From the NCBI RefSeq assembly GCF_028622115.1, contig NZ_CP097263.1, positions 9,435,501 to 9,499,500 of the forward strand: DNA of 64,000 nt. Direction: 5' to 3'. Source of the DNA: Kutzneria chonburiensis (GTDB taxonomy: Bacteria > Actinomycetota > Actinomycetes > Mycobacteriales > Pseudonocardiaceae). The translations under genes were made by a program, and so were the position numbers. The notes beneath the pieces are model-generated. The model was not told where the DNA came from and ran no database searches. It saw nothing but the letters and a program-made list of their open reading frames with translations. Shown here one piece after another: positions 1-64,000 of this stretch (its first letter is position 1; each line of letters starts with the position of its first letter).

Positions 1-1
1 C

Positions 2-1261
2 CGGATCGCGGCGCTGGCCGATGTGCTGGGCGAGCCGCAGCGGTCGTATCCGGTGGTGCACATCACCGGCACCAACGGCAAGACGTCGACGAGCCGCATG
101 ATCGACGCGCTGTTCACGCGGATCGGCCTGCGCACGGGCCGGTACACGAGCCCGCACCTCCAGCTGGCGACCGAGCGGATCAGCCTGGACGGGGCGCCGA
201 TCAGCGCGCTGCAGTACGTGGAGGTCTACCGCGACATCGAGCCGTACATCGCGATGGTGGACGCCAAGTCGGACGTGAAGATGAGCAAGTTCGAGGTGCT
301 CACCGGCATGGCCTTCGCGGCGTTCGCGGACGCGCCGGTGGATGTGGCGGTGGTGGAGGTCGGCCTCGGCGGCCGCTGGGACGCCACGAACATCGCGGAC
401 GGCAAGGTCGCGGTGATCACGCCGATCGACATCGACCACACCGACTTCCTCGGTACGGACATCCTCGGCATCGCGGCGGAGAAGGCCGGCATCATCAAGG
501 AAGGCGCGGTGGCGGTGCTGGCCGAGCAGCGCCCGGAGGTGGCGCAGGTGCTGCTGGAGCGCTGCGCCGAGGTGGGCGCGACGGTGGCCCGCGAGGGCAT
601 GGAGTTCGGCGTGCTGTCGGCGGAGCAGGCGGTCGGCGGCCAACTCCTGACGTTGCAGGGCCTCGGCGGCGCGTACGACGAGATCTTCCTGCCGCTGTTC
701 GGCGCACACCAGGCCAAGAACGCGGCGCAGGCGCTGGCCGCGGTGGAGGTGTTCTTCGGCGCGGGGGCGGGCCGCAAGCTCGACATCGACGCGGTCCGCG
801 AGGCGTTCGCCACGGTGACGTCGCCCGGCCGGCTGGAGCGCGTCCGCAACGCTCCCAGCGTGTTCGTCGATGCCGCGCACAACCCGCACGGCGCCCGGGC
901 ATTGGCCGCGGCGCTTCAGGACCAGTTCGGCTTCCACAAGGTGGTCGGCGTGCTCAGCGTGATGGAGGACAAGGACGTGGACGGCATCCTGGCCGCCCTC
1001 GAGCCGGTGTTCACCGAGGTCGTGCTGACCAACAACGGCTCGCCCCGTGCGATGGACGCCGACAAGCTGGCCGGCCTGGCCCGCGACGTGTTCGGCGAGG
1101 ACCGCATCATCGTCGAGCCCCGGCTGGACGACGCGCTGGAGGAGGCGGTCCGGCTGGCCGAGGAGACCGACCAGCCGGTGTCGACCAGCGGCGTCGTGGT
1201 GACCGGCTCGGTCGTCACGGCCGGCGCCGCCCGTGCGTTGTTCGGCAAGGAGCCCCAGTGA
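2..1261 (+). CDS. folC: Bifunctional folylpolyglutamate synthase/dihydrofolate synthase, 5' end missing
   Basis: Adds glutamate to dihydropteroate and to reduced folates in the cytosol, a Mur-ligase-type ATP-dependent reaction. The reading frame is open from base 2, so the true start lies outside the window; about 419 codons are visible. The ATP loop GTNGKTSTS is near the visible N terminus. VGLGGRWDATN and, near the C-terminal domain, DAAHNPHG are typical of FolC. The visible part fits a family length of about 450-490 residues. The stop overlaps the next start by four bases (GTGA), which suggests translational coupling. In mycobacteria folC also precedes the DUF4233 gene and ndk. Confidence 0.95.
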   Translation, partial: RIAALADVLGEPQRSYPVVHITGTNGKTSTSRMIDALFTRIGLRTGRYTSPHLQLATERISLDGAPISALQYVEVYRDIEPYIAMVDAKSDVKMSKFEVLTGMAFAAFADAPVDVAVVEVGLGGRWDATNIADGKVAVITPIDIDHTDFLGTDILGIAAEKAGIIKEGAVAVLAEQRPEVAQVLLERCAEVGATVAREGMEFGVLSAEQAVGGQLLTLQGLGGAYDEIFLPLFGAHQAKNAAQALAAVEVFFGAGAGRKLDIDAVREAFATVTSPGRLERVRNAPSVFVDAAHNPHGARALAAALQDQFGFHKVVGVLSVMEDKDVDGILAALEPVFTEVVLTNNGSPRAMDADKLAGLARDVFGEDRIIVEPRLDDALEEAVRLAEETDQPVSTSGVVVTGSVVTAGAARALFGKEPQ

Positions 1262-1617
1262 GCGCCCCAGACCCGATGAAGGGCATCCGCGGCATCATGG
1301 CCGGCACCATGGTGCTGGAGGCCATCGTGACCGGGCTGGGGCTGTTCGTGCTGTCCCGCGTCGACCACCTCAGCGGCTGGCCGGTGACGGCGGTGGCCGT
1401 GCTGGCCGTGCTGATGGTCGTGTCGGCCGGCTTCTTCGGCCGGCCGTGGGGCATCCCGTTCGCCCTGGTGCTCCAGGTGCTGATCCTGGTCGGCTTCGTG
1501 ATCAGCGTGCCGCTGGGCGTCGTCGGCGTGCTGTTCGGCCTGGTCTGGGCCTACCTGCTGTGGGTGCGCCGGGACGTGGCGCGGCGCATCGCCGAGGGGA
1601 CGCTGCCGAGCCAGTAG
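1258..1617 (+). CDS. DUF4233 membrane protein
   Basis: A 119-residue protein with about four hydrophobic segments (residues 13-33, 40-60, 62-80 and 82-102) and a basic C-terminal tail, so it is probably an integral inner-membrane protein. The GTG start overlaps the folC stop as GTGA. Its place between folC and ndk matches the mycobacterial homologue Rv2446c, which defines the DUF4233 family. The function is unknown; the conserved coupling to folC is the only clue. Confidence 0.85.
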   Translation: MSAPDPMKGIRGIMAGTMVLEAIVTGLGLFVLSRVDHLSGWPVTAVAVLAVLMVVSAGFFGRPWGIPFALVLQVLILVGFVISVPLGVVGVLFGLVWAYLLWVRRDVARRIAEGTLPSQ

Positions 1618-1644
1618 TAAGAGTAATATCTGGTAGACTCTTAC
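1617..1644 (+). promoter_or_regulatory. Operator palindrome and leaderless promoter of the vapBC pair
   Basis: GTAAGAGT (1617-1624) and ACTCTTAC (1637-1644) form perfect 8-base arms around a 12-base spacer, ending one base before the ATG of the antitoxin. A TANNNT -10 element, TAGACT (1634-1639), lies 6 bases before that ATG and no ribosome binding site is present, so the transcript is probably leaderless. Binding of the AbrB-type antitoxin here would cover the -10 and the start site, which is the usual autoregulation of such pairs. Confidence 0.65.
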
Positions 1645-1645
1645 C

Positions 1646-1879
1646 ATGCGGTTGACCAGCAAGGGGCAAGTGACCATTCCCATCGAGGTTCGCGAGGAGT
1701 TCGGGCTCCAGCCCGGCGACGAGGTCGACTTCGTGCTCGACGAGCACGGGCTGCACGTCGTCAAGAGCGACAAGCAGCCCAGCCGGGGCCGGCGGATCGT
1801 CGAGCAGTTGCGCGGCAAGGGCAATGCGAATCTCGAGATGTCCACCGACGAGATCATGGCGCTGATGCGTGGTGAGTGA
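1646..1879 (+). CDS. vapB: AbrB/MazE-type antitoxin (VapB-like)
   Basis: A 77-residue SpoVT/AbrB-fold DNA-binding antitoxin. The N terminus MRLTSKGQVTIPIEVREEFG is the swapped-hairpin DNA-binding motif, followed by PGDEVDFVLDEHGLHV. The C-terminal 30 residues (helix with RRIVEQLRG and the acidic STDEIMALMRGE) should wrap around the toxin. It overlaps the downstream PIN toxin by 11 bases and is preceded by a palindrome that is the likely self-operator. The pair sits between the DUF4233 gene and ndk, where mycobacteria have none, so it is probably an insertion. Confidence 0.85.
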   Translation: MRLTSKGQVTIPIEVREEFGLQPGDEVDFVLDEHGLHVVKSDKQPSRGRRIVEQLRGKGNANLEMSTDEIMALMRGE

Positions 1880-2297
1880 TCGACCGGTCGGCACCACCCT
1901 TGTCGACACGAATGTTCTGCTCGATGTGATCAGAGAGGACCCGACCTGGTTCAAGTGGTCGTCCGAGGCGCTCGCCCGGGCGGCGGACGAGGCGCCGCTC
2001 GTGATCAACCAGGTGGTCTACGCCGAGGCGTCGGTGTCGTTCGCGGGTATCGAGGAGTTCGACGCCGTCTTGGACGCGGCCGAACTCGTGCGGTCGCCGT
2101 TGCCGTGGCCGGCGGCTTTCCTGGCCGGCAAGTGCTACCTCGAGTACCGGCGTCGGGGCGGAACCAAGACCACGCCCCTGCCCGACTTCTTCATCGGCGC
2201 CCACGCGGCCGTCATGCGTTTGCGGCTGCTGACGCGGGACGTCGCGCGCTACCGCACGTACTTCCCGACGGTCGAACTGATTACCCCGGAGGACTGA
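1869..2297 (+). CDS. vapC: PIN-domain ribonuclease toxin (VapC-like)
   Basis: A 142-residue PIN-fold endoribonuclease, the toxin of the pair with the overlapping antitoxin. The acidic metal-binding set is intact: D13 in LVDTNVLLD, E53 in YAEAS, D106 in PDFFIGAHA and D124 in LLTRDVARY. Two tandem GTG codons at 1869 and 1872 are possible starts; both overlap the antitoxin gene, which supports coupled translation. The RNA target cannot be told from sequence. Confidence 0.87.
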   Translation: MVSDRPVGTTLVDTNVLLDVIREDPTWFKWSSEALARAADEAPLVINQVVYAEASVSFAGIEEFDAVLDAAELVRSPLPWPAAFLAGKCYLEYRRRGGTKTTPLPDFFIGAHAAVMRLRLLTRDVARYRTYFPTVELITPED

Positions 2298-2353
2298 GCA
2301 CGGCCGCAAGGGGCCAGAATGCTCGGGTCCGCAGTCGAACGGGGAGGACGACG

Positions 2354-3046
2354 ATGACGGGGCCCTATCAGCAGCCGGGCTCGTGGGGACCGCCGCCCCC
2401 GATCATGCCGCCGCCGCGCAAGTCGCAGACCGGCGCGATCATCGGCACCGTCGTCGGCGTGGTGCTGATGCTGGGCCTGGGCACCTGGGCGGTGATCGGC
2501 ATCATCAGCAGCCGGCACAGCACCGAGGCCGGCGGCACCAGCACGACCAGGACCACGACCAGCACCACCCGTGCGCCGCGGACCTCGTCCACCAGCAGCA
2601 TCCGGTTCGCCGTCAACGACTGCGTCTGGCTGGACGTGAAGACCAGCGAGCGCGTGTCCTGCACCTCGGACAAGGCGGCGCTGCAGATCAACCTGGTCAT
2701 CCCGCAGAGCCAGAAGTGCGCCGACAACGACGCGTACGACTCGTACGGCGACGGCTGGTACGACGGCAAGCTGGCGCTGCGCTACTGCGCCTCGCTGATG
2801 GTGCCCAAGGGCCAGTGCGTGCAGCTGGACCTGGACGACTCCGGTTTCGTCGAGCGGGCCTCCTGCTCGACGACGACCCCGTTGGCCAGCGGCGCGCCCA
2901 ATGCCAAGACCTATCAGGTGACCGACGTCGTCAGCAGCACCAACGCCAAGACCGCCTGCGACAAGGTGCCCGACACCGACGACGTGTGGTTCTACCAGTC
3001 GCCCAAGTCCGGGCAGTTCGCCTGCCTGAAACGGCTCGGGGCCTGA
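2354..3046 (+). CDS. Membrane-anchored, Thr-rich secreted protein of unknown function
   Basis: A 230-residue protein. A short Pro-rich cytosolic part (residues 1-25) is followed by one membrane helix (about 27-50), a Thr/Ser-rich linker (about 54-78, TTRTTTSTTRAP) and an extracellular domain with about eight cysteines that probably form disulfides. It resembles actinobacterial LppU/DUF-type cell-surface proteins but I do not recognise a specific family. The ATG at 2354 is chosen because GGGGAGGA ends 7 bases upstream; the frame stays open further upstream only as a shadow of the vapC gene. Confidence 0.7.
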   Translation: MTGPYQQPGSWGPPPPIMPPPRKSQTGAIIGTVVGVVLMLGLGTWAVIGIISSRHSTEAGGTSTTRTTTSTTRAPRTSSTSSIRFAVNDCVWLDVKTSERVSCTSDKAALQINLVIPQSQKCADNDAYDSYGDGWYDGKLALRYCASLMVPKGQCVQLDLDDSGFVERASCSTTTPLASGAPNAKTYQVTDVVSSTNAKTACDKVPDTDDVWFYQSPKSGQFACLKRLGA

Positions 3047-3098
3047 CCAGCTACCCTGCTGGCCGGATAGTCCCTTTACCTAAGGAGTTCGGACCACC

Positions 3099-3509
3099 GT
3101 GAGTGAGCGCACCCTGGTCCTGGTCAAGCCGGACGGCGTCAGCCGCGGCCTGGTCGGCGAGGTCATCGCCCGTATCGAGCGCAAGGGCCTGAAGCTGGCC
3201 GCGCTCGAGCTGCGCACGGCCGACCGTGCCGTTGCCGAGGAGCACTACGCCGAGCACGCCGGCAAGGGCTTCTACAACGACCTCGTCGAGTTCATCACCG
3301 GCGGTCCGCTGGTGGCGATCGTCGTCGAGGGCACGCGGGCCATCTCGGCCTTCCGCCAGCTGGCCGGCGGCACCGACCCGGTCGAGAAGGCCACGCCGGG
3401 CACCATCCGGGGCGACTTCGGCCTCGAGGTCCAGTTCAACCTGGTGCACGGCTCGGACTCGCCGGAGTCGGCCGACCGCGAGATCAAGATCTGGTTCCCG
3501 AACCTCTGA
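3099..3509 (+). CDS. ndk: Nucleoside diphosphate kinase
   Basis: Transfers the gamma-phosphate of ATP to other NDPs through a phosphohistidine. The 136 residues match the family length. [18 protein letters not shown] at the N terminus and [12 protein letters not shown] around the catalytic His117 identify it. The GTG start has a good ribosome binding site (AAGGAG, 3083-3088). In M. tuberculosis ndk lies in the same folC-rne interval. A strong hairpin follows the stop. Confidence 0.97.
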
Positions 3510-3514
3510 TCTGC

Positions 3515-3544
3515 ATCGGGTCGGCGGGACACCGCCGACCCGAT
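3515..3544. terminator. Bidirectional terminator between ndk and the TOPRIM gene
   Basis: Perfect 13-base arms (3515-3527 and 3532-3544) with a GACA loop, 5 bases after the ndk stop. The right arm touches the stop codon of the convergent minus-strand gene. There is no T tract, as is common in actinobacterial terminators. Confidence 0.75.
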
Positions 3545-4062
3545 CAGAGGTGGTCGAGCAGGGCGGTCAGCGGCCGGGGAACGCGGTCCAACGCGACGGC
3601 CTCGGCCATCAGGCGGGCGTAGTGGTATTTGCCGCCGGAGCGGCCGCCCATGAGGCGGCGTAGCTGGTCGTGCAGGCTGCGGCCGCGCTGAGCGGGTTGC
3701 TGTTGCAGCTTGCGGAACGAGGCGAGCCGGCCCTCGGCCTCCACGAGGCGTTCGACCTCGGCGGCGCCGACGGCGCGGATGAGCTCGTCCTCCAGGTCGT
3801 CGGTGCAGCGGAAGAAGCCACGCTGCTCAAGGTCGCCGACCGGCAGATCGAGCGCCCGGCGGAAGAAGCGTTCCTCGGCACGGTCGTAAAGACCGGCGAC
3901 GACCAGCGGCCCGTAGCGGTCGAGGTAGTGGCCGATGTTGGTGGCGCCGCCCATGGACTCGACGAGGATGCCCTCGGCGGCGAGGTCACGGCCACGACGC
4001 CGGGCCACAACCTCCACGGCGAGCTGGTCGCTCAGCCCCTCGACCAGCACCACGGCGCGCAT
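3544..4062 (-). CDS. TOPRIM-domain protein (OLD-nuclease-type TOPRIM)
   Basis: A 172-residue protein made of a single TOPRIM fold. [20 protein letters not shown] carries the conserved Glu, and [11 protein letters not shown] sits where the DxD/DxE metal-binding loop is expected, although the first pair is D-R rather than D-x-D. The C-terminal part ([13 protein letters not shown]) resembles the end of OLD-family TOPRIM proteins without their ATPase. It may be a nuclease or a nucleotidyl transfer/hydrolysis enzyme; no function is proven. Start at 4062: TATGTT (4070-4075, minus strand) lies 7 bases upstream and suits a leaderless transcript. An in-frame ATG at 4074 is an alternative. Confidence 0.7.
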
Positions 4063-4091
4063 AATCCCCAACATATGTCAGGGGTGCCCGC

Positions 4092-4097
4092 TAACGT
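4092..4097 (+). promoter_or_regulatory. Candidate -10 element of the ABC exporter operon
   Basis: TAACGT fits the actinobacterial TANNNT -10 and lies 7 bases before the GTG at 4105. No ribosome binding site is seen, so a leaderless transcript is likely. The promoter sits in the 42-base gap shared with the divergent TOPRIM gene. Confidence 0.45.
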
Positions 4098-4104
4098 CGG
4101 ACCC

Positions 4105-5035
<931 letters not shown>

Positions 5036-5036
<1 letters not shown>

Positions 5037-5803
5037 TGCGGCCCGTCGGCCTGGTGCTGGAGCACCTGTGGACCTGGTACCGCCGCAACTGGCGGGCCAC
5101 CGTGGTGTCGAGCGTGCTGATGCCGCTGATGTTCTTGGGGGCCATGGGTTTCGGCCTCGGCAGCCGGATCACGCCCGGCCCGGCCACGCACTTCCTGCCC
5201 TACGTCGTCTACCTGGCGCCGGCCATGCTGGTGGCGCTGGCCGTGCAGGTGGCCACGGGGGAGTCGTCGTTCCCGGTGCTCGGCAGTTTCAAGTGGGACA
5301 TGCGGTACTTCGCCATCACGTCCACACCGGTCAGCGTGGACCAGCTGCTGACCGCCCAGGCGTTGTGGGTGGCGTTGCGGATACTCGTGTCCGGCCTGGC
5401 CTACCTGGCCGTCGCCGCCCTGTTCGGGGCCTTCGCCAACGCCGGGGCCCTGCTGGCGGTGCCGGTCGCGATGCTGGCCGGCATGGCCTTCGGCAGTTGG
5501 GTGATGGCGCTCGCCGCGACCGTGAACGACGAGGGAACCATGTTCGGCAACGTGTTCCGGTTCGTCGTGGTGCCGATGACGCTGTTCGCCGGCACGTACT
5601 ACCCGATCAGCCAGCTGCCGGCGTGGAGCCGGCCGCTGGCCTGGGTGACGCCGCTGTGGCACGGCAACGAGCTGGCCCGGGCGGTCGAGTTCGGCGGCAT
5701 GGACCTGCTCACCGCCGCCGGACACGTCGGCTACCTGCTGGTCCTGCTGGCGGCCGGGCTGCTGGTGGCCCGGCGCCGGTTCCACGTCCGGCTGAAGGTC
5801 TGA
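5036..5803 (+). CDS. ABC-2 type transporter permease (first)
   Basis: A 255-residue integral membrane protein with about six membrane spans, of the ABC-2/NodJ-DrrB type. The ATG overlaps the ATPase stop (TGATG), so the two are translationally coupled. FAGTYYPISQLPAW near residue 180 is the re-entrant segment typical of this family. With the ATPase before it and a second permease after it, it should form a heteromeric exporter of lipids, drugs or polysaccharide; the substrate is not evident. Confidence 0.88.
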
Positions 5804-5813
5804 GGGGGACACG

Positions 5814-6608
5814 ATGCTGCTGCGGATCGTGCCCGTAGGTAGCTATGCCGGCCGGGCCAGGGCCGTGGTCGAGCGGTCGGCGCTGGTCAACCGCCGGAAC
5901 TGGCTGCTGGTGCTGTCCGGCATATTCGAACCTATGTTCTATCTTTTTGCGCTGGGCATCGGGTTCGGTGGCATCGTCGGCACTCTGACCGGCCCGGACG
6001 GCCAGGCGGTCAGCTACGCCGCCTACGTCGCGCCGGGCCTGCTCGCGGCCTCGGCGATGAACGGGGCCGTGCACGACGCCACCTTCAACGTCTTCATGAA
6101 GCTCAAGTACGCCAAGGTCTACGACGCCATGCTGGCCACCCCGCTGGGGCCGACGGACGTGGCGCTCGGGGAGATCTCGTGGTCGCTGATCCGGGGCGGC
6201 ATCTACGCCGCCGGCTGCCTGGCCGTGATGGCCGCGCTCGGCCTGATCACCAGCCCGTGGGCGCTGCTGGCGCTGCCGGCCGCGCTGCTGATCGCCTTCG
6301 GCTTCGCCGCCGTCGGCATGGGCGCCTCCACGCTGCTGCGCTCCTGGCAGGACTTCGACCTGATCCTGCTGGTGCAGATGCCGATGTTCCTGTTCTCCAC
6401 GACGTTCTTCCCGCTCACCGTCTATCCCGAGCCGATTCAGATCGCGGTTCAGTGCCTGCCGCTCTATCACGGCATCGAGCTCATGCGTGACCTCACCAGT
6501 GGGGCCGTGACCTGGGGAATCCTCGGCCACGTGGCCTATTTCGCGATCATGGTGGCGCTGGGCGGCTGGTTCGCCGCCCGCCGCCTGGGCAAGCTGCTGC
6601 TGACGTGA
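5814..6608 (+). CDS. ABC-2 type transporter permease (second)
   Basis: A 264-residue membrane protein with about six spans, paralogous to the gene just upstream. Family features include SGIFEPMFYLFALGIGFGG near the N terminus and FSTTFFPLTVYPEPIQ near residue 195. It begins 10 bases after the first permease with a GAGGGGG ribosome binding site. It is probably the second half of the membrane channel for the same exporter. Confidence 0.88.
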   Translation: MLLRIVPVGSYAGRARAVVERSALVNRRNWLLVLSGIFEPMFYLFALGIGFGGIVGTLTGPDGQAVSYAAYVAPGLLAASAMNGAVHDATFNVFMKLKYAKVYDAMLATPLGPTDVALGEISWSLIRGGIYAAGCLAVMAALGLITSPWALLALPAALLIAFGFAAVGMGASTLLRSWQDFDLILLVQMPMFLFSTTFFPLTVYPEPIQIAVQCLPLYHGIELMRDLTSGAVTWGILGHVAYFAIMVALGGWFAARRLGKLLLT

Positions 6609-6624
6609 GCGTTACGCTTGCCGG

Positions 6625-8574
6625 GTGAGTGTCGAGTCTGTCTTCCCCGCGCTGGAGCCTCTGCTGCCGAGGGTCTCCAAGCCGGTCCAGTACGTCGGCG
6701 GCGAACTGAACGCGACGGTCAAGGACTGGGACTCGACCGCCGTGCGGTGGTGCCTGATGTACCCGGACGCCTACGAGGTCGGCCTGCCCAACCAGGGCGT
6801 CATGATCCTCTACGAGATCCTCAACGAGCTCGAGGACGTGCTGGCCGAGCGCACCTACACGGTGTGGCCCGACCTGGAGGCGCTGATGCGCGAGCACGGC
6901 GTCCCGCAGTTCACGGTGGACGCGCACCGCCCGGTCAAGGCGTTCGACGTGCTCGGCCTGAGCTTCGCCACCGAGCTCGGCTACACCAACATGCTCACCG
7001 CGCTGGACCTGGCCGGCATCCCGCTGCTGGCCAAGGACCGGACCGAGGACGACCCGGTCGTGCTGGCCGGCGGCCACGCCGCGTTCAACCCGGAGCCGAT
7101 CGCCGACTTCATCGACGCGGCGGTGCTGGGCGACGGCGAGGAAGCCGTCCTGGAGATCACCGACATCGTCCGGGAATGGAAGGCCCAGGGCCGCCCCGGC
7201 GGCCGCGACGAGCTGCTGACCCGGCTGGCCGAGACCGGCGGCGTCTACATCCCGCGCTTCTACGACGTGGAGTACCTGGCCGACGGCCGGATCCAGCGCG
7301 TGGTGCCGAACACCGACCGGGTGCCGTACCGGGTGTTCAAGCGCACCACCATGGAACTGGACGAGTGGCCGTACCCGAAGCAGCCGCTGGTGCCGCTGGC
7401 CGAGAGCGTGCACGAGCGGATGAGCGTGGAGATCTTCCGCGGCTGCACCCGCGGCTGCCGGTTCTGCCAGGCCGGCATGATCACCCGGCCGGTGCGGGAG
7501 CGGTCCATCGAGGGCATCGGCGCGATGGTCCAGAAGGGACTGGAGGCGACCGGCTTCGAGGAGGTCGGCCTGCTCTCGCTGTCCAGCGCCGACCACTCGG
7601 AGATCGCCGAGATCACCAAGGGCCTGGCCGACCGCTACGCCGGCACCAACACCGGGCTTTCCCTGCCCAGCACCAGGGTCGACGCGTTCAATGTGGACCT
7701 GGCCAACGAGATCTCCCGCAACGGCCGTCGTTCCGGCCTGACCTTCGCACCCGAGGGCGGCAGCGAGCGGATTCGCCGTGTCATCAACAAGATGGTGTCC
7801 GAAGAGGACCTCATCCGCACGGTCGGCGCGGCGTTCTCCAACGGCTGGCGGCAGGTGAAGCTGTACTTCATGTGCGGCCTGCCGACCGAGACCGACGAGG
7901 ACGTGCTGCAGATCGCCCGGATGGCCAAGGAAGTCATCAAGGCCGGACGGGTTGCCAGTGGCCGCAAGGACATCCGCTGCACCATCTCGATCGGCGGCTT
8001 CGTGCCCAAGCCGCACACGCCGTTCCAGTGGGCGGCCCAGTGTGACCCGGACACCGTGGACGACCGGCTGCGCAAGCTGCGGGCCGAGGTCAACCAGGGG
8101 GACCGCAGCCTGGCCCGCAACATCGGCATGCGCTACCACGACGGCAAGCCGTCGCTGATCGAGGGACTGCTCAGCCGCGGCGACCGCCGGGTCGGACGGG
8201 TCATCGAGCGGGTGTGGCGCGACGGCGGCCGGCTGGACGGCTGGAGCGAGCACTTCTCCTACGACCGCTGGGTCAACGCGGCGTCCAGCGAGCTGGAGCC
8301 GCTGGGCGTGAGCCTGGCCTGGTTCACCACCCGTGAGCGGGAGGAAACCGAGGTCCTGCCCTGGGACCACCTGGACTCGGGCCTGGACAAGGAATGGCTC
8401 TGGGCCGACTGGCAGGACGCCCTGTCCGAACAGGAGCAGGACGACTGCCGCTGGACGCCGTGCTTCGACTGCGGCGTGTGCCCGGCCATGGGCACCGACA
8501 TCCAGGTCGGACCGACAGGCCGCCCGCTGCTGCCGATTTCCCCGGTAGGCAAGGGATCCCCGGTCAGGAATCCG

Positions 8575-8592
<18 letters not shown>
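6625..8592 (+). CDS. B12-binding-domain radical SAM protein (TIGR03960 family)
   Basis: A 655-residue radical SAM enzyme of unknown reaction. An N-terminal B12-binding-like domain (about 1-230) precedes the radical SAM core, whose iron-sulfur motif CTRGCRFC holds C274, C278 and C281. A Cys-rich C-terminal segment (CFDCGVCPAMG) is typical of TIGR03960. Its usual partner, the TIGR03936/DUF2344 protein, is encoded at 10329, but here an antisense protease separates them. TACGCT (6613-6618) ends 6 bases before the GTG start, which suggests a leaderless message. By genomic association the pair may act on RNA or ribosome-linked substrates; that is inference only. Confidence 0.88.
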
Positions 8593-10158
<1,566 letters not shown>

Positions 10159-10328
10159 TGCGGACCTCCATCTCTGGGGTGGGCGTTCGGGGGCCGCCCA
10201 CTCAGCGATCAGGCCGGACGGTAGCCACCGCCCGCCCGCCGGACAAGCCCGGCGGTCGACGTCAGTGTCCCCTCGGCCGGCCGGGTACCGTCCTACCGGA
10301 CCCGTCGAACCAGCCGAGGAGAGTAGTC

Positions 10329-11204
10329 CTGAGCCGCCACGACCAGCCCAACCCGTCCGCCGCCGCGGTGCAGAAGCTCCGGCTGCGCTACACCAAGCGG
10401 GGCCGGCTCCGGTTCACCTCACACCGCGACGTCGCACGCACGTTCGAGCGGGCGCTGCGACGGGCCGGCGTGCCGATGGCGTACTCCCAGGGCTTCAGTC
10501 CGCACCCGAAGATCTCCTGGATCGGCGCGGCCCCGACCGGGGTGGCCAGCGAGGCCGAGTACGTCGAGATCGGCGTGGTCGACCGGGTCGACCCGGAGGC
10601 GCTGCGCCGGGCCCTTGACGACGCGCTGCCGCCCGGGCTGGACGTGGTCGACGCGGTGCAGGCCGAACAGGGGTCGCTGGCCGAGCGGATCGACGCCAGC
10701 CGCTGGCTGGTCGAGCTGCCCGGGATCGATCCGGACGAGCTGGCCAAGGCGGTCGAGGCGCTGCTGGCGGCCGAGTCCGTCGAGGTGGAGCGGCTGACCA
10801 AGGACGGCCGGCGGATCATGGACGTGCGGCCGGGGGTGGTCACCGCCGAGGTGGGTGATGTGACCTCGCTCACGGCGACGCTAAGTGATCAAGGTGTGGG
10901 CGCAACGGGTGATTTGGCCGACGCGCCGGTTCCGCGTAAGGACGACGACACGGCCGCGTCCCGTCCGTATGGGATACTCGTGATGGTGGTACGGCAGCTG
11001 ACCCCTGCGGTGCGACCCGATGACGTGCTGAGTGCGCTCCGCGTCGTCGCCGGCCTCCGGCCCCCGGTACCCGCCAAGGCGACCCGGTTGGCGCAGGGCC
11101 GGCTAGACGACGCGGGTGGGCTCGCCGACCCGTTCGCCCCGGAGGGGCGCGGGACGGCGGACCCGGCCAGGGAGCAGGAGCCGGACCAGCCCGCCGTCGA
11201 ATGA
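10329..11204 (+). CDS. TIGR03936/DUF2344 radical SAM-associated protein
   Basis: Partner protein of the TIGR03960 radical SAM enzyme. The core starts LRLRYTKRGRLRFTSHRDVA and continues with AYSQGFSPHPKISW, both family signatures. The ribosome binding site GAGGAGAG (10316-10323) is placed for a CTG start at 10329, giving 291 residues; the next standard start is GTG at 10368 (278 residues), which has no Shine-Dalgarno sequence. The C-terminal 50 residues are Pro/Glu-rich. It precedes rne, as in many actinobacteria. The molecular role is unknown. Confidence 0.83.
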   Translation: MSRHDQPNPSAAAVQKLRLRYTKRGRLRFTSHRDVARTFERALRRAGVPMAYSQGFSPHPKISWIGAAPTGVASEAEYVEIGVVDRVDPEALRRALDDALPPGLDVVDAVQAEQGSLAERIDASRWLVELPGIDPDELAKAVEALLAAESVEVERLTKDGRRIMDVRPGVVTAEVGDVTSLTATLSDQGVGATGDLADAPVPRKDDDTAASRPYGILVMVVRQLTPAVRPDDVLSALRVVAGLRPPVPAKATRLAQGRLDDAGGLADPFAPEGRGTADPAREQEPDQPAVE

Positions 11205-11352
11205 CCTGCCGCCCGCAGGCCTGGCCACGCCAGGAAGCCGGGTGGCGCCAGGCAAGGTTTCCCGTCGCCGACGGCGACGGAGACAGAACAGAGAACGGGC
11301 CCCTGTGTGGCCGCGTCCAGGCACTGGACGCGCCCGGGGGCGGAGGAGCTAC

Positions 11353-14070
11353 ATGTCGAAGAAGAAGATCCCCGCCGGCGGGCCCGGCGGGGATGGCACC
11401 ACACCCATTCCCGAGTTCCCTCCCAAGCTGCGCGTGCACGCGCTGGCCAAGGAGCTGGGCTCGAGCAGCCGCGAGGTGCTCGCCGCGCTGGCCGACCTCG
11501 GCGAGGTCGTGCGCAGCCCGCAGTCCAGCGTGAGCCGCGAGGTCGCCGAGCAGGTCGCGCGCACCCTGCTGGCCACCGGTGAGCAGGACGTGGACGACGA
11601 CACCGACGAGGTGCTGGTCGCCCACGACGAGCTGACCGGCGTGCTGGCCGAGCGCGCGGAGGACGACGACCCGGCCCCGGTCGACGACGATGACGAGGTC
11701 GCGGTCACGCTGGCCCCGGTGTTCGCGCCGCCGTCGGTGGTCTTCCTGCCGCCGACCGCCGCCGAGCCGCGTCCCACGCGCCGCCGCCGCGCCCCCGAGC
11801 CGGTCGAGGTCGAGGACGTCGTCGAGGCCGAGGACACGGCGTTCGATGATGAGGGCTCGCCGACTCAGGCCGACGCCGAGGCCGTCGAGGCTGAGGACGA
11901 CGAGGACGGCGGCGCCCGTCGCCGCCGCCGTCGTGGCCGCCGCGGCCGTGGCCGCGGCAAGGGCGGCCCCGAGGACAGCGCCGACGCCGAGTCCGACGAG
12001 GACGCCGAGGCCGAGGACGACACCGAGGCGCCGGCCGAGGCCGAGACCGGCGAGGACGCCGACTCCGACGAGGGCGCGGGCAACCGTCGCCGTCGCCGCC
12101 GCCGTCGCCGCAAGGGCGGCGCGGACGAGGACGGCGCCGTCGCCGACGACGACCCGCCCAACACGGTCGTGCACGTGCGCAACGCGCCGCCGACCCGGGA
12201 CGAGGAGCGGGCCGGCGCCGAGGCCGCCAAGGACGAGGTGCGCAGCGTGCGCGGCTCGACCCGGCTGGAGGCCAAGCGCCAGCGCCGCCGGGACGGCCGC
12301 GAGGCCGGCCGCCGCCGCGTGCCGATCCTGTCCGAGGCCGAGTTCCTGGCCCGCCGCGAGGCCGTGGCCCGCAAGATGGTCGTGCGCGAGCGCGGCGACC
12401 GCACCCAGATCGCCGTCCTCGAGGACGGGGTGCTCGTCGAGCACTTCGTGACCTCGGCCGGCACCGGGTCGCTGGTCGGCAACGTCTACCTCGGCCGGGT
12501 GCAGAACGTGCTGCCCAGCATGGAGGCGGCGTTCGTGGACATCGGCCGCGGCCGCAACGCCGTGCTCTACGCCGGCGAGGTCGACTGGGACGCCGCCGGC
12601 CTCGAGGGCAAGGCCCGCAAGATCGAGCAGGCCCTGTCCACCGGCGACAGCGTCCTGGTCCAGGTGACCAAGGACCCGGTCGGGCACAAGGGCGCCCGGC
12701 TGACCACGCAGATCAGCCTGCCCGGTCGCTTCCTGGTGTACGTGCCCGGCGGCGGCGCCACCGGCATCAGCCGCAAGCTGCCCGACAACGAGCGCAAGCG
12801 CCTCAAGGACATCCTCAAGCGGGTCGTGCCCGAGGACGCCGGCGTGATCATCCGCACCGCCTCCGAGGGCATCGCCGAGGAGGAGCTGGGCCGCGACGTG
12901 CGTCGCCTACAGGCCCAGTGGGAGGTCATCAAGGAGAAGGCCGACGCGCCCAAGGCCCAGGCCCCGCAGCTGCTCTACGAGGAGCCGGACCTGCTGGTCA
13001 AGGTCGTGCGCGACCTGTTCACCGAGGACTTCGCCGAGCTGATCGTGCAGGGCGACCAGGCCTGGGACACCATCGAGGGCTACGTCCGCCACGTCGCCCC
13101 CGACCTGTCCGAGCGGCTGCGCAAGCACGTCGGGCTCAACGACGTGTTCACCGAGCAGCGCATCGACGAGCAGATCACCAAGGCGCTGGACCGCAAGGTC
13201 TGGCTGCCCTCGGGCGGCTACCTGGTGATCGACCGCACCGAGGCGATGACGGTCATCGACGTCAACACCGGGAAGTTCACCGGATCGGGTGGCAACCTGG
13301 AGGAGACGGTCACCAGGAACAACCTGGAGTCGGCCGAGGAGATCGTCCGCCAGCTCCGGCTGCGCGACATCGGCGGCATCATCGTGATCGACTTCATCGA
13401 CATGGTGCTGGAGTCCAACCGGGACCTGGTGCTGCGCCGCCTGACCGAGTGCCTCGGCCGGGACCGCACCCGCCACCAGGTCGCCGAGGTCACCTCGCTC
13501 GGCCTGGTGCAGATGACCCGCAAGCGGGTCGGCACCGGGCTGCTGGAGGCGTTCAGCAGCACCTGCGAGCACTGCCGCGGGCGGGGCGTCGTGGTCACCA
13601 CCGAGCCGGTCACGCACAACCACGGCAACGGGTCGAACGGCGGCGGCAACGGCCAGCAGCAGGCCCAGTCGGAGAGCAAGCCGGCCGAGAAGTCGGGCCG
13701 CAAGCGCAACCGCAACCGGCACCGCGGCGAGGAGCAGCCGGCGGCCGAGGCCGCCCAGGTCGAGGTCGTCGAGGCCCCGGCTGAGGCTCCCGTCGCTTCG
13801 GACCCCGTGGTCGAACCGGCTGCCGCTGAGCCGGCCGTCGCCGAGGAGGCCGCGCCCGCGGTCGCCGCGGCCTCGGTCACCGGCCCGGCGGCCGTCTCCG
13901 TGCACTACGAGGTGCCGGAGCAGCCGACCGCCGCCGCGGCCAACGGCCACCACCACGCCGCCGAGCTGGCTGCCGAGCCCGCGCCCGTGGCGTCCGCCAC
14001 ACGGCGTCGGACCCGGCGGGCCGCGTCCCGCCCGGCCGGCCCGCCGGCCAGCACGGTGACGCAGGACTGA
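11353..14070 (+). CDS. rne: Ribonuclease E/G with an IF2-N-like N-terminal domain
   Basis: Endoribonuclease for rRNA, tRNA and mRNA processing, 905 residues. Residues about 25-75 (LRVHALAKELGSSSREVLAA) resemble the helical N-terminal domain of translation initiation factor IF2. Residues about 85-330 are a low-complexity acidic/Arg-rich arm. The S1-type and catalytic domains follow, with VIDVNTGKFTG and VIDFIDMV carrying the metal-binding Asp residues, then the Zn-link CEHCRGRG. The C-terminal tail is Ala/Glu/Pro-rich. ATG at 11353 is preceded by GGAGGAG. A perfect hairpin follows the gene. Confidence 0.95.
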   Translation: MSKKKIPAGGPGGDGTTPIPEFPPKLRVHALAKELGSSSREVLAALADLGEVVRSPQSSVSREVAEQVARTLLATGEQDVDDDTDEVLVAHDELTGVLAERAEDDDPAPVDDDDEVAVTLAPVFAPPSVVFLPPTAAEPRPTRRRRAPEPVEVEDVVEAEDTAFDDEGSPTQADAEAVEAEDDEDGGARRRRRRGRRGRGRGKGGPEDSADAESDEDAEAEDDTEAPAEAETGEDADSDEGAGNRRRRRRRRRKGGADEDGAVADDDPPNTVVHVRNAPPTRDEERAGAEAAKDEVRSVRGSTRLEAKRQRRRDGREAGRRRVPILSEAEFLARREAVARKMVVRERGDRTQIAVLEDGVLVEHFVTSAGTGSLVGNVYLGRVQNVLPSMEAAFVDIGRGRNAVLYAGEVDWDAAGLEGKARKIEQALSTGDSVLVQVTKDPVGHKGARLTTQISLPGRFLVYVPGGGATGISRKLPDNERKRLKDILKRVVPEDAGVIIRTASEGIAEEELGRDVRRLQAQWEVIKEKADAPKAQAPQLLYEEPDLLVKVVRDLFTEDFAELIVQGDQAWDTIEGYVRHVAPDLSERLRKHVGLNDVFTEQRIDEQITKALDRKVWLPSGGYLVIDRTEAMTVIDVNTGKFTGSGGNLEETVTRNNLESAEEIVRQLRLRDIGGIIVIDFIDMVLESNRDLVLRRLTECLGRDRTRHQVAEVTSLGLVQMTRKRVGTGLLEAFSSTCEHCRGRGVVVTTEPVTHNHGNGSNGGGNGQQQAQSESKPAEKSGRKRNRNRHRGEEQPAAEAAQVEVVEAPAEAPVASDPVVEPAAAEPAVAEEAAPAVAAASVTGPAAVSVHYEVPEQPTAAAANGHHHAAELAAEPAPVASATRRRTRRAASRPAGPPASTVTQD

Positions 14071-14080
14071 CCAGGTGTTT

Positions 14081-14114
14081 CACCGGCCCGTGGGCGTTCG
14101 CCCACGGGCCGGTG
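14081..14114 (+). terminator. Terminator after rne
   Basis: Perfect 15-base GC-rich arms (14081-14095 and 14100-14114) around a GTTC loop, 10 bases after the rne stop. It separates rne from the rplU-rpmA unit. Confidence 0.85.
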
Positions 14115-14346
14115 ACTCGCGCCCGCGGTGGCCACGGTCACCGTGGACGGGTCAGGGGGACCCCGGTTTGACCTCCAGTCCACCCGGCCCGTAACCTCTT
14201 GTTTGGCCCCCATCCGGAGGGCCCCGTCGTGCGCCAGTCCAAGCTGGTTCGAATTCCGCGGTGAAGATTGCTGTGGGGATTCACCGTGTGTGTGCTTGGG
14301 CCGTGCGTGCCCCGTCAACGTCGAGTAGCAGGAGACTTCCGTCCCG

Positions 14347-14655
14347 ATGTACGCGATCGTCAAGACTGGCGGCAAGCAGTACAAGGTTGCCGTCGGCGAC
14401 ATCGTCCAGGTCGAGAAGCTCGACGGTGGACCGGGCGCCGAAGTCAGCTTCCCAGCGCTGCTCGTCGTCGATGGCAGCGATGTCATCGCTGACGCCGACG
14501 CCCTGGGCAAGGTTTCGGTGACCGCCGAGGTCGTCGAGCACACCAAGGGCCCCAAGATCCGCATCCACAAGTTCAAGAACAAGACCGGCTACCACAAGCG
14601 CCAGGGTCACCGTCAGAAGCTGACCCGCGTCAAGGTCACCGGCATCACCAAGTAG
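14347..14655 (+). CDS. rplU: 50S ribosomal protein L21
   Basis: bL21 of the large ribosomal subunit, 102 residues. [18 protein letters not shown] at the start and [23 protein letters not shown] near the end are diagnostic. AGGAG (14330-14334) precedes the ATG. The 232 bases between the rne terminator and this gene must carry its promoter and leader; I see no confident consensus element there. rpmA follows 15 bases downstream. Confidence 0.98.
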
Positions 14656-14670
14656 AGGACCTGATCAGCC

Positions 14671-14940
14671 ATGGCACACAAAAAGGGTGCATCCAGCTCC
14701 CGCAACGGCCGTGACTCCAACCCGCAGTATCTCGGGGTCAAGCGCTTCGGCGGTCAGGTCGTCAAGGCCGGCGAGATCCTGATCCGCCAGCGCGGCACCA
14801 AGTTCCACCCCGGTGTGAACGTGGGCCGCGGCAAGGACGACACGCTGTTCGCGCTGTCGGCCGGCGTGGTCGAGTTCGGCGCCAAGCGGGGTCGCAAGAC
14901 CGTCAACATCGTCCCGGCCGAGGTTGCTGTCTCGGCCTGA
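14671..14940 (+). CDS. rpmA: 50S ribosomal protein L27
   Basis: bL27, 89 residues, placed near the peptidyl transferase centre. [20 protein letters not shown] is the classic N terminus, with no Firmicutes-type cleavable extension. It forms an operon with rplU and is followed by two successive hairpins before obgE. Confidence 0.98.
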
Positions 14941-14953
14941 GGATAGGTTTCCG

Positions 14954-14993
14954 ACGAGGGGTGGGCCGGGAAGCAATCCGGCCCACCCCTCGT
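14954..14993 (+). terminator. First terminator hairpin after rpmA
   Basis: Perfect 16-base arms (14954-14969 and 14978-14993) around the 8-base loop GAAGCAAT, 13 bases after the rpmA stop, followed by TGTGTTT. Confidence 0.85.
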
Positions 14994-15006
14994 TGTGTTT
15001 GATGCG

Positions 15007-15050
15007 CCGGGGGTGGCCCGGGAAGCAATCCGGCCCGCCCCTCGTTTTTT
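15007..15050 (+). terminator. Second, partly degenerate copy of the same terminator
   Basis: Repeats the loop GAAGCAAT and the right arm of the first hairpin almost exactly, but the left arm has several mismatches. It ends in a run of six T (15045-15050), so it can act as a factor-independent terminator. obgE starts only 25 bases later. Confidence 0.75.
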
Positions 15051-15075
15051 CATGCTCCGGAAGGAAGTTCTTCTC

Positions 15076-16542
15076 GTGTCTCGCTTCGTTGACCGCGTGA
15101 CCATCCACGTGGCCGCTGGTAACGGCGGGAACGGCTGCGCCTCCGTGCACCGCGAGAAGTTCAAGCCGCTCGGCGGTCCCGACGGTGGCAACGGCGGTCG
15201 CGGTGGCGACGTCGTGCTGGTCGTCGACCCCAGCGTGCACACCCTGCTGGACTTCCACTTCCGCCCGCACGCCAGCGCCACCAACGGCCGCCAGGGCCAG
15301 GGCGCGAACCGCGACGGCGCCCAGGGCGACGACCTCGAGCTCCGCGTGCCCGACGGCACCGTGGTGCTCAGCCCCGACGGCGAGGTGCTGGCCGACCTGG
15401 TCGGCGCCGGCACCCGGCTCGTCGCCGCCCAGGGCGGCCGCGGCGGTCTCGGCAACGCCGCGCTGGCCTCCAAGGCCCGCCGCGCGCCCGGCTTCGCCCT
15501 GCTCGGCGAGGAGGGCGAGACCCGCGACCTGGTGCTGGAGCTCAAGTCCGTCGCCGACGTCGGCCTGGTCGGCTTCCCGTCGGCCGGCAAGTCGTCGCTG
15601 ATCGCCGTGCTGTCCGCGGCCCGGCCCAAGATCGCCGACTACCCGTTCACCACGCTCGTGCCCAACCTGGGCGTGGTCACCGCCGGCGAGTCCGTCTTCA
15701 CCATGGCCGACGTGCCCGGCCTCATCCCCGGCGCCAGCGAGGGCAAGGGCCTCGGCCTGGACTTCCTGCGCCACATCGAGCGCTGCGCCGTGCTGGTGCA
15801 CGTGGTCGACTGCGCCACCTTCGAGCCCGGCCGCGACCCGGTGTCCGACATCGATGCGCTCGAGGCCGAGCTGGCCAAGTACACCCCGTCGCTCGGCGGT
15901 GAGCTGGCCTCCCGACCGCGACTGGTCGTGCTGAACAAGACCGACGTGCCCGACGCCCAGGACCTGGCCGACATCATCCGGCCCGAGATCGAGGCCCGTG
16001 GCCTGCCCGTGTTCGAGGTCTCCACCGTGACCAGGACCGGTCTGCGGGAGCTCAGCTTCGCGCTGGCGCGGACCGTCGAGGAGCACCGGGCCGCGCAGCC
16101 CATCCTGGAGCCGACGCGCATCGTGTTGCGGCCCATCGCCGTCGACGACGCGGGTTTCAAGGTCGAGCCCGACCCGGAGATCGAGGGCGGCTTCATCGTG
16201 CGCGGCAGCCGGCCCGAGCGGTGGATCCGGCAGACCCAGTTCTCCAACGACGAGGCCGTCGGCTACCTCGCCGACCGCCTCGCCCGTCTCGGCGTCGAGG
16301 AGGCGTTGGCCAAGGCCGGGGCCGTGCCCGGCTGCTCGGTGACGATCGGCGATGTGTCCTTCGACTGGGAACCCACCACGCCGGCCGGCATCGCGGTACT
16401 CATGACCGGTCGCGGCACCGACATCCGGTTGGAATCCAACAACCGGGTCGGCGCCGCCGAGCGCAAGGCAGCCCGCAAGGCCCGGCGGACCCCGGGCGAG
16501 TGGGCCGAGTTCGACGACGAAGAAGACGACTCCGAGGAGTAG
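15076..16542 (+). CDS. obgE: Obg-family GTPase (CgtA)
   Basis: GTPase needed for large-subunit assembly and growth control, 488 residues. The glycine-rich Obg fold (residues 1-160) begins [19 protein letters not shown]. The G domain has G1 [10 protein letters not shown]3 DVPGLIPGA and G4 NKTDV. An actinobacterial OCT domain follows (about 340-430), then an acidic tail [12 protein letters not shown] at 15076 has AAGGAAG upstream. The 25 bases after the T run leave little room for a promoter, so expression may depend on read-through or on a promoter overlapping the terminator. proB follows after 4 bases. Confidence 0.96.
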
Positions 16543-16546
16543 GGGC

Positions 16547-17773
16547 GTGTCGCAGGCCCGCCAGGCGGTCGCCGCCGCGAAGCGGATCGTGGTCAAGGTC
16601 GGTTCTTCGTCATTGACCACCGCGATCGGTGGTCTCGACCCCAGTCGTTTGGACGCCCTCGTCGACGCCCTCGCTGCCCGCTCCGCCGCCGGCAGCCAGG
16701 TGGTGCTGGTCTCCTCCGGCGCCATCGCCGCCGGTCTGGCTCCGTTGGGGATCTCCAAGCGCCCCAAGGACCTTGCCACCCAGCAGGCCGCCGCCAGCGT
16801 CGGTCAGCTGGAGCTCGTCCATGCCTACGCCACCTCCTTCGCCCGCTACGACCTCACCGTCGGCCAGCTTCTGCTCACCGCCGACGACGTCGTGCGCCGC
16901 TCCCACTACCGCAACGCCCAGCGCACCTTCTCCCGCCTCTTGGCCCTCGGCGTCGTCCCCGTTGTCAATGAGAACGACACCGTTGCCACCGATGAGATCC
17001 GCTTCGGCGACAACGACCGCCTCGCCGCCCTGGTCGCCCACCTCATCGGCGCCGACGCCCTCGTCCTTCTCTCCGACGTAGATGCCCTCTACACCGGCGA
17101 CCCCCGGCGCTCCGACGCACGCCGCATCACCGAGGTAGCCGACGAGTCCGACCTCGCCGACGTCACCGCCGGCACCACCGGTGCATCCGGCGTAGGCACC
17201 GGCGGCATGGCCTCCAAGCTCGCCGCCGCCAGGCTCGCCTCTTCCGCCGGCATCCCAGTCTTGTTGGCCTCCGCCGCCGACGCTGCCTCCGCCTTGGCTT
17301 CCTCCGCCATCGCCCCTTCGCCTTCGGCTACTGCCTCTGGCTCGGTGCTCGCTTCCGGCTCGGCTTCTGCCTCTGCGTCCACTCCGCCTCCGGTTTCGGC
17401 CGGGGCACCCGCTTCCGTCGGCACTGCCTTCGCCGCCACCGGCTCTCGTCTCTCGGCCCGCCGCTTCTGGTTGGCTCATGCCGCCGACTCCACCGGCCGC
17501 CTCACCCTCGACGACGGTGCCGTAGCCGCCGTCGTCACCCGCCGCCGTTCGCTGCTCGCCGCCGGCATCGCCGGCGTGGACGGCGACTTCGACGCCGGTG
17601 ACGTCGTCGACCTCACCGACCTCGCCGGCAAGGTCGTGGCCCGCGGCGTGGTCGCTTTCGACGCCGTCGAACTCCCCGCCATGATCGGCCGCTCCAGCCA
17701 GCACCTCGCCCCCGAGCAACGCCGCGAAGTGGTCCACGCCGACGACCTGGTCCCGCTCCCGCCCCGCAGCTGA
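16547..17773 (+). CDS. proB: Glutamate 5-kinase with a low-complexity insertion
   Basis: First enzyme of proline synthesis: ATP plus glutamate gives gamma-glutamyl phosphate. 408 residues against about 370 usual. The kinase domain has [19 protein letters not shown] and [11 protein letters not shown]; the C-terminal PUA domain contains RFWLAH and DDGAVAAVV. Between ASALAS and [11 protein letters not shown], about residues 250-288, there is an Ala/Ser/Pro-rich stretch absent from normal ProB, written with more T-ending codons than its surroundings. It lies in the linker between domains, so activity may be kept. GTG start, probably in an operon with obgE. Confidence 0.93.
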
Positions 17774-17957
17774 CTCCGGCCCCGAGCTGTGCCGCCGCCG
17801 CACGGTTGCCGCGCCACGACTTCCCCGCGCGGCGGGGCTTCCGCCCCGCCCGACTACCACCCGCGCTGCTCCCGCTGACCGGAGCCCGCTGTCGGGTCGG
17901 CCCCAGGCCGACCTCGACTTCGCAAGTCCGGGGAGTTCGCCCACCCACAATGAAAAC

Positions 17958-17994
17958 CGCACCCGCCACGGGGATCGCCCGTGACGGGTGCGGC
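17958..17994 (-). terminator. Terminator for the G1 peptidase gene
   Basis: A 9-base stem (17958-17966 with 17986-17994), one mismatch, then a further 6-base stem (17968-17973 with 17979-17984) and a 5-base loop. On the minus strand it is followed by TTTT, so it serves the gene ending at 18015. The 184 bases between proB and this hairpin hold no gene I can support. Confidence 0.75.
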
Positions 17995-18014
17995 GGTCTG
18001 GCCGCAGGCGTGGG

Positions 18015-18737
18015 TCAGTGCCTGGTGATGGAGAAGCTGGTGCCGTCGGACCCGATCGCGTTGGGGATCCAGGTGTTGGTGCCGCGGTCGTCGGCGTTCA
18101 GCGAGGACGGGTTGGTCGACTTGAGGGTCTTGCCGTCGAACTTCACGCCGGTGAACGAGATGGTGTTGCCGCTGACCGAGGGGTACGAGTCGGTCGGGGA
18201 CTCGATGATGGCCTCGGCGGAGTAGTGCCGGGCGCTGCTCAGCGACTTGGTGGTGGTCTTGGTCCAGCCCTTGGTGGTGTCGCTGATGGTCAGCGTGTAG
18301 CTGGTGCCGGAGCGGGTCACGGTGGCGGTGAAGTGGTCACCGGCGCTGACGGAGTTGCTGTAGTACACCGGCGGCTGCGGGTACATCTCGTACCACGCCT
18401 GGTAGACGGCACGCCCGCTGGAGCAGTCGGTGGCGACACCGGTCTGCTCGACGGTGGACGAACCGTCGCCGTCGATGCCGACCCACGGCGCGAACAGGTC
18501 GTTGCTGGAGCGGCAGGTCACGGACGGCTCGGTCCAGCTGGCGGTCGCGGTGGTCCAGCTGCCGAAGCTGGCGTAACCGCCCCAGTTGCCGCCGGAGAAG
18601 CTGCTGCCCGCACCATGCCCGAAGCTGACGTGCGGCCCGAAGCCGACGGGGGCGGAAGCGGCGACAGCGGTGCCGGCGAGGCTGGCCGTGGCCAAAGCGG
18701 CCGCGGCCAGGACACGGGTGAGACGAGTGGCGAGCAT
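18015..18737 (-). CDS. Secreted G1-family glutamic peptidase (eqolisin-like)
   Basis: A 240-residue exported protein. Residues 1-27 are a signal peptide ending AVAA. The mature part has the G1 order of motifs: SGGNWGGY, WTEPSVTC, FAPWVGIDGDGSSTVEQTGV with the catalytic Gln as Q98, YQAWYEMYPQPP, and SAEAIIESP with the catalytic Glu as E175. In most eqolisins the last motif is AEWI, so the Trp after the Glu is Ala here. These acid proteases are best known from fungi but also occur in actinomycetes. AAAGGA precedes the ATG. Confidence 0.85.
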   Translation of the reverse strand: MLATRLTRVLAAAALATASLAGTAVAASAPVGFGPHVSFGHGAGSSFSGGNWGGYASFGSWTTATASWTEPSVTCRSSNDLFAPWVGIDGDGSSTVEQTGVATDCSSGRAVYQAWYEMYPQPPVYYSNSVSAGDHFTATVTRSGTSYTLTISDTTKGWTKTTTKSLSSARHYSAEAIIESPTDSYPSVSGNTISFTGVKFDGKTLKSTNPSSLNADDRGTNTWIPNAIGSDGTSFSITRH

Positions 18738-18829
18738 TCCGATCCTTTCACCGGCAACTCCCGCTCGCTGATCGGCGATGGGGGAGTGCCTTGCAGGGGT
18801 GGTGGAGGGACAGGCGTCATTTCTCGGAA

Positions 18830-18864
18830 TTCCGCCGGGGAACTGATCAGATTCCCCGGCGGAA
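18830..18864. terminator. Hairpin in the gap between DUF2891 and G1 peptidase genes
   Basis: Perfect 13-base arms (18830-18842 and 18852-18864) and a 9-base loop. It lies downstream of the DUF2891 gene on the minus strand and is probably its terminator, isolating the peptidase promoter. Confidence 0.6.
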
Positions 18865-18955
18865 CCCGTACTGATCTTTCAACGGACCATCGGGCCGCGG
18901 TAGCTACTTTCGGCGGGTTCCCGGCGGCGATAAATCCGTTTTGGTGGCCTTTGGG

Positions 18956-19987
18956 TCAGGTCAGCAGCAGCACTGCGTAGCAGGCGAGCCAGTGCTCGAC
19001 CATGTAGTCGGTCCCGCTGGTCAGGTCCAGTTCCGGCCGGGCGTGCGCGGCCGCGGCGGCCCGCATCGCGGGGATGCGGACATCGCCCGGCGGAATGGCT
19101 GCGGCCAGTCGGAGCAGACACCACGCCCGGCTCAGATTCAATCCGTGCAGATGTGCGATCTGCCCGTCGGAGTCATCGGAAACGACGGCCGGTGTGAACA
19201 GTCCGCTGTTCGAGATGTCCGGCAGGAATCGATCGAACCACTGGACGAACTCGGCTGGGCCGAACAGGTTCGACATCAGTTCCGCCTCGCAGAGCGCGGG
19301 CGACAGGAAATCCGCGCCGCCCGGCTCAAGGCGGGCCGGATAGTCGACGTCGCCGTCGAACCAGCGATGCGCGGCCTCGGCGATGGCCTGTACCAGCGTC
19401 GGCTCGCCCCGATCGTTCAGCGCGTGGGCGTGCGGCAGCGCCAGCGACAGTCCGAAGGCACTGTTGAAGTGCATGCCCTGACGGTCCGGGTAGGTCGCCT
19501 TCGGCAGCCAGCCGGTGAACGCTGCCGTGATCACCTCGGTCAGCGGCGCCAGGTTCGCGGCCCAGCGCTGGGCGTCGGGATCGTCCCAGGTGGACAGTTC
19601 GTGCTGGAGCCTGAGCTCCCAGCCCCAGGCGTAGGGCCGCGCGTGCTGGTCGAACTCGTGGAAACTGCGCGTCTCGACCGCGATGTTGTCGGCCGTCAGG
19701 TGCTCGTCGAGCACCGCTCGGATCTCGTCGACCGGGACCTGCTCCGGCGCCGTGCGCAGCAGGCGCGCGACCGCCCAGTGCATCTCCACGCACGAGTGCC
19801 AGTCGAAACAACCGTAGAACGCCGGGAAGACGTCCTTCGGCCGGTTCGGCATGTCGCCGGGCGCCGACATGACATGCCTGATGTGGTTGGGAAACTCCCG
19901 GCGCAGGTTGCCCAGGATGACCTTGGCGAATTCCTCGGCCCTGGCCAGCAGCAGCGACTGCCGGTCGGCCTTCCCCAGAGTGCTCAC
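18956..19987 (-). CDS. DUF2891 family protein
   Basis: A 343-residue cytosolic protein of the DUF2891 family. Recognisable stretches are FPAFYGCFDWHSCVEMHWA, HFNSAFGLSLALPHA, ADFLSPALCEAELM and LNLSRAWCLLRLA; the all-helical pattern with aromatic clefts resembles an alpha/alpha-barrel such as those of glycan-active enzymes, but no activity is known. GTG at 19987 is chosen because GGAGGAG lies 5 bases upstream; the frame stays open beyond it without a start that fits better. Confidence 0.85.
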   Translation of the reverse strand: MSTLGKADRQSLLLARAEEFAKVILGNLRREFPNHIRHVMSAPGDMPNRPKDVFPAFYGCFDWHSCVEMHWAVARLLRTAPEQVPVDEIRAVLDEHLTADNIAVETRSFHEFDQHARPYAWGWELRLQHELSTWDDPDAQRWAANLAPLTEVITAAFTGWLPKATYPDRQGMHFNSAFGLSLALPHAHALNDRGEPTLVQAIAEAAHRWFDGDVDYPARLEPGGADFLSPALCEAELMSNLFGPAEFVQWFDRFLPDISNSGLFTPAVVSDDSDGQIAHLHGLNLSRAWCLLRLAAAIPPGDVRIPAMRAAAAAHARPELDLTSGTDYMVEHWLACYAVLLLT

Positions 19988-20060
19988 GACTCTCCTCCGT
20001 GCTGAGCGGATTGTCGTGAGATCGTTCCCGGGCGTCCCTCGCGTTACATCAGGGCGTGAC

Positions 20061-22154
20061 CTAGTTCGTGACGGCGAGCGCGAACGGCAGCACCGCGGGC
20101 GCACCTCCTTCCCGCAGCAGCCGGGCCGCGAGCGTCATGGTCCAGCCGCTGTCCACGAGATCGTCGACGAGCAGCACCGGACCGGTGGGGGAGAAGGCGT
20201 CCGGGGCGCGCAGGCCCTGCCACAAACCGGCCAACCGCTGCGCGCTGTTGCTGCGCCGGGTGCCCTCGCCAGCCGACTCGATCTCGCCGAGGTAGGTCAG
20301 CCGGCCGATCGATGCCAGCCGCTCGCCGAGGCTGGCCACCAGCTTCGGCCGCCGACGCGATCCGATCGTCACCACGCCGGACGGCCGCTGCTCCCACTTC
20401 CACGACGCGAGCACCTGCACGCAGGCGTTGAACACGTCGTCCGGCACCGGCTGGTCCGGCGCGTTCTCGGCCAGCAGGTCCCGCAACCGGTTGCCCCAGC
20501 CGATGTCGGTGAGCCGGCCCAGCGCCCGGCCCTCCTCGGCCTGCTCCCCGGCCGGGATCTTGCCGGACAGCGGCACGCCCAACGCCGACATGCCGCTCGG
20601 CCACATCTTCCGCGGGCCGATCTCCACGCCCGGCCGGTTCAGCCGGTCCTGCGCCGCGGTCGCGGCCTGCCCGGACACCTCGACGCTCCAGCGTGTGCCC
20701 GTGCAGTTGTCGCACCGTCCGCAGGGCACCGCGGTCGGATCGTCCAGCTGCCGCAACAGAAACTCCATGCGGCAGCCGTCGGTGGCCTGATAGTCGAGCA
20801 TGGCCTGCTGCTCGGCCCGACGGGCCTGCCCGAGCCGGCCGTAGCGTTCCTCGTCGTAGTGCCACGGCTCGCCCGTCGACACCCAGCCGCCGCGCACCCG
20901 GTGCACCGCGCCGTCCACGTCCAGCACCTTCAGCACGACCTCGAGCCGGCTCCGGGACAGCTCGACCATCGGCTCCAGCGCGGCTGTCGACAGTGGACGG
21001 TCGCTCATGGCCAGGGCGTCCAAGACCTGTCGCACCACGTGTTCCGGTGGGAAGGCCAGCGACGCGAAGTACTGCCAGATCTCCCGGTCCTCACGGCCCG
21101 GCAGCAGCAACACCTCCGCGCGTTGCACGCCACGGCCCGCACGGCCGATCTGCTGGTAGTAGGCGATCGGGGACTGCGGCGCGCCCAGGTGCACCACGAA
21201 TCCCAGGTCCGGCTTGTCGAAGCCCATGCCCAGCGCCGAAGTCGCGACCAGCGCCTTGACCCGGTTGGCCAGCAGGTCCGCCTCGGCACGCTCGCGTTCG
21301 GCCGGGTCGGTCTTGCCGGAGTACGCCGCGACCGGGAAGCCCCGTTCACGCAGGAACGACGCCACGTCCTCGGCCGCCGACACCGTCAGCGTGTAGATGA
21401 TGCCGGAGCCGGGGAGCTCGGTGAGCTTCTCGGCCAGCCAGCCCAGCCGCGTCGCCGGGTTGGGCAGCGCGACGACGGCCAGGCGCAGGCTTTCGCGGTC
21501 CAGCGGGCCGCGCAGCACCAACGTCTCGTTGCCGCCGATGCCCAGCTGATCGGCGACGTCCCGGACGACACGGTCGTTCGCCGTCGCGGTCGTGGCCAGC
21601 ACCGGCACACCTGCCGGCAATTCACCCAGAAGTGTGCGGAGCCGTCGGTAGTCGGGGCGGAAGTCGTGGCCCCAGTCGGAGATGCAGTGCGCCTCGTCGA
21701 CCACGAGCAGCCCGGCGCTCGCGGTCAGACTCGGCAGCACGTTGTCCCGGAAGTCCGGGTTGTTCAACCGTTCCGGGCTCACCAGCAGCACGTCCACGTC
21801 GCCACCGGTCACGGCGTCCTGGACCTCCTGCCACTCGCCCAGGTTGGCGGAGTTGATGGTCGCCGCGCGCACCCCCGCGCGGGCCGCCGCCTCCACCTGG
21901 TTGCGCATCAGGGCCAGCAGCGGCGACACGATCACCGTCGGCCCCTCGCCGAGCGACCGCAACAACGCCGTGGCGATGAAATACACCGCTGACTTGCCCC
22001 AGCCCGTGCGCTGCACGACCAGCGCACGGCGGCGCTGCGAGACCAGTGCGCTGATCGCCGTCCACTGGTCGTCACGGAGTCTCGCCTCCGGCCCCGCAAG
22101 GGATCGGAGGTGTTCCTCTGCCTGCTCGCGCAAGGCCTGGTCGTCCATGAGCAC
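20061..22154 (-). CDS. recQ: RecQ-family DNA helicase fused to a phosphoribosyltransferase-type domain
   Basis: A 697-residue helicase. Motifs in order: RDDQWTAI (0), [12 protein letters not shown] (Walker A), [15 protein letters not shown] (DEAH and aromatic loop), TATAND (III), [12 protein letters not shown] (V) and QQIGRAGRG (VI). A four-Cys zinc-binding site follows (C near DGCRMEF, then CGRCDNC). The C-terminal 40 residues, [15 protein letters not shown], form a PRPP-binding loop of a ComF/PRTase-type domain, a fusion common in actinobacteria. GTG at 22154, with an ATG two codons later as an alternative. Confidence 0.92.
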
Positions 22155-22231
22155 ATGCCTACACCACGAATCTGACAGTCCCGGGGCGGCCCGAGGTCAG
22201 AGCCCATATTTCGGTGCGAGCGAGATTGTTC

Positions 22232-22237
22232 TACAAT
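22232..22237 (+). promoter_or_regulatory. -10 element of proA
   Basis: TACAAT is a near-consensus -10, six bases before the proA ATG, with no ribosome binding site between; the message is probably leaderless. Confidence 0.6.
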
Positions 22238-22243
22238 TCCACA

Positions 22244-23509
22244 ATGACCGACGACCTGCGGGAACAGGTTCACGAGGCGGCCAAGCGCGCCCGAGTCGCC
22301 GCCAAGGTGCTGGCCACGGCCAACACCCAGCGCAAGAACGCCGTGCTGCTGGCGATGGCCGACGCCCTCGAGGCCAACGCCGCCGACATCATGGCCGCCA
22401 ACGAGCGCGACCTCGACACCGGCCGTCAGGCCGACATCGGCGACGCACTGCTGGACCGCCTCGCGCTCAACGAGAAGCGGATCGCCGGCATCGCCGACGG
22501 CCTGCGCTCGGTCGCCGGTCTGCCGGACCCGATCGGCGACGTCCGCCGCGGCTCCACCCTGCCCAACGGCCTGGAACTGCGCCAGGTCCAGGTCCCGCTC
22601 GGCGTGGTCGGCATCGTCTACGAGGCCCGCCCGAACGTCACGGTCGACGCCGCCGGCCTCACGCTCAAGGCCGGCAACGCGGTGCTGCTCCGCGGCTCCT
22701 CCAGCGCCGAGCAGTCCAACATCGCGCTGGTCGACGTGCTGCGCGAAGTGTTGGCGGACAACGACTTCCCGGCCGACACCGTGCAGCTGCTGCCGTGCCA
22801 CGACCGGGCGTCGGTGCAGCACCTGATCACCGCACGCGGCCTGGTCGACCTGGTCATCCCGCGCGGCGGCGCCGGCCTGATCTCGGTGGTCGTGCAGCAG
22901 GCGACCGTGCCGACGATCGAGACCGGCGTCGGCAACTGCCATGTGTACGTGGACCGGGCCGCCGACCTCGACATGGCGCACCGGATCCTGATCAACTCCA
23001 AGACCCGCCGGCCGAGCGTGTGCAACGCCGCCGAGACCGTCCTCGTGCACCAGGACGTCGCCGAGCAGTTCGTGCCGGAAGCGATCCGGCAGCTCACCAT
23101 GCACGGCGTGACCGTGCACGGCGACAAGCGTGCCGGCGAGCTGGCCGAGGTCGTGCCGGCCGTCGACGCCGACTGGGACACCGAATACCTGTCGCTGGAC
23201 ATCGCCATGCGGATCGTCGACTCGCTGGACGAGGCCGTCGAGCACATCGGCCGGCACGGCAGCGGCCACACCGAGGCGATCGTCTCCGACGACGTGCGGG
23301 CGGCGCGGGACTTCGTGGCCCGGGTGGACGCCGCGGCGGTCATGGTCAACGCCGCGACCTCGTTCACCGACGGCGCCGAGATGGGCCTCGGCGCGGAGAT
23401 CGGCATCTCCACGCAGAAGCTGCACGCCCGCGGCCCGATGGGGCTGGCCGAGCTGACGTCGACGAAATGGGTGGTGTGGGGCGACGGTCACGTCCGCGCC
23501 TCCTCCTGA
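22244..23509 (+). CDS. proA: Glutamate-5-semialdehyde dehydrogenase (gamma-glutamyl phosphate reductase)
   Basis: Second step of proline synthesis: NADPH-dependent reduction of gamma-glutamyl phosphate. 421 residues, the usual length. Family signatures are [31 protein letters not shown] and [19 protein letters not shown] with the catalytic C260. The ATG at 22244 follows a -10 element directly, so the ten upstream in-frame codons are excluded. proB lies 5 kb away, separated by the minus-strand peptidase-recQ block. Confidence 0.96.
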
Positions 23510-23531
23510 CACCGCCGGTACGTTCACGGGC

Positions 23532-24119
23532 GTGACTTCAGAAGCGCCCGAACATCGCCGACGCGACGCGGCCGCCACCAAGGCGGCCTTGCTGCGCGCT
23601 GCTCAGGAGCTGTTCACCGAGCGCGGCTACGAGCGGACGACCGTCCGCGACATCGCCGACCGTGCGGGCGTGAACCAGGCTCTGCTGTTCCGCTACTTCG
23701 GCAACAAGGAAGACCTCTTCCACGTCGTGCTGGCCACCGAGAGCCGGGTGCTGGTGACGGAGTCGCCGCCCGAGCAGGTGTTGGCCAAGACGCTCGCCCG
23801 GATGATGCGCGAGACCGACGCGGAGCACGAGAGCGTGTGGCTGGCCGCGCTGCGCTCCAGCGGGCACGACAGCGCCGCCGACGCCATTCGCAAGCAGCTC
23901 GGCCAGGACTACCTGCGGGTGCTGGGCTCGCTGACCGACGCCGAGGACGCGGATCTGCGGGTCGACCTGGTGCTGGCCTGGTTGGTGGGGCTGGGCATGC
24001 TGCGCTCCGTCGTGCGCAAGGAACCGCTGGTCAGCGGCGACCCGGAGGCTATCGCCCGGCTGATGCTGAAGGCCGTGTCCGTGCTGCTCGAACGGGTCGA
24101 CACCGATCCAGTTGGTTGA
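23532..24119 (+). CDS. TetR/AcrR-family transcriptional regulator
   Basis: A 195-residue repressor. The N-terminal HTH (about 15-60) reads LLRAAQELFTERGYERTTVR and ADRAGVNQALLFRYFGNKED; the C-terminal ligand domain is not assignable to a ligand. The GTG start has TACGTT (23519-23524) seven bases upstream and is probably leaderless. The gene precedes a P450 and ferredoxin; the palindrome at 24150-24169 is its most likely operator. Confidence 0.9.
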   Translation: MTSEAPEHRRRDAAATKAALLRAAQELFTERGYERTTVRDIADRAGVNQALLFRYFGNKEDLFHVVLATESRVLVTESPPEQVLAKTLARMMRETDAEHESVWLAALRSSGHDSAADAIRKQLGQDYLRVLGSLTDAEDADLRVDLVLAWLVGLGMLRSVVRKEPLVSGDPEAIARLMLKAVSVLLERVDTDPVG

Positions 24120-24169
24120 CGCCTGGTAACCAAGTGCCTATCGTCAGGGATGTAAGCGGAAGCTTACAT
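24116..24169 (+). promoter_or_regulatory. P450 promoter with TetR operator palindrome
   Basis: TTGACG (24116-24121) and TATCGT (24139-24144) are 17 bases apart, a well-spaced -35/-10 pair overlapping the TetR stop codon. Just downstream, ATGTAAGC and GCTTACAT form perfect 8-base arms around GGAA (24150-24169), where a bound repressor would block the start site. Confidence 0.7.
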
Positions 24170-24194
24170 ACCAGTTCGGCTTTGGGGAGCTGAC

Positions 24195-25397
24195 ATGACG
24201 ACTGTCGATCGCGGCGTGTGCCCGTATCCGTTCAGCGAGGCCAAGCGGCTTGACCTCGACCCGGAGTACGCGCGGCTGCGCGACAACGGCGAACTGGCCC
24301 GCGTGCGCATGCCCTACGGCGGCGAGGCCTGGATGGCCACCAGCTACGAGGACGTCAAGACGGTGCTGGGGGACCTGCGGTTCAGCCGCGCGGCCACCCT
24401 CGGCGTCGACGTCCCGCGGATGACGCCGCTGACACAGACCGACTCCACCCTGCTGACCATGGATCCGCCCGACCACAGCCGGCTGCGCAAGCTGGTGGCC
24501 AAGGCGTTCACCATGCGGCGCATCGAGATGCTGCGCCCGCGCGCCCAGGAGGTCGTCGACGGCCTGCTCGACGCCATCGAGGCCCAGGGCCCGCCGGCCG
24601 ACCTGGTGGAGGGGCTCGCGCTGCCGCTGCCGATCACCATGATCTGCGAGCTGCTCGGCGTGCCGTACGAGGACCGTGACCGGTTCCGGGCCTGGTCGGA
24701 CGCGGCGCTCGCGTTCAGCGCGTACACCCCGGAAGAGATCCAGGCCGGCCGCGACGGGCTGAAGGCGTACCTGGCCGACCTCGTCGCCAAGCACCGCGAG
24801 GAGCCGTCCGACTCCCTGCTCAGCGAGCTGGTCCGGGCCCGCGACGAGGACGACCGGCTCAGCGAGGCCGAGCTGGTCCAGTTCGGCGTCACGCTGCTGG
24901 TCGCCGGCCACGAGACCACGGCCAACCAGACCGGCAACTTCCTGTACACGCTGCTCAGCAAGCCGCAGCTGCTCAAGGAGCTGCGGGACGACCCCGACCT
25001 GCTGGAACCGGCGATCGAGGAGCTGCTGCGGGTGACGCCGCTGGGCGCGGCCGCCGGCTTCCCCCGCATCGCCACCGAGGACGTCGTGCTCAGCGGCACG
25101 CTGGTCAAGGCCGGCGAGGCCGTGATGACCCAGACCGCGTCGGCCAACCGCGACGCCCGGGTGTTCGACAACCCCGAGGAGATCGACTTCCACCGGGAGA
25201 ACAACCCGCACGTCGCGTTCGGCCACGGCGTGCACCACTGCCTCGGCGCGCAGCTGGCTCGACTGGAACTCCAGGTCGCTGTGGGTACTGTGCTGCGGCG
25301 CTTCCCCGGCCTGCGGTTCGCGGTCCCGGTCGAGGAGGTGCCGTTCAAGACGGGCCGCCTGGTACGGGGCCTGCAGGCGCTGCCCGTCACCTGGTGA
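24195..25397 (+). CDS. Cytochrome P450
   Basis: A 400-residue soluble bacterial P450 (CYP105/107-like group, not placed further). The I-helix oxygen-binding motif is AGHETTANQ, the K-helix EELLR fits ExxR, and the haem loop FGHGVHHCLGAQLARLEL has the thiolate ligand C349. A ferredoxin gene follows at 25439 and should supply electrons; no reductase is present. No other biosynthetic genes surround it, so the substrate is unknown. Regulation by the upstream TetR protein is likely. Confidence 0.95.
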   Translation: MTTVDRGVCPYPFSEAKRLDLDPEYARLRDNGELARVRMPYGGEAWMATSYEDVKTVLGDLRFSRAATLGVDVPRMTPLTQTDSTLLTMDPPDHSRLRKLVAKAFTMRRIEMLRPRAQEVVDGLLDAIEAQGPPADLVEGLALPLPITMICELLGVPYEDRDRFRAWSDAALAFSAYTPEEIQAGRDGLKAYLADLVAKHREEPSDSLLSELVRARDEDDRLSEAELVQFGVTLLVAGHETTANQTGNFLYTLLSKPQLLKELRDDPDLLEPAIEELLRVTPLGAAAGFPRIATEDVVLSGTLVKAGEAVMTQTASANRDARVFDNPEEIDFHRENNPHVAFGHGVHHCLGAQLARLELQVAVGTVLRRFPGLRFAVPVEEVPFKTGRLVRGLQALPVTW

Positions 25398-25438
25398 TGC
25401 AGGATTGACGGGTTCCTGAACTGGCTGAGGAGGACACG

Positions 25439-25669
25439 GTGGCAGACGGCCGCTGGAATATCGCGATCGACTCGGGCACGTGCATCGGCTCCGGCGTGTG
25501 CGCCGGCACCTCGCCGAAGTACTTCACGCTCGACGGCGGCTACGGCACGCCGGTCGCCGACGAGGTCGACGCCGACGACGAGGTGATCACCGCCGCTGAG
25601 TCGTGCCCGATGGAGGCGATCCTGGTGCGCGAGGTCGGCACCGACAAGGTGGTCGCCCCGCTGGACTGA
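25439..25669 (+). CDS. Ferredoxin, probably [3Fe-4S] type
   Basis: A 76-residue electron carrier. The ligands are C15 and C21 in [11 protein letters not shown] and C56 in ESCPMEAI; the second Cys of a 4Fe-4S motif is replaced by S18, which marks a three-iron cluster, as usual for P450 partners. It starts 41 bases after the P450 stop with GAGGA upstream of the GTG, so the two genes are co-transcribed. Confidence 0.92.
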
Positions 25670-25782
25670 GGGGATGGGGGCGCCGGCTGCCGGCCGGCGT
25701 CCCCAGCCGCTCGGATAGCCGTTGCTCACACTTCGGCGCTGTCGCAGGCCGAACGGGTGACGGCTGCCTACGCTGGACCGTT

Positions 25783-26373
25783 ATGACCGACAAGCGCCGG
25801 GTCGGGGTCATGGGCGGCACCTTCGACCCGATCCACCACGGCCACCTCGTCGCGGCCAGCGAGGTCCAGGCCAAGTTCGAGCTGGACGAAGTGATCTTCG
25901 TGCCGACCGGGCAGCCCTGGCAGAAATCCGGCCGCGGGGTCAGCCCGGCCGAGGACCGCTACCTGATGACCGTGATCGCGACGGCGTCCAACCCGCGCTT
26001 CTCGGTCAGCCGCGTGGACATCGACCGCGGCGGACCCACCTACACCGCCGACACGCTGGCCGACCTGGCCGATCGTTTCCCCGATGACGACTTGTTCTTC
26101 ATCACGGGCGCGGACGCGCTGTCCCAGATCGTGTCCTGGAAGCGGGTCGACGAGCTGTTCACCCGGGCCCACTTCATCGGCGTCACCCGGCCGGGCTTCC
26201 GGCTGGACGGCCACCACCTGCCGGCCGGCTCGGTCAGCCTGATCGAAGTGCCGGCCATGGCGATCTCGTCCACGGCCTGCCGCGACCGTGTCTGCGCTGG
26301 TCAGCCCGTGTGGTACCTGGTGCCGGACGGGGTGGTGCAGTACATCTCCAAGCGCGGCCTCTACCAGTGCTGA
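25783..26373 (+). CDS. nadD: Nicotinate-nucleotide adenylyltransferase
   Basis: Makes deamido-NAD from nicotinate mononucleotide and ATP. 196 residues. [18 protein letters not shown] is the nucleotidyltransferase signature with the HxGH motif, and [11 protein letters not shown] corresponds to the ISSTxIR motif. ATG at 25783; TACGCT (25769-25774) is a possible -10 eight bases before it. Followed by rsfS and gpgP as in mycobacteria. Confidence 0.96.
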
Positions 26374-26375
26374 AG

Positions 26376-26416
26376 ACGGGAATCCCCCGATCCGGCGCCT
26401 GGATCGGGGGACCCGT
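26376..26416 (+). terminator. Terminator after nadD
   Basis: An 11-base perfect stem (26383-26393 with 26401-26411), extended by ACGGG/CCCGT across a 2-base bulge; 7-base loop. It starts three bases after the nadD stop, so rsfS needs its own promoter. Confidence 0.8.
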
Positions 26417-26435
26417 ACTCGTCAGTCCTGGCGCG

Positions 26436-26492
26436 CTATCGCGTACGCCCGACGGGACGAAGCGCGAGCGCGCCGAGAGACTTCCCGAGCAT
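26436..26492 (-). CDS. Possible 18-residue peptide, antisense in the nadD-rsfS gap
   Basis: An ATG at 26492 is preceded, six bases away, by a perfect GGGAGGT ribosome binding site (26499-26505, minus strand) and encodes MLGKSLGALALRPVGRTR. It is the only strong coding signal in a 266-base gap that is otherwise empty apart from the nadD terminator and the rsfS promoter region. TTGACC on the minus strand lies upstream but no convincing -10 goes with it. It may be a chance ORF. Confidence 0.35.
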   Translation of the reverse strand: MLGKSLGALALRPVGRTR

Positions 26493-26639
26493 TCGCACAC
26501 CTCCCTTCGGTTGGGCCACCCACTGCGGCCGTGTGCCCCTATCTGATCGTCTGGGCCGCGGCCTGGTCAACGGGTTTTTCCCCGGACGCGGGACGGTACC
26601 CTTGCCACTCATCCGCAAGTAAAGAACGCAAGGAGTGAC

Positions 26640-27017
26640 GTGGCAGCCACCGACGAGGCACGACGGCTGGCGCTGGTGGCCGCACACGCGGCCGCCGACA
26701 AGAAGGCGCACGACATCAAGGTGCTGGACGTCTCCGCCCAGCTCGTGATCACGGACTGCTTCGTGATCGCGTCGGCGCCCAACGAGCGTCAGGTCGGCGC
26801 CATCGTGGACGCCGTCGAGGAGAAGATGCGGGAGGCCGGCACCAAGCCGGTGCGCCGCGAGGGGGCCCGCGAGGGTCGCTGGGTGCTGCTCGACTTCGTG
26901 GACGTCGTTGTGCACGTCCAGCACACCGAGGAGCGCGTCTTCTACGGCCTTGAGCGGCTGTGGAAGGACTGCCCGGAGATCCCGTTCGACGACGGGACCA
27001 GTGAGGACGGTTCATGA
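26640..27017 (+). CDS. rsfS: Ribosomal silencing factor RsfS
   Basis: Binds L14 of the large subunit and blocks subunit joining under starvation. 125 residues. Typical stretches are DIKVLDVSAQLVITDCFVIA, REGAREGRWVLLDFVDVVVH and FYGLERLW. GTG start with AAGGAG seven bases upstream. The stop overlaps the following phosphatase gene (ATGA). Confidence 0.96.
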   Translation: MAATDEARRLALVAAHAAADKKAHDIKVLDVSAQLVITDCFVIASAPNERQVGAIVDAVEEKMREAGTKPVRREGAREGRWVLLDFVDVVVHVQHTEERVFYGLERLWKDCPEIPFDDGTSEDGS

Positions 27018-27622
27018 CCCTGAGCAGAATCCTGCTGTGGCGGCACGGGCAGACCGAGCACAACGCCAGCGGCCACTGGCAGGGCCACCTGGACTCGCCG
27101 CTGACCGAGCGGGGCCGGGAGCAGGCGCGGGCCGCGGTGCCCGCGCTGCTGGCGTACGAGCCGCAGCTGGTGGTCGCCTCCGACCTGCGGCGGGCCACCG
27201 ACACGGCGAAGATCCTGGTCGAGGCCAGTGGCCTGCCGCTGCGGCTGGACAAGCGGCTGCGGGAGACCGACATCGGGCACTGGCAGGGCCTGACGTCGGC
27301 CGAGGTGGACGCCCGCTACCCGGGCGGCATCAAGACCTGGCAGACCGACCCCACGTGGGCGCCGCCCGGCGGCGAGGCCCGGGTGGAGGTGGCGACACGG
27401 GCCCATGAGCTCGTCAACGAGCTGGACGAGGAGCAGTCCGGCACCGTGTTGCTGTGTGCGCACGGGGGCCTGATCACGGCACTGACCGCGCAGCTGCTGA
27501 CCATGCCGGTGTCGATCTGGCCGCAGCTGGGCGGGCTGAGCAACTGCCACTGGGCGGTGCTGGCCCGACGGCCCGGCGGTGACGGCCGCTGGCGGCTGCT
27601 CACGTACAACGCCGGCGCGTGA
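27014..27622 (+). CDS. gpgP: Histidine phosphatase, GpgP-like (glucosyl-3-phosphoglycerate phosphatase)
   Basis: A 202-residue histidine phosphatase. The catalytic RHG is in LLWRHGQTEHN, with DLRRATDTA, RETDIGHWQG and LLCAHGGLITAL completing the pocket. The gene order rsfS-phosphatase-SGNH protein-degV matches M. tuberculosis, where this position is Rv2419c (GpgP), which dephosphorylates glucosyl-3-phosphoglycerate in methylglucose lipopolysaccharide synthesis. The assignment rests on synteny plus family; a broad-specificity phosphatase is the alternative. It overlaps its neighbours by four bases on both sides. Confidence 0.8.
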   Translation: MTLSRILLWRHGQTEHNASGHWQGHLDSPLTERGREQARAAVPALLAYEPQLVVASDLRRATDTAKILVEASGLPLRLDKRLRETDIGHWQGLTSAEVDARYPGGIKTWQTDPTWAPPGGEARVEVATRAHELVNELDEEQSGTVLLCAHGGLITALTAQLLTMPVSIWPQLGGLSNCHWAVLARRPGGDGRWRLLTYNAGA

Positions 27623-28329
27623 ACCTGCTCGTCGTCGGGGATTCGCTGTGCTTCCACGGCCCCGTCGGGCCGCTGGCCGCCGACGACCCACGGCTGTGGC
27701 ACTCGGTGGCCGCGTCGTCGCTGGGGGGTTCCTCGGAGCTGATCGCCGGCTTCGGGTGGACCGCCCGCGACGCGTGGTGGGCGGTGACGGGGGATCCTCG
27801 GTTCTGGGCGGCGCTGGCCCGCGCCGACGTGTTGGTGCTGGCCGTGGGCGGCATGGACACGCTGCCGTCGCCGCTGCCGACGTATCTGCGTGAGGGGCTG
27901 CGGTTCCTACGCCCGGACGCGCTGCGGCGGCGCGTGCGGGCGGTGTACCTGGGCGCGCAGCCGTGGTTGTCCCGGCTTGGCGGTCCGGTGGCGTTGCCGG
28001 CGCACCTGACGGAGCGCTACCTGGACGACTGCGTGCGGGCCGTGCGGACGCTGCGGCCGGGGCTGCCCGTGGTGGGCATGGTGCCGCCCGTGCACCGCGC
28101 CGCCGTGTACGGCTACGTGCACAGCGGCCGGCCGGCGGGGGAGGCGGCCGTGCGCAGGTGGGCGTTGCGGCACGAGGTGCCGCTGCTGGACCTGCCGTCG
28201 CTGATTGGTGAGCACGTGCGTGGCGGGCACGGCAATCCCGACGGCATCCACTGGGGATTCGACGCACATCGGGCCGTGGGCCAGGCCATGGCGGACACGG
28301 TCCGCCACCTGGACCCCGTCAACCCGTAG
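27619..28329 (+). CDS. octT: SGNH-hydrolase-fold protein, OctT-like octanoyltransferase
   Basis: A 236-residue SGNH/GDSL protein. The nucleophile Ser is in VVGDSLCFHG near the N terminus, and the Asp-His pair in NPDGIHWGFDAH near residue 216. The same position in M. tuberculosis holds Rv2418c, described as the octanoyltransferase OctT that acylates early precursors of methylglucose lipopolysaccharides. GTG overlaps the gpgP stop (GTGA). Acyltransferase rather than hydrolase activity is inferred from synteny only. Confidence 0.75.
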   Translation: MNLLVVGDSLCFHGPVGPLAADDPRLWHSVAASSLGGSSELIAGFGWTARDAWWAVTGDPRFWAALARADVLVLAVGGMDTLPSPLPTYLREGLRFLRPDALRRRVRAVYLGAQPWLSRLGGPVALPAHLTERYLDDCVRAVRTLRPGLPVVGMVPPVHRAAVYGYVHSGRPAGEAAVRRWALRHEVPLLDLPSLIGEHVRGGHGNPDGIHWGFDAHRAVGQAMADTVRHLDPVNP

Positions 28330-28340
28330 GCTGGGCGGCC

Positions 28341-29201
28341 GTGTCCGTCGCCGTCGTCACCGACTCCACCGCGTACCTGCCGGAAGGCTTCGCCGAGCGG
28401 CGCTCGGTGCGGGTGATCCCGCTGCACGTGCTGGTCGACGGGGTCGGGCGGCTGGACGGCGTCGACTTCGGGCCGGTCGAGCTCGCGGGGGCCCTCGGCG
28501 AACGGCGGACCGTCACCACGTCGAGGGCCAATCCCGCCGAGCTCGCCGCCGAGTACCGCAAGGCGTTGGAGGACGGCGCCGAGGCCGTCGTCGCCGTGCA
28601 CCTGTCGGGGGAGCTGTCCGGGACGTGGAACGCCGCGTGGATGGCGGCCGAGGAAGTCGGGCCGGATCGGGTGCGGATCGTCGACTCGCGGTCCACCGCG
28701 ATGGGGCTCGGATTCGCCGCGTTGGCGGCCGCGGATGCTGCTGCCGCCGGGGCGTCGCCGGCCGAGGTTGAGCGGGCCGCCACGCGCGTGGCCGCCCGGG
28801 CTCGGACGTTTTTTTCCGTTGAGACGCTTGAGTATCTGCGTCGTGGCGGCCGTATCGGCACGACCGCCGCATTGGTCGGGACCGCGCTGTCGGTGAAGCC
28901 CCTTCTGCACGTCGAGGACGGCCGCATCGTGCCGCTGGAGAAGGTCCGCACCACCAGCCGCGCCATCGCCCGTCTCGTCGACCTCGCCGCCAATGCCGCC
29001 GGCCGCGGCCCGGTCGAGCTGGCCGTGCACCACCTGGCCGCTCCCGAACGGGCCGCGGAACTCGCCGCCAAGCTGGAGTCCCGCCTGCCCAACTCGCCCG
29101 GCTGCCTGATCTCCGAGGTGGGGGCGGTGATCGGCGCCCACACCGGTCCCGGGGTGCTGGGCGTGGTCGTCGTCCCGGGCGGCCTGAACCTCCCGGCCTG
29201 A
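28341..29201 (+). CDS. DegV family fatty-acid-binding protein
   Basis: A 286-residue DegV protein, a family that binds fatty acids (FakB type in Firmicutes). AVVTDSTAYLP at the N terminus, TSRANPAELAAEYRKAL, VHLSGELSGTWNAA and LEYLRRGGRIG are family signatures. No FakA kinase is visible here, so its role as acyl carrier in this lineage is uncertain. GTG start with TAGGCT (28327-28332) eight bases upstream. Confidence 0.9.
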   Translation: MSVAVVTDSTAYLPEGFAERRSVRVIPLHVLVDGVGRLDGVDFGPVELAGALGERRTVTTSRANPAELAAEYRKALEDGAEAVVAVHLSGELSGTWNAAWMAAEEVGPDRVRIVDSRSTAMGLGFAALAAADAAAAGASPAEVERAATRVAARARTFFSVETLEYLRRGGRIGTTAALVGTALSVKPLLHVEDGRIVPLEKVRTTSRAIARLVDLAANAAGRGPVELAVHHLAAPERAAELAAKLESRLPNSPGCLISEVGAVIGAHTGPGVLGVVVVPGGLNLPA

Positions 29202-29337
29202 CCCCCAACCCACCAGAATGGCACACCCCGCCACCGCCTGACCCCAGCCAAGCCCACCTGTCCACAGCCCCCGACTTGTCCACATCTGGATCTTCACCAG
29301 CGCCGCCCCCACCCCGCCCCGCCCTAGCGTCGACGCC

Positions 29338-30092
29338 GTGCTCGATCGACTGCGCCCAGGCGCCACCGACCACACGGCCCAGGTACGCAAACGCCTGACC
29401 GAGGTGTTCGGCGACGCCGTGCCCGAACCGCAGGACGCGCCCGACAGTGACACGGCCGCAGGGCGGGCGGGTCCGTTGGTCGAGCGCTGGTTGCCCGGAG
29501 GCGCCCGGGTCCGCCGACCCCGAACGGCGGTACTCGCCCTCGCCGGCGCGGCGCTGATCGCCGCGTTGGCCGCTGCCCTGGGCATGTGGCTGAGCCGGCC
29601 CGTGCTGGAACAGCCACCGCACCTGCCCGCCCCCGCGACCCCAACCGCCGCGCACAGCGCGGGGTGGGCAGGCCGGGCCCGTCGCCCGGGCCGTTGGTCG
29701 TCAGCGTCGTCGGCAAGGTCGCCCGGCCAGGACTGGTCACGGTGCCCGACGGCTCCCGGGTCGCCGACGCACTGCGTGCCGCCGGCGGCTCACTGCCCGA
29801 CGCTGACCTGTCCCAACTCAACCTGGCCCGCAAGCTGTCCGACGGCGAACAGGTCGCCGTCGGTGTGCCGCAGCCCCAGGCGGTTCCGGGGCAACCGCCC
29901 GGCAAGGTCAACCTCAACACGGCCACCGAGACCGAGCTGGAGACGCTGCCTGGCGTCGGACCCTCGATGGCGCAACGGATTCTCCAGTGGCGGACCAAGA
30001 ACGGCCGCTTCCAGTCGGTCGACCAGCTCCGCGAGGTCGACGGTATCGGCGCCACCAGATTCGACCACCTGAAGGACTTGGTGCAGACATGA
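29338..30092 (+). pseudogene. comEA: ComEA-like DNA-binding competence protein, frameshifted
   Basis: ComEA binds incoming DNA outside the membrane and hands it to ComEC. The first part (GTG at 29338) encodes a cytosolic stretch and one membrane helix (AVLALAGAALIAALAAALGM, residues about 63-82). The second part, in another frame from about 29680, has the SLBB-type domain (PLVVSVVGKVARPGLVTV) and two helix-hairpin-helix motifs (GKVNLNTATETELETLPGVG and REVDGIGATRFDHLKDL). A net loss of one base between about 29625 and 29690, in a C- and G-rich linker, joins them. TAGCGT (29325-29330) is a likely -10. Confidence 0.82.
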
Positions 30093-30277
30093 CCACTACT
30101 CGGATCTTCCGTCGACACGCCGCGGTGTTCGCCCTGCCGGTCGCTCTCCTGTGCGGGCACCAGTTCTGGTGGTCGCTCGTCGTCGCCGTGGTGGCGCTCG
30201 GGATCGAGCTCGTCCGGTTCCTCCGATCGCCACTGTTCATGCGGATCCGGATCGAGCCGGCGGTCCGCGATGACTGA
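30089..30277 (+). CDS. Small membrane protein between comEA and comEC
   Basis: A 62-residue protein with two hydrophobic segments (about 10-22 and 25-43) and basic flanks. The ATG overlaps the comEA stop (ATGA) and its 3' end overlaps the comEC start by 8 bases, so it is translated within the com operon. No family is recognised; it may be an accessory protein of the DNA uptake channel. Confidence 0.65.
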   Translation: MTTTRIFRRHAAVFALPVALLCGHQFWWSLVVAVVALGIELVRFLRSPLFMRIRIEPAVRDD

Positions 30278-32566
30278 CACCCGGATGGTGCCGGTCGCCC
30301 TGGTGGTGTGGGCGGTCGCCACGGTTGGCCTGGCGTGGGGCTGGCAGTTCAGCTGGCTACTCGGCTTTCTCGCTGCGGGCACGGCCTTGCTGGTGGCCTT
30401 CCGGTCGCTGCGCTGGCGTCCGCAGGCGGTGCTCGTGATCACCCTCGGCGCGTTGGCAACCTGTTGGATCGCAACGGTGATTCATGCATCGGCGACGAAT
30501 CCGCTGCGGCAGGACGCGGAGCGGGGCACCGTCGTCACGCTGCGGGTCGAGGTGTCGGAGCGGCCGAAACCCCTTCGTACGCAAGGATTCGGCAGCCGGC
30601 AGGGCGGCGCGGACCGCGTCCTGGTCCCGGCCGGCGATGTCATGGTGCTGGCGCAGGCCGGCGACTGGGCCAACCTGCTGCCGGGCCAGTGGCTCACCGT
30701 CACCGGCCGGGCCGCCCCATCCCGCGGCGGCGACCTCACTGTCGCGGTCGTGCAGGCCAGGGGATCGCCGGCCGACGTGTCGCCGGCTCCGCCTTGGCAG
30801 AAGGTCGCGGCCGCACTGCGAAACGGACTGCGGCGAGCATCGGAGGTGTTGCCGGACGAGCAGGCGGGCCTGGTGCCTGGGCTGGTCGTCGGTGACACGG
30901 CGAACCTGTCGCCGCGGGTGTCCGACGAGTTCCGGGTGGCCGGCATGACCCACCTGCTCGCGGTCAGCGGGGCCAACCTGGCGATCGTCGCCGGTGCTGC
31001 ACTGTTCGCGATCCGGTTGCTGGGACTGGGCCCGCGGATTGCCGGCGCGGGCGCCGGCCTGGCGGTGATCGGATTCGTCATCCTCGCCGGTCCGGAGCCG
31101 AGCGTGTTGCGGGCGGCGATGATGGGCGGCCTGGCGCTGTTGGCTTTGGTGCTGGGCCGGGAGAGATCGCTGCTGCCGGCGTTGGCCTGGTCGGTGGTGG
31201 TGCTGGTGCCGATCGACCCGGCGCTCGGCCTCAGCGCCGGATTCGCGCTCTCCGTGCTCGCGACCGGGGCCCTGGTACTGGTCGCGCCGCGATGGGCGGC
31301 GTGGCTGCGTGACCGGGGCGTGCCGCCCGGCATCGCCGAGGCCATTGCCGCGCCGCTGGCCGCCCACCTGGTGACCGCACCCGTGATCGCCGGCCTGTCC
31401 GGCGAGGTGAGCGTGGTCGCGGTGATCGCCAACCTGGTGGCCGAACCAGTGGTCGCGCCCGTGACGGTCATCGGGGTGCTCGCCACGGTGGTGACGCCGA
31501 TGAACCAGTGGCTGGGCGAGTTGCTGGCCCGCTTGACCAGCCCGGAGGCGTGGTGGCTCATCCACGTCGCCCGCTACACCTCGTCGATGCCGCTGGCGTC
31601 GGTGCGTTGGCCGAGCGGCTTGCTCGGGACGGTGCTGTTGGCCGCCTTGCTGGGCGTGGGTTGGGCCGTGGTGCGGTCGCGGCGGCTGCGCGTGGTGGCG
31701 GCCGTGATCGCGGCCGGTGCGGTGCTGGTGTTGATGCCGGCGCGGCTCACCGGTTCCGGTTGGCCGCCGACAGGGTGGGCGATGGTGAGTTGCGATGTAG
31801 GCCAGGGCGACGCGCATGTGGTGGCGACGTCCGAGCCGGGACGGGTGGTGCTCATCGACACCGGGCCGGACCTCAGCTCGATCGTCGGCTGCCTGCACCG
31901 GCTCGGCGTGGTCAGCATTCCGTTGGTGGTGCTCAGCCACCTGCACGCGGACCACGTCGGTGGCTTGTCGTCGGTGCTCAGCGACTATCCGGTCGGTGCC
32001 GTCGGCGTCGGGCCACTGCACGAACCGGCCTGGGCCTGGGACCAGGTCCGCCGGCTGGCCTCGGCCGCGGGCGTGAAGGTGGTGGACATCGTTGCCGGAC
32101 AACGAATCGAGTTACCAGGAATGGCCATGACCGTGATCGCGCCGCAGGCCGTGCCGAGCCATCTCGGCCCCGACGCCGAGGGCACACCCGTCAACGACGC
32201 CTCGCTCGTCCTGCGCGCCGACACCCCGGCCGGCCGGATCCTGCTGACCGGCGACATCGAGCTGGAAGGGCAGGCCAACCTGTTGGCCAGCAACGAGGAT
32301 CTGTCCGCCGACGTGCTCAAGGTGCCCCACCACGGCAGCCGCTACTCGCTGCCCCGCTTCCTGGAACGCGTGCATCCCCGGGTCGCCCTGGTCAGCGTCG
32401 GCGCCGGAAACCCTTTGGGCACCCCAGTTCACTCATTCTGGACGCACTGCGACGGGAGGGAGCAACGGTCCTGCGCACCGATGAGGATGGTGACATGGCC
32501 GTCGTCGCCAGCCGAGACGGTCCGCTCATCGCCCGCCGCGGCTCGGAGCGGGTCGTGCGCCGATAG
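30270..32566 (+). pseudogene. comEC: ComEC-like DNA uptake channel, C terminus frameshifted
   Basis: ComEC forms the channel for single-stranded DNA. The first 480 residues hold about nine membrane spans and the Competence domain (GLVPGLVVGDTANLSP, MTHLLAVSGANLAIV). A metallo-beta-lactamase-like domain follows, with CDVGQGDAH and LSHLHADHVGG. The frame breaks at 32413-32414 in GNP: the next base would restore FGHPSSLILDALRREGA and the natural end VVRR at 32566. Without correction an unrelated tail runs on to about 32684. About 765 residues when corrected. A single-base sequencing error is plausible. Confidence 0.87.
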
Positions 32567-32586
32567 CGTCGGCCGGCCGGCGGTTT

Positions 32587-33393
32587 CTAGAGCCGCCCGC
32601 CGGAGGCGCTGTCGCCGGACAGCCGCTGGGCCAGGTACACCGGCACCGTGGAGGCCAGGATCAGGACTGCCGCCACGACGTTGACGATCGGCGCCTGGTT
32701 GGGCCGGAACAGGTTGTCGTAGATCCAGATCGGCACCGTCTCCATGCCCGCGCCGAGGGTGAACGTGGTGACGATGATCTCGTCGAAGGAGAGGGCGAAG
32801 GCCAGCAGTCCGCCGGCCAGCAGGGCCGAACGCAGCATCGGGAACGTGACGAGCCGGAAGGTGCTGATGCCGTCGGCGCCGAGATCCATCGACGCCTCCT
32901 CGAGGTTGTTGCCCATGCGCCGCAGGCGGGCCACGACGTTGTTGAACACCACGACGATGCAGAACGTCGCGTGGGCCACGATCGCCGTGAACAGGCCCAG
33001 GTTGATGCCGAGGATGGTGCGGAAGGCGTTGTTCAGCGCGATACCGGTGACGATGCCGGGCAGCGCGATCGGCAGCACGATCAGCAACGAGATCGGGTTG
33101 CGGCCGATGAACTTGTAGCGCTGCAAGGCAAACGCAGCCATCGTGCCGAGCACCAGCGCGATCGCCGTCGCCGCCACCCCCGCCTCCACGCTCGTCCGCA
33201 GCGCCGCCAGCGCCCCGTCGTTGCCGGCCGCCCGGCTCCACCACTCCAGCGTGAAGCCCGCCGGCGGCCAGCCGAACGTCGGATCCGCGTTGAAGGAGTT
33301 GAGCAACACCACCAGCAGCGGGAAGTAGACCACCGCGAGGCCCAGCGCGAGCGCGCCCAGCAGCACCCGCCGGGTGGTTCGGGAGAAGGTCAT
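32587..33393 (-). CDS. potC: Polyamine ABC transporter permease, PotC-like
   Basis: A 268-residue permease with six membrane spans and the EAA-type loop EEASMDLGADGISTFRLVTF (about 175-195) that contacts the ATPase. Neighbouring PotA-, PotD- and PotB-like genes and an aminobutyraldehyde dehydrogenase suggest putrescine/spermidine import. ATG at 33393 is preceded by AGGAGG; the upstream in-frame GTG has no ribosome binding site. Last gene of the operon. Confidence 0.9.
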   Translation of the reverse strand: MTFSRTTRRVLLGALALGLAVVYFPLLVVLLNSFNADPTFGWPPAGFTLEWWSRAAGNDGALAALRTSVEAGVAATAIALVLGTMAAFALQRYKFIGRNPISLLIVLPIALPGIVTGIALNNAFRTILGINLGLFTAIVAHATFCIVVVFNNVVARLRRMGNNLEEASMDLGADGISTFRLVTFPMLRSALLAGGLLAFALSFDEIIVTTFTLGAGMETVPIWIYDNLFRPNQAPIVNVVAAVLILASTVPVYLAQRLSGDSASGGRL

Positions 33394-33444
33394 GTCCGAG
33401 CCTCCTGTGGGTTGCCTGGCACGGCCTGATTCGTTCGACACCAA

Positions 33445-33500
33445 GGGAAACGGGAGAGGGAGGGGAGAGGGAGGGGTGGGGGAGGGGGCGGGGGCGGGGG
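33445..33500. repeat. G-run tract between potB and potC
   Basis: About 56 bases almost free of pyrimidines on the plus strand, with eight or more runs of three to five G. It could form G-quadruplexes in the plus strand, which is the template for the minus-strand operon; the transcript here is a C-rich tract. Confidence 0.7.
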
Positions 33501-33571
33501 AGCCAGAGAGATCGATGCGCCACGGCTGCTGGACCGGGGTGGTGGTCGGCGCCTCGGGCGTTCGGCCGGGC

Positions 33572-34474
33572 TCAAAGAGTGTCGAGTGCGCCGGTTCGGC
33601 GGACGGCGGCGAGGTACAGCAGCATGATCACCACCGGCACGGTGGCGACGGTGGCGGCGAAGGGGAGGTTGTTGGCGGCGCCGATGTTGTCGTAGACGAC
33701 GTTGCCGAGCAGCTGGCTGGTGCCGCCGACGATCTTGACGGCGATGTAGTCGCCCAGCGACAGCGAGAACGTGAAGATGGAGCCGGCGATGACGGCCGGC
33801 ATGGCGAGCGGGAGCACGACGGAGAAGAACGTGCGTACGGAGCGGGCGCCGAGGTCGCCGGAGGCGTCGACGAGGGAGTCGGGCAGGCGGTCGAGGCCGG
33901 CGTAGATCGGGAGGATCATGTAGGGCAGCCACAGATAGGACAGCGTGATCACGGTGGCGGTCAGGCCGTAGCCGGGGCCGTCGAGGCCGACGGGGGCGAG
34001 CAGCCAGTGCAGCACGCCGTTGCCGGACAGCATGGACCGCCAGGCGTAGGCCTTGACCAGGTAGCTGGCCCACAGCGGGGTCATCACGGCGATCACCAGC
34101 AGCCGCTGGGTCCGCCGGGAGGTGAACTTGGCCATGGCGAAGGCCATCGGGAACGCGATCACGGCGTCGATGACGGTGACGAGCACGGCGACGCCGACGG
34201 TGCGAACGGTGATGGTGCGGTAGACGGCATCCCGGGCGAGGGTGGCGAAGTTGTCCAGGGACCAGCTGACCACCACCCGCCCGGTGAACACGTCGGTGCT
34301 CCAGAACGCGGTCACGAACAACGCCGCCAGTGCGCCGAGGTAGGCCAGACCGAGCCAGATCAACGGCCCGGACAGCAGCAGGCTCAGCCGCACCCGAGGC
34401 CGGTGGTGCAGGGACGCCGAGAGTCGGCGGCGGGGTGAGGCGCCGGGCGGCGCGTTCGTGATCGCGGTGGTCAC
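33572..34474 (-). CDS. potB: Polyamine ABC transporter permease, PotB-like
   Basis: A 300-residue permease with six predicted spans and the coupling loop DASGDLGARSVRTFFSVVLP near residue 205. The GTG start is only 4 bases after the potD stop, with AAGGG inside the potD end as a ribosome binding site, so it is translationally coupled. It is separated from potC by about 178 bases that contain the G-run tract, unlike the otherwise tight spacing. Confidence 0.9.
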   Translation of the reverse strand: MTTAITNAPPGASPRRRLSASLHHRPRVRLSLLLSGPLIWLGLAYLGALAALFVTAFWSTDVFTGRVVVSWSLDNFATLARDAVYRTITVRTVGVAVLVTVIDAVIAFPMAFAMAKFTSRRTQRLLVIAVMTPLWASYLVKAYAWRSMLSGNGVLHWLLAPVGLDGPGYGLTATVITLSYLWLPYMILPIYAGLDRLPDSLVDASGDLGARSVRTFFSVVLPLAMPAVIAGSIFTFSLSLGDYIAVKIVGGTSQLLGNVVYDNIGAANNLPFAATVATVPVVIMLLYLAAVRRTGALDTL

Positions 34475-34478
34475 CGGG

Positions 34479-35675
34479 TCAACCCTTGATCTCGGTCCAC
34501 GCCTGGGTCCACGCGCCGTAGTCCTCGCACTTGACGTCGGTGCGTCCGTCGAGGCACTGCGAGATCGGCGTGGTCCAGTAGGCGATCTTGGCCGCGTAGG
34601 CGGAGTCGCCGGCGTGGTAGGTGTCGCAGTGCTTGGCGTCGGTGGTCTGGGCGCACGCCTTGGCGTTGGCCGGGGCCTCGCCGAAGTACTCGGCGACCTG
34701 GGCGTTGACCTTGGGGCTGATGATGTAGTTCATCCACAGGTAGGCGCAGTTCTTGTGCTGCGACTTGGTGGCCACCATCCACGTGTCCGACCAGCCGGTG
34801 GCGCCCTCGGCCGGCACGGTCGACTCCACCGGCACGTTGCCGGCCTTGGTGACGTTGACCGTCACCTGCCACGCGGTGCCGAGCACGGCGTCGCCACTGG
34901 TGAGCGCCTGGCTCTCCTTGAGATAGTCCGACCAATATTCGCTGACCAGGGGCCGCTGCTTCTTGAGCAGGTCGACGGCGGCCTTGAACTGGGTGCTGTC
35001 CAGCGCGTAGGGGTTCTTGATGCCCAGGTCGGGCTGGTGGGCCTTGAGGTAGAGGGCGGCGTCGGCGATGTAGATCGGCGAGTCGTAGGCGGTGATCTTG
35101 CCTTTGTACTTGGAGTTCGGGTCGAACAGCGTGGACCACGACGTGGGTGCGGGGCTGACCTTGTCGGAGCGCCACGTGAGCAGGTTCGCGCCCCAGCCGT
35201 GGGGGATGCCGTAGGCGACGCCGCCGACGCTGTTCCACGACTGGTTCTTGAGGAAGCCGAACACGTCGGCGTAGTTGGGCACGAGCGAGGTGTTGACCGG
35301 CTCGATGTCGCCGGAGGCGATCAGGCGCAGCGAGGCGTCGCCGGAGGCGGAGACGACGTCGTACTGGCCGGTCTTCATCAGGCTGATGGCCTCGTCGGAG
35401 GTGCCGAACGGCTTGACGTTGACCTTGCAGCCGCTCTCCTGCTCGAACGGCGTGACCCAGTTGACCTTGGGGTCGTTGGCGCCGTTCTCCGCGTAGCCGG
35501 GCCACGCCAGCACGGACAGCTGGCCCTCGCCCGGGCCGAGCTTGCCGAGCGCGGGTAGCGACGGCGGGGTGAAGGCGGTGCCGCCGGTGGCCGTCGTGTT
35601 GCTGCTGGTGGTGCCGCACGCGGTGAGCACGAGGCCCGCCGCGAGCAGACCGGCCAGCAGCGCCGTGTTCTTCAT
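34479..35675 (-). CDS. potD: Polyamine-binding lipoprotein, PotD-like
   Basis: A 398-residue substrate-binding protein. The lipobox LTACG puts the lipid-modified Cys at position 20. The mature protein starts after a Ser/Thr linker and has LSVLAWPGY, VNVKPFGTSDEAISLMKTGQ and YLWMNYIISPKVNAQVAEYF, typical of PotD/PotF proteins. It delivers the substrate to PotBC. Ten bases follow the potA stop before its ATG region; AAAGG precedes the ATG. Confidence 0.92.
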   Translation of the reverse strand: MKNTALLAGLLAAGLVLTACGTTSSNTTATGGTAFTPPSLPALGKLGPGEGQLSVLAWPGYAENGANDPKVNWVTPFEQESGCKVNVKPFGTSDEAISLMKTGQYDVVSASGDASLRLIASGDIEPVNTSLVPNYADVFGFLKNQSWNSVGGVAYGIPHGWGANLLTWRSDKVSPAPTSWSTLFDPNSKYKGKITAYDSPIYIADAALYLKAHQPDLGIKNPYALDSTQFKAAVDLLKKQRPLVSEYWSDYLKESQALTSGDAVLGTAWQVTVNVTKAGNVPVESTVPAEGATGWSDTWMVATKSQHKNCAYLWMNYIISPKVNAQVAEYFGEAPANAKACAQTTDAKHCDTYHAGDSAYAAKIAYWTTPISQCLDGRTDVKCEDYGAWTQAWTEIKG

Positions 35676-35685
35676 GATCGACCTT

Positions 35686-36762
35686 TCACTCGGTGCCGGT
35701 GACCGGGAAGTTGTGCTCGTGCCGCCAGGTCAGTCGGACCCGGCCGTCGCTGAAGCCGGGCACGCCGTCGGTGTTCTGCCGCACCACGGACAGCCGGCCG
35801 CCGGCGTCGAGGGCGACCTCGAAGCGCATGGTCGCGCCGGCGTACACCACGTCGGTGACCGTGCCGGTCGCCACGGTCTCGCCGGGACCGGCCGGGCGGG
35901 CCAGGTCGCCGTCGATGCGGATCTTCTCGGGGCGGATGCTGAACAGCCCGGCCATGCCGATCACCGTCTCCGCCGCGCGCCCGCCGAGCAGGTTGGAGGT
36001 GCCGACGAAACCGGCGACGAACGCCGTCGCCGGCCGCTCGTAGACCTCCTGCGGGGTGCCGACCTGCTCGATCCGGCCGGCGTTGAACACCGCGATCCGG
36101 TCGCTCATGGTCAGGGCCTCGTCCTGGTCGTGGGTGACGAACACGAAGGTGATGTCGACATCTCGCTGTAGCTGCTTGAGCTCGCTCTGCATTTCGTGAC
36201 GAAGTTTCAGGTCGAGTGCGCCGAGTGGTTCGTCGAGCAGCAGCACCTTGGGCCGGTTGACCAGGGCCCGGGCCAGTGCGACGCGTTGGCGCTGGCCACC
36301 GGACAGTTGGGACGGTCGTCGGCGGCCGTAGTCGTCGAGACGCACGGAGTGCAGCGCCTCGGCGGCCCGGCGGCGTCGTTCGTCCTTGGGCACGCCCTTG
36401 ACCCGGAGTCCGTATTCGACGTTCTTGGTGACGTTCATGTGCGGGAACAGGGCGTAGTCCTGGAAGACGGTGTTCACGTCGCGGTCGAACGGGGCCAGCC
36501 GGCTGACGTCCCGGCCGCCGAGTTCGATCACGCCGTCGGTGGGCTGCTCGAAGCCGGCAATCATCCGCAGCACCGTCGTCTTGCCGGAACCGGACGGTCC
36601 GAGCATGGCGAAGAATTCACCCGGTCGGATGTCGAGGTCGACGCCGTCGACCGCGGTGACGGGCCCGAAGTCCTTGCGCAGGCCGCGAAGCCGGACCGCG
36701 GGCACGGCGGTGGCGGCCGGCGCGGGACCGCCGAGCGCGACGTCGGGGGCTTGGTGGGGCAT
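35686..36762 (-). CDS. potA: Polyamine ABC transporter ATPase, PotA-like
   Basis: A 358-residue ATPase. Walker [11 protein letters not shown] loop [10 protein letters not shown], signature [15 protein letters not shown], Walker [13 protein letters not shown] and H loop [10 protein letters not shown] are all present, followed by a TOBE domain (about 270-350). The first 20 residues are an Ala/Pro-rich extension. GGAGG lies 6 bases before the ATG. It directly follows the aldehyde dehydrogenase gene and is followed by the binding protein gene. Confidence 0.93.
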
Positions 36763-36811
36763 CGCTGGCCTCCGCTGTTCTCCGGGACCGATGACCTGCT
36801 GGCGAAACGAC

Positions 36812-38233
36812 CTAGAGGGCGCTCATCACGTGCTTGACGCGGGTGTAGTCCTCCAGCCCGTACAGCGAGAGATCCTTGCCGTAGCCGGATTTCTTGAAGC
36901 CGCCGTGGGGCATCTCGGCGACGAGCGGGATGTGCGTGTTGATCCACACGCAGCCGAAGTCGAGTCGGCCGGCCATGCGCATCGCCCGTTGGTGGTCGGT
37001 CGTCCACACCGACGACGCCAGCCCGTAGGGCACGCCGTTGGCCGCGCCGAGGGCCTCGGCCTCGTCGGCGAAGCGCTGCACGGTGATCACCGGCCCGAAC
37101 ACCTCGTGCTGGCTGATCTCGTCCTGCTGCCGCACGCCGGAAACCACTGTGGCGCCGAAGAAGTAACCCTTGTCGCCGAGTCTGCTGCCACCACTGTGGA
37201 CGGTCGCGTGGGCCGGCAGCCGGTCGATGAAACCGGCGACGCGGTCGAGCTGATCGGCACTGTTGAGCGGACCGTAGTCGGCTGACGTGTCGTCGGGACC
37301 GCCGGTTCTGGTCGCCAGGGCCCGGGTGGTGAGGGCGGCGACGAAGTTGTCGTGCACCCCGTCGGCGACGAGAACCCGGGTGGCGGCGGTGCAGTCCTGC
37401 CCGGCGTTGAAGTAGCCGGCCATCGCGATGGTTTCGGCGGCGGCTTCGATGTCGGCGTCGGCGAACACGATGACCGGCGCCTTGCCGCCCAGCTCCAGGT
37501 GCACGCGTTTGACGTCGGCTGCCGCCGCGCTCGCGACCTCGGTGCCGGCACGGACCGACCCGGTGATCGACACCATCGCCGGGATCTCGTGGCCGACCAG
37601 TGCTCGGCCGGTGTCCCGGTCGCCGCAGACCACGTTGAACACACCCGGCGGCAGATGCTCCGCGGCGATCTCGGCCAGCAGCAAGGTGGACGCCGGCGTG
37701 GTGTCCGACGGCTTCAGCACCACCGTGTTGCCCGCGGCCAGGGCCGGCGCGATCTTCCAGACGGCCATCATCAGCGGGTAGTTCCACGGCGTCACCTGCG
37801 CGCACACCCCGATCGGCTCGCGCCGCACGAAGGACGTGTGGCCGGCCATGTACTCCCCGGCCGACTTTCCCTCGAGTACCCGGGCCGCGCCGGCGAAGAA
37901 GCGCAGTTGGTCCACCACCACCGGCAATTCCTCGGATGCCGTGAGCGCCAACGGTTTCCCGGTGTTCTCGCACTCAACCCGGACCAGTTCGCCGGACCGT
38001 TCCTCGACCGCGTCGGCGATCTTCAACAACGCCAGCTGCCGTTGTGCCGGCGTGGTGTCCCGCCAGGACTCGAAGGCCGCTTGCGCCGCGTGCAGGGCCC
38101 CGTCGACGTCCACCTTGCCGGCCACCGGGGCCGTGCAGTACGGCTGTCCGGTCGCCGGGTCGATCACGTCCGCGCGTTGTCCGGAGGCGGAGTCGACCTG
38201 GGCCCCGTCGATGAAGTGGTGCAGCTGTCGCAT
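36812..38233 (-). CDS. NAD-dependent gamma-aminobutyraldehyde dehydrogenase
   Basis: A 473-residue aldehyde dehydrogenase (PatD/YdcW-like). N151 in TPWNYP, E247 in HLELGGKAP and the nucleophile C281 in [12 protein letters not shown] form the active site. With the polyamine importer downstream it should oxidise 4-aminobutyraldehyde, from putrescine, to GABA; no transaminase is in the window. ATG at 38233 gives the normal N terminus HHFIDG; a longer reading to 38302 would run through the operator palindrome. It heads the pot operon. Confidence 0.88.
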
Positions 38234-38281
38234 GGCGACTCCCTGCGGTCCCGGGGTGGCGGAGGAGCGGGATGGGGTTAA

Positions 38282-38305
38282 ACATATGAGTCCATATGTC
38301 ATATG
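38282..38305. promoter_or_regulatory. CATATG operator cluster between the pot operon and its regulator
   Basis: ACATATG (38282-38288) and CATATGT (38293-38299) form a palindrome with an AGTC spacer, and a third CATATG follows at once (38300-38305). The palindrome lies 49 bases upstream of the dehydrogenase start, in the divergent promoter region, and is the best candidate site for the GntR/FadR protein encoded next to it. Confidence 0.65.
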
Positions 38306-38367
38306 GCAAGACTGTGGAGGAGGATTGGGGTCGAGAGTCCTCGGTGGTGAGAAGGGTGAGGGTTGGC

Positions 38368-39339
38368 ATGGGGCAGGCGAGGTCGCACGTGTTTGCGCCG
38401 CTGGGCGACCTCGGGCGGGCCGAGGCGGTGACGACGCGGCTGACCGACGCGATCTCGATGGGGTTGTTGGCCGACGGGGAGCAGTTGCCGAGCGAGGCGG
38501 AGTTGGCCGGGCAGTTCGGGGTGGCCACGGTGACGGTCCGGGAAGCGCTGGTGGCGCTGAGACAGCTGGGCCTGGTGGCCACCAGACGGGGACGAGGGGG
38601 CGGCAGCTTCGTGATCGCGCCGGAGGAGGGGGCGCCGACGTCGTGGCGGCAGCGGCTGCGGGCGGTGTCGCTGAGCGAGTTGCGCGACATCGGCGACCAC
38701 TACCTGGCAGTAGCGGGGGCGGCGGCCCGGCTGGCGGCGGAGCGAAGCTCGCCGGAGGACGTGGAGCGGCTGCGGCTGGCGACGGAAGACCTGCGCCGAG
38801 CGAGCGATGGACAAGCCCGCGGGGCGGACGGTGAGGCCAGCGTGGCGGAGGGGCTGGCGGCGCGCGGAGGGGGAGAAGGGCTGGCGGCGCGTGGCGGGGG
38901 TGAGGGCCTGGGCTCGGTGGCGGGTGGCGAGGCTGGTGGGGAGGGCGGAGCGCGGCGGGGGCTGGAACGGGGGGTGTTTGGTGGGGGAGGGGGCGCGACG
39001 CGGGAGCGGGCGGCGGACGGCGAGGCCGGTGGGGTGGCGGAGCGGGGCTGGAGTCGGTGGGGGGAGCAGGCGGCGGCGAGGGCGGAGCGGCAGTTTCACC
39101 TGGAAGTGGCGGCGGCGGCGCAGTCGGCGCGGCTGACGCATGAAGAGGTGCAGCTCCAAGGGGAGAGGGGCGGGCTGCTGTGGCTGCCGCCGAGTCCCAA
39201 CGCCTACGCGGAGCATCGGGCGATCACGGAGGCGATCGCGCTGCAGGACGGGGAGCTGGCCCGCAAGCTCACCGAGGAGCACATCCTCGAAGCGGTGGAC
39301 CGGCTCGTGGACATGCACCTGGCCCTGCTGGAATCCTGA
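38368..39339 (+). CDS. FadR-type GntR regulator with a Gly-rich insertion
   Basis: About 323 residues. The winged HTH spans residues about 20-85 (RLTDAISMGLLADGEQLPSE, FGVATVTVREALVALRQLGL). The helical FCD ligand domain is interrupted by some 85 residues of Gly/Ala/Arg/Glu (about 146-238), including a perfect repeat of GLAARGGGE. It then resumes with AERQFHLEVAAAAQSARLT and EHRAITEAIALQDGELARKL. It probably controls the divergent polyamine operon through the CATATG palindrome. The start is uncertain: ATG 38368 is preferred, GTG 38344 and ATG 38296 (inside the operator) are alternatives. Confidence 0.82.
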   Translation: MGQARSHVFAPLGDLGRAEAVTTRLTDAISMGLLADGEQLPSEAELAGQFGVATVTVREALVALRQLGLVATRRGRGGGSFVIAPEEGAPTSWRQRLRAVSLSELRDIGDHYLAVAGAAARLAAERSSPEDVERLRLATEDLRRASDGQARGADGEASVAEGLAARGGGEGLAARGGGEGLGSVAGGEAGGEGGARRGLERGVFGGGGGATRERAADGEAGGVAERGWSRWGEQAAARAERQFHLEVAAAAQSARLTHEEVQLQGERGGLLWLPPSPNAYAEHRAITEAIALQDGELARKLTEEHILEAVDRLVDMHLALLES

Positions 39340-39368
39340 CCGTTACCCGTACAGCCGAGGTGAGCGTC

Positions 39369-40067
39369 ATGGGCACTGGTGACGAGGTCGTCGAACACGT
39401 CGCGGCGATCGTGGAAGACGTCTTCGACCGGCTGAAGCCGGTGCTGGTGGCGGTGGAAGCACTGCTGGACGTGGTGGACGAGGTCAGGGCCAGGGACCTG
39501 GACGGCATCAGGCCGCAGGTGCTGGACGCGCTGGGCGGCCTGGTGATCGGGGCGGGCTATGTGGCGGCGCCGCACGTGCTGGCGGACCAGGAGTACGGCT
39601 TCGAGTGGTGGACGGCCAAGGCGACCGGGCCGGAGCAGCTGTTCATCAGCCTGGAGCCGGGGAGTGCCAACTTCCTGGACTACACAAGGCAAAGCTGGTT
39701 CACGGTGTCGAGGGACACGGGCCGCCGGCACGTGAACGGACCGTACGTGGACTACCTCTGCACGGACGAGTACACGCTCACGTTCACGGTGCCGGCCCGC
39801 CGCAACGGCGCGTTCGCCGGAGTGGTGGGGGCGGACGTGTACGTGCGGGAATTCGAGCATGTGTTGCAGCCCAAGCTGCGAAGGCTGGGATCGCGAGCGG
39901 CCCTCGTGAACGCCCAAGGGCGGGTGATCGTCTCCAACAGCGCCCGGCTGGCCACGGGATCGCTGATGCGGGACGCCGATGTGCCGGCGTGGTGGAACGC
40001 CGGCGCGCAGACACGCGCCGGCGTTCGACGTTGTGGAGACGCCCCTATAGCGCTGGTAATACCCTAA
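39369..40067 (+). CDS. Cache-domain sensor protein, C-terminal end doubtful
   Basis: About 232 residues. Residues 60-200 form a PAS-like extracytoplasmic-type cache domain (FEWWTAKATGPEQLFISLEP, YTLTFTVPARRNGAFAGVVG), yet there is no signal peptide or membrane helix, so it is probably cytosolic. It shares direction with the GntR gene 30 bases upstream and may sense the substrate of the pot system. The last 18 codons have AT-rich third positions while another frame (ending at 40053) is GC-rich, so a frameshift at the strong hairpin 39996-40025 is possible. ATG at 39369 has GAGGTGA upstream. Confidence 0.68.
   Translation: MGTGDEVVEHVAAIVEDVFDRLKPVLVAVEALLDVVDEVRARDLDGIRPQVLDALGGLVIGAGYVAAPHVLADQEYGFEWWTAKATGPEQLFISLEPGSANFLDYTRQSWFTVSRDTGRRHVNGPYVDYLCTDEYTLTFTVPARRNGAFAGVVGADVYVREFEHVLQPKLRRLGSRAALVNAQGRVIVSNSARLATGSLMRDADVPAWWNAGAQTRAGVRRCGDAPIALVIP
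39996..40025 (+). repeat. Strong hairpin inside the cache-domain gene
   Basis: Perfect 12-base GC-rich arms (39996-40007 and 40014-40025) around a 6-base loop, inside coding sequence. It coincides with the point where the codon pattern of the gene changes. Confidence 0.6.
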
Positions 40068-40081
40068 ACCGCTAAAGGGTC

Positions 40082-41353
40082 TTACAGGCCGAGAGCTTCG
40101 GTCACGGCGGCGGCGTTGGGCGGCACGACAGCCTTGGGACCGATGCGGTCGGCCACGGCGTCCAGGGTCTTGAGGCCGTCGCCGGTGATCAACAGCACGG
40201 TGTCGGCGTCGGGGTCGAGCTGCCCGGTCTCGACGAGCTTCTTGGCGGTCGCGACGGTCACGCCGCCGGCGGTCTCGGCGAAGATGCCCTCGGTGCGGGC
40301 CAGCAGCCGGATGCCCTCGACGACCTCCTCGTCGGTGACGTCCTCGACGGCGCCGCCGGTGCGGCGCACGGTGTCCAGCACGTACGGCCCGTCGGCCGGC
40401 GCGCCGATGGCCAGCGACCGGGCGATGGTGTCGGGGCGGACCGGCGCGACGACGTCGGTGCCGGCCTTGTAGGCCGTCGACACCGGGGAGCAGCCGGTGG
40501 CCTGGGCGCCGAACACCCGGTACGGGGTGGCGTCGACCAGCCCGAGCTCGCCGAGCTCGCGGAAACCCTTGTCCACCTTGGTCAACTGCGAGCCGGAGGC
40601 GACCGGCACCACGATCTGCCCGGGCAGCCGCCAGCCGAGCTGCTCGGCGACCTCGTAGGCCAGCGTCTTGGAGCCCTCGGCGTAGTACGGCCGGACGTTG
40701 ACGTTCACGAACGCCCAGTCCTCGTGCTCGGCGGCGAGCTGGGTGGCCAGGCGGTTCACGTCGTCGTAGTTGCCGTCGACGGCGATCAGGGCACCGTCGT
40801 ACACGGCGGTGGTGAGGATCTTGGCCTTTTCCAGCGAGGACGGGATCAGCACGACCGACTCCCAGCCGGCGCGGGCGGCCGCGGCGGCGACGGCGTTGGC
40901 CAGGTTGCCGGTGGAGGGGCAGGCCAGCACCTTGAAGCCGAGCTGGCGGGCCGCGGCCAGTGCGACCGCGACCACGCGGTCCTTGAACGAGTGCGTGGGG
41001 TTGCCGGTGTCGTCCTTGACCCACAGGTTGCGCACGCCCAGCGCCGCGCCGAGGCGGTCGGCCTTGACCAGGCGGGTCAGGCCGGGCTCGGTGTTGGGGA
41101 AGGACTGCACGTCGGTCGGCACCGGCAGCAGGTTGCGGTAGCGCCAGATCGACTTGGGGCCGGCCTCGATGTCCTCGCGGGTGACGCGGCCGAAGTCGTA
41201 GGCCACTTCGAGGGGGCCGAAACACTCGCTACAGGCGAATTCCGCGGCCAGCGGGATCTGGTGGCCGCACTCACGACAGCTCAGGGCGCGCGCGGGGCCG
41301 AGGTTGACAGGGCCCAAGTTGGCGGGCGTACGGGCGTCGACGGTCGAGGTCAT
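40082..41353 (-). CDS. thrC: Threonine synthase family PLP enzyme; candidate MetM-type homocysteine synthase
   Basis: A 423-residue fold-type II PLP enzyme. A zinc ribbon (C26, C29, C41, C44: CRECG and CSECFG) precedes the core, whose PLP Lys is K124 in TGNPTHSFKDR. The phosphate-binding loop is PSTGNLANAV. It should use O-phosphohomoserine. A SAM-I riboswitch covers its 5' leader, which links it to methionine supply; the related Streptomyces enzyme MetM makes homocysteine from O-phosphohomoserine with a sulfur carrier protein (MetO). No MetO-like gene follows here: the next gene is convergent. Plain threonine synthase is the alternative. ATG 41353, ribosome binding site GAGGAGA. Confidence 0.9.
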   Translation of the reverse strand: MTSTVDARTPANLGPVNLGPARALSCRECGHQIPLAAEFACSECFGPLEVAYDFGRVTREDIEAGPKSIWRYRNLLPVPTDVQSFPNTEPGLTRLVKADRLGAALGVRNLWVKDDTGNPTHSFKDRVVAVALAAARQLGFKVLACPSTGNLANAVAAAAARAGWESVVLIPSSLEKAKILTTAVYDGALIAVDGNYDDVNRLATQLAAEHEDWAFVNVNVRPYYAEGSKTLAYEVAEQLGWRLPGQIVVPVASGSQLTKVDKGFRELGELGLVDATPYRVFGAQATGCSPVSTAYKAGTDVVAPVRPDTIARSLAIGAPADGPYVLDTVRRTGGAVEDVTDEEVVEGIRLLARTEGIFAETAGGVTVATAKKLVETGQLDPDADTVLLITGDGLKTLDAVADRIGPKAVVPPNAAAVTEALGL

Positions 41354-41361
41354 GGGAGGCG

Positions 41362-41477
41362 TCTCCTCATCTTTCCCACGTGTGGGTCGGAATTGGCACC
41401 GTGTTCGACGCACAAAGACATGCGTCGCCGGTTGCCGGGGCTTCAACGGGCCGTTCCCTCTGCCCCTCTGGATGAGC
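41362..41477 (-). promoter_or_regulatory. SAM-I (S-box) riboswitch
   Basis: On the minus strand, CTCATC (41476-41471) pairs with GATGAG (41371-41366) as P1. Between them are the S-box core GAACGGCCCGTTGAAG and CCCCGGCAACC, the P3 stem GACGCA/TGCGTC and the hallmark GGTGCCAATTCC, then a short P4 (CCCAC/GTGGG) and AAAGATGAG. The 3' strand of P1 runs directly into the Shine-Dalgarno sequence GAGGAGA, so ligand-stabilised P1 should hide it and stop translation. No separate terminator hairpin is seen. Confidence 0.93.
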
Positions 41478-41566
41478 GGTGTTCAGTTGTGACCTGCACG
41501 GTACGGCAACGCGACGTGGCATCGCCACCCGCGAGCCCAGTATGCGGGACGTGGAAGGATGACGGG

Positions 41567-42538
41567 GTGAGTGCCGCCCCTGATCCGCTGCTGCTCGTGC
41601 TCGGCGACGAGGAACTGCTGGTCGAGCGGGCCGTGCGGGCCGCGTTGGCGCAGGCCCGCGAGGCCGACGCGTCGGCCGACCTGACCCGCGTGCGGGTGAC
41701 TGACCTCACCCCGCCGGAGCTGGCCGAGCTGCTCAGCCCGTCGCTGTTCGCCGAGGGCCGGGTGGTGGTGCTGGAGGGGGCGCAGGAGGTCGGCAAGGAG
41801 ATCGCCGACGCGGTCCTGTCCTACGCCAAGGAGCCGGCCGACGGCATCGTGCTGATCGTGCTGCACACCGGCGGCGGCCGGGCCAAGGTGGCCAAGGACC
41901 TGCCGGGCGCGCTGAAGAAGGCCGGCGCCACGGTGGTGGAGTGCTCGAAGATCACCAAGCCGGCCGACCGCGACGCGTTCGTCAAGGACGAGGTGCGCCG
42001 GGCCGGCGGCAAGATCGACCCGGCCGGGCTGGCCGCGCTGATCGAGACGGTCGGCAACGACCTGCGTGAGCTGGCCGCGGCCGCCTCGCAGCTGGTCACC
42101 GACAACGACGGCAAGGTCGACGAGGCGGCGGTGCGCCGTTACCACCAGGGCCGGGCCGAGGTGACCGGCTTCGCCGTGGCCGACCTGGCCGTGGTCGGGG
42201 ACCGGGCCGGCGCGATGGAGGCGCTGCGCTGGGCCATGCAGCTGGGCGTGCCGCATGTGCTGGTGGCCGACGCGCTGGCCGAGGGCGTGCGCACGGTGGC
42301 CAAGGTGGCCTCGGCCGGCCGGGGCGACCCGTTCCGGATGGCCGGCGACCTGGGCATGCCGCCGTGGAAGGTGAAGCGCGCGCAGGGGCAGGCCCGTGGC
42401 TGGTCACCGGCCGGGCTGGCCGAGGCGATGCAGATCGTGGCGGCGTTGAACGCCGACGTGAAGGGCGTGGCGGCCGACGCGGACTACGCGTTGGAGCGGG
42501 CCGTGCTCAAGGTGGTCGCGGCCCACCAGATCGGCTGA
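41567..42538 (+). CDS. holA: DNA polymerase III delta subunit
   Basis: Clamp-loader subunit that opens the sliding clamp, 323 residues. LLLVLGDEELLVERAVRAAL at the N terminus and DLRELAAAASQLVTDNDGKV in the middle are typical of HolA. GTG at 41567; the frame is open far upstream only as a shadow of the antisense thrC gene. It sits between comEC and rpsT in mycobacteria too; here the pot operon and thrC have been added. Confidence 0.93.
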   Translation: MSAAPDPLLLVLGDEELLVERAVRAALAQAREADASADLTRVRVTDLTPPELAELLSPSLFAEGRVVVLEGAQEVGKEIADAVLSYAKEPADGIVLIVLHTGGGRAKVAKDLPGALKKAGATVVECSKITKPADRDAFVKDEVRRAGGKIDPAGLAALIETVGNDLRELAAAASQLVTDNDGKVDEAAVRRYHQGRAEVTGFAVADLAVVGDRAGAMEALRWAMQLGVPHVLVADALAEGVRTVAKVASAGRGDPFRMAGDLGMPPWKVKRAQGQARGWSPAGLAEAMQIVAALNADVKGVAADADYALERAVLKVVAAHQIG

Positions 42539-42549
42539 CGCAAGCGAAA

Positions 42550-42576
42550 GGGGCGTCCCCGCAACGGGAACGCCCC
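42550..42576. terminator. Bidirectional terminator between holA and rpsT
   Basis: GGGGCGT (42550-42556) pairs with ACGCCCC (42570-42576), continued by CCCG/CGGG inside. It lies between two convergent genes. Confidence 0.75.
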
Positions 42577-42598
42577 TCTCGACGACGAAACGGCGTGC

Positions 42599-42862
42599 TC
42601 AGCCGACCTTGTTCACGGCCAGCGCGAGCGCGGACTTCTTGTTGGCCGCCTGGTTGGCGTGGATGACGCCCTTGCTGGCGGCCTTGTCCAGGCTGCGAGA
42701 GGCGGCACGGGCCAGCTCGAGGGCCTTGTCCTTGTCGCCGGCGGCGACGGCCTCGCGGACCTTGCGGATGGCGGTCTTGACGCTGGACTTGACCGCCTTG
42801 TTGCGCAGGCGGGCGGCCTCGTTGGTCTTGATCCGCTTCTGCTGCGACTTGATGTTCGCCAC
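42599..42862 (-). CDS. rpsT: 30S ribosomal protein S20
   Basis: bS20, 87 residues, Lys/Ala-rich and helical: [20 protein letters not shown] and [16 protein letters not shown] are diagnostic. GTG start with GAGAGGT upstream. It is convergent with holA, as in M. tuberculosis. Confidence 0.97.
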
Positions 42863-42971
42863 GCGACTGACCTCTCAGTTCACTCTGTCTTTGTCGTGTC
42901 GCACTTCACACGGCACCCGGTGACCCGGGTCTTCCTCCACGGCGGAACGCCGCACGACACGAGCAGTCAGT

Positions 42972-45290
42972 CTAACGCACCGTGAACGGCGCCTGCGCAG
43001 TGCCCACGACCACGGCATACGCACCCTTCTCGACCTCGCGCCGGCCGGCCGCGTCCACGTCGCCGGTGGTCACGCCCAGCTGGCTGACGTTGAACGTGAC
43101 CTGCACGGTCTTGGTCTCGCCGGGCTTGAGGTCGACGCGGGTGAAGCCGACCAGCCGCTTGTCCGGCACGAGCACCGGGCTGACCGGCTGGTGCACGTAC
43201 ACCGGCACGACCGTGCTGCCGGCGACCGCGCCGGTGTTGGTCACCGCGACCGACACCGTCTCCTTGCCGTCGCCCCGCACGGTGGTGGCGCTCACGGTCG
43301 GGGTGGCGGTGCTGAAGGTCGTGTACGACAGGCCGAAGCCGAACGGGAACAGCGGGTCGTAGTTGGAGCTGGGGCCGCCGTTGGTGCCGGGCAGCTGGTC
43401 GTAGGACATCGGGATGTCGCCGAGGGTCTTGGGCCAGGAGACGGCCAGTTTGCCGCTGGGGTTGGCCTTGCCGAACAGGATGTCGGCCAGCGCGTGCCCG
43501 CCTTCGGAGCCGGGCAGCCAGGTCTGGAGCAGCGTCGGCGCGGTGGCCACGGAGCCCAAGACCAGCGGACGGCCGGTCATCAGCACGACCACCACCGGCT
43601 TGCCGGTCGCCTTGAGCGAGTCCACCAGGGACTGCTGGGCGGCGGTCAGCGCCGGGTTCTCACTGTCGTTGGGGCCTTCGGCGCCGGCCTTCTCACCCAG
43701 CACCACCACGACGGCATCGGCGTCGGCGGCCTGCGCGACGGCGGTCGGCTGGTCGGCCGCCGCGACCACGTTCGCCCCCGGCACGGCCTCCTTGATGCCC
43801 TGCACCGGCGTGACGACCGGCGGCGTCGGACCGCCCGGGGTGACGCCCTGCCAGTTCACGGTCCAGCCGCCGAACTGCTGGGCCGGGTTGTCGGCGCTGT
43901 CGCCGGCGACCACGATCTTGTGCACGCCGGTGGACAGCGGCAGCGTCTTGTTGTCGTTGCGCAGCAACACGGTCGACTCGGTGGCGGCCTGCCGGGCCAG
44001 GTCGGTGCCGGCCCCGTTGACGACGCCGTCGGCCGCGTTCTCGTCGACGAACGGCTTGTCGAACAGGCCCAGGTCGAACTTGAGCTTGAGGATCCGGCTC
44101 ACGGCCTCGTCGATCCGGTGCTGGCTGATCAGTCCGTTGTGGACGTCGTCGGTCAGCGCCTGGGTGTAGCCGGCCGCGTTGGACGGCTCCATCGCCATGT
44201 CCACACCGGCGTTCACGCTCATCGCGATGGCGGTCGGGTAGTCCGGTGCGGCGTGGTACTTGGTGACCAGGCTGGCCATGTCGGACCAGTCGCTGACGGT
44301 CACGCCGCTGAAGCCCATGCGCTGGCGCAGTTCGGTGGTGAGCATGAACTTCGACGCGTGCACGGGGATGCCGTTGACCGCGCCGGAGTTGGCCATGGCG
44401 GTCAGCACGCCCGCGTCGATCTGCGGCTGGAAGGCCGGCAGGAACACGTCCTGGAGCTCACGCACGGGAATCTGGGCCGGCACCCGGTCGTGGCCGTTGA
44501 TCGGGGCCGAGTAGCCGGCGAAGTGCTTGGCGGTCGCGGCCAGCTTGGCCGTCGCGCCCTTGCCGTTGTACGACTGGAGGCCCTTGACCAGCGACCCGGC
44601 CAGCGCACCGGCCAGCGTCGGGTCCTCGCTCAGCGTCTCGTAGTAGCGGCCCCAGCGGGTGTCGCGGGAGATGTCGGAGACCGGCGCGAAGTCCCAGAAC
44701 ACGCCGGTGGCCCGCATGGTCGCCGAGGTGGACTCGCCCATCTTCTCGGCCAGCGCGGTGTCCCAGGTGGCGCCGACGCCGATCTGCTGCGGGAACATCG
44801 TCGCGGTCACGAGGTTGTTGTCGCCGTGCACGCCGTCGGCCCCGTACAGCACGGGGATCTTGAGCCGGTTGTTGTCGAGCGCGTAGTGCTGGATGCCGTT
44901 GGTGACCTGGGCCCAGCCCTTGGCGGTGTTGTCCACCGGGTAGTCGCCGCCGCCGGACAGGATCGAGCCGACGTGCGCGTCCACCAGCACCTGCTGCTCG
45001 CACGAGGCGACCAGCGGGCCGTTGGCGTTGTTGCAGTCGCCGCGCAGCTTGCCCACCCGGATCTGCGCCATCTGGCCGACCTTCTCGGCCAGCGTCATCC
45101 GGCGCAGCAGGTCGTTGACCCGGTACTGGGTGGGGATCGCGGGGTTGAGGTAGATGGGTCTGCCGTAGTCGTCGGAGCCGGTCGGTCCGCTGGGTGACGC
45201 CTGGCTGCTGGACTGGGCCAGCGCCGTGGTCAGGGCGACGACGGCGGTCATCGCGAGGGCGGCGCGCAAACCGGGGCGGATTCGGGCCAC
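42972..45290 (-). CDS. Secreted GH3 beta-glucosidase
   Basis: A 772-residue exported glycoside hydrolase family 3 enzyme. Residues 1-31 form a signal peptide. Catalytic TIM barrel to about 400, with KHFAGY (255-260) and the nucleophile D334 in VTVSDWSDM; then the alpha/beta sandwich with STVLLRNDNKTLPL and a C-terminal fibronectin-III-like domain (GFGLSYTTF onward). Likely cleaves cello-oligosaccharides outside the cell. AGGAGG precedes the GTG start. A CebR-type operator 82 bases upstream suggests induction by cellobiose. Confidence 0.93.
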   Translation of the reverse strand: MARIRPGLRAALAMTAVVALTTALAQSSSQASPSGPTGSDDYGRPIYLNPAIPTQYRVNDLLRRMTLAEKVGQMAQIRVGKLRGDCNNANGPLVASCEQQVLVDAHVGSILSGGGDYPVDNTAKGWAQVTNGIQHYALDNNRLKIPVLYGADGVHGDNNLVTATMFPQQIGVGATWDTALAEKMGESTSATMRATGVFWDFAPVSDISRDTRWGRYYETLSEDPTLAGALAGSLVKGLQSYNGKGATAKLAATAKHFAGYSAPINGHDRVPAQIPVRELQDVFLPAFQPQIDAGVLTAMANSGAVNGIPVHASKFMLTTELRQRMGFSGVTVSDWSDMASLVTKYHAAPDYPTAIAMSVNAGVDMAMEPSNAAGYTQALTDDVHNGLISQHRIDEAVSRILKLKFDLGLFDKPFVDENAADGVVNGAGTDLARQAATESTVLLRNDNKTLPLSTGVHKIVVAGDSADNPAQQFGGWTVNWQGVTPGGPTPPVVTPVQGIKEAVPGANVVAAADQPTAVAQAADADAVVVVLGEKAGAEGPNDSENPALTAAQQSLVDSLKATGKPVVVVLMTGRPLVLGSVATAPTLLQTWLPGSEGGHALADILFGKANPSGKLAVSWPKTLGDIPMSYDQLPGTNGGPSSNYDPLFPFGFGLSYTTFSTATPTVSATTVRGDGKETVSVAVTNTGAVAGSTVVPVYVHQPVSPVLVPDKRLVGFTRVDLKPGETKTVQVTFNVSQLGVTTGDVDAAGRREVEKGAYAVVVGTAQAPFTVR

Positions 45291-45371
45291 TGTGCCTCCT
45301 GTTCTGGCTGGTAACGCAGTTGTCACCTTTGTCCGGGAAGGCCCGTGACCTGTAGCCCCGTTCGGGGGATT

Positions 45372-45385
45372 TGGAAGCGCTCCCA
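45372..45385. promoter_or_regulatory. CebR-type LacI-family operator
   Basis: TGGAAGCGCTCCCA differs by one base from TGGGAGCGCTCCCA, the CebR site of Streptomyces cellobiose genes. It lies upstream of the GH3 beta-glucosidase. The regulator is not in this window. Confidence 0.8.
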
Positions 45386-45473
45386 TCCCGGGATCTGGAC
45401 ACGGACAGTGACGTGTTTCAGAGTTTTTGCAGTGCTGTCAAGGGGTTTCGTTGCGCGGCGGTGGTTCGGACAA

Positions 45474-45494
45474 CCCGTGTGATCGTCACACGGG
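45474..45494. promoter_or_regulatory. Perfect palindrome, possible operator
   Basis: CCCGTGTGA and TCACACGGG with a 3-base spacer. The TGTGA/TCACA half-sites recall Crp sites, but the spacer is three bases short, so another regulator is more likely. Confidence 0.45.
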
Positions 45495-45679
45495 CGGCCG
45501 TGAGCGATGCCGGAAGGAGGCGGATCACCGCAGCTGAGCGCCCTTTTGGCCACGATCCCTGAACGTCCCAGCATCTGGTCACGGATGTGAACGAGACTGG
45601 CTCGGGTCATCCAAGGTTGTGAACGATTACCGCCGTCCGGGGGTCCTGCAACCACACGGCCGGGCGCTAGCGTCCGACG

Positions 45680-47281
45680 GTGCGCCGATATCTCACCGCT
45701 CTGCTCGTCGCCGTTGCCGCGCTCGGCGTCGTGACGGCCGCGCCCGCGAGCGCCGCCGATCGCGTCGTCACCGACTACCAGGATCCGCTGACCGCGCTGC
45801 CGCCGGTCAGCAGACCGCCGACCCCGCACTGCACGGTCACGGCCATGCAGCACGTGTTCGCCAACTCCTACGGCCAGCCCTACGTCGGCACCCTCACGCC
45901 GCCGGCCGAATGCGCCGGGCCGTGGACCAAGGTGGTGCTGAGCTGGACCGGCAAGAGCCAGGGCCGCCAGTACGACCGGCTGGCCGGGCTGTGGATCGGC
46001 GGCGCCGAGGTGCTGCGGACCTCGACCCCGGAGCCGGACCCGTCCGGCATCACGTGGAGCTTCGACCGCGACATCACGGAGTTCTCGCCGCTGCTGCACC
46101 AGCCGCAGCCGTTCGTGGTCGACCTGGGCAACGTCGTCAACGACACCTACACCGGGCCGTACGACATCACCGTCACGGTCAGCTACTACCAGGCCGACCG
46201 GGCCCATCCCGCGCCGCGGCAGGCCGACACCGTGCTGCCGCTGGCCGCCGACGCGTCGAAGCCGGGCTGGCGGGACCTGTCGGCCGGGCAGAGCTACGAC
46301 GCCCAGGTGACCGTGCCGGCCAACACCGCGAAGCTGACCGCCGAGATCTACGCGCGGGGCGGCGGCTGCGAGGAGTTCTGGTGGTCCAACGTGCCGGACT
46401 CGCTGGTGCAGGCCAATCCGTCGGCCGGGCTGTGCGGCGGCGGGGCCTACCGCGAGGTCGAGGTGACGGTCGACGGCAAACCGGCCGGCGTGGTGTCGCC
46501 GTACTCGGTGATCTACACCGGCGGCGTCGCGCCGATGCTGTGGCGGCCGATCACCGCCATCGACTCGATCGTCACGCTGCCGTACACGATCGACCTGAGC
46601 CCGTTCATCGGCCTGCTGACCGACGGCAAGCCGCACACCGTGCGGCTGATCCCGCCGAAGGGCATCGTCGACCTGTGGACGCTGGGCGCGAACCTGTTCG
46701 CCACCACCGATCCGCACGTCCAGCGGGTCACCGGCACCCTGTTGCAGGACAACGTGCCCGATGCTGACGTGCGGACCACGACCAACGGCACCGGGCTGGA
46801 CAACAAGATCGTCACGCACGTTCAGCGAACCTGGCGCACCGCGGGCGTGCTGCGCACGTCGGCCGGCATCGTGCCGGTGAACTCGTCCGGGCAGTGGACG
46901 TTCGACAACACCACCACCCTGGCCGACTCGGCCGCCCACCAGATCACCGACCAGCGGGTGCTCGGCGACTACGGGGCCAGCGGCTTCGACTTCTCACTCA
47001 AGGCCGATGTCACCCAGAACATCGTGAACGACAACAACTATCGCATCGACGCGACCGTCCACCAGGGCCGTCGTTTGTGGACGGTCGGCGGCGGCGCACC
47101 GCAGCTGAGCGTCGACGAGATCGACACCAGCGGCGGTTTCGGGCGTACCAACGGCGTGCTGAGCTACGCCGACGGGCAGTCGAGCGAGCGCTGGAGCGGG
47201 CTGGCCGACACCGGCCGGTTCTACTCCCGCGACATCGACACCGCCCACGGCTACGTCACCCGGGACGTGCACTACGGCTGA
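45680..47281 (+). CDS. Secreted PNGase A-like peptide:N-glycanase
   Basis: A 533-residue exported protein with a signal peptide (1-25, ending ASAAD). It matches the peptide-N4-(N-acetyl-beta-glucosaminyl)asparagine amidase A family: FANSYGQPYVGTLTPPAEC, VVLSWTGKSQGRQYDRLAGL, WIGGAEVLRTSTPEP and CEEFWWSNVP. Such enzymes release N-glycans from glycoproteins. Placed back-to-back with the GH3 gene it may serve scavenging of plant or fungal glycoproteins. The GTG start lies six bases after a -10 (TAGCGT), without a ribosome binding site. Confidence 0.85.
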   Translation: MRRYLTALLVAVAALGVVTAAPASAADRVVTDYQDPLTALPPVSRPPTPHCTVTAMQHVFANSYGQPYVGTLTPPAECAGPWTKVVLSWTGKSQGRQYDRLAGLWIGGAEVLRTSTPEPDPSGITWSFDRDITEFSPLLHQPQPFVVDLGNVVNDTYTGPYDITVTVSYYQADRAHPAPRQADTVLPLAADASKPGWRDLSAGQSYDAQVTVPANTAKLTAEIYARGGGCEEFWWSNVPDSLVQANPSAGLCGGGAYREVEVTVDGKPAGVVSPYSVIYTGGVAPMLWRPITAIDSIVTLPYTIDLSPFIGLLTDGKPHTVRLIPPKGIVDLWTLGANLFATTDPHVQRVTGTLLQDNVPDADVRTTTNGTGLDNKIVTHVQRTWRTAGVLRTSAGIVPVNSSGQWTFDNTTTLADSAAHQITDQRVLGDYGASGFDFSLKADVTQNIVNDNNYRIDATVHQGRRLWTVGGGAPQLSVDEIDTSGGFGRTNGVLSYADGQSSERWSGLADTGRFYSRDIDTAHGYVTRDVHYG

Positions 47282-47289
47282 CGCTTGTC

Positions 47290-47342
47290 GCCACATGCGC
47301 TTCCTATGTGGCGTCCAGTGCCACATAGGAAGCGCATGTGGC
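47290..47342. repeat. Perfect 23-base inverted repeat made of nested palindromes
   Basis: Two perfect 23-base arms (47290-47312 and 47320-47342) with a 7-base spacer, 9 bases after the PNGase stop and before the convergent SPFH gene. Each arm itself begins GCCACAT and ends ATGTGGC, so four half-sites can pair in several ways. It may act as a bidirectional terminator or be a small dispersed repeat. Confidence 0.85.
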
Positions 47343-47354
47343 TTCCCCTGGTGA

Positions 47355-48230
47355 TCAGTAGAGGCTGCCGGCGTTGACGACGGGCTGGGTGGCGCGGTCG
47401 CCGCACAGCACCACGAGCAGGTTGCTGACCATGGCCGCCTTGCGCTCCTCGTCCAGCTCGACGACGTCCCGCTCGGCCAGCCGGGCCAGGGCCAGCTCGA
47501 CCATGCCGACCGCGCCCTCGACGATGCGCTGCCGGGCCGCGACGACCGCGCCGGCCTGCTGGCGCTGGAGCATCGCGCCGGCGATCTCCGGCGCGTAGGC
47601 CAGGTGCGTCAGGCGGGACTCGATGACCCGCACGCCGGCCGACCGGACCCGCTCGGCGATCTCGGCCGACAGCTTGCCGGTGATCTCCTCGGCGTTCTCC
47701 CGCAGCGACAGCCGGTCGTCCTCGGCGTGGTTGTCGTACGGGTAGCTGGTGGCGATGTGCCGCACCGCGGTGTCGGTCTGGATGCCGACGAAGCGCACGA
47801 AGTCGTCGACCTCGAACACGGCCCGGGCGGTGTCCTCGATCTGCCAGACCACGACCACGGCCATCTCGATCGGGTTGCCCTCGGCGTCGTTGACCTTGGC
47901 CGCCGCGGTCTCGTGGTTGCGGATCCGCACCGACACCCGCTGCCGGTTGCTCAGCGGGTTCACGAAGTGCAGGCCGGGCGTGCGCACGGTGCCGGTGTAG
48001 CGGCCGAAGAACTGGATCACCGCGGCCACGCCCGGGGGCAGCACGAACAGGCCGCGGAACATGATCAGGCCGACCACGGAGACCGCCAGCCATCCGAACT
48101 GCTGGGTGGTCCCCGTCGCGGCGACGCCGCCGATCAGCAGCACCAGTGCCAGCAACAGCGCGAACCCACCGGGCATCCGGTTCGCCGGTCGTTCGGTGAT
48201 CGTCGGATCCGGCGTCGGGATCTCGCTCAT
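47355..48230 (-). CDS. SPFH/Band 7 domain membrane protein
   Basis: A 291-residue protein. Two hydrophobic segments (about 20-60) precede the SPFH domain ([59 protein letters not shown]), then a charged helical region and a C-terminal [19 protein letters not shown] typical of the actinobacterial branch. It probably organises membrane domains or a protease. GAGGAGG precedes the ATG. TGATATCA (48267-48274) lies in the promoter region shared with the divergent ABC exporter. Confidence 0.9.
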
Positions 48231-48323
48231 GGCCCCCTCCTCGGTCTGTCAATGGGTCTATCAATGTGATATCAGAACTGTACCACGGTGAAACGCCAGC
48301 GCGGGGTCGATCCGAGGAGCATG

Positions 48324-49169
48324 ATGGGTGTCTCTACCGGTCGGGAGGGGAACGAGTTGGACACGGGAGGGCTGCCCGTCTACGGGCAGCAACAGGGGGC
48401 GCAGTCGGCGGAGCAGGCGCCGGCGCTGTGGATCAGCGGGTTGCGCAAGCAGTTCAACGCCACGGTCGCGGTGGACGACGTGCACCTGGTGGTGCCGAGA
48501 GGGTCGTTCTTCGGGCTGGTCGGTCCGAACGGCGCCGGCAAGACGACCTCGCTGTCCATGGCGGTCGGCCTGCTGCGGCCGGACGCCGGCAGCGTGCGCA
48601 TCTTCGGCGTCGACGTGTGGGAGTCGCCGGAGCGGGCCAAGTCCCTGGTCGGCGTGCTGCCGGACGGCATGGCCCTGCCCGAGCGGCTGACCGGGCGTGA
48701 GCTGCTCACGTACACCGGGCTGCTGCGCGGCCTCGACCCGGCGACCGTTGCCGAGCGGGCCAACGAGCTGCTGGGCGTGCTCGAGCTGCTGGACGCCGAG
48801 CGCACGCTGGTGATCGACTACTCGGCCGGTATGCGCAAGAAGATCGGCCTGGCCACGGCGCTGCTGCACGCCCCCAAGCTGCTCGTGCTGGACGAGCCGT
48901 TCGAGGCCGTCGACCCGGTGTCGGCGTCCACCATCCGCACCATCCTCCAGCGGTTCGTCGCCTCCGGCGGCGCGGTCGTGCTGTCCAGCCACGTCATGGA
49001 GCTGGTGGAGAAGCTCTGCGACCACGTCGCCGTGATCACCCGCGGCCGGGTCGTGGCCAGCGGGCCGGTCGACCAGGTCCGCGGCGGCCAGTCGCTGGAG
49101 CAGGCGTTCGTGCACCTGGTCGGCGGCCGCACCGGCGGCGGGGAAGGGCTGTCGTGGTTGGCGTCCTGA
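48324..49169 (+). CDS. ABC transporter ATP-binding protein
   Basis: About 281 residues. GPNGAGKTT (Walker A), LPDGMALPERL (Q-loop region; the Q is replaced by D/G), YSAGMRKKIGLATALLH (a variant signature, SAGMRKK), LLVLDEPFEAVDP (Walker B) and LSSHVMEL (H loop). It is the ATPase of the exporter completed by the overlapping permease. Start codon uncertain: ATG 48324 has GAGGAG four bases upstream; TTG 48357 with GGAGGG is an alternative, and GTG 48288 is possible. Confidence 0.87.
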   Translation: MGVSTGREGNELDTGGLPVYGQQQGAQSAEQAPALWISGLRKQFNATVAVDDVHLVVPRGSFFGLVGPNGAGKTTSLSMAVGLLRPDAGSVRIFGVDVWESPERAKSLVGVLPDGMALPERLTGRELLTYTGLLRGLDPATVAERANELLGVLELLDAERTLVIDYSAGMRKKIGLATALLHAPKLLVLDEPFEAVDPVSASTIRTILQRFVASGGAVVLSSHVMELVEKLCDHVAVITRGRVVASGPVDQVRGGQSLEQAFVHLVGGRTGGGEGLSWLAS

Positions 49170-50734
49170 TCCGCATGAAGCTGCGGGTGCTGTCGCACTC
49201 GCTGGGCGGGTCCAGGGCCGCGAGCTTCGCGTTCGGCGCGCTGGTCGGCCTGGCCGCCGGCGGCGCCTCGCTGTTCCTGGTGATGCTCGGCTACCAGCAC
49301 GGCGTGTCCATCGGCACCACCGTCGCGTCGGTGCTGATGCTGCTGTGGACGATCGGCTGGCTGATCGGGCCGATCATCATGGGCGGCGGCGACGAGACGC
49401 TGCGCCCGGAGAACTTCGCCCTGCTGCCGCTGTCGCCCAACAAGTTGGCCTTTGGTCTGCTGGGCGCGTCGCTGGCCGGCGTGCCGCCGGTCGCCACCGT
49501 GATCGCGTTCCTCGGTCTCGTGGTCGGGGCGCTGTGGCTCGGTGTGCTGCCGGCGATCGTCGCCGTCATCACGGTCGTGCTGGCGCTGGCCTTCACCGTG
49601 CTGCTGTCCCGAGTGGTCGTCGGTGCGCTCGGCGCGGTGCTGGGATCCCGCCGTGGCAAGGATCTCGGCGTGCTGCTGGCGGCGCTGGCCGGTCTGTCCT
49701 ACCTGCCGCTGCGGTACGCCGGCGAGGCGCTTGCGCCGGTCATCCTCCAGAACAACCCGGTACTCGGCGGCACGTTGCGATGGCTGCCGACCGGTTGGGC
49801 GCCGGCGGCGGTCGAGGGTGCGGCCACCGGCAACTGGCTCACCGTCATCGGAGCGGTGCTCGCATTGGCCGCAGTGGACGGTCTGCTTCTGGTGGCGTAC
49901 GCGCGACTGCTGGTGCTGCGGTTGACCACGCCGCAGACCAACGTCGGCCCATCGCGGGCGGGACGGGCCAAGGTCTCGCGGCGCAGCCTGCTGCCGGCCA
50001 CGCCGATCGGGGCGGTGATCAGCAAGGAGCTGCGGCTGTGGTGGCGCGACGCCCGCCGCCGCGCGACGATGCTGACCTCGGTGCTGATCGGCCTGTTCAT
50101 CCCGGTGTTCTCCTCGGCCGGCGGTCGGGGCGCGCTGGTGATGCTGCCGTTCGCCGGGCTCTGGGTGGTCGGCTTCTCCATGCTCCAGGTCAGCAACCTG
50201 TACGGCTTCGACGGCACCGCCGTGTGGCACACCCTGGTCACGCCGGGTGCGGCCCGGGCCGACGTGCGCGGCCGGCAGTGGGCGTGGGGGCTGATCGTCG
50301 GTCCGATCGCCATCATCGCCGGGCTGGTGTTGCCCGGCGTCGCCGGCAGCTGGTGGGCGTACCCCTGGGTGCTCGGCGTGCTGCCGGCGCTGCTCGGCTG
50401 TGGGGCCGGTTTCCTGCTGCTGCTGTCCGTGTACTGGGCGTTCCCGATGCCGATCCAGCGCGGCAGCAACCCGTTCAACCAGGGCAACCGGCCGGGCTGC
50501 TCGCGGGCCCTGGTGCGGCTGGTGTCGATGCTGTTGCTGCTGGTCGGGGCCCTGCCGTCGCTGGTCCTGCTGATCATCGGTCAGGTCACCGCGAACCCGG
50601 TGCTGAGCTGGCTGGCGGTGCCGGTCGGGCTGCTGGTCGGCGGCTTCGCCGCGTGGTGGCTGGGTCGGCTGGCCGAGCAGCGGCTGCTGTCCCGCGGGCC
50701 GGAACTGTTGGCTCAGGTGAAGGCCGCGGCCTAG
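49154..50734 (+). CDS. ABC transporter permease, large
   Basis: A 526-residue membrane protein with about twelve hydrophobic segments in two halves (about 25-270 and 310-520), the two separated by a soluble loop. It overlaps the ATPase gene by 16 bases, so it is coupled to it. It resembles large single-subunit ABC-2-type permeases of actinobacteria. The substrate is unknown; the pair sits between the SPFH gene and the ATP-grasp operon. Confidence 0.82.
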   Translation: MVGVLIRMKLRVLSHSLGGSRAASFAFGALVGLAAGGASLFLVMLGYQHGVSIGTTVASVLMLLWTIGWLIGPIIMGGGDETLRPENFALLPLSPNKLAFGLLGASLAGVPPVATVIAFLGLVVGALWLGVLPAIVAVITVVLALAFTVLLSRVVVGALGAVLGSRRGKDLGVLLAALAGLSYLPLRYAGEALAPVILQNNPVLGGTLRWLPTGWAPAAVEGAATGNWLTVIGAVLALAAVDGLLLVAYARLLVLRLTTPQTNVGPSRAGRAKVSRRSLLPATPIGAVISKELRLWWRDARRRATMLTSVLIGLFIPVFSSAGGRGALVMLPFAGLWVVGFSMLQVSNLYGFDGTAVWHTLVTPGAARADVRGRQWAWGLIVGPIAIIAGLVLPGVAGSWWAYPWVLGVLPALLGCGAGFLLLLSVYWAFPMPIQRGSNPFNQGNRPGCSRALVRLVSMLLLLVGALPSLVLLIIGQVTANPVLSWLAVPVGLLVGGFAAWWLGRLAEQRLLSRGPELLAQVKAAA

Positions 50735-50821
50735 TCGTGGCGCTGCGTAGCGTTCAGCTGGTGTTTCGTTGAGGTAACCAGTGGTTTGGAGTAGTGCCCA
50801 ATTCCACCCCGCTGGGTGAAG

Positions 50822-52420
50822 ATGTCGACCATGACGAGGAACGGGCGCGGCGACGGGGAGCTGTTTCGCGGCTACCTGAACCCGACGCGGCCGCACGCCG
50901 GCGCGTACGACGAGATGTTCTCGGCGGACGCGTCGGTGCGGTCGGCCTACCGGGCGCTGCACGAGGTGCTGGCACCGTCCGATGTGGCCGATCTGACCGC
51001 TCGATCGGACGCGCTCGGCCGGGCGTTCGTGGATCAGGGCATCACGTTCTCGCTTTCCGGTCAGGAGCGGCCGTTCCCGCTGGACCTCGTGCCCCGGGTC
51101 ATCACCGCTTCGGAGTGGACCAAGCTGGAACGCGGCATCGTGCAGCGGGTGCGGGCGCTGGAGGCGTTCCTGGCCGATGTCTACGGGGACGCGCAGATCG
51201 TGCGCGACGGCGTGCTGCCGCGGCGGCTGATCACGTCGTGCGAGCACTTCCACCGTGAGGCCGCGGGCATCGTGCCGCCGAACGGGGTGCGCATCCACGT
51301 TGCCGGCATCGACCTTGTGCGTGACGAGGCCGGCACGTTCCGTGTGCTGGAGGACAACGTGCGCTGCCCGTCCGGGGTGTCGTACGTGATGGAGAACCGG
51401 CGCACCATGGCCCGGGTCTTCCCGGACCTGTTCGCACGGCACCGGGTTCGCGCCGTCGGCGACTATGCCGCGCACCTGCTGCGGGCGCTGCGCAACGCCG
51501 CCGCGCCCAACGTCGCCGACCCCACCGTGGTCGTGCTGACGCCCGGCGTGCACAACTCGGCCTACTTCGAGCATTCCCTGCTGGCCCGGCAGATGGGCGT
51601 GGAGCTGGTGGAGGGGCGGGATCTGTTCTGCCGCGACCACACCATCTACCTGCGTACCACCGAGGGTGAGCGGCAGGTGGACGTGATCTACCGCCGCATC
51701 GACGACCCGTACCTGGATCCCGTGCACTTCCGGCCGGACTCGGTGCTGGGCGTGGCCGGGCTGGCCAACGCCGCCCGGGCCGGCAACGTGGTGATCGCCA
51801 ACGCGATGGGCACCGGCGTGGCCGACGACAAGCTCGTCTACACCTACATGCCGGAGATCGTCCAGTACTACCTGAACGAGAAACCGTTGCTGCCCAACGT
51901 GGACACCTTCCGGTGCTGGCTGCCCGACGAGCGGGCCCAAGTGCTGGACCGGATGTCCGAGCTGGTGGTCAAGCCGGTCGAGGGCTCCGGCGGCTACGGC
52001 ATCGTGTTCGGGCCGGAGGCGTCGGCTCGCGAGCTGAACGCCTTGCGGCGCAAGGTCCGCAACAACCCGCGGGGGTGGATCGCCCAGCCGGTGGTGCAGC
52101 TGTCGACCGTGCCGACGAAGATCGGCGACAAGCTCTCGCCGCGGCATGTGGACCTGCGGCCGTTCGCCGTCAACGACGGCAACTTCGTCTTCGTGCTGCC
52201 CGGCGGGCTGACCCGGGTCGCGCTGCCCGAGGGCAGCCTGGTGGTGAACTCCTCGCAGGGCGGCGGTTCCAAGGACACCTGGGTGCTGGCCCCGCGATCG
52301 TCCACAGTGGAGAGTGAGCTGTCCGGGCCCGAGCTCGTGCAGGCCGGGCAGCTGGGTGGCGTCGCCACCGAGCAGGGCCCGGAACTGACGGCGTCGCAGC
52401 AACAACAACAGCAGCAGTAG
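50822..52420 (+). CDS. Circularly permuted ATP-grasp protein (Rv2411c-like)
   Basis: About 532 residues. Family stretches: RPHAGAYDEMF, VTSCEHFHREAAG-like SCEHFHREAAGIVPPNGVR, VLEDNVRCPSGVSYVMENRR, VDVIYRRIDDPYLDPV, VVKPVEGSGGYG and WIAQPVVQLSTVP, with the ATP and metal ligands in permuted order. It forms a conserved operon with an alpha-E protein and a transglutaminase, which together are thought to make or modify a peptide-like bond; the product is unknown. The C terminus is a run of seven Gln. Start uncertain among GTG 50816, ATG 50822 and ATG 50831. Confidence 0.9.
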   Translation: MSTMTRNGRGDGELFRGYLNPTRPHAGAYDEMFSADASVRSAYRALHEVLAPSDVADLTARSDALGRAFVDQGITFSLSGQERPFPLDLVPRVITASEWTKLERGIVQRVRALEAFLADVYGDAQIVRDGVLPRRLITSCEHFHREAAGIVPPNGVRIHVAGIDLVRDEAGTFRVLEDNVRCPSGVSYVMENRRTMARVFPDLFARHRVRAVGDYAAHLLRALRNAAAPNVADPTVVVLTPGVHNSAYFEHSLLARQMGVELVEGRDLFCRDHTIYLRTTEGERQVDVIYRRIDDPYLDPVHFRPDSVLGVAGLANAARAGNVVIANAMGTGVADDKLVYTYMPEIVQYYLNEKPLLPNVDTFRCWLPDERAQVLDRMSELVVKPVEGSGGYGIVFGPEASARELNALRRKVRNNPRGWIAQPVVQLSTVPTKIGDKLSPRHVDLRPFAVNDGNFVFVLPGGLTRVALPEGSLVVNSSQGGGSKDTWVLAPRSSTVESELSGPELVQAGQLGGVATEQGPELTASQQQQQQQ

Positions 52421-52429
52421 GGAGGCGTC

Positions 52430-53377
52430 GTGCTGGCTCGGAACGCGGAATCCCTGTACTGGATCGGCCGTTACGTCGAACGCGCCGACGACACCGCGCG
52501 CATTCTGGACGTGTCCGTGCACCAACTGCTGGAGGACGCGACCGTCAACCCCGACTCGGAAAGCCGGCAGCTGCTGGCCGTTCTCGGCATCACGCCGCCG
52601 GACGGCGCTTCGTTGGACGTGTGGTCGCTGACCGAGCTGGTGGCCTATTCGTCGGCCAACGCGGGATCCATCGTCGCCTCCGTGACCAGCGCCCGCGAGA
52701 ACACCCGTGGCGCGCGGGAGGTTGTGTCGACGGAGATGTGGGAGTGCTTGAACAGCATGTGGAATGCCGTGCCGGAGCGGCAGCGCTACGCCCGTCAGGT
52801 CGGGCCGCACGCCTTCTTCTCCTTCGTCGAGGAGCGGGCCGCGATGTTCGCCGGGCTGGCCGATTCCACCATGAGCCGTGACGACGGCTGGCGGTTCCTC
52901 GTGTTGGGGCGGTCCGTGGAACGCGTGGACATGATCGTGCGGCTGCTGCTTTCCCGTTCCGGCGACAAGGCTTCTTCGCCCGGGTGGGTCACCGTGCTGC
53001 GGTCCGCCGGCGCGCATGACACGTACCTTCGGACCTATCGCGGGGCCATGGACGCTTCCCGTGTCGTGCAGTTCTTGTTGCTGGACAGGCTCTTTCCTCG
53101 CTCCGTGTTCCATGCCCTGTCCCAGGCCGAGGAATGCCTGGAGCACCTTGAGCACGCCCCCGGGCGGCGCGTCGGCGCCACCGCCGAGGCCTCCCGGCTG
53201 CTCGGCAAAGCCCGGAGCGACTTGGAGTTCCTGCGCATCTCCGAGCTCATGGAGAACCTGCCCCGGCGGCTGAAGTCCTTGCAGGCCACCGTTCGTGACG
53301 TCGGCGAGGCCGTGTCGCAGCAGTACTTCCACTCCGTGCCGTGGGTCGCCTGGACCAACGCGGAGGTGGGCGCATGA
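52430..53377 (+). CDS. Alpha-E domain protein (Rv2410c-like)
   Basis: A 315-residue, almost wholly helical protein. LARNAESLYWIGRYVERADD at the N terminus, ARENTRGAREVVSTEMWECL and FLVLGRSVERVDMIVRLLL are the alpha-E family repeats with conserved Arg and Glu residues. GGGAGG precedes the GTG, 9 bases after the ATP-grasp stop. It is always found with that gene and the following transglutaminase, but no activity is established. Confidence 0.92.
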   Translation: MLARNAESLYWIGRYVERADDTARILDVSVHQLLEDATVNPDSESRQLLAVLGITPPDGASLDVWSLTELVAYSSANAGSIVASVTSARENTRGAREVVSTEMWECLNSMWNAVPERQRYARQVGPHAFFSFVEERAAMFAGLADSTMSRDDGWRFLVLGRSVERVDMIVRLLLSRSGDKASSPGWVTVLRSAGAHDTYLRTYRGAMDASRVVQFLLLDRLFPRSVFHALSQAEECLEHLEHAPGRRVGATAEASRLLGKARSDLEFLRISELMENLPRRLKSLQATVRDVGEAVSQQYFHSVPWVAWTNAEVGA

Positions 53378-54215
53378 GCTGGCGACTTCGGGTCACGCAC
53401 ACCACCCAGTACCGCTACGCCTCGCCGGTTACCCAGTCGTACAACGAGGTTCGGCTCACCCCGCGCAGCGACCGGCGGCAGAACGTCGTCGTCAGCCGGG
53501 TCGAGACCCATCCCGCAACCCGGGCCTACCGGTACAGCGACTACTGGGGCACCACCGTCACCTCTTTCGACCTGCATGCCCCGCACACCGAGCTCACCGT
53601 CGTCGGGTCGTCCGTCGTCGAGACCGGCGGCGAGGTCTCTCCTGTCGGCGGCGCTACCTGGACCGACCTCCGCGGCGAGGACGTCCTCGACCGCTACACC
53701 GAGTACCTCGGTTGGACCTCTACGTCCCCCGCGACCGCGAGCTCGCCGCCCGGGCCCGGGAACTCCGCCGTGGTCTCAGTCCCGTGGACGCCGTCCATGC
53801 CGCCGCCGCTTGGGTCCATTCCCAGATGACCTACCGGCAGGGCTCCACCGGCGTGCACAGCTCCGCTGCCGACGCTTGGCAGGCCCGTGAGGGCGTCTGT
53901 CAGGACTACGCCCATCTCACTTTGGCCCTCCTCCGGGCCATGGGCATTCCCGCCCGCTACGTCTCCGGCTACCTCCACACCCGCGCCGACGGCGCCACCA
54001 AGGAGACCGTCCGCGGCGAGAGCCATGCCTGGATCGAGGCGTGGACCGGCGGTTGGTGGGCGTACGACCCCACCAACGCCATCCCCATCGGCCAGCGCCA
54101 CGTCTGGGTCGCCGTCGGCCGCGACTACGCCGACGTCGTCCCCTTCAAGGGCATCTACACCGGCGGCGCCGGCGCCGGCCTCACCGTCACCGTGGAGCTC
54201 ACCCGCCTGGCCTGA
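53374..54215 (+). pseudogene. Transglutaminase-like cysteine protease-fold protein (Rv2409c-like), frameshifted
   Basis: Third member of the conserved trio. The N-terminal bacterial transglutaminase domain (SWRLRVTHTTQYRYASPVTQ, SYNEVRLTPR) reads in one frame to about 53718. The catalytic part follows in another: EGVCQDYAHL (nucleophile Cys), GESHAWIEAW (His) and WWAYDPTNA (Asp). Adding one base between ACC and TCT near 53718 gives a continuous protein of about 280 residues. All catalytic residues are intact, so a sequencing error is plausible. ATG overlaps the alpha-E stop (ATGA). Confidence 0.85.
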
Positions 54216-54306
54216 GGCGAAGATCATGCCCTGATCACCCAGTGTGGTCGGACTTGACCGCGGGTAACTTCCAAGGGTTCGTGCCCCTGTGTTGTACCCT
54301 CGCGTC

Positions 54307-55455
54307 GTGAAGCCCGACCAGTTCGCCGCGCCCGCGTTCGGCCGAGTGACCAAGAAGCCCGGGGACAAGTGGGCCTTCTGGTATTTCGAGCCGGCGGCGA
54401 TGCCGCGTGACCTGGTCATGGAGCCGAGGACCGTGCTGGCGCTGTCCAAGGCCGACGCCGCATTGGGACGGCTGTCCGGCGTCGGCCGGCTGATCAAGGA
54501 TCCGTCCATTCTCGTCGAGCCGTACCTGACCCGAGAGGCGGTGGCGAGCTCGCGGATCGAAGGCACACAGGCATCGCTTTCGGATGTTTTCCGGGCGGAA
54601 GCCGGCGACCATTCGGACGAGGACGACGACGTCCAGGAAGTCATCAACTATCAGCGCGCCCTGTATCGGGGAATCGAGCTCCTGGACAAACTGCCGATCA
54701 GTAGCCGGCTGATTCTCGAGGTGCACAAGGTGCTGCTGTCCGGCGTGCGCGGACAGGAAAAGCGTCCAGGCGAGTTTCGTAGGTCGCCGGTCTGGATCGG
54801 CTCTCCGACGGACTCGCCCGACACGGCCGCGTTCGTGCCGCCGCTGCCCGAGCACGTCGGGGACGCGCTGGCGGACTGGGAGAGGTTCGTCAACGAGGCC
54901 GACGGCCTGCCCGTGCTCGTGGTCTGTGCCCTGATGCACTACCAGTTCGAGACGATCCACCCGTTTCTCGACGGCAACGGGCGTGTCGGCCGGCTGCTGA
55001 TCATGTTGCTGCTCATCGAGCGCAAGGTGCTCGAACTGCCGTTGCTCTACCTCAGCGCGTACATGGAGCAGAACCGGCGGGAGTACTACGACCGGCTCCA
55101 GGCGGTGCGAGAGCGTGGCGAGATCCAGGAATGGCTGCAGTACTTCCTGACCGCGGTCCACAAACAGGCGTCGGACGCCGAGGCGCGCGCCGGCAAGCTG
55201 GTGGATCTGCGGGAGGTGTACCGCCAGCGGTTGCAGCGGAAGAAGAGCCGGGCGATCGAGGTCGCGGAGCTGCTTTTCTCCAATCCGTTCGTGACCGTGA
55301 AAAGAGTGGAGAACGCGCTCGAGGTGACCAACCAGGGGGCGCGCAATCTCATCGACTCGCTGGAGAAGAGCGGCATCCTGCGCAAGGTGGGCGTGTCGGG
55401 GCGGGGCGGACGGGTCTTCTGGGTGGCGGACGACGTGTTCCAGGCCATCGACTGA
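54307..55455 (+). CDS. Fic-domain protein, class II, with C-terminal winged helix
   Basis: A 382-residue Fic (AMPylase-fold) protein. The inhibitory-helix motif SSRIEG fits S/TxxxEG near residue 78, and the catalytic loop is HPFLDGNGRVGR. The C-terminal 80 residues hold a winged helix (ALEVTNQGARNLIDSLEKSG, ILRKVGVSGRGGRVFWV). It should transfer AMP from ATP to a protein, held off by its own helix; the target is unknown. GTG at 54307 with TACCCT (54295-54300) six bases upstream suggests a leaderless message, so the in-frame TTG at 54289 is not used. Confidence 0.92.
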   Translation: MKPDQFAAPAFGRVTKKPGDKWAFWYFEPAAMPRDLVMEPRTVLALSKADAALGRLSGVGRLIKDPSILVEPYLTREAVASSRIEGTQASLSDVFRAEAGDHSDEDDDVQEVINYQRALYRGIELLDKLPISSRLILEVHKVLLSGVRGQEKRPGEFRRSPVWIGSPTDSPDTAAFVPPLPEHVGDALADWERFVNEADGLPVLVVCALMHYQFETIHPFLDGNGRVGRLLIMLLLIERKVLELPLLYLSAYMEQNRREYYDRLQAVRERGEIQEWLQYFLTAVHKQASDAEARAGKLVDLREVYRQRLQRKKSRAIEVAELLFSNPFVTVKRVENALEVTNQGARNLIDSLEKSGILRKVGVSGRGGRVFWVADDVFQAID

Positions 55456-55480
55456 GGGCCGCGAACCGGCCCGTGTCGAA

Positions 55481-55654
55481 CTTCCAACGTTGACACCCAG
55501 ATCGTTGGAAGATGTCCAACCCGGCCCAACCAACGTTGGAAGAACGGTACCTAACTCCAACATTGAGGCCCACATCGTTGGAACGTCACTCGGGCACCCC
55601 AACGCGTGTTGGAACGTCACGCCCAACTTCCAACGCCAGGGCCGTCCGCGTTGG
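55481..55654. repeat. Array of five CCAAC/GTTGG hairpins
   Basis: Five consecutive inverted repeats share a CCAAC...GTTGG core: 55481-55511 (9-base arms), 55515-55540, 55556-55582, 55599-55612 and 55630-55654 (7-base arms). Centres are 31-42 bases apart. The loops differ in sequence and length (4-15 bases). GTTGGAACGTCAC occurs twice (55577 and 55608). The array fills nearly the whole gap between the Fic gene and the convergent PemK-like gene. Confidence 0.85.
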
Positions 55655-56080
55655 TCAGTGCCAGCCGCGGGCGTGCAAGGCGTCGACGACGCGGCCGAAG
55701 CGGTTCGGGGCCAGCACGGCGCCCTCACGGCGTAGGTCGTTCTCGTGCAGCTCGTAGACCCGGTCCAGGCGCAGCCAGGAGGGGCGGCCGTCGTGGTCCC
55801 AGGCGCCGGCGCCGAGGTCCAGCCAGTCCTGGGACTCGTGCGGCTTGCTGGACAGCATCAGGGCCAGCAGGAACCGGCCGGTGCGGCCGACGACCAGCAG
55901 CGGGCGGTCCTTGCCGATGTTTGGGTCGTCCTCGAAGGGCACCCAGGCCCAGACGACCTCGCCGGGATCGGCCAGACCGTCGAGGTCGGGGGAGTAGTCG
56001 AGCCTGGCCAGGCGCTCGGCGCCGTGCACCTGGGTCACCGCGCCGTGGGCGGGACGGGGAACCGGACCGTGTTCGGACAC
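55655..56080 (-). CDS. PemK/MazF-family toxin-like protein
   Basis: A 141-residue protein with the PemK/MazF barrel: [39 protein letters not shown] and a later [10 protein letters not shown]. Members are mRNA-cutting toxins, but no antitoxin gene lies next to it, so it may be a solitary or housekeeping relative. GTG at 56080; TAGGGT on the minus strand lies 7 bases upstream (leaderless). It is divergent from lepA, and convergent with the Fic gene across the hairpin array. Confidence 0.78.
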
Positions 56081-56168
56081 GGCCCGCACCCTATTCTGTA
56101 CGGACCATCCCCGGACGCATGGGACCATTGACCATGTCCCCCGTCCGCTTTCCCGAGGAACCGCCCCA

Positions 56169-58010
56169 GTGAGCACGTTCGCCGACAGCACGTTCACGTC
56201 GCCGGAGCTGATCCGGAACTTCTGCATCATCGCCCACATCGACCACGGCAAGTCCACCCTGGCCGACCGGATGCTGCAGCTGACGGGCGTCGTCGACGCA
56301 CGCGCCATGCGGGCCCAGTACCTGGACCGGATGGACATCGAGCGCGAGCGGGGCATCACGATCAAGGCCCAGAACGTGCGGCTGCCCTGGCAGCTGGACG
56401 GCCAGGACCACGTGCTGCACATGATCGACACGCCCGGCCACGTCGACTTCACCTACGAGGTCTCGCGGGCGCTGGAGGCGTGCGAGGGCGCGATCCTGCT
56501 GGTCGACGCGGCGCAGGGCATCGAGGCGCAGACGCTGGCCAACCTGTACCTGGCGCTGGAGAACGACCTCACCATCATCCCGGTGCTGAACAAGATCGAC
56601 CTGCCGGCCGCCGACCCGGAGAAGTACTCCAAGGAGCTCGCGCACATCATCGGCTGCGAGCCCGAGGACGTGCTGCGGGTGTCGGCCAAGACCGGCATGG
56701 GCGTCGGCGAGCTGCTGGACGAGGTCGTGCGCAAGGTGCCGGCCCCGGTCGGCCAGGCCGACGCGCCGCCGCGCGCGATGATCTTCGACTCGGTCTACGA
56801 CACCTACCGCGGCGTCGTCACGTACATCCGGGTGGTCGACGGCAAGATCACGCCGCGGCAGCGGATCAAGATGATGTCCACCGGCGCCACCCACGAGCTG
56901 CTCGAGGTCGGCATCATCAGCCCCGAGCCCAAGCCGTCGGCCGGTCTCGGCGTCGGCGAGGTCGGCTACCTGATCACCGGCGTGAAGGACGTGCGGCAGT
57001 CCAAGGTCGGTGACACCGTCACCTCCGACCGGCACGGGGCGAGCGAGCCGCTGGCCGGCTACCGCGACCCCAAGCCCATGGTCTATTCCGGGCTGTACCC
57101 CATGGACGGGTCCGACTACCCCGACCTGCGTGAGGCGTTGGAGAAGCTCCAGCTCAACGACGCCGCCCTGACCTTCGAGCCCGAGACCTCGGCCGCGCTC
57201 GGCTTCGGCTTCCGCTGCGGCTTCCTCGGGCTGCTGCACCTGGAGATCACGCGCGACCGCCTTGAGCGCGAGTTCGGGCTGGACCTCATCTCCACCGCGC
57301 CCAACGTCGTCTACCGGGTCATCTCCGACGACGGCACCGAGCACGTCGTGACCAACCCGTCGGACTGGGTCAACGGCAAGATCGCCGAGGTCTACGAGCC
57401 GGTGACCAAGTGCACCATCATCGCGCCCAGCGACTTCATCGGCGCGATCATGGAGCTCTGCCAGTCCAAGCGCGGGCAACTGCTCGGCATGGACTACCTG
57501 TCCGAGGACCGCGTCGAGCTCCGCTACACCATGCCCCTGGCGGAGATCATCTTCGACTTCTTCGACTCCCTGAAGTCCCGCACCCGCGGCTACGCCTCCC
57601 TCGACTACGAGGAGTCCGGCGAGCAGTCGTCCGACCTCGTCAAGGTCGACATCCTGCTCCAGGGCGAGGCCGTCGACGCCTTCTCCGCCATCGTCCACCG
57701 CGATGCCGCCTACGGCTACGGCACCAAGATGGCCACCAAGCTGCGTGAGCTCATCCCCCGCCAGCAGTTCGAGGTGCCCATCCAGGCCGCCATCGGCTCC
57801 CGCGTCATCGCCCGCGAGACCATCCGCGCCATCCGCAAGGACGTCCTCGCCAAGTGCTACGGCGGCGACATCACCCGTAAGCGCAAGCTCCTCGAGAAGC
57901 AGAAGGAGGGCAAGAAGCGGATGAAGATGGTCGGCCGCGTCGAAGTCCCCCAGGAAGCTTTCGTGGCGGCGCTGTCGACGGAGGACTCGGGCGGCAAGGG
58001 CAAGAAGTAG
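56169..58010 (+). CDS. lepA: Elongation factor 4 (LepA), back-translocating GTPase
   Basis: A 613-residue ribosome-bound GTPase. G1 AHIDHGKST, the switch [11 protein letters not shown]3 DTPGHVDF and G4 NKIDLP are intact, and the LepA-specific C-terminal domain ends [22 protein letters not shown] start with GAGGAA upstream. In M. tuberculosis the same trio precedes lepA (Rv2404c). Confidence 0.97.
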
Positions 58011-58187
58011 ACCTTGCTGACGGGCTCGACCGAGATGGGCTTGAGCACCTGATCGACGGACGTCGCTGACCGACTGTGATCGGTGCGAACCACCCGATAT
58101 GGTGAAGCCAGCCACGAAAGTCGAACGCACGGTCGAATTGTCAGGGTGGCGTGCTGGAGTGGTCTCCATGAGGAAAAAGGAGGCACC

Positions 58188-58757
58188 ATGACAGTCATGG
58201 ACACGTGCATGCCCCCAGGTCCGCTCACCGTGGCGGACCTGGAGGTGATGCCCGATGACGGGCGTCGCTACGAGCTCATCGACGGGATGCTCTTCGTGAG
58301 CCCGGCGCCCGGGACGCGGCACCAGAAGATGGTGCTCCAGCTCGGAATGCGCCTGGAGCAGGTGTGCCCCGACGACCTGGTCGTGTTCGTCGCGCCGTTC
58401 GCGGTGCAGACGGCGAACGACACCGAGGTCCAGCCCGACGTTCTGGTCGCCAGGGACGAGGACCTGACGGAGAAGAACCTGCCGACGGCGCCGCTGCTCG
58501 CGGTGGAGATCCTGTCGCCCAGCACCACGCTGTACGACCTCAACACCAAGAAGGCCGCCTACCAGCGGATGGGCGTGGTCAGCTACTGGGTCGTCGACCC
58601 GCTCGACCCGAGGCTGACCGTCTTCGAGCTGGACGAGGCCGGCCAGTACGAGCTGGTCGCCGACGTCAAGGGCGACGATGCCTTCGACGCCGAGCGCCCG
58701 TTCCCGGTGCGAGTGGCGCCCACAGACCTGTTGGGTCGGCTGAACCAGTCCCGCTGA
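58188..58757 (+). CDS. Uma2-family (DUF820) restriction-endonuclease-fold protein
   Basis: A 189-residue PD-(D/E)XK protein. YELIDGMLFVSPAPG, VQPDVLVARDEDLT and LLAVEILSPSTTLYDLNTKK carry the Glu, Asp and ExK residues of the fold. Uma2 proteins are frequent in actinobacteria; their biological role is unclear. ATG has AAAAAGGAGG upstream. The last codons lie in the first copy of a 26-base direct repeat. Confidence 0.85.
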   Translation: MTVMDTCMPPGPLTVADLEVMPDDGRRYELIDGMLFVSPAPGTRHQKMVLQLGMRLEQVCPDDLVVFVAPFAVQTANDTEVQPDVLVARDEDLTEKNLPTAPLLAVEILSPSTTLYDLNTKKAAYQRMGVVSYWVVDPLDPRLTVFELDEAGQYELVADVKGDDAFDAERPFPVRVAPTDLLGRLNQSR

Positions 58758-58760
58758 CAG
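58735..58760 (+). repeat. Left copy of a 26-base direct repeat
   Basis: GTCGGCTGAACCAGTCCCGC and six further bases cover the 3' end of the Uma2 gene. The same 26 bases, with one C-to-T change, recur at 59855-59880. Confidence 0.85.
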
Positions 58761-59018
58761 TAACCAGGGGGACTGGATAATCGCGCAGCCGCTGTTCAAG
58801 AAGGGGGCGGCGGCGCGGTGTCGTTCACGGTCCGACCAGGGCGAGAGGTGGCGCTGCCCAAGTGCGACACACAGGGGAGAGGTCGCGTTAGCGGCATCGA
58901 GTGTGGCCAGAGGCAGCGCGCCGCCTGACGCGTCGACAATCCGCCATTTGAGTCTGGGCAGCTGTCTTGGGAAATCGGGTGACATTCCGCCGGGATGGCG
59001 TACCGATCGGGGGGATCA

Positions 59019-59408
59019 ATGGCCTTGCTGGGTCGGGTGGTCGGACTGCCGTGGTCGAGCGACCGTACGTTTCGGTTACGTCGCTACATCATGGGGCACT
59101 CGGAACTCGAGCTGCACAGTTTTGACGGCGGTGACGATCTGATTCAGGTTCGGTTCCAGAGCGTGGAACGCGTCGAGCTGAACCGCTGGTACCAGGGCGG
59201 AATCGAGGTGAGCCTGGTGAATGACCATCCCTCGATTGCCTTGGTGTGCACATCACCGCACGGCAAGTTCTTTTGCATAATCGGACCCGGTGGCGAAGGT
59301 TTCGTCGCCGCCGGAGGCGTACGCATCAGCCGGATGTTCAGGGACGGGGAGGAACTTGAGTTCCTTGTCGGCATTCCCGGACCGTCGGGGCTGGAAATCC
59401 AATGCTGA
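59019..59408 (+). CDS. Unknown 129-residue protein in the islet
   Basis: I do not recognise the family. The 129 residues are soluble, with a predicted beta-rich pattern (ELELHSFDGG, SVERVELNRWYQGGIEVSLV, FCIIGPGGEGFV) and no signal or membrane segment. GGGGGG four to nine bases before ATG 59019 decides the start; an ATG at 58995 is in frame. Base composition is visibly less GC-rich than the flanks. It could be an immunity or effector-like protein, but that is a guess from the context. In the 258 bases before it I see only a weak short frame (58818-58929). Confidence 0.6.
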   Translation: MALLGRVVGLPWSSDRTFRLRRYIMGHSELELHSFDGGDDLIQVRFQSVERVELNRWYQGGIEVSLVNDHPSIALVCTSPHGKFFCIIGPGGEGFVAAGGVRISRMFRDGEELEFLVGIPGPSGLEIQC

Positions 59409-59490
59409 CGAGCAAACCATCGCCCTGGCGGCCAAGGTGCGTGATTTCATCATCCCGTTCCAACCAAACGTGTTTCATCCTGGAGTAACG

Positions 59491-59820
59491 ATGTCGGCAT
59501 ATTTCACGGTGGGTCTCGGACCCAACGCCGAGAGCTGGAACGCCTCGCGGGGACTGGTCACCTGGGTTGTCGAGGTGCTGGCCGAGCATGTCCGTGACCC
59601 GCAGCTCGCGGCGACACTGCGGGAGCTGGCCGAGATGAAGTACTGGCTCGTTGGGTACGACTTGATCGAACCGGAGCAGGCGCCGGAGCTGACCAGGGCG
59701 GTGCTGGAGGACCTGATGCCGGCGGCGGAACGGGAGTATGCCGGCCAGCCGGACATCCTGGAGATGGTGGCGGACCTGGTCAAGATGGTCGACGACTGGT
59801 GGCGGTCGCAGAACGGCTGA
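59491..59820 (+). CDS. Unknown 109-residue acidic helical protein
   Basis: No family recognised. A helical, acidic protein with tryptophans (WNASRGLVTWVVEVLAEHV, EMKYWLVGYDL, LVKMVDDWWRSQNG). ATG 59491 is chosen for the GGAG eight bases upstream; the frame is open further back, overlapping the previous gene. The gap of 82 bases and common strand suggest an operon with it. Acidic small proteins in such pairs are often immunity proteins; no proof. Confidence 0.6.
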   Translation: MSAYFTVGLGPNAESWNASRGLVTWVVEVLAEHVRDPQLAATLRELAEMKYWLVGYDLIEPEQAPELTRAVLEDLMPAAEREYAGQPDILEMVADLVKMVDDWWRSQNG

Positions 59821-59854
59821 CGGCGCTGGCCCCGGTGGAATCGCCGGGGCCGGT

Positions 59855-59880
59855 GTCGGCTGAATCAGTCCCGCTGACAG
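59855..59880 (+). repeat. Right copy of the 26-base direct repeat
   Basis: 25 of 26 bases match 58735-58760. It overlaps the stop codon of the minus-strand SLOG gene and bounds the islet that holds the two unknown genes. Confidence 0.85.
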
Positions 59881-60347
59881 CCGTCGGGCCAGATCACGGT
59901 GACGGGGACGCCGTGGTCGCGGGCGTGGGTGACGACGTCGGCGGTGCCGCCGCGGCCGGCGGCGGGGAGGCCGTCCCAGACGGCGACGAGGTGGTCGGCG
60001 ACGTCGACCATGTGCACGCTGGCGGCCATGTAGGCCTCCCGGCCGGGCCGGTCGTAGGCCATGGTGACGACCTCGGCGGCCTGCTCGAGTAAGGCGTCGT
60101 AGGTGGGGTGGTAGTCGGCGGGCAACCGCTCGCGGTAGCGCTGGGCGGGGAGGACGGCGACGAGGGAGCCGCCGGAGTCCAACACGGCCTGGGCGAAGAG
60201 GGCGTCGGCGCCGTCGGCCAAGCAGCTGACGCCGACGAGGGGAGCCTCACCGCGGTGGCGGCGGAGCTCGGCCCGCAGGGCGGCGTCGACCAGCGTGCGG
60301 GTGGGGTCCTGGAGCCCCCGGTGCCCGGTGATGGCGATCCTGGTCAT
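59865..60347 (-). CDS. SLOG-fold nucleotide-binding protein
   Basis: A 160-residue Rossmann-like protein. MTRIAITGHRGLQ with GHRG, VGVSCLADGADALFAQAVL and DHLVAVWDGLPAAGRGGTAD match the SLOG superfamily (LOG/DprA/TRPM-related), which binds or cleaves nucleotide-like ligands. GAGGAGA lies before ATG 60347. The partner effector often found with such sensors is not evident; the islet genes are convergent to it. Confidence 0.75.
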   Translation of the reverse strand: MTRIAITGHRGLQDPTRTLVDAALRAELRRHRGEAPLVGVSCLADGADALFAQAVLDSGGSLVAVLPAQRYRERLPADYHPTYDALLEQAAEVVTMAYDRPGREAYMAASVHMVDVADHLVAVWDGLPAAGRGGTADVVTHARDHGVPVTVIWPDGCQRD

Positions 60348-60442
60348 CACGGTTATCTCCTCGGTCGAGGGGCGGCTCCTCGATCGTGCCGTGGACCAGC
60401 GCAAATGGGAAAGACGGCCATCGGGTGGCTCACGCCATTGGT

Positions 60443-60835
60443 TCAGACCTCGTAGTCCAGGTGGTAACTGTGCGTGCCATCGGCGGCCTTGTCGATACGG
60501 AGCGTGCCGGTGATGCCCTCCAGCTTGCCGGTGCCGGAGTCGGGCACGATCCGTACGGTCATCTCGCCGGAACCACCGGCCATGACGGCGGAGTGGGACA
60601 GCACGAAAGAGCCGGCAAGGCCCTCGACGGAGCCGACGAAGCGCTCGACGGCGACATAGGCGGCGGAACCGGCCACGGGACCGCCGGCGGTGAGCAGCCG
60701 AGCGGTGCTGGTGCCGGTCAGAGCCCCCTGAAAAGCCTTGGCCACCCAGACGTGTCCCAGTGTGATGCCGTCGGCGTCGAGGTAGGTCTCGTCGTCCCAG
60801 CGCGTGATGTCGAAGGTGCCCTCAGCGATGCTCAT
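60443..60835 (-). CDS. DUF3224 family protein
   Basis: A 130-residue beta-barrel-type cytosolic protein of the DUF3224 family: AEGTFDITRWDDETY at the start, FVGSVEGLAGSFVLSHSAVM in the middle and SGTGKLEGITGTLRI near the end. The function is unknown; the fold resembles allene oxide cyclase-like barrels. Confidence 0.85.
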   Translation of the reverse strand: MSIAEGTFDITRWDDETYLDADGITLGHVWVAKAFQGALTGTSTARLLTAGGPVAGSAAYVAVERFVGSVEGLAGSFVLSHSAVMAGGSGEMTVRIVPDSGTGKLEGITGTLRIDKAADGTHSYHLDYEV

Positions 60836-60865
60836 GACCCGATCCTGACGCCGATTCCTGCCATC

Positions 60866-61300
60866 TCATGTCAGGTATGAGTCCAGCAGTCGCAGCGCGG
60901 TGTCGTACTTGATCCGCAGCCGGGCCTGGGTGGCCGGATCGAGGGCGTCGAAGCGGGCCGGCGACATGTTGTCGGCGATGTCGGCGTGCTTGACGACGAC
61001 GGCGATGGGGTCGACGGCGACCCGGGCCAGGTAGTCGGCCTGCGCCTCGCCGGGCAGATGGCTCAACGCGACGACGGCGGTGACGACCCGCTCGGGGCAG
61101 CCGGCGGCCCGCAGATCGTCGGCGGTGACCGGGGTGTCCTCGATCACGTCGTGCAGGACGGCGGCCATCTGCTCGTACGGACCGGTGACCCGGTTCATGA
61201 CCCGCACCGGATGCCCGATGTAGGGTTTGCCGCTCTTGTCGATCTGCCCGTCGTGCGCGGCGGTGGCGATCCGCACCGCATCCGAAACTGAGAAGGTCAT
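60866..61300 (-). CDS. HD-domain phosphohydrolase
   Basis: A 144-residue HD protein related to the hydrolase half of RelA/SpoT and to small alarmone hydrolases: AHDGQIDKSGKPYIGHPVRV, then the HD motif in AAVLHDVIEDT and VKHADIADN near residue 105. It could cleave (p)ppGpp or other nucleotides. The ATG at 61300 lacks a clear ribosome binding site and is divergent from the next gene. Confidence 0.8.
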   Translation of the reverse strand: MTFSVSDAVRIATAAHDGQIDKSGKPYIGHPVRVMNRVTGPYEQMAAVLHDVIEDTPVTADDLRAAGCPERVVTAVVALSHLPGEAQADYLARVAVDPIAVVVKHADIADNMSPARFDALDPATQARLRIKYDTALRLLDSYLT

Positions 61301-61343
61301 GTCGGCAGTCAACGGGACGGGCCCTTGGGCGTCCACCACTTCG

Positions 61344-62048
61344 ATGGACCTCACCGATGTCTGGAACCGGGTGCTCGGCGGCCAGCCGAGCCCGCAGTGG
61401 GAACTGGTGCTGATCGCCGGCGCGATCGCGCTGATCGGCGTGCTGCCGTGGCCGGTCTGGCGGTTCACCCGCAACCTGGTCACGATCGCGCACGAAGGCG
61501 GCCACGCCCTGGCCGCGGTGCTCACGGGCCGTCGGCTGACCGGCATTCAGCTGCACTCGGACACCTCGGGTCTGACCTTGACCAGGGGCCGGCCAAGAGG
61601 CCCGGGCATGGTGCTGACGGCCGCGGCCGGCTACGTCACGCCGTCGCTGCTGGGCCTGGGCGTGGCGGCGCTGCTGGGCGCGGGCAAGATCACGCTGCTG
61701 CTGTGGATCGCGATCGTGCTGCTGGCGGCCATGCTGGTGATGATCCGCAACGCCTTCGGCGTGCTGTCGGTGCTGGTCACCGGCGGCATCGTGTTCGCGG
61801 TGTCCTGGTACGCCTCGACCGACATCCAGGCGGTCTTCGGCTACGTGATCGCGTGGTTCCTGCTGCTCGGCGGCGTCCGCCCGGTGTTCGAGCTCCAGCG
61901 CAAACGCTGGCGCGGCCGGGCCCCCGACTCGGACGCCGACCAGCTGGCCAAGATCACCGGTGTCGCCGGTGGCCTCTGGGTGACGCTGTTCGGGTTGGTG
62001 AGCATCGCCTCGCTGGTGATCGGCGCCGACCTGCTGCTGCCGCACTAA
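61344..62048 (+). CDS. M50B-like membrane metalloprotease family protein
   Basis: A 234-residue protein with about five or six membrane segments. IAHEGGHALAAVL carries the HExxH zinc motif inside the membrane, typical of site-2-protease relatives; GMVLTAAAGYVTPSLLGLGV follows. The second half has no PDZ domain. ATG 61344 is preferred; ATG 61299 overlaps the start of the divergent HD gene. Substrate unknown. Confidence 0.82.
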   Translation: MDLTDVWNRVLGGQPSPQWELVLIAGAIALIGVLPWPVWRFTRNLVTIAHEGGHALAAVLTGRRLTGIQLHSDTSGLTLTRGRPRGPGMVLTAAAGYVTPSLLGLGVAALLGAGKITLLLWIAIVLLAAMLVMIRNAFGVLSVLVTGGIVFAVSWYASTDIQAVFGYVIAWFLLLGGVRPVFELQRKRWRGRAPDSDADQLAKITGVAGGLWVTLFGLVSIASLVIGADLLLPH

Positions 62049-62055
62049 TCTCGGA

Positions 62056-63111
62056 ATGGTGATCGAGCAGCTGCGCGTCCCCGTGATCGTCGCCCCGATG
62101 GCGGGCGGCGGGTCCACCCCCGAACTGGTCGCCGCGGTGGTCGCCGCCGGCGGCTTCGGCTTCACACCGGGCGGCTACCTGACCGCCCAGGCGCTGGCCG
62201 AGCAGATGGTGCGGACCAGTGCGCTGACCGAGGGTCGCTACGGCGTGAACCTGTTCGTGCCGGGCACGAACACCAAGCCGGATCTGGCCGACTACACCGA
62301 GCGGGTGGCGGCGGAGTCGGCCCGGCTCGGTGTCGAGCCGGGCGAGCCGCGCTGGGAGGACGACGAGTATCCGGCGAAGCTGGAAATCGTGCTGGCGCAA
62401 CGGGTTCCGGTGGTCTCGTTCACGTTCGGACTGCCGAACGCCGGTGACGTGGCCAGACTGCACGCGGCCGGCACGGAGATCATCGCCACGGTGACGACGC
62501 CGGCCGAGGCGCACCAGGCGGCGCAGCTCGGCGTCGATGCGTTGGCCGTGCAGGGTTTCGAGGCCGGCGCGCACCGTGGCACGCTGACCGATGACGGCGT
62601 TTCCCCGGGCGGCGGCGAGGAATTCGGCCTGCTGGCCTTGATCCGCCGGATCCAGGCCGTCACGGACCTGCCGCTGATCGCCGCCGGCGGCCTCGTGCAC
62701 GGCGCCGACGTGGCGGCGGTGCTGACCGCCGGCGCGGTCGCGGCCCAGCTCGGCACGGCGTTCCTGCTGTGCCCCGAGGCCGGCACATCCGCGACGCACC
62801 GGGCCGCCCTGGCCGACCGCACGCGGCGCACGGCGATCACCCGTGCCTTCACCGGCCGCCCGGCCCGCGGCATGGTCAACCGGTTCCTGACCGAGAACAC
62901 CGCCGACGCCCCGGTCGGCTATCCCCAGGTGCACCACCTGACCCGGCCGATGCGCGCGGCCGCGGCCAAGGCCGGCGACCCGGACCTGGTCCACCTGTGG
63001 GCCGGCCAGACCTACCAGCTGGCCGGCGAGCTGCCCGCGGCCGAGTTGGTGGCCCGGCTCGACCGCGAGGCCCGCGAAGCGATCGAGCGGGTCAGCCGGC
63101 GTCTCGGCTGA
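62056..63111 (+). CDS. Nitronate monooxygenase (2-nitropropane dioxygenase family)
   Basis: A 351-residue FMN-dependent TIM-barrel enzyme. VPVIVAPMAGGGSTPELV, VQGFEAGAHRGT (active-site His), LIAAGGLVHGADVAAVLTAG and GTAFLLCPEAGTS are the family motifs. It detoxifies nitronates such as propionate-3-nitronate. TAATCT (62046-62051) is seven bases before GTG 62059, so a leaderless start there is an alternative to ATG 62056. The last 20 bases overlap the convergent dehydrogenase gene. Confidence 0.92.
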   Translation: MVIEQLRVPVIVAPMAGGGSTPELVAAVVAAGGFGFTPGGYLTAQALAEQMVRTSALTEGRYGVNLFVPGTNTKPDLADYTERVAAESARLGVEPGEPRWEDDEYPAKLEIVLAQRVPVVSFTFGLPNAGDVARLHAAGTEIIATVTTPAEAHQAAQLGVDALAVQGFEAGAHRGTLTDDGVSPGGGEEFGLLALIRRIQAVTDLPLIAAGGLVHGADVAAVLTAGAVAAQLGTAFLLCPEAGTSATHRAALADRTRRTAITRAFTGRPARGMVNRFLTENTADAPVGYPQVHHLTRPMRAAAAKAGDPDLVHLWAGQTYQLAGELPAAELVARLDREAREAIERVSRRLG

Positions 63112-64000
63112 GCACGATCTTGCCGGCCACGTCGCCGTCCAACATCGACTTGAGGCCCTCGGCGGCGTGGGAGAACGGCAGCTCGGCCCCGATCTGGGGG
63201 CGCACGCCGGCCAGGTCGCAGAACTTGAGCAGGTCGCCGAGCTCCTCACGGGTGCCCATGGTCGAGCCGACCACGCGGAGCTGGAGGAAGAACAGCCGCT
63301 GGAGCTCGGCGGCCGAGGCGTCGCCGGTGGTGGCGCCGGAGATCACCACCACGCCGCCCGGCTTCAACGACTTCATGCTGTGCGACCAGGTGGCCTTGCC
63401 GACGGTCTCGAACACGCCGTCCACCCGCTCGGGCAGCCGCGCGCCGGATTCGAATGCCTCGTGCGCGCCGAGCTGCTTGGCCAGGGCCCGCTTCTCCTCG
63501 CTACGCCCGGTGACCCACACCCGGAAACCGGCGGCGACGCCGAGCTGGATCAGCGCCGTGGCCACGCCACCGGAAGCGCCCTGCACCAGGATCGTCTGAC
63601 CGGGCCGCAGCTCCGACTTCACGAACAGCATCCGGTACGCCGTCAGCCACGCCGTGCCCATGCACGCCGCCTCGGCGAACGACAGCCCGGCCGGCTTGGG
63701 CAGGGCGTTGCGCCGCGGCACGATCACCGTGTCGGCGAAGGTGCCCTGGTGCTTCTCGGTGAGCAGGGTCCGCTTCGGGTCCAGCGTCTCGTCGCCGCCC
63801 CATTCGGGGTCGCCGATCACGGAGTGCAGCACCACCTCGGTGCCGTCATCCAACACGCCGGCGCCGTCGCAGCCCAGGATCATCGGGAACTGCTCGGGTT
63901 TGATGCCCACGCCGCGCAGCGTCCACAGGTCGTGCATGTTCAGGCTGGCCGCGCGCACCGACACGCTGACCCAGCCGGGCGGCGGCGTCGGGGTGTCGCG
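63092..64000 (-). CDS. Zinc-binding alcohol dehydrogenase/quinone oxidoreductase family, 5' end missing
   Basis: Medium-chain dehydrogenase/reductase. The frame is open to the end of the window, so the N terminus is outside it; about 302 codons are visible. ILGCDGAGVLDDGT, the NADPH-binding QGASGGVATALIQLGVAAG and VVISGATTGDASAAELQRLF are typical. The catalytic-zinc Cys is replaced (ILGCDG is kept but no full zinc set), so it is more like a quinone oxidoreductase. It overlaps the convergent nitronate monooxygenase by 20 bases. Confidence 0.9.
   Translation of the reverse strand, partial: RDTPTPPPGWVSVSVRAASLNMHDLWTLRGVGIKPEQFPMILGCDGAGVLDDGTEVVLHSVIGDPEWGGDETLDPKRTLLTEKHQGTFADTVIVPRRNALPKPAGLSFAEAACMGTAWLTAYRMLFVKSELRPGQTILVQGASGGVATALIQLGVAAGFRVWVTGRSEEKRALAKQLGAHEAFESGARLPERVDGVFETVGKATWSHSMKSLKPGGVVVISGATTGDASAAELQRLFFLQLRVVGSTMGTREELGDLLKFCDLAGVRPQIGAELPFSHAAEGLKSMLDGDVAGKIVLSRDAG

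Follow-up and report, generated by a model that had tools for sequence, protein, structure and literature searches.

Why would a gene that curated models name threonine synthase stand behind a riboswitch for SAM and, if it serves methionine supply, where would its sulfur come from? These questions are raised by a metM-like gene of the window, that is, the whole stretch of 64,000 nucleotides analysed here. Its product scored 275.4 bits against the threonine synthase model TIGR00260 (cut-off 167.1) and its PALP domain was matched by PF00291. A MetM-type enzyme would be a paralogue of threonine synthase that draws O-phosphohomoserine from the threonine pathway and converts it to homocysteine by addition of sulfur. 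In the MetM/MetO homocysteine route of Streptomyces albulus, attributed to Hasebe et al. 2024, O-phosphohomoserine is said to be the MetM substrate, and MetO is reportedly thiocarboxylated and, in Streptomyces, encoded downstream of metM. The first-pass annotation of the locus had assigned the gene to this type. Judged from sequence, it is probably a MetM-type homocysteine synthase under a SAM-I switch, with no MetO found and with CysO as its likeliest sulfur donor.

Features of the metM-like locus, in positions of the window
Feature	Position	Strand	Basis
metM-like gene (annotated kind: threonine synthase), 423 aa, ATG at 41353	40082..41353	-	TIGR00260, PF00291, orthologues
SAM-I (S-box) riboswitch aptamer	41364..41478	-	RF00162 79.4 bits, full length
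P1 5' strand CTCATC	41471..41476	-	sequence reading, cmscan alignment register
P1 3' strand GATGAG	41366..41371	-	sequence reading, cmscan alignment register
Shine-Dalgarno GAGGAG	41363..41368	-	sequence reading
Small hairpin GAG-ACGC-CTC, flush on P1 with P1 enforced	41356..41365	-	leader folding, prediction only

The first-pass annotation had described a complete S-box aptamer on the minus strand, and the span that it marked (41354-41477) comprises the aptamer and the leader as far as the start codon. A cmscan search corroborated this, matching the RF00162 model over positions 1-108 of 108 (E 4.9e-17; gathering cut-off 44.4 bits), and no other match at or above the gathering threshold was found across the whole window. 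The overlap of three bases between P1 and the Shine-Dalgarno sequence was likewise found as described, GAG at 41368-41366 being common to the end of the P1 3' strand and the start of the Shine-Dalgarno sequence, which nine bases separate from the ATG (41353-41351). Conservation of the switch was assessed in the best 80 of 576 confirmed relatives, which are not a random sample. The aptamer core was present upstream of the orthologue in all 80, and a fuller aptamer pattern fitted all 84 leaders of a set composed of these 80, the window and three same-genus genomes. Seven bases 5' of the window aptamer lies the sequence ACAACT (41485-41490, minus strand); by pattern count, 68 of the 84 leaders carry ACAAY no more than 20 bases 5' of P1, where it may belong to a promoter. 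In both its RNA class, SAM-I, and its target, metM, the switch is of a known kind. Both SAM control of metM and the overlap of P1 with the ribosome binding site in SAM-I riboswitches are already published: excerpts of PMC12172450 place a SAM riboswitch upstream of S. albulus metM, and excerpts of PMC2258182 describe ribosome binding sites within P1, from which the arrangement in the window, where the P1 3' strand overlaps the Shine-Dalgarno sequence, does not differ in principle.

The 84 leaders were folded at 30 °C with P1 either enforced or free, in a model that leaves ligand and tertiary contacts outside. For the window leader, the mean unpaired probability of the Shine-Dalgarno sequence was 0.20 without enforced P1 and 0.05 with it, and the small hairpin listed in the table was predicted to stack flush on the enforced P1. 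In the unconstrained fold a longer hairpin captured the Shine-Dalgarno sequence together with part of the ATG, and P1 was 3.1 kcal/mol less favourable. The claim that P1 hides the ribosome binding site directly was therefore not upheld as it had been stated, since the Shine-Dalgarno sequence was mostly paired even without enforced P1; direct hiding by P1 is nevertheless plausible in this folding model. Across all 84 leaders, mean Shine-Dalgarno accessibility fell from 0.47 to 0.33 on enforcing P1, with a loss of more than 0.1 in 43 leaders and a gain in 10; according to the definition used in this test, the Shine-Dalgarno sequence overlaps P1 in 41 of them. As we picture the switch, plentiful SAM would let P1 form and occupy part of the Shine-Dalgarno sequence, the small flush hairpin would occupy the rest and translation would drop, and P1 would open when SAM is scarce. 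We infer this OFF logic, the binding of SAM and the reaction itself, homocysteine formation from O-phosphohomoserine.

Many of the related leaders possess an additional potential pairing, in which the P3 arm, on its 3' side (GCGAGG followed by T or C), is complementary to the bases lying between the Shine-Dalgarno sequence and the start codon (A or G followed by CCTCGC). Runs of at least seven consecutive pairs at a fixed position of the arm, with one G-U allowed, were counted in 43 of the 84 leaders, versus a mean of 2.6 and a maximum of 9 of 84 in 200 rounds with shuffled arms. An alignment was made of 43 leaders picked by eye for the motif, a set that overlaps with the former 43 and is not identical to it. 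In this alignment, 89.9% of the cells paired, a share inflated by the choice of rows by eye, compared to 34.3-54.1% after shifts of one to three columns. Both sides varied in four of its eight pairs; the end pair was C-G in 19 leaders and U-A in 14, a change that may represent few events. When the 3' letters were shuffled, the paired share was equalled in 1 and the count of pair types in 34 of 500 rounds, and in a whole-arm shuffle test p was ≤0.01 for 29 of 81 leaders. Leaders with the extra pairing include L049, L052, L084, L089, L094 and L103. The pairing of the P3 arm with bases 3' of P1 resembles the PK-2 layout of the SAM-IV riboswitch, as depicted in excerpts of PMC6890682; unlike SAM-IV, however, these leaders match SAM-I and retain P4, and the window leader does without the pairing. 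In the window and the three same-genus leaders only runs of 4-5 were found, the best run of the window being 5, and a long-range pairing between the P3 arm and the tail was rejected for the window's own leader. Among open-licence papers, no title or abstract dealt with extra pairing in SAM-I leaders. If real, this SAM-IV-like pairing would be a further means of closing a start site.

The source genome, a single contig of 10.4 Mb that is 98.13% complete, was surveyed for threonine and methionine genes. An ordinary threonine synthase is housed elsewhere in a hom-thrC-thrB run (557.7 bits for hom, 300.8 bits against TIGR00260 for thrC and 192.0 bits for thrB), and the metM-like protein is 37% identical to this second ThrC. 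The window gene was thereby ruled out as the main threonine synthase, in agreement with the first-pass annotation. A third, more distant ThrC-like protein of 417 aa (locus L024:8338-9591) had PRK06450 as its best NCBIfam match, at 207 bits and under the cut-off of 301; by eye, the neighbours of its gene resemble cell-division or murein genes. The genome also encodes MetY (NF005872, 817.8 bits, cut-off 703) and, after it on the same strand, MetX (NF047917, 525.2 bits, cut-off 475), in a stretch without RF00162 matches at the gathering threshold. This pair rules out MetM as the sole homocysteine route of the genome, and the source organism is thus not dependent on MetM. The first-pass annotation had named, as one case that would speak against MetM, an only thrC accompanied by a complete metX/metY or metB route; a complete metX/metY route was found, but so was a second thrC. 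Identification of the gene as MetM is therefore favoured by the separate hom-thrC-thrB run and by its orthology to MetO-linked genes, and weakened by the presence of metY-metX. The genome contains two RF00162 matches, the window aptamer and a copy upstream of an ABC operon encoding a NIL-domain ATPase, a permease and an NlpA lipoprotein, a putative transporter composed as in methionine importers.

No carrier gene adjoins the metM-like gene among the gene calls of the window, confirming that MetO is not encoded beside it: the gene looks monocistronic, and its downstream neighbour, whose product has weak Cache/PDC sensor matches, sits on the plus strand. As judged by the loci of the relatives and by a tree, the metM-like gene is nonetheless orthologous to genes that have a MetO-like carrier directly downstream. 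Such an ORF followed the orthologue in 31 of the best 80 of 576 relatives and was not seen in the other 49 loci. Forty-four of the latter belong to Pseudonocardiaceae, including two Actinopolyspora, or to a MAG that groups with them; the remaining five lie outside this family, and two of these five have less than 1 kb of downstream sequence. In a tree of the 84 MetM orthologues with the source genome's own ThrC, a branch with 100/100 support split 36 of them (all 31 with MetO plus the five just mentioned) from the other 48. Over the rows aligned, orthologues from MetO-bearing actinomycetes were 69-74% identical to the window MetM. In the same tree, contig L091, filed under a Spirochaetaceae MAG, grouped at 100/99 with the actinomycete MAG L112 and may, by its sequence, be misbinned.

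The search for the sulfur donor was extended to carriers encoded anywhere in the source genome. Three PF02597 matches were found, which by their neighbours were judged to be CysO, a ThiS-like and a MoaD-like protein, and a CysO query gave a single match. Neither the PF02597 profile nor the CysO query detected a dedicated MetO in this genome, and a hidden one was rejected on these grounds; CysO is the only MetO relative found in it. The first-pass annotation had placed the sulfur donor elsewhere in the genome; the genome-wide search for a MetO-like carrier agrees in that CysO alone was found. CysO, CysM and Mec constitute the mycobacterial cysteine synthesis system, and the source genome has the same gene order, mec-cysO-cysM (95.8 bits for the JAB domain, 353.5 bits for the cysteine synthase). 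Its CysO ends in GGSR, so that the two residues after GG would need to be removed before use. CysO C-termini from 30 loci of the MetO-less group extend one or two residues past GG in 17 cases and end in GG in 13; the extended forms would require trimming, a step for which the adjacent JAB protein Mec may be responsible.

Carriers were compared in 51 genomes, namely the source genome and 50 of the 80 relatives, 33 of them MetO-less and 18 others. With stricter filters, RF00162 was present in all 51 and occurred twice in 31 of the 33. With the CysO query, every one of the 33 MetO-less genomes yielded a single strong carrier (73-100% identity), and the 18 others yielded two or more matches apiece. 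A second, weak match of 35-46% identity in 13 of the 33 is a ThiS-fold protein, exemplified by L203:4327-4611 and by the matches in L202 and L204; in two of the three loci inspected it adjoins a protein starting near 'GTRKGLWLA'. Flanking of cysO by mec and cysM was observed in all 30 loci inspected in the MetO-less group (30 of the 33 genomes) and in 18 of 18 in the other group. A carrier tree of 79 rows and 91 columns resolved three groups, MetO at 100/99, the CysO of the MetO-less family at 99/94 and the remaining CysO at 98/69; the split of all CysO from MetO had 100/99 support. This grouping indicates that the carrier left in the MetO-less family is true CysO. Convergence of CysO on MetO was looked for with a negative result: CysO of the MetO-less family is not nearer to MetO than other CysO, with mean identities of 53.3 versus 51.9%, and thus shows no sign of adaptation.

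A broader sample comprised 150 genomes from 44 genera, at least 97% complete, of the source organism's family (by inference Pseudonocardiaceae). MetM was found in 150 of 150 at E≤1e-100, with 74-100% identity. A MetO query at E≤1e-15 gave one match, with an identity typical of CysO, in 141 genomes, two in eight and none in one, the last being a fragmented assembly. Since this query also matches CysO, one match means one carrier, the identity of which as CysO was checked in the 30 loci of the MetO-less group. A dedicated MetO was not detected with this query in the 150 genomes. The best identity to the MetO query in the family sample was 60%, compared to at least 63% for the MetO-like downstream ORFs of relatives, a thin margin. 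In one same-genus genome (G149) the second carrier, ending in AVAGG (L224:4413-4727), adjoins an aminotransferase-V-like ORF, in surroundings that by eye resemble secondary-metabolite biosynthesis genes. What is new here, and was unexpected, is that the family retains the enzyme and its switch without a detectable MetO. No title or abstract among open-licence papers concerned MetM without MetO or the feeding of MetM by CysO.

MetX proved to be less widespread. In the family sample, where up to 12 first-look candidates were scored per genome, it was found in 110 of 150 genomes at E≤1e-30, three of them reaching only about 1e-45; it is accordingly absent from 40 to 43 genomes, and four of the 20 lackers listed are single-contig genomes (G053, G061, G072 and G099). 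MetM, present in all 150, is therefore more constant in the family than MetX. In the 51-genome set, counting MetX at E<1e-100, it was missing from 13 of the 18 other genomes and from seven of the 33 MetO-less ones, namely Crossiella sp. SN42, Lentzea flava, Actinoalloteichus spitiensis, Prauserella rugosa, Actinopolyspora righensis, an Actinophytocola MAG and Haloechinothrix aidingensis. Three of these seven (G014, G022 and G024) had the CysO match alone. MetA was found in one of the 51 genomes and in none of the seven; with neither MetX nor MetA, O-phosphohomoserine would in principle be the only activated homoserine, among those sought, for which these seven have a maker.

In the mechanism that we propose, the most likely sulfur source of MetM would be thiocarboxylated CysO, the carrier that serves the cysteine synthase CysM; sequence comparison leaves the odds for CysO as the donor about even. 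CysO is the most economical candidate and free sulfide its main rival. The fuller scenario, in which MetM of the family lost MetO and one CysO feeds both CysM and MetM, making the thiocarboxylate pool a branch point between cysteine and homocysteine, is possible at slightly worse than an even chance. The same enzyme and switch could instead use free sulfide or persulfide, the loss of MetO having freed the enzyme from carriers. This is rather unlikely: failure to find MetO in the family sample and the lack of any shift of CysO towards MetO are in its favour, but the full mec-cysO-cysM loci of the MetO-less group mean that a thiocarboxylate carrier is at hand, and the MetM of the MetO-bearing group, 69-74% identical in the rows aligned, retains an adjoining carrier gene. 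It is highly unlikely that sulfur is delivered by a different ThiS-fold protein encoded in the genome, either ThiS or MoaD, or by a carrier that escaped the searches. The two further PF02597 matches, the second MetO-query match in eight family genomes and the weak CysO match in 13 MetO-less genomes would fit it, whereas the source genome offers one CysO-query match and only three PF02597 matches in all, and the second carrier of the same-genus genome sits among biosynthetic-looking genes.

A different function altogether must also be weighed: the protein could be an additional threonine synthase, or resemble threonine deaminase, with SAM control serving to keep the aspartate family in balance. 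Threonine synthase is the best curated name of the protein, and excerpts of PMC12172450 report that a cyanobacterial MetM homologue, adjoined by a metO-like gene, raised no methionine in cells and had threonine synthase and deaminase activity in vitro. However, a canonical thrC separate from MetM is present in 51 of 51 genomes, S. albulus metM is, in the same excerpts, likewise under a SAM riboswitch, and a SAM-I switch together with the adjacent carrier of the sister group would make no sense for threonine. This function is unlikely, and a MetM-type homocysteine synthase is the preferred reading.

Compared to S. albulus MetM/MetO, the locus is alike in having a threonine-synthase-like gene behind a SAM riboswitch; orthologues from MetO-bearing actinomycetes served for the sequence comparison. 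It differs in that no metO is adjacent, no MetO was found in the family sample and metY-metX is present. With the mycobacterial CysO-CysM-Mec system the source genome shares the gene order; it would differ in that its CysO, with the GGSR end, is proposed to supply a second enzyme. On the MetM reading, a gene named threonine synthase by curated models would be a methionine gene in all 150 family genomes, 40 of which are without MetX. If the proposal is true, CysO-fed MetM would, to our knowledge, be the sole route to homocysteine in these MetX-less members, and the family would offer a natural setting for testing whether a single sulfur carrier suffices for two PLP enzymes once the dedicated carrier has been lost.
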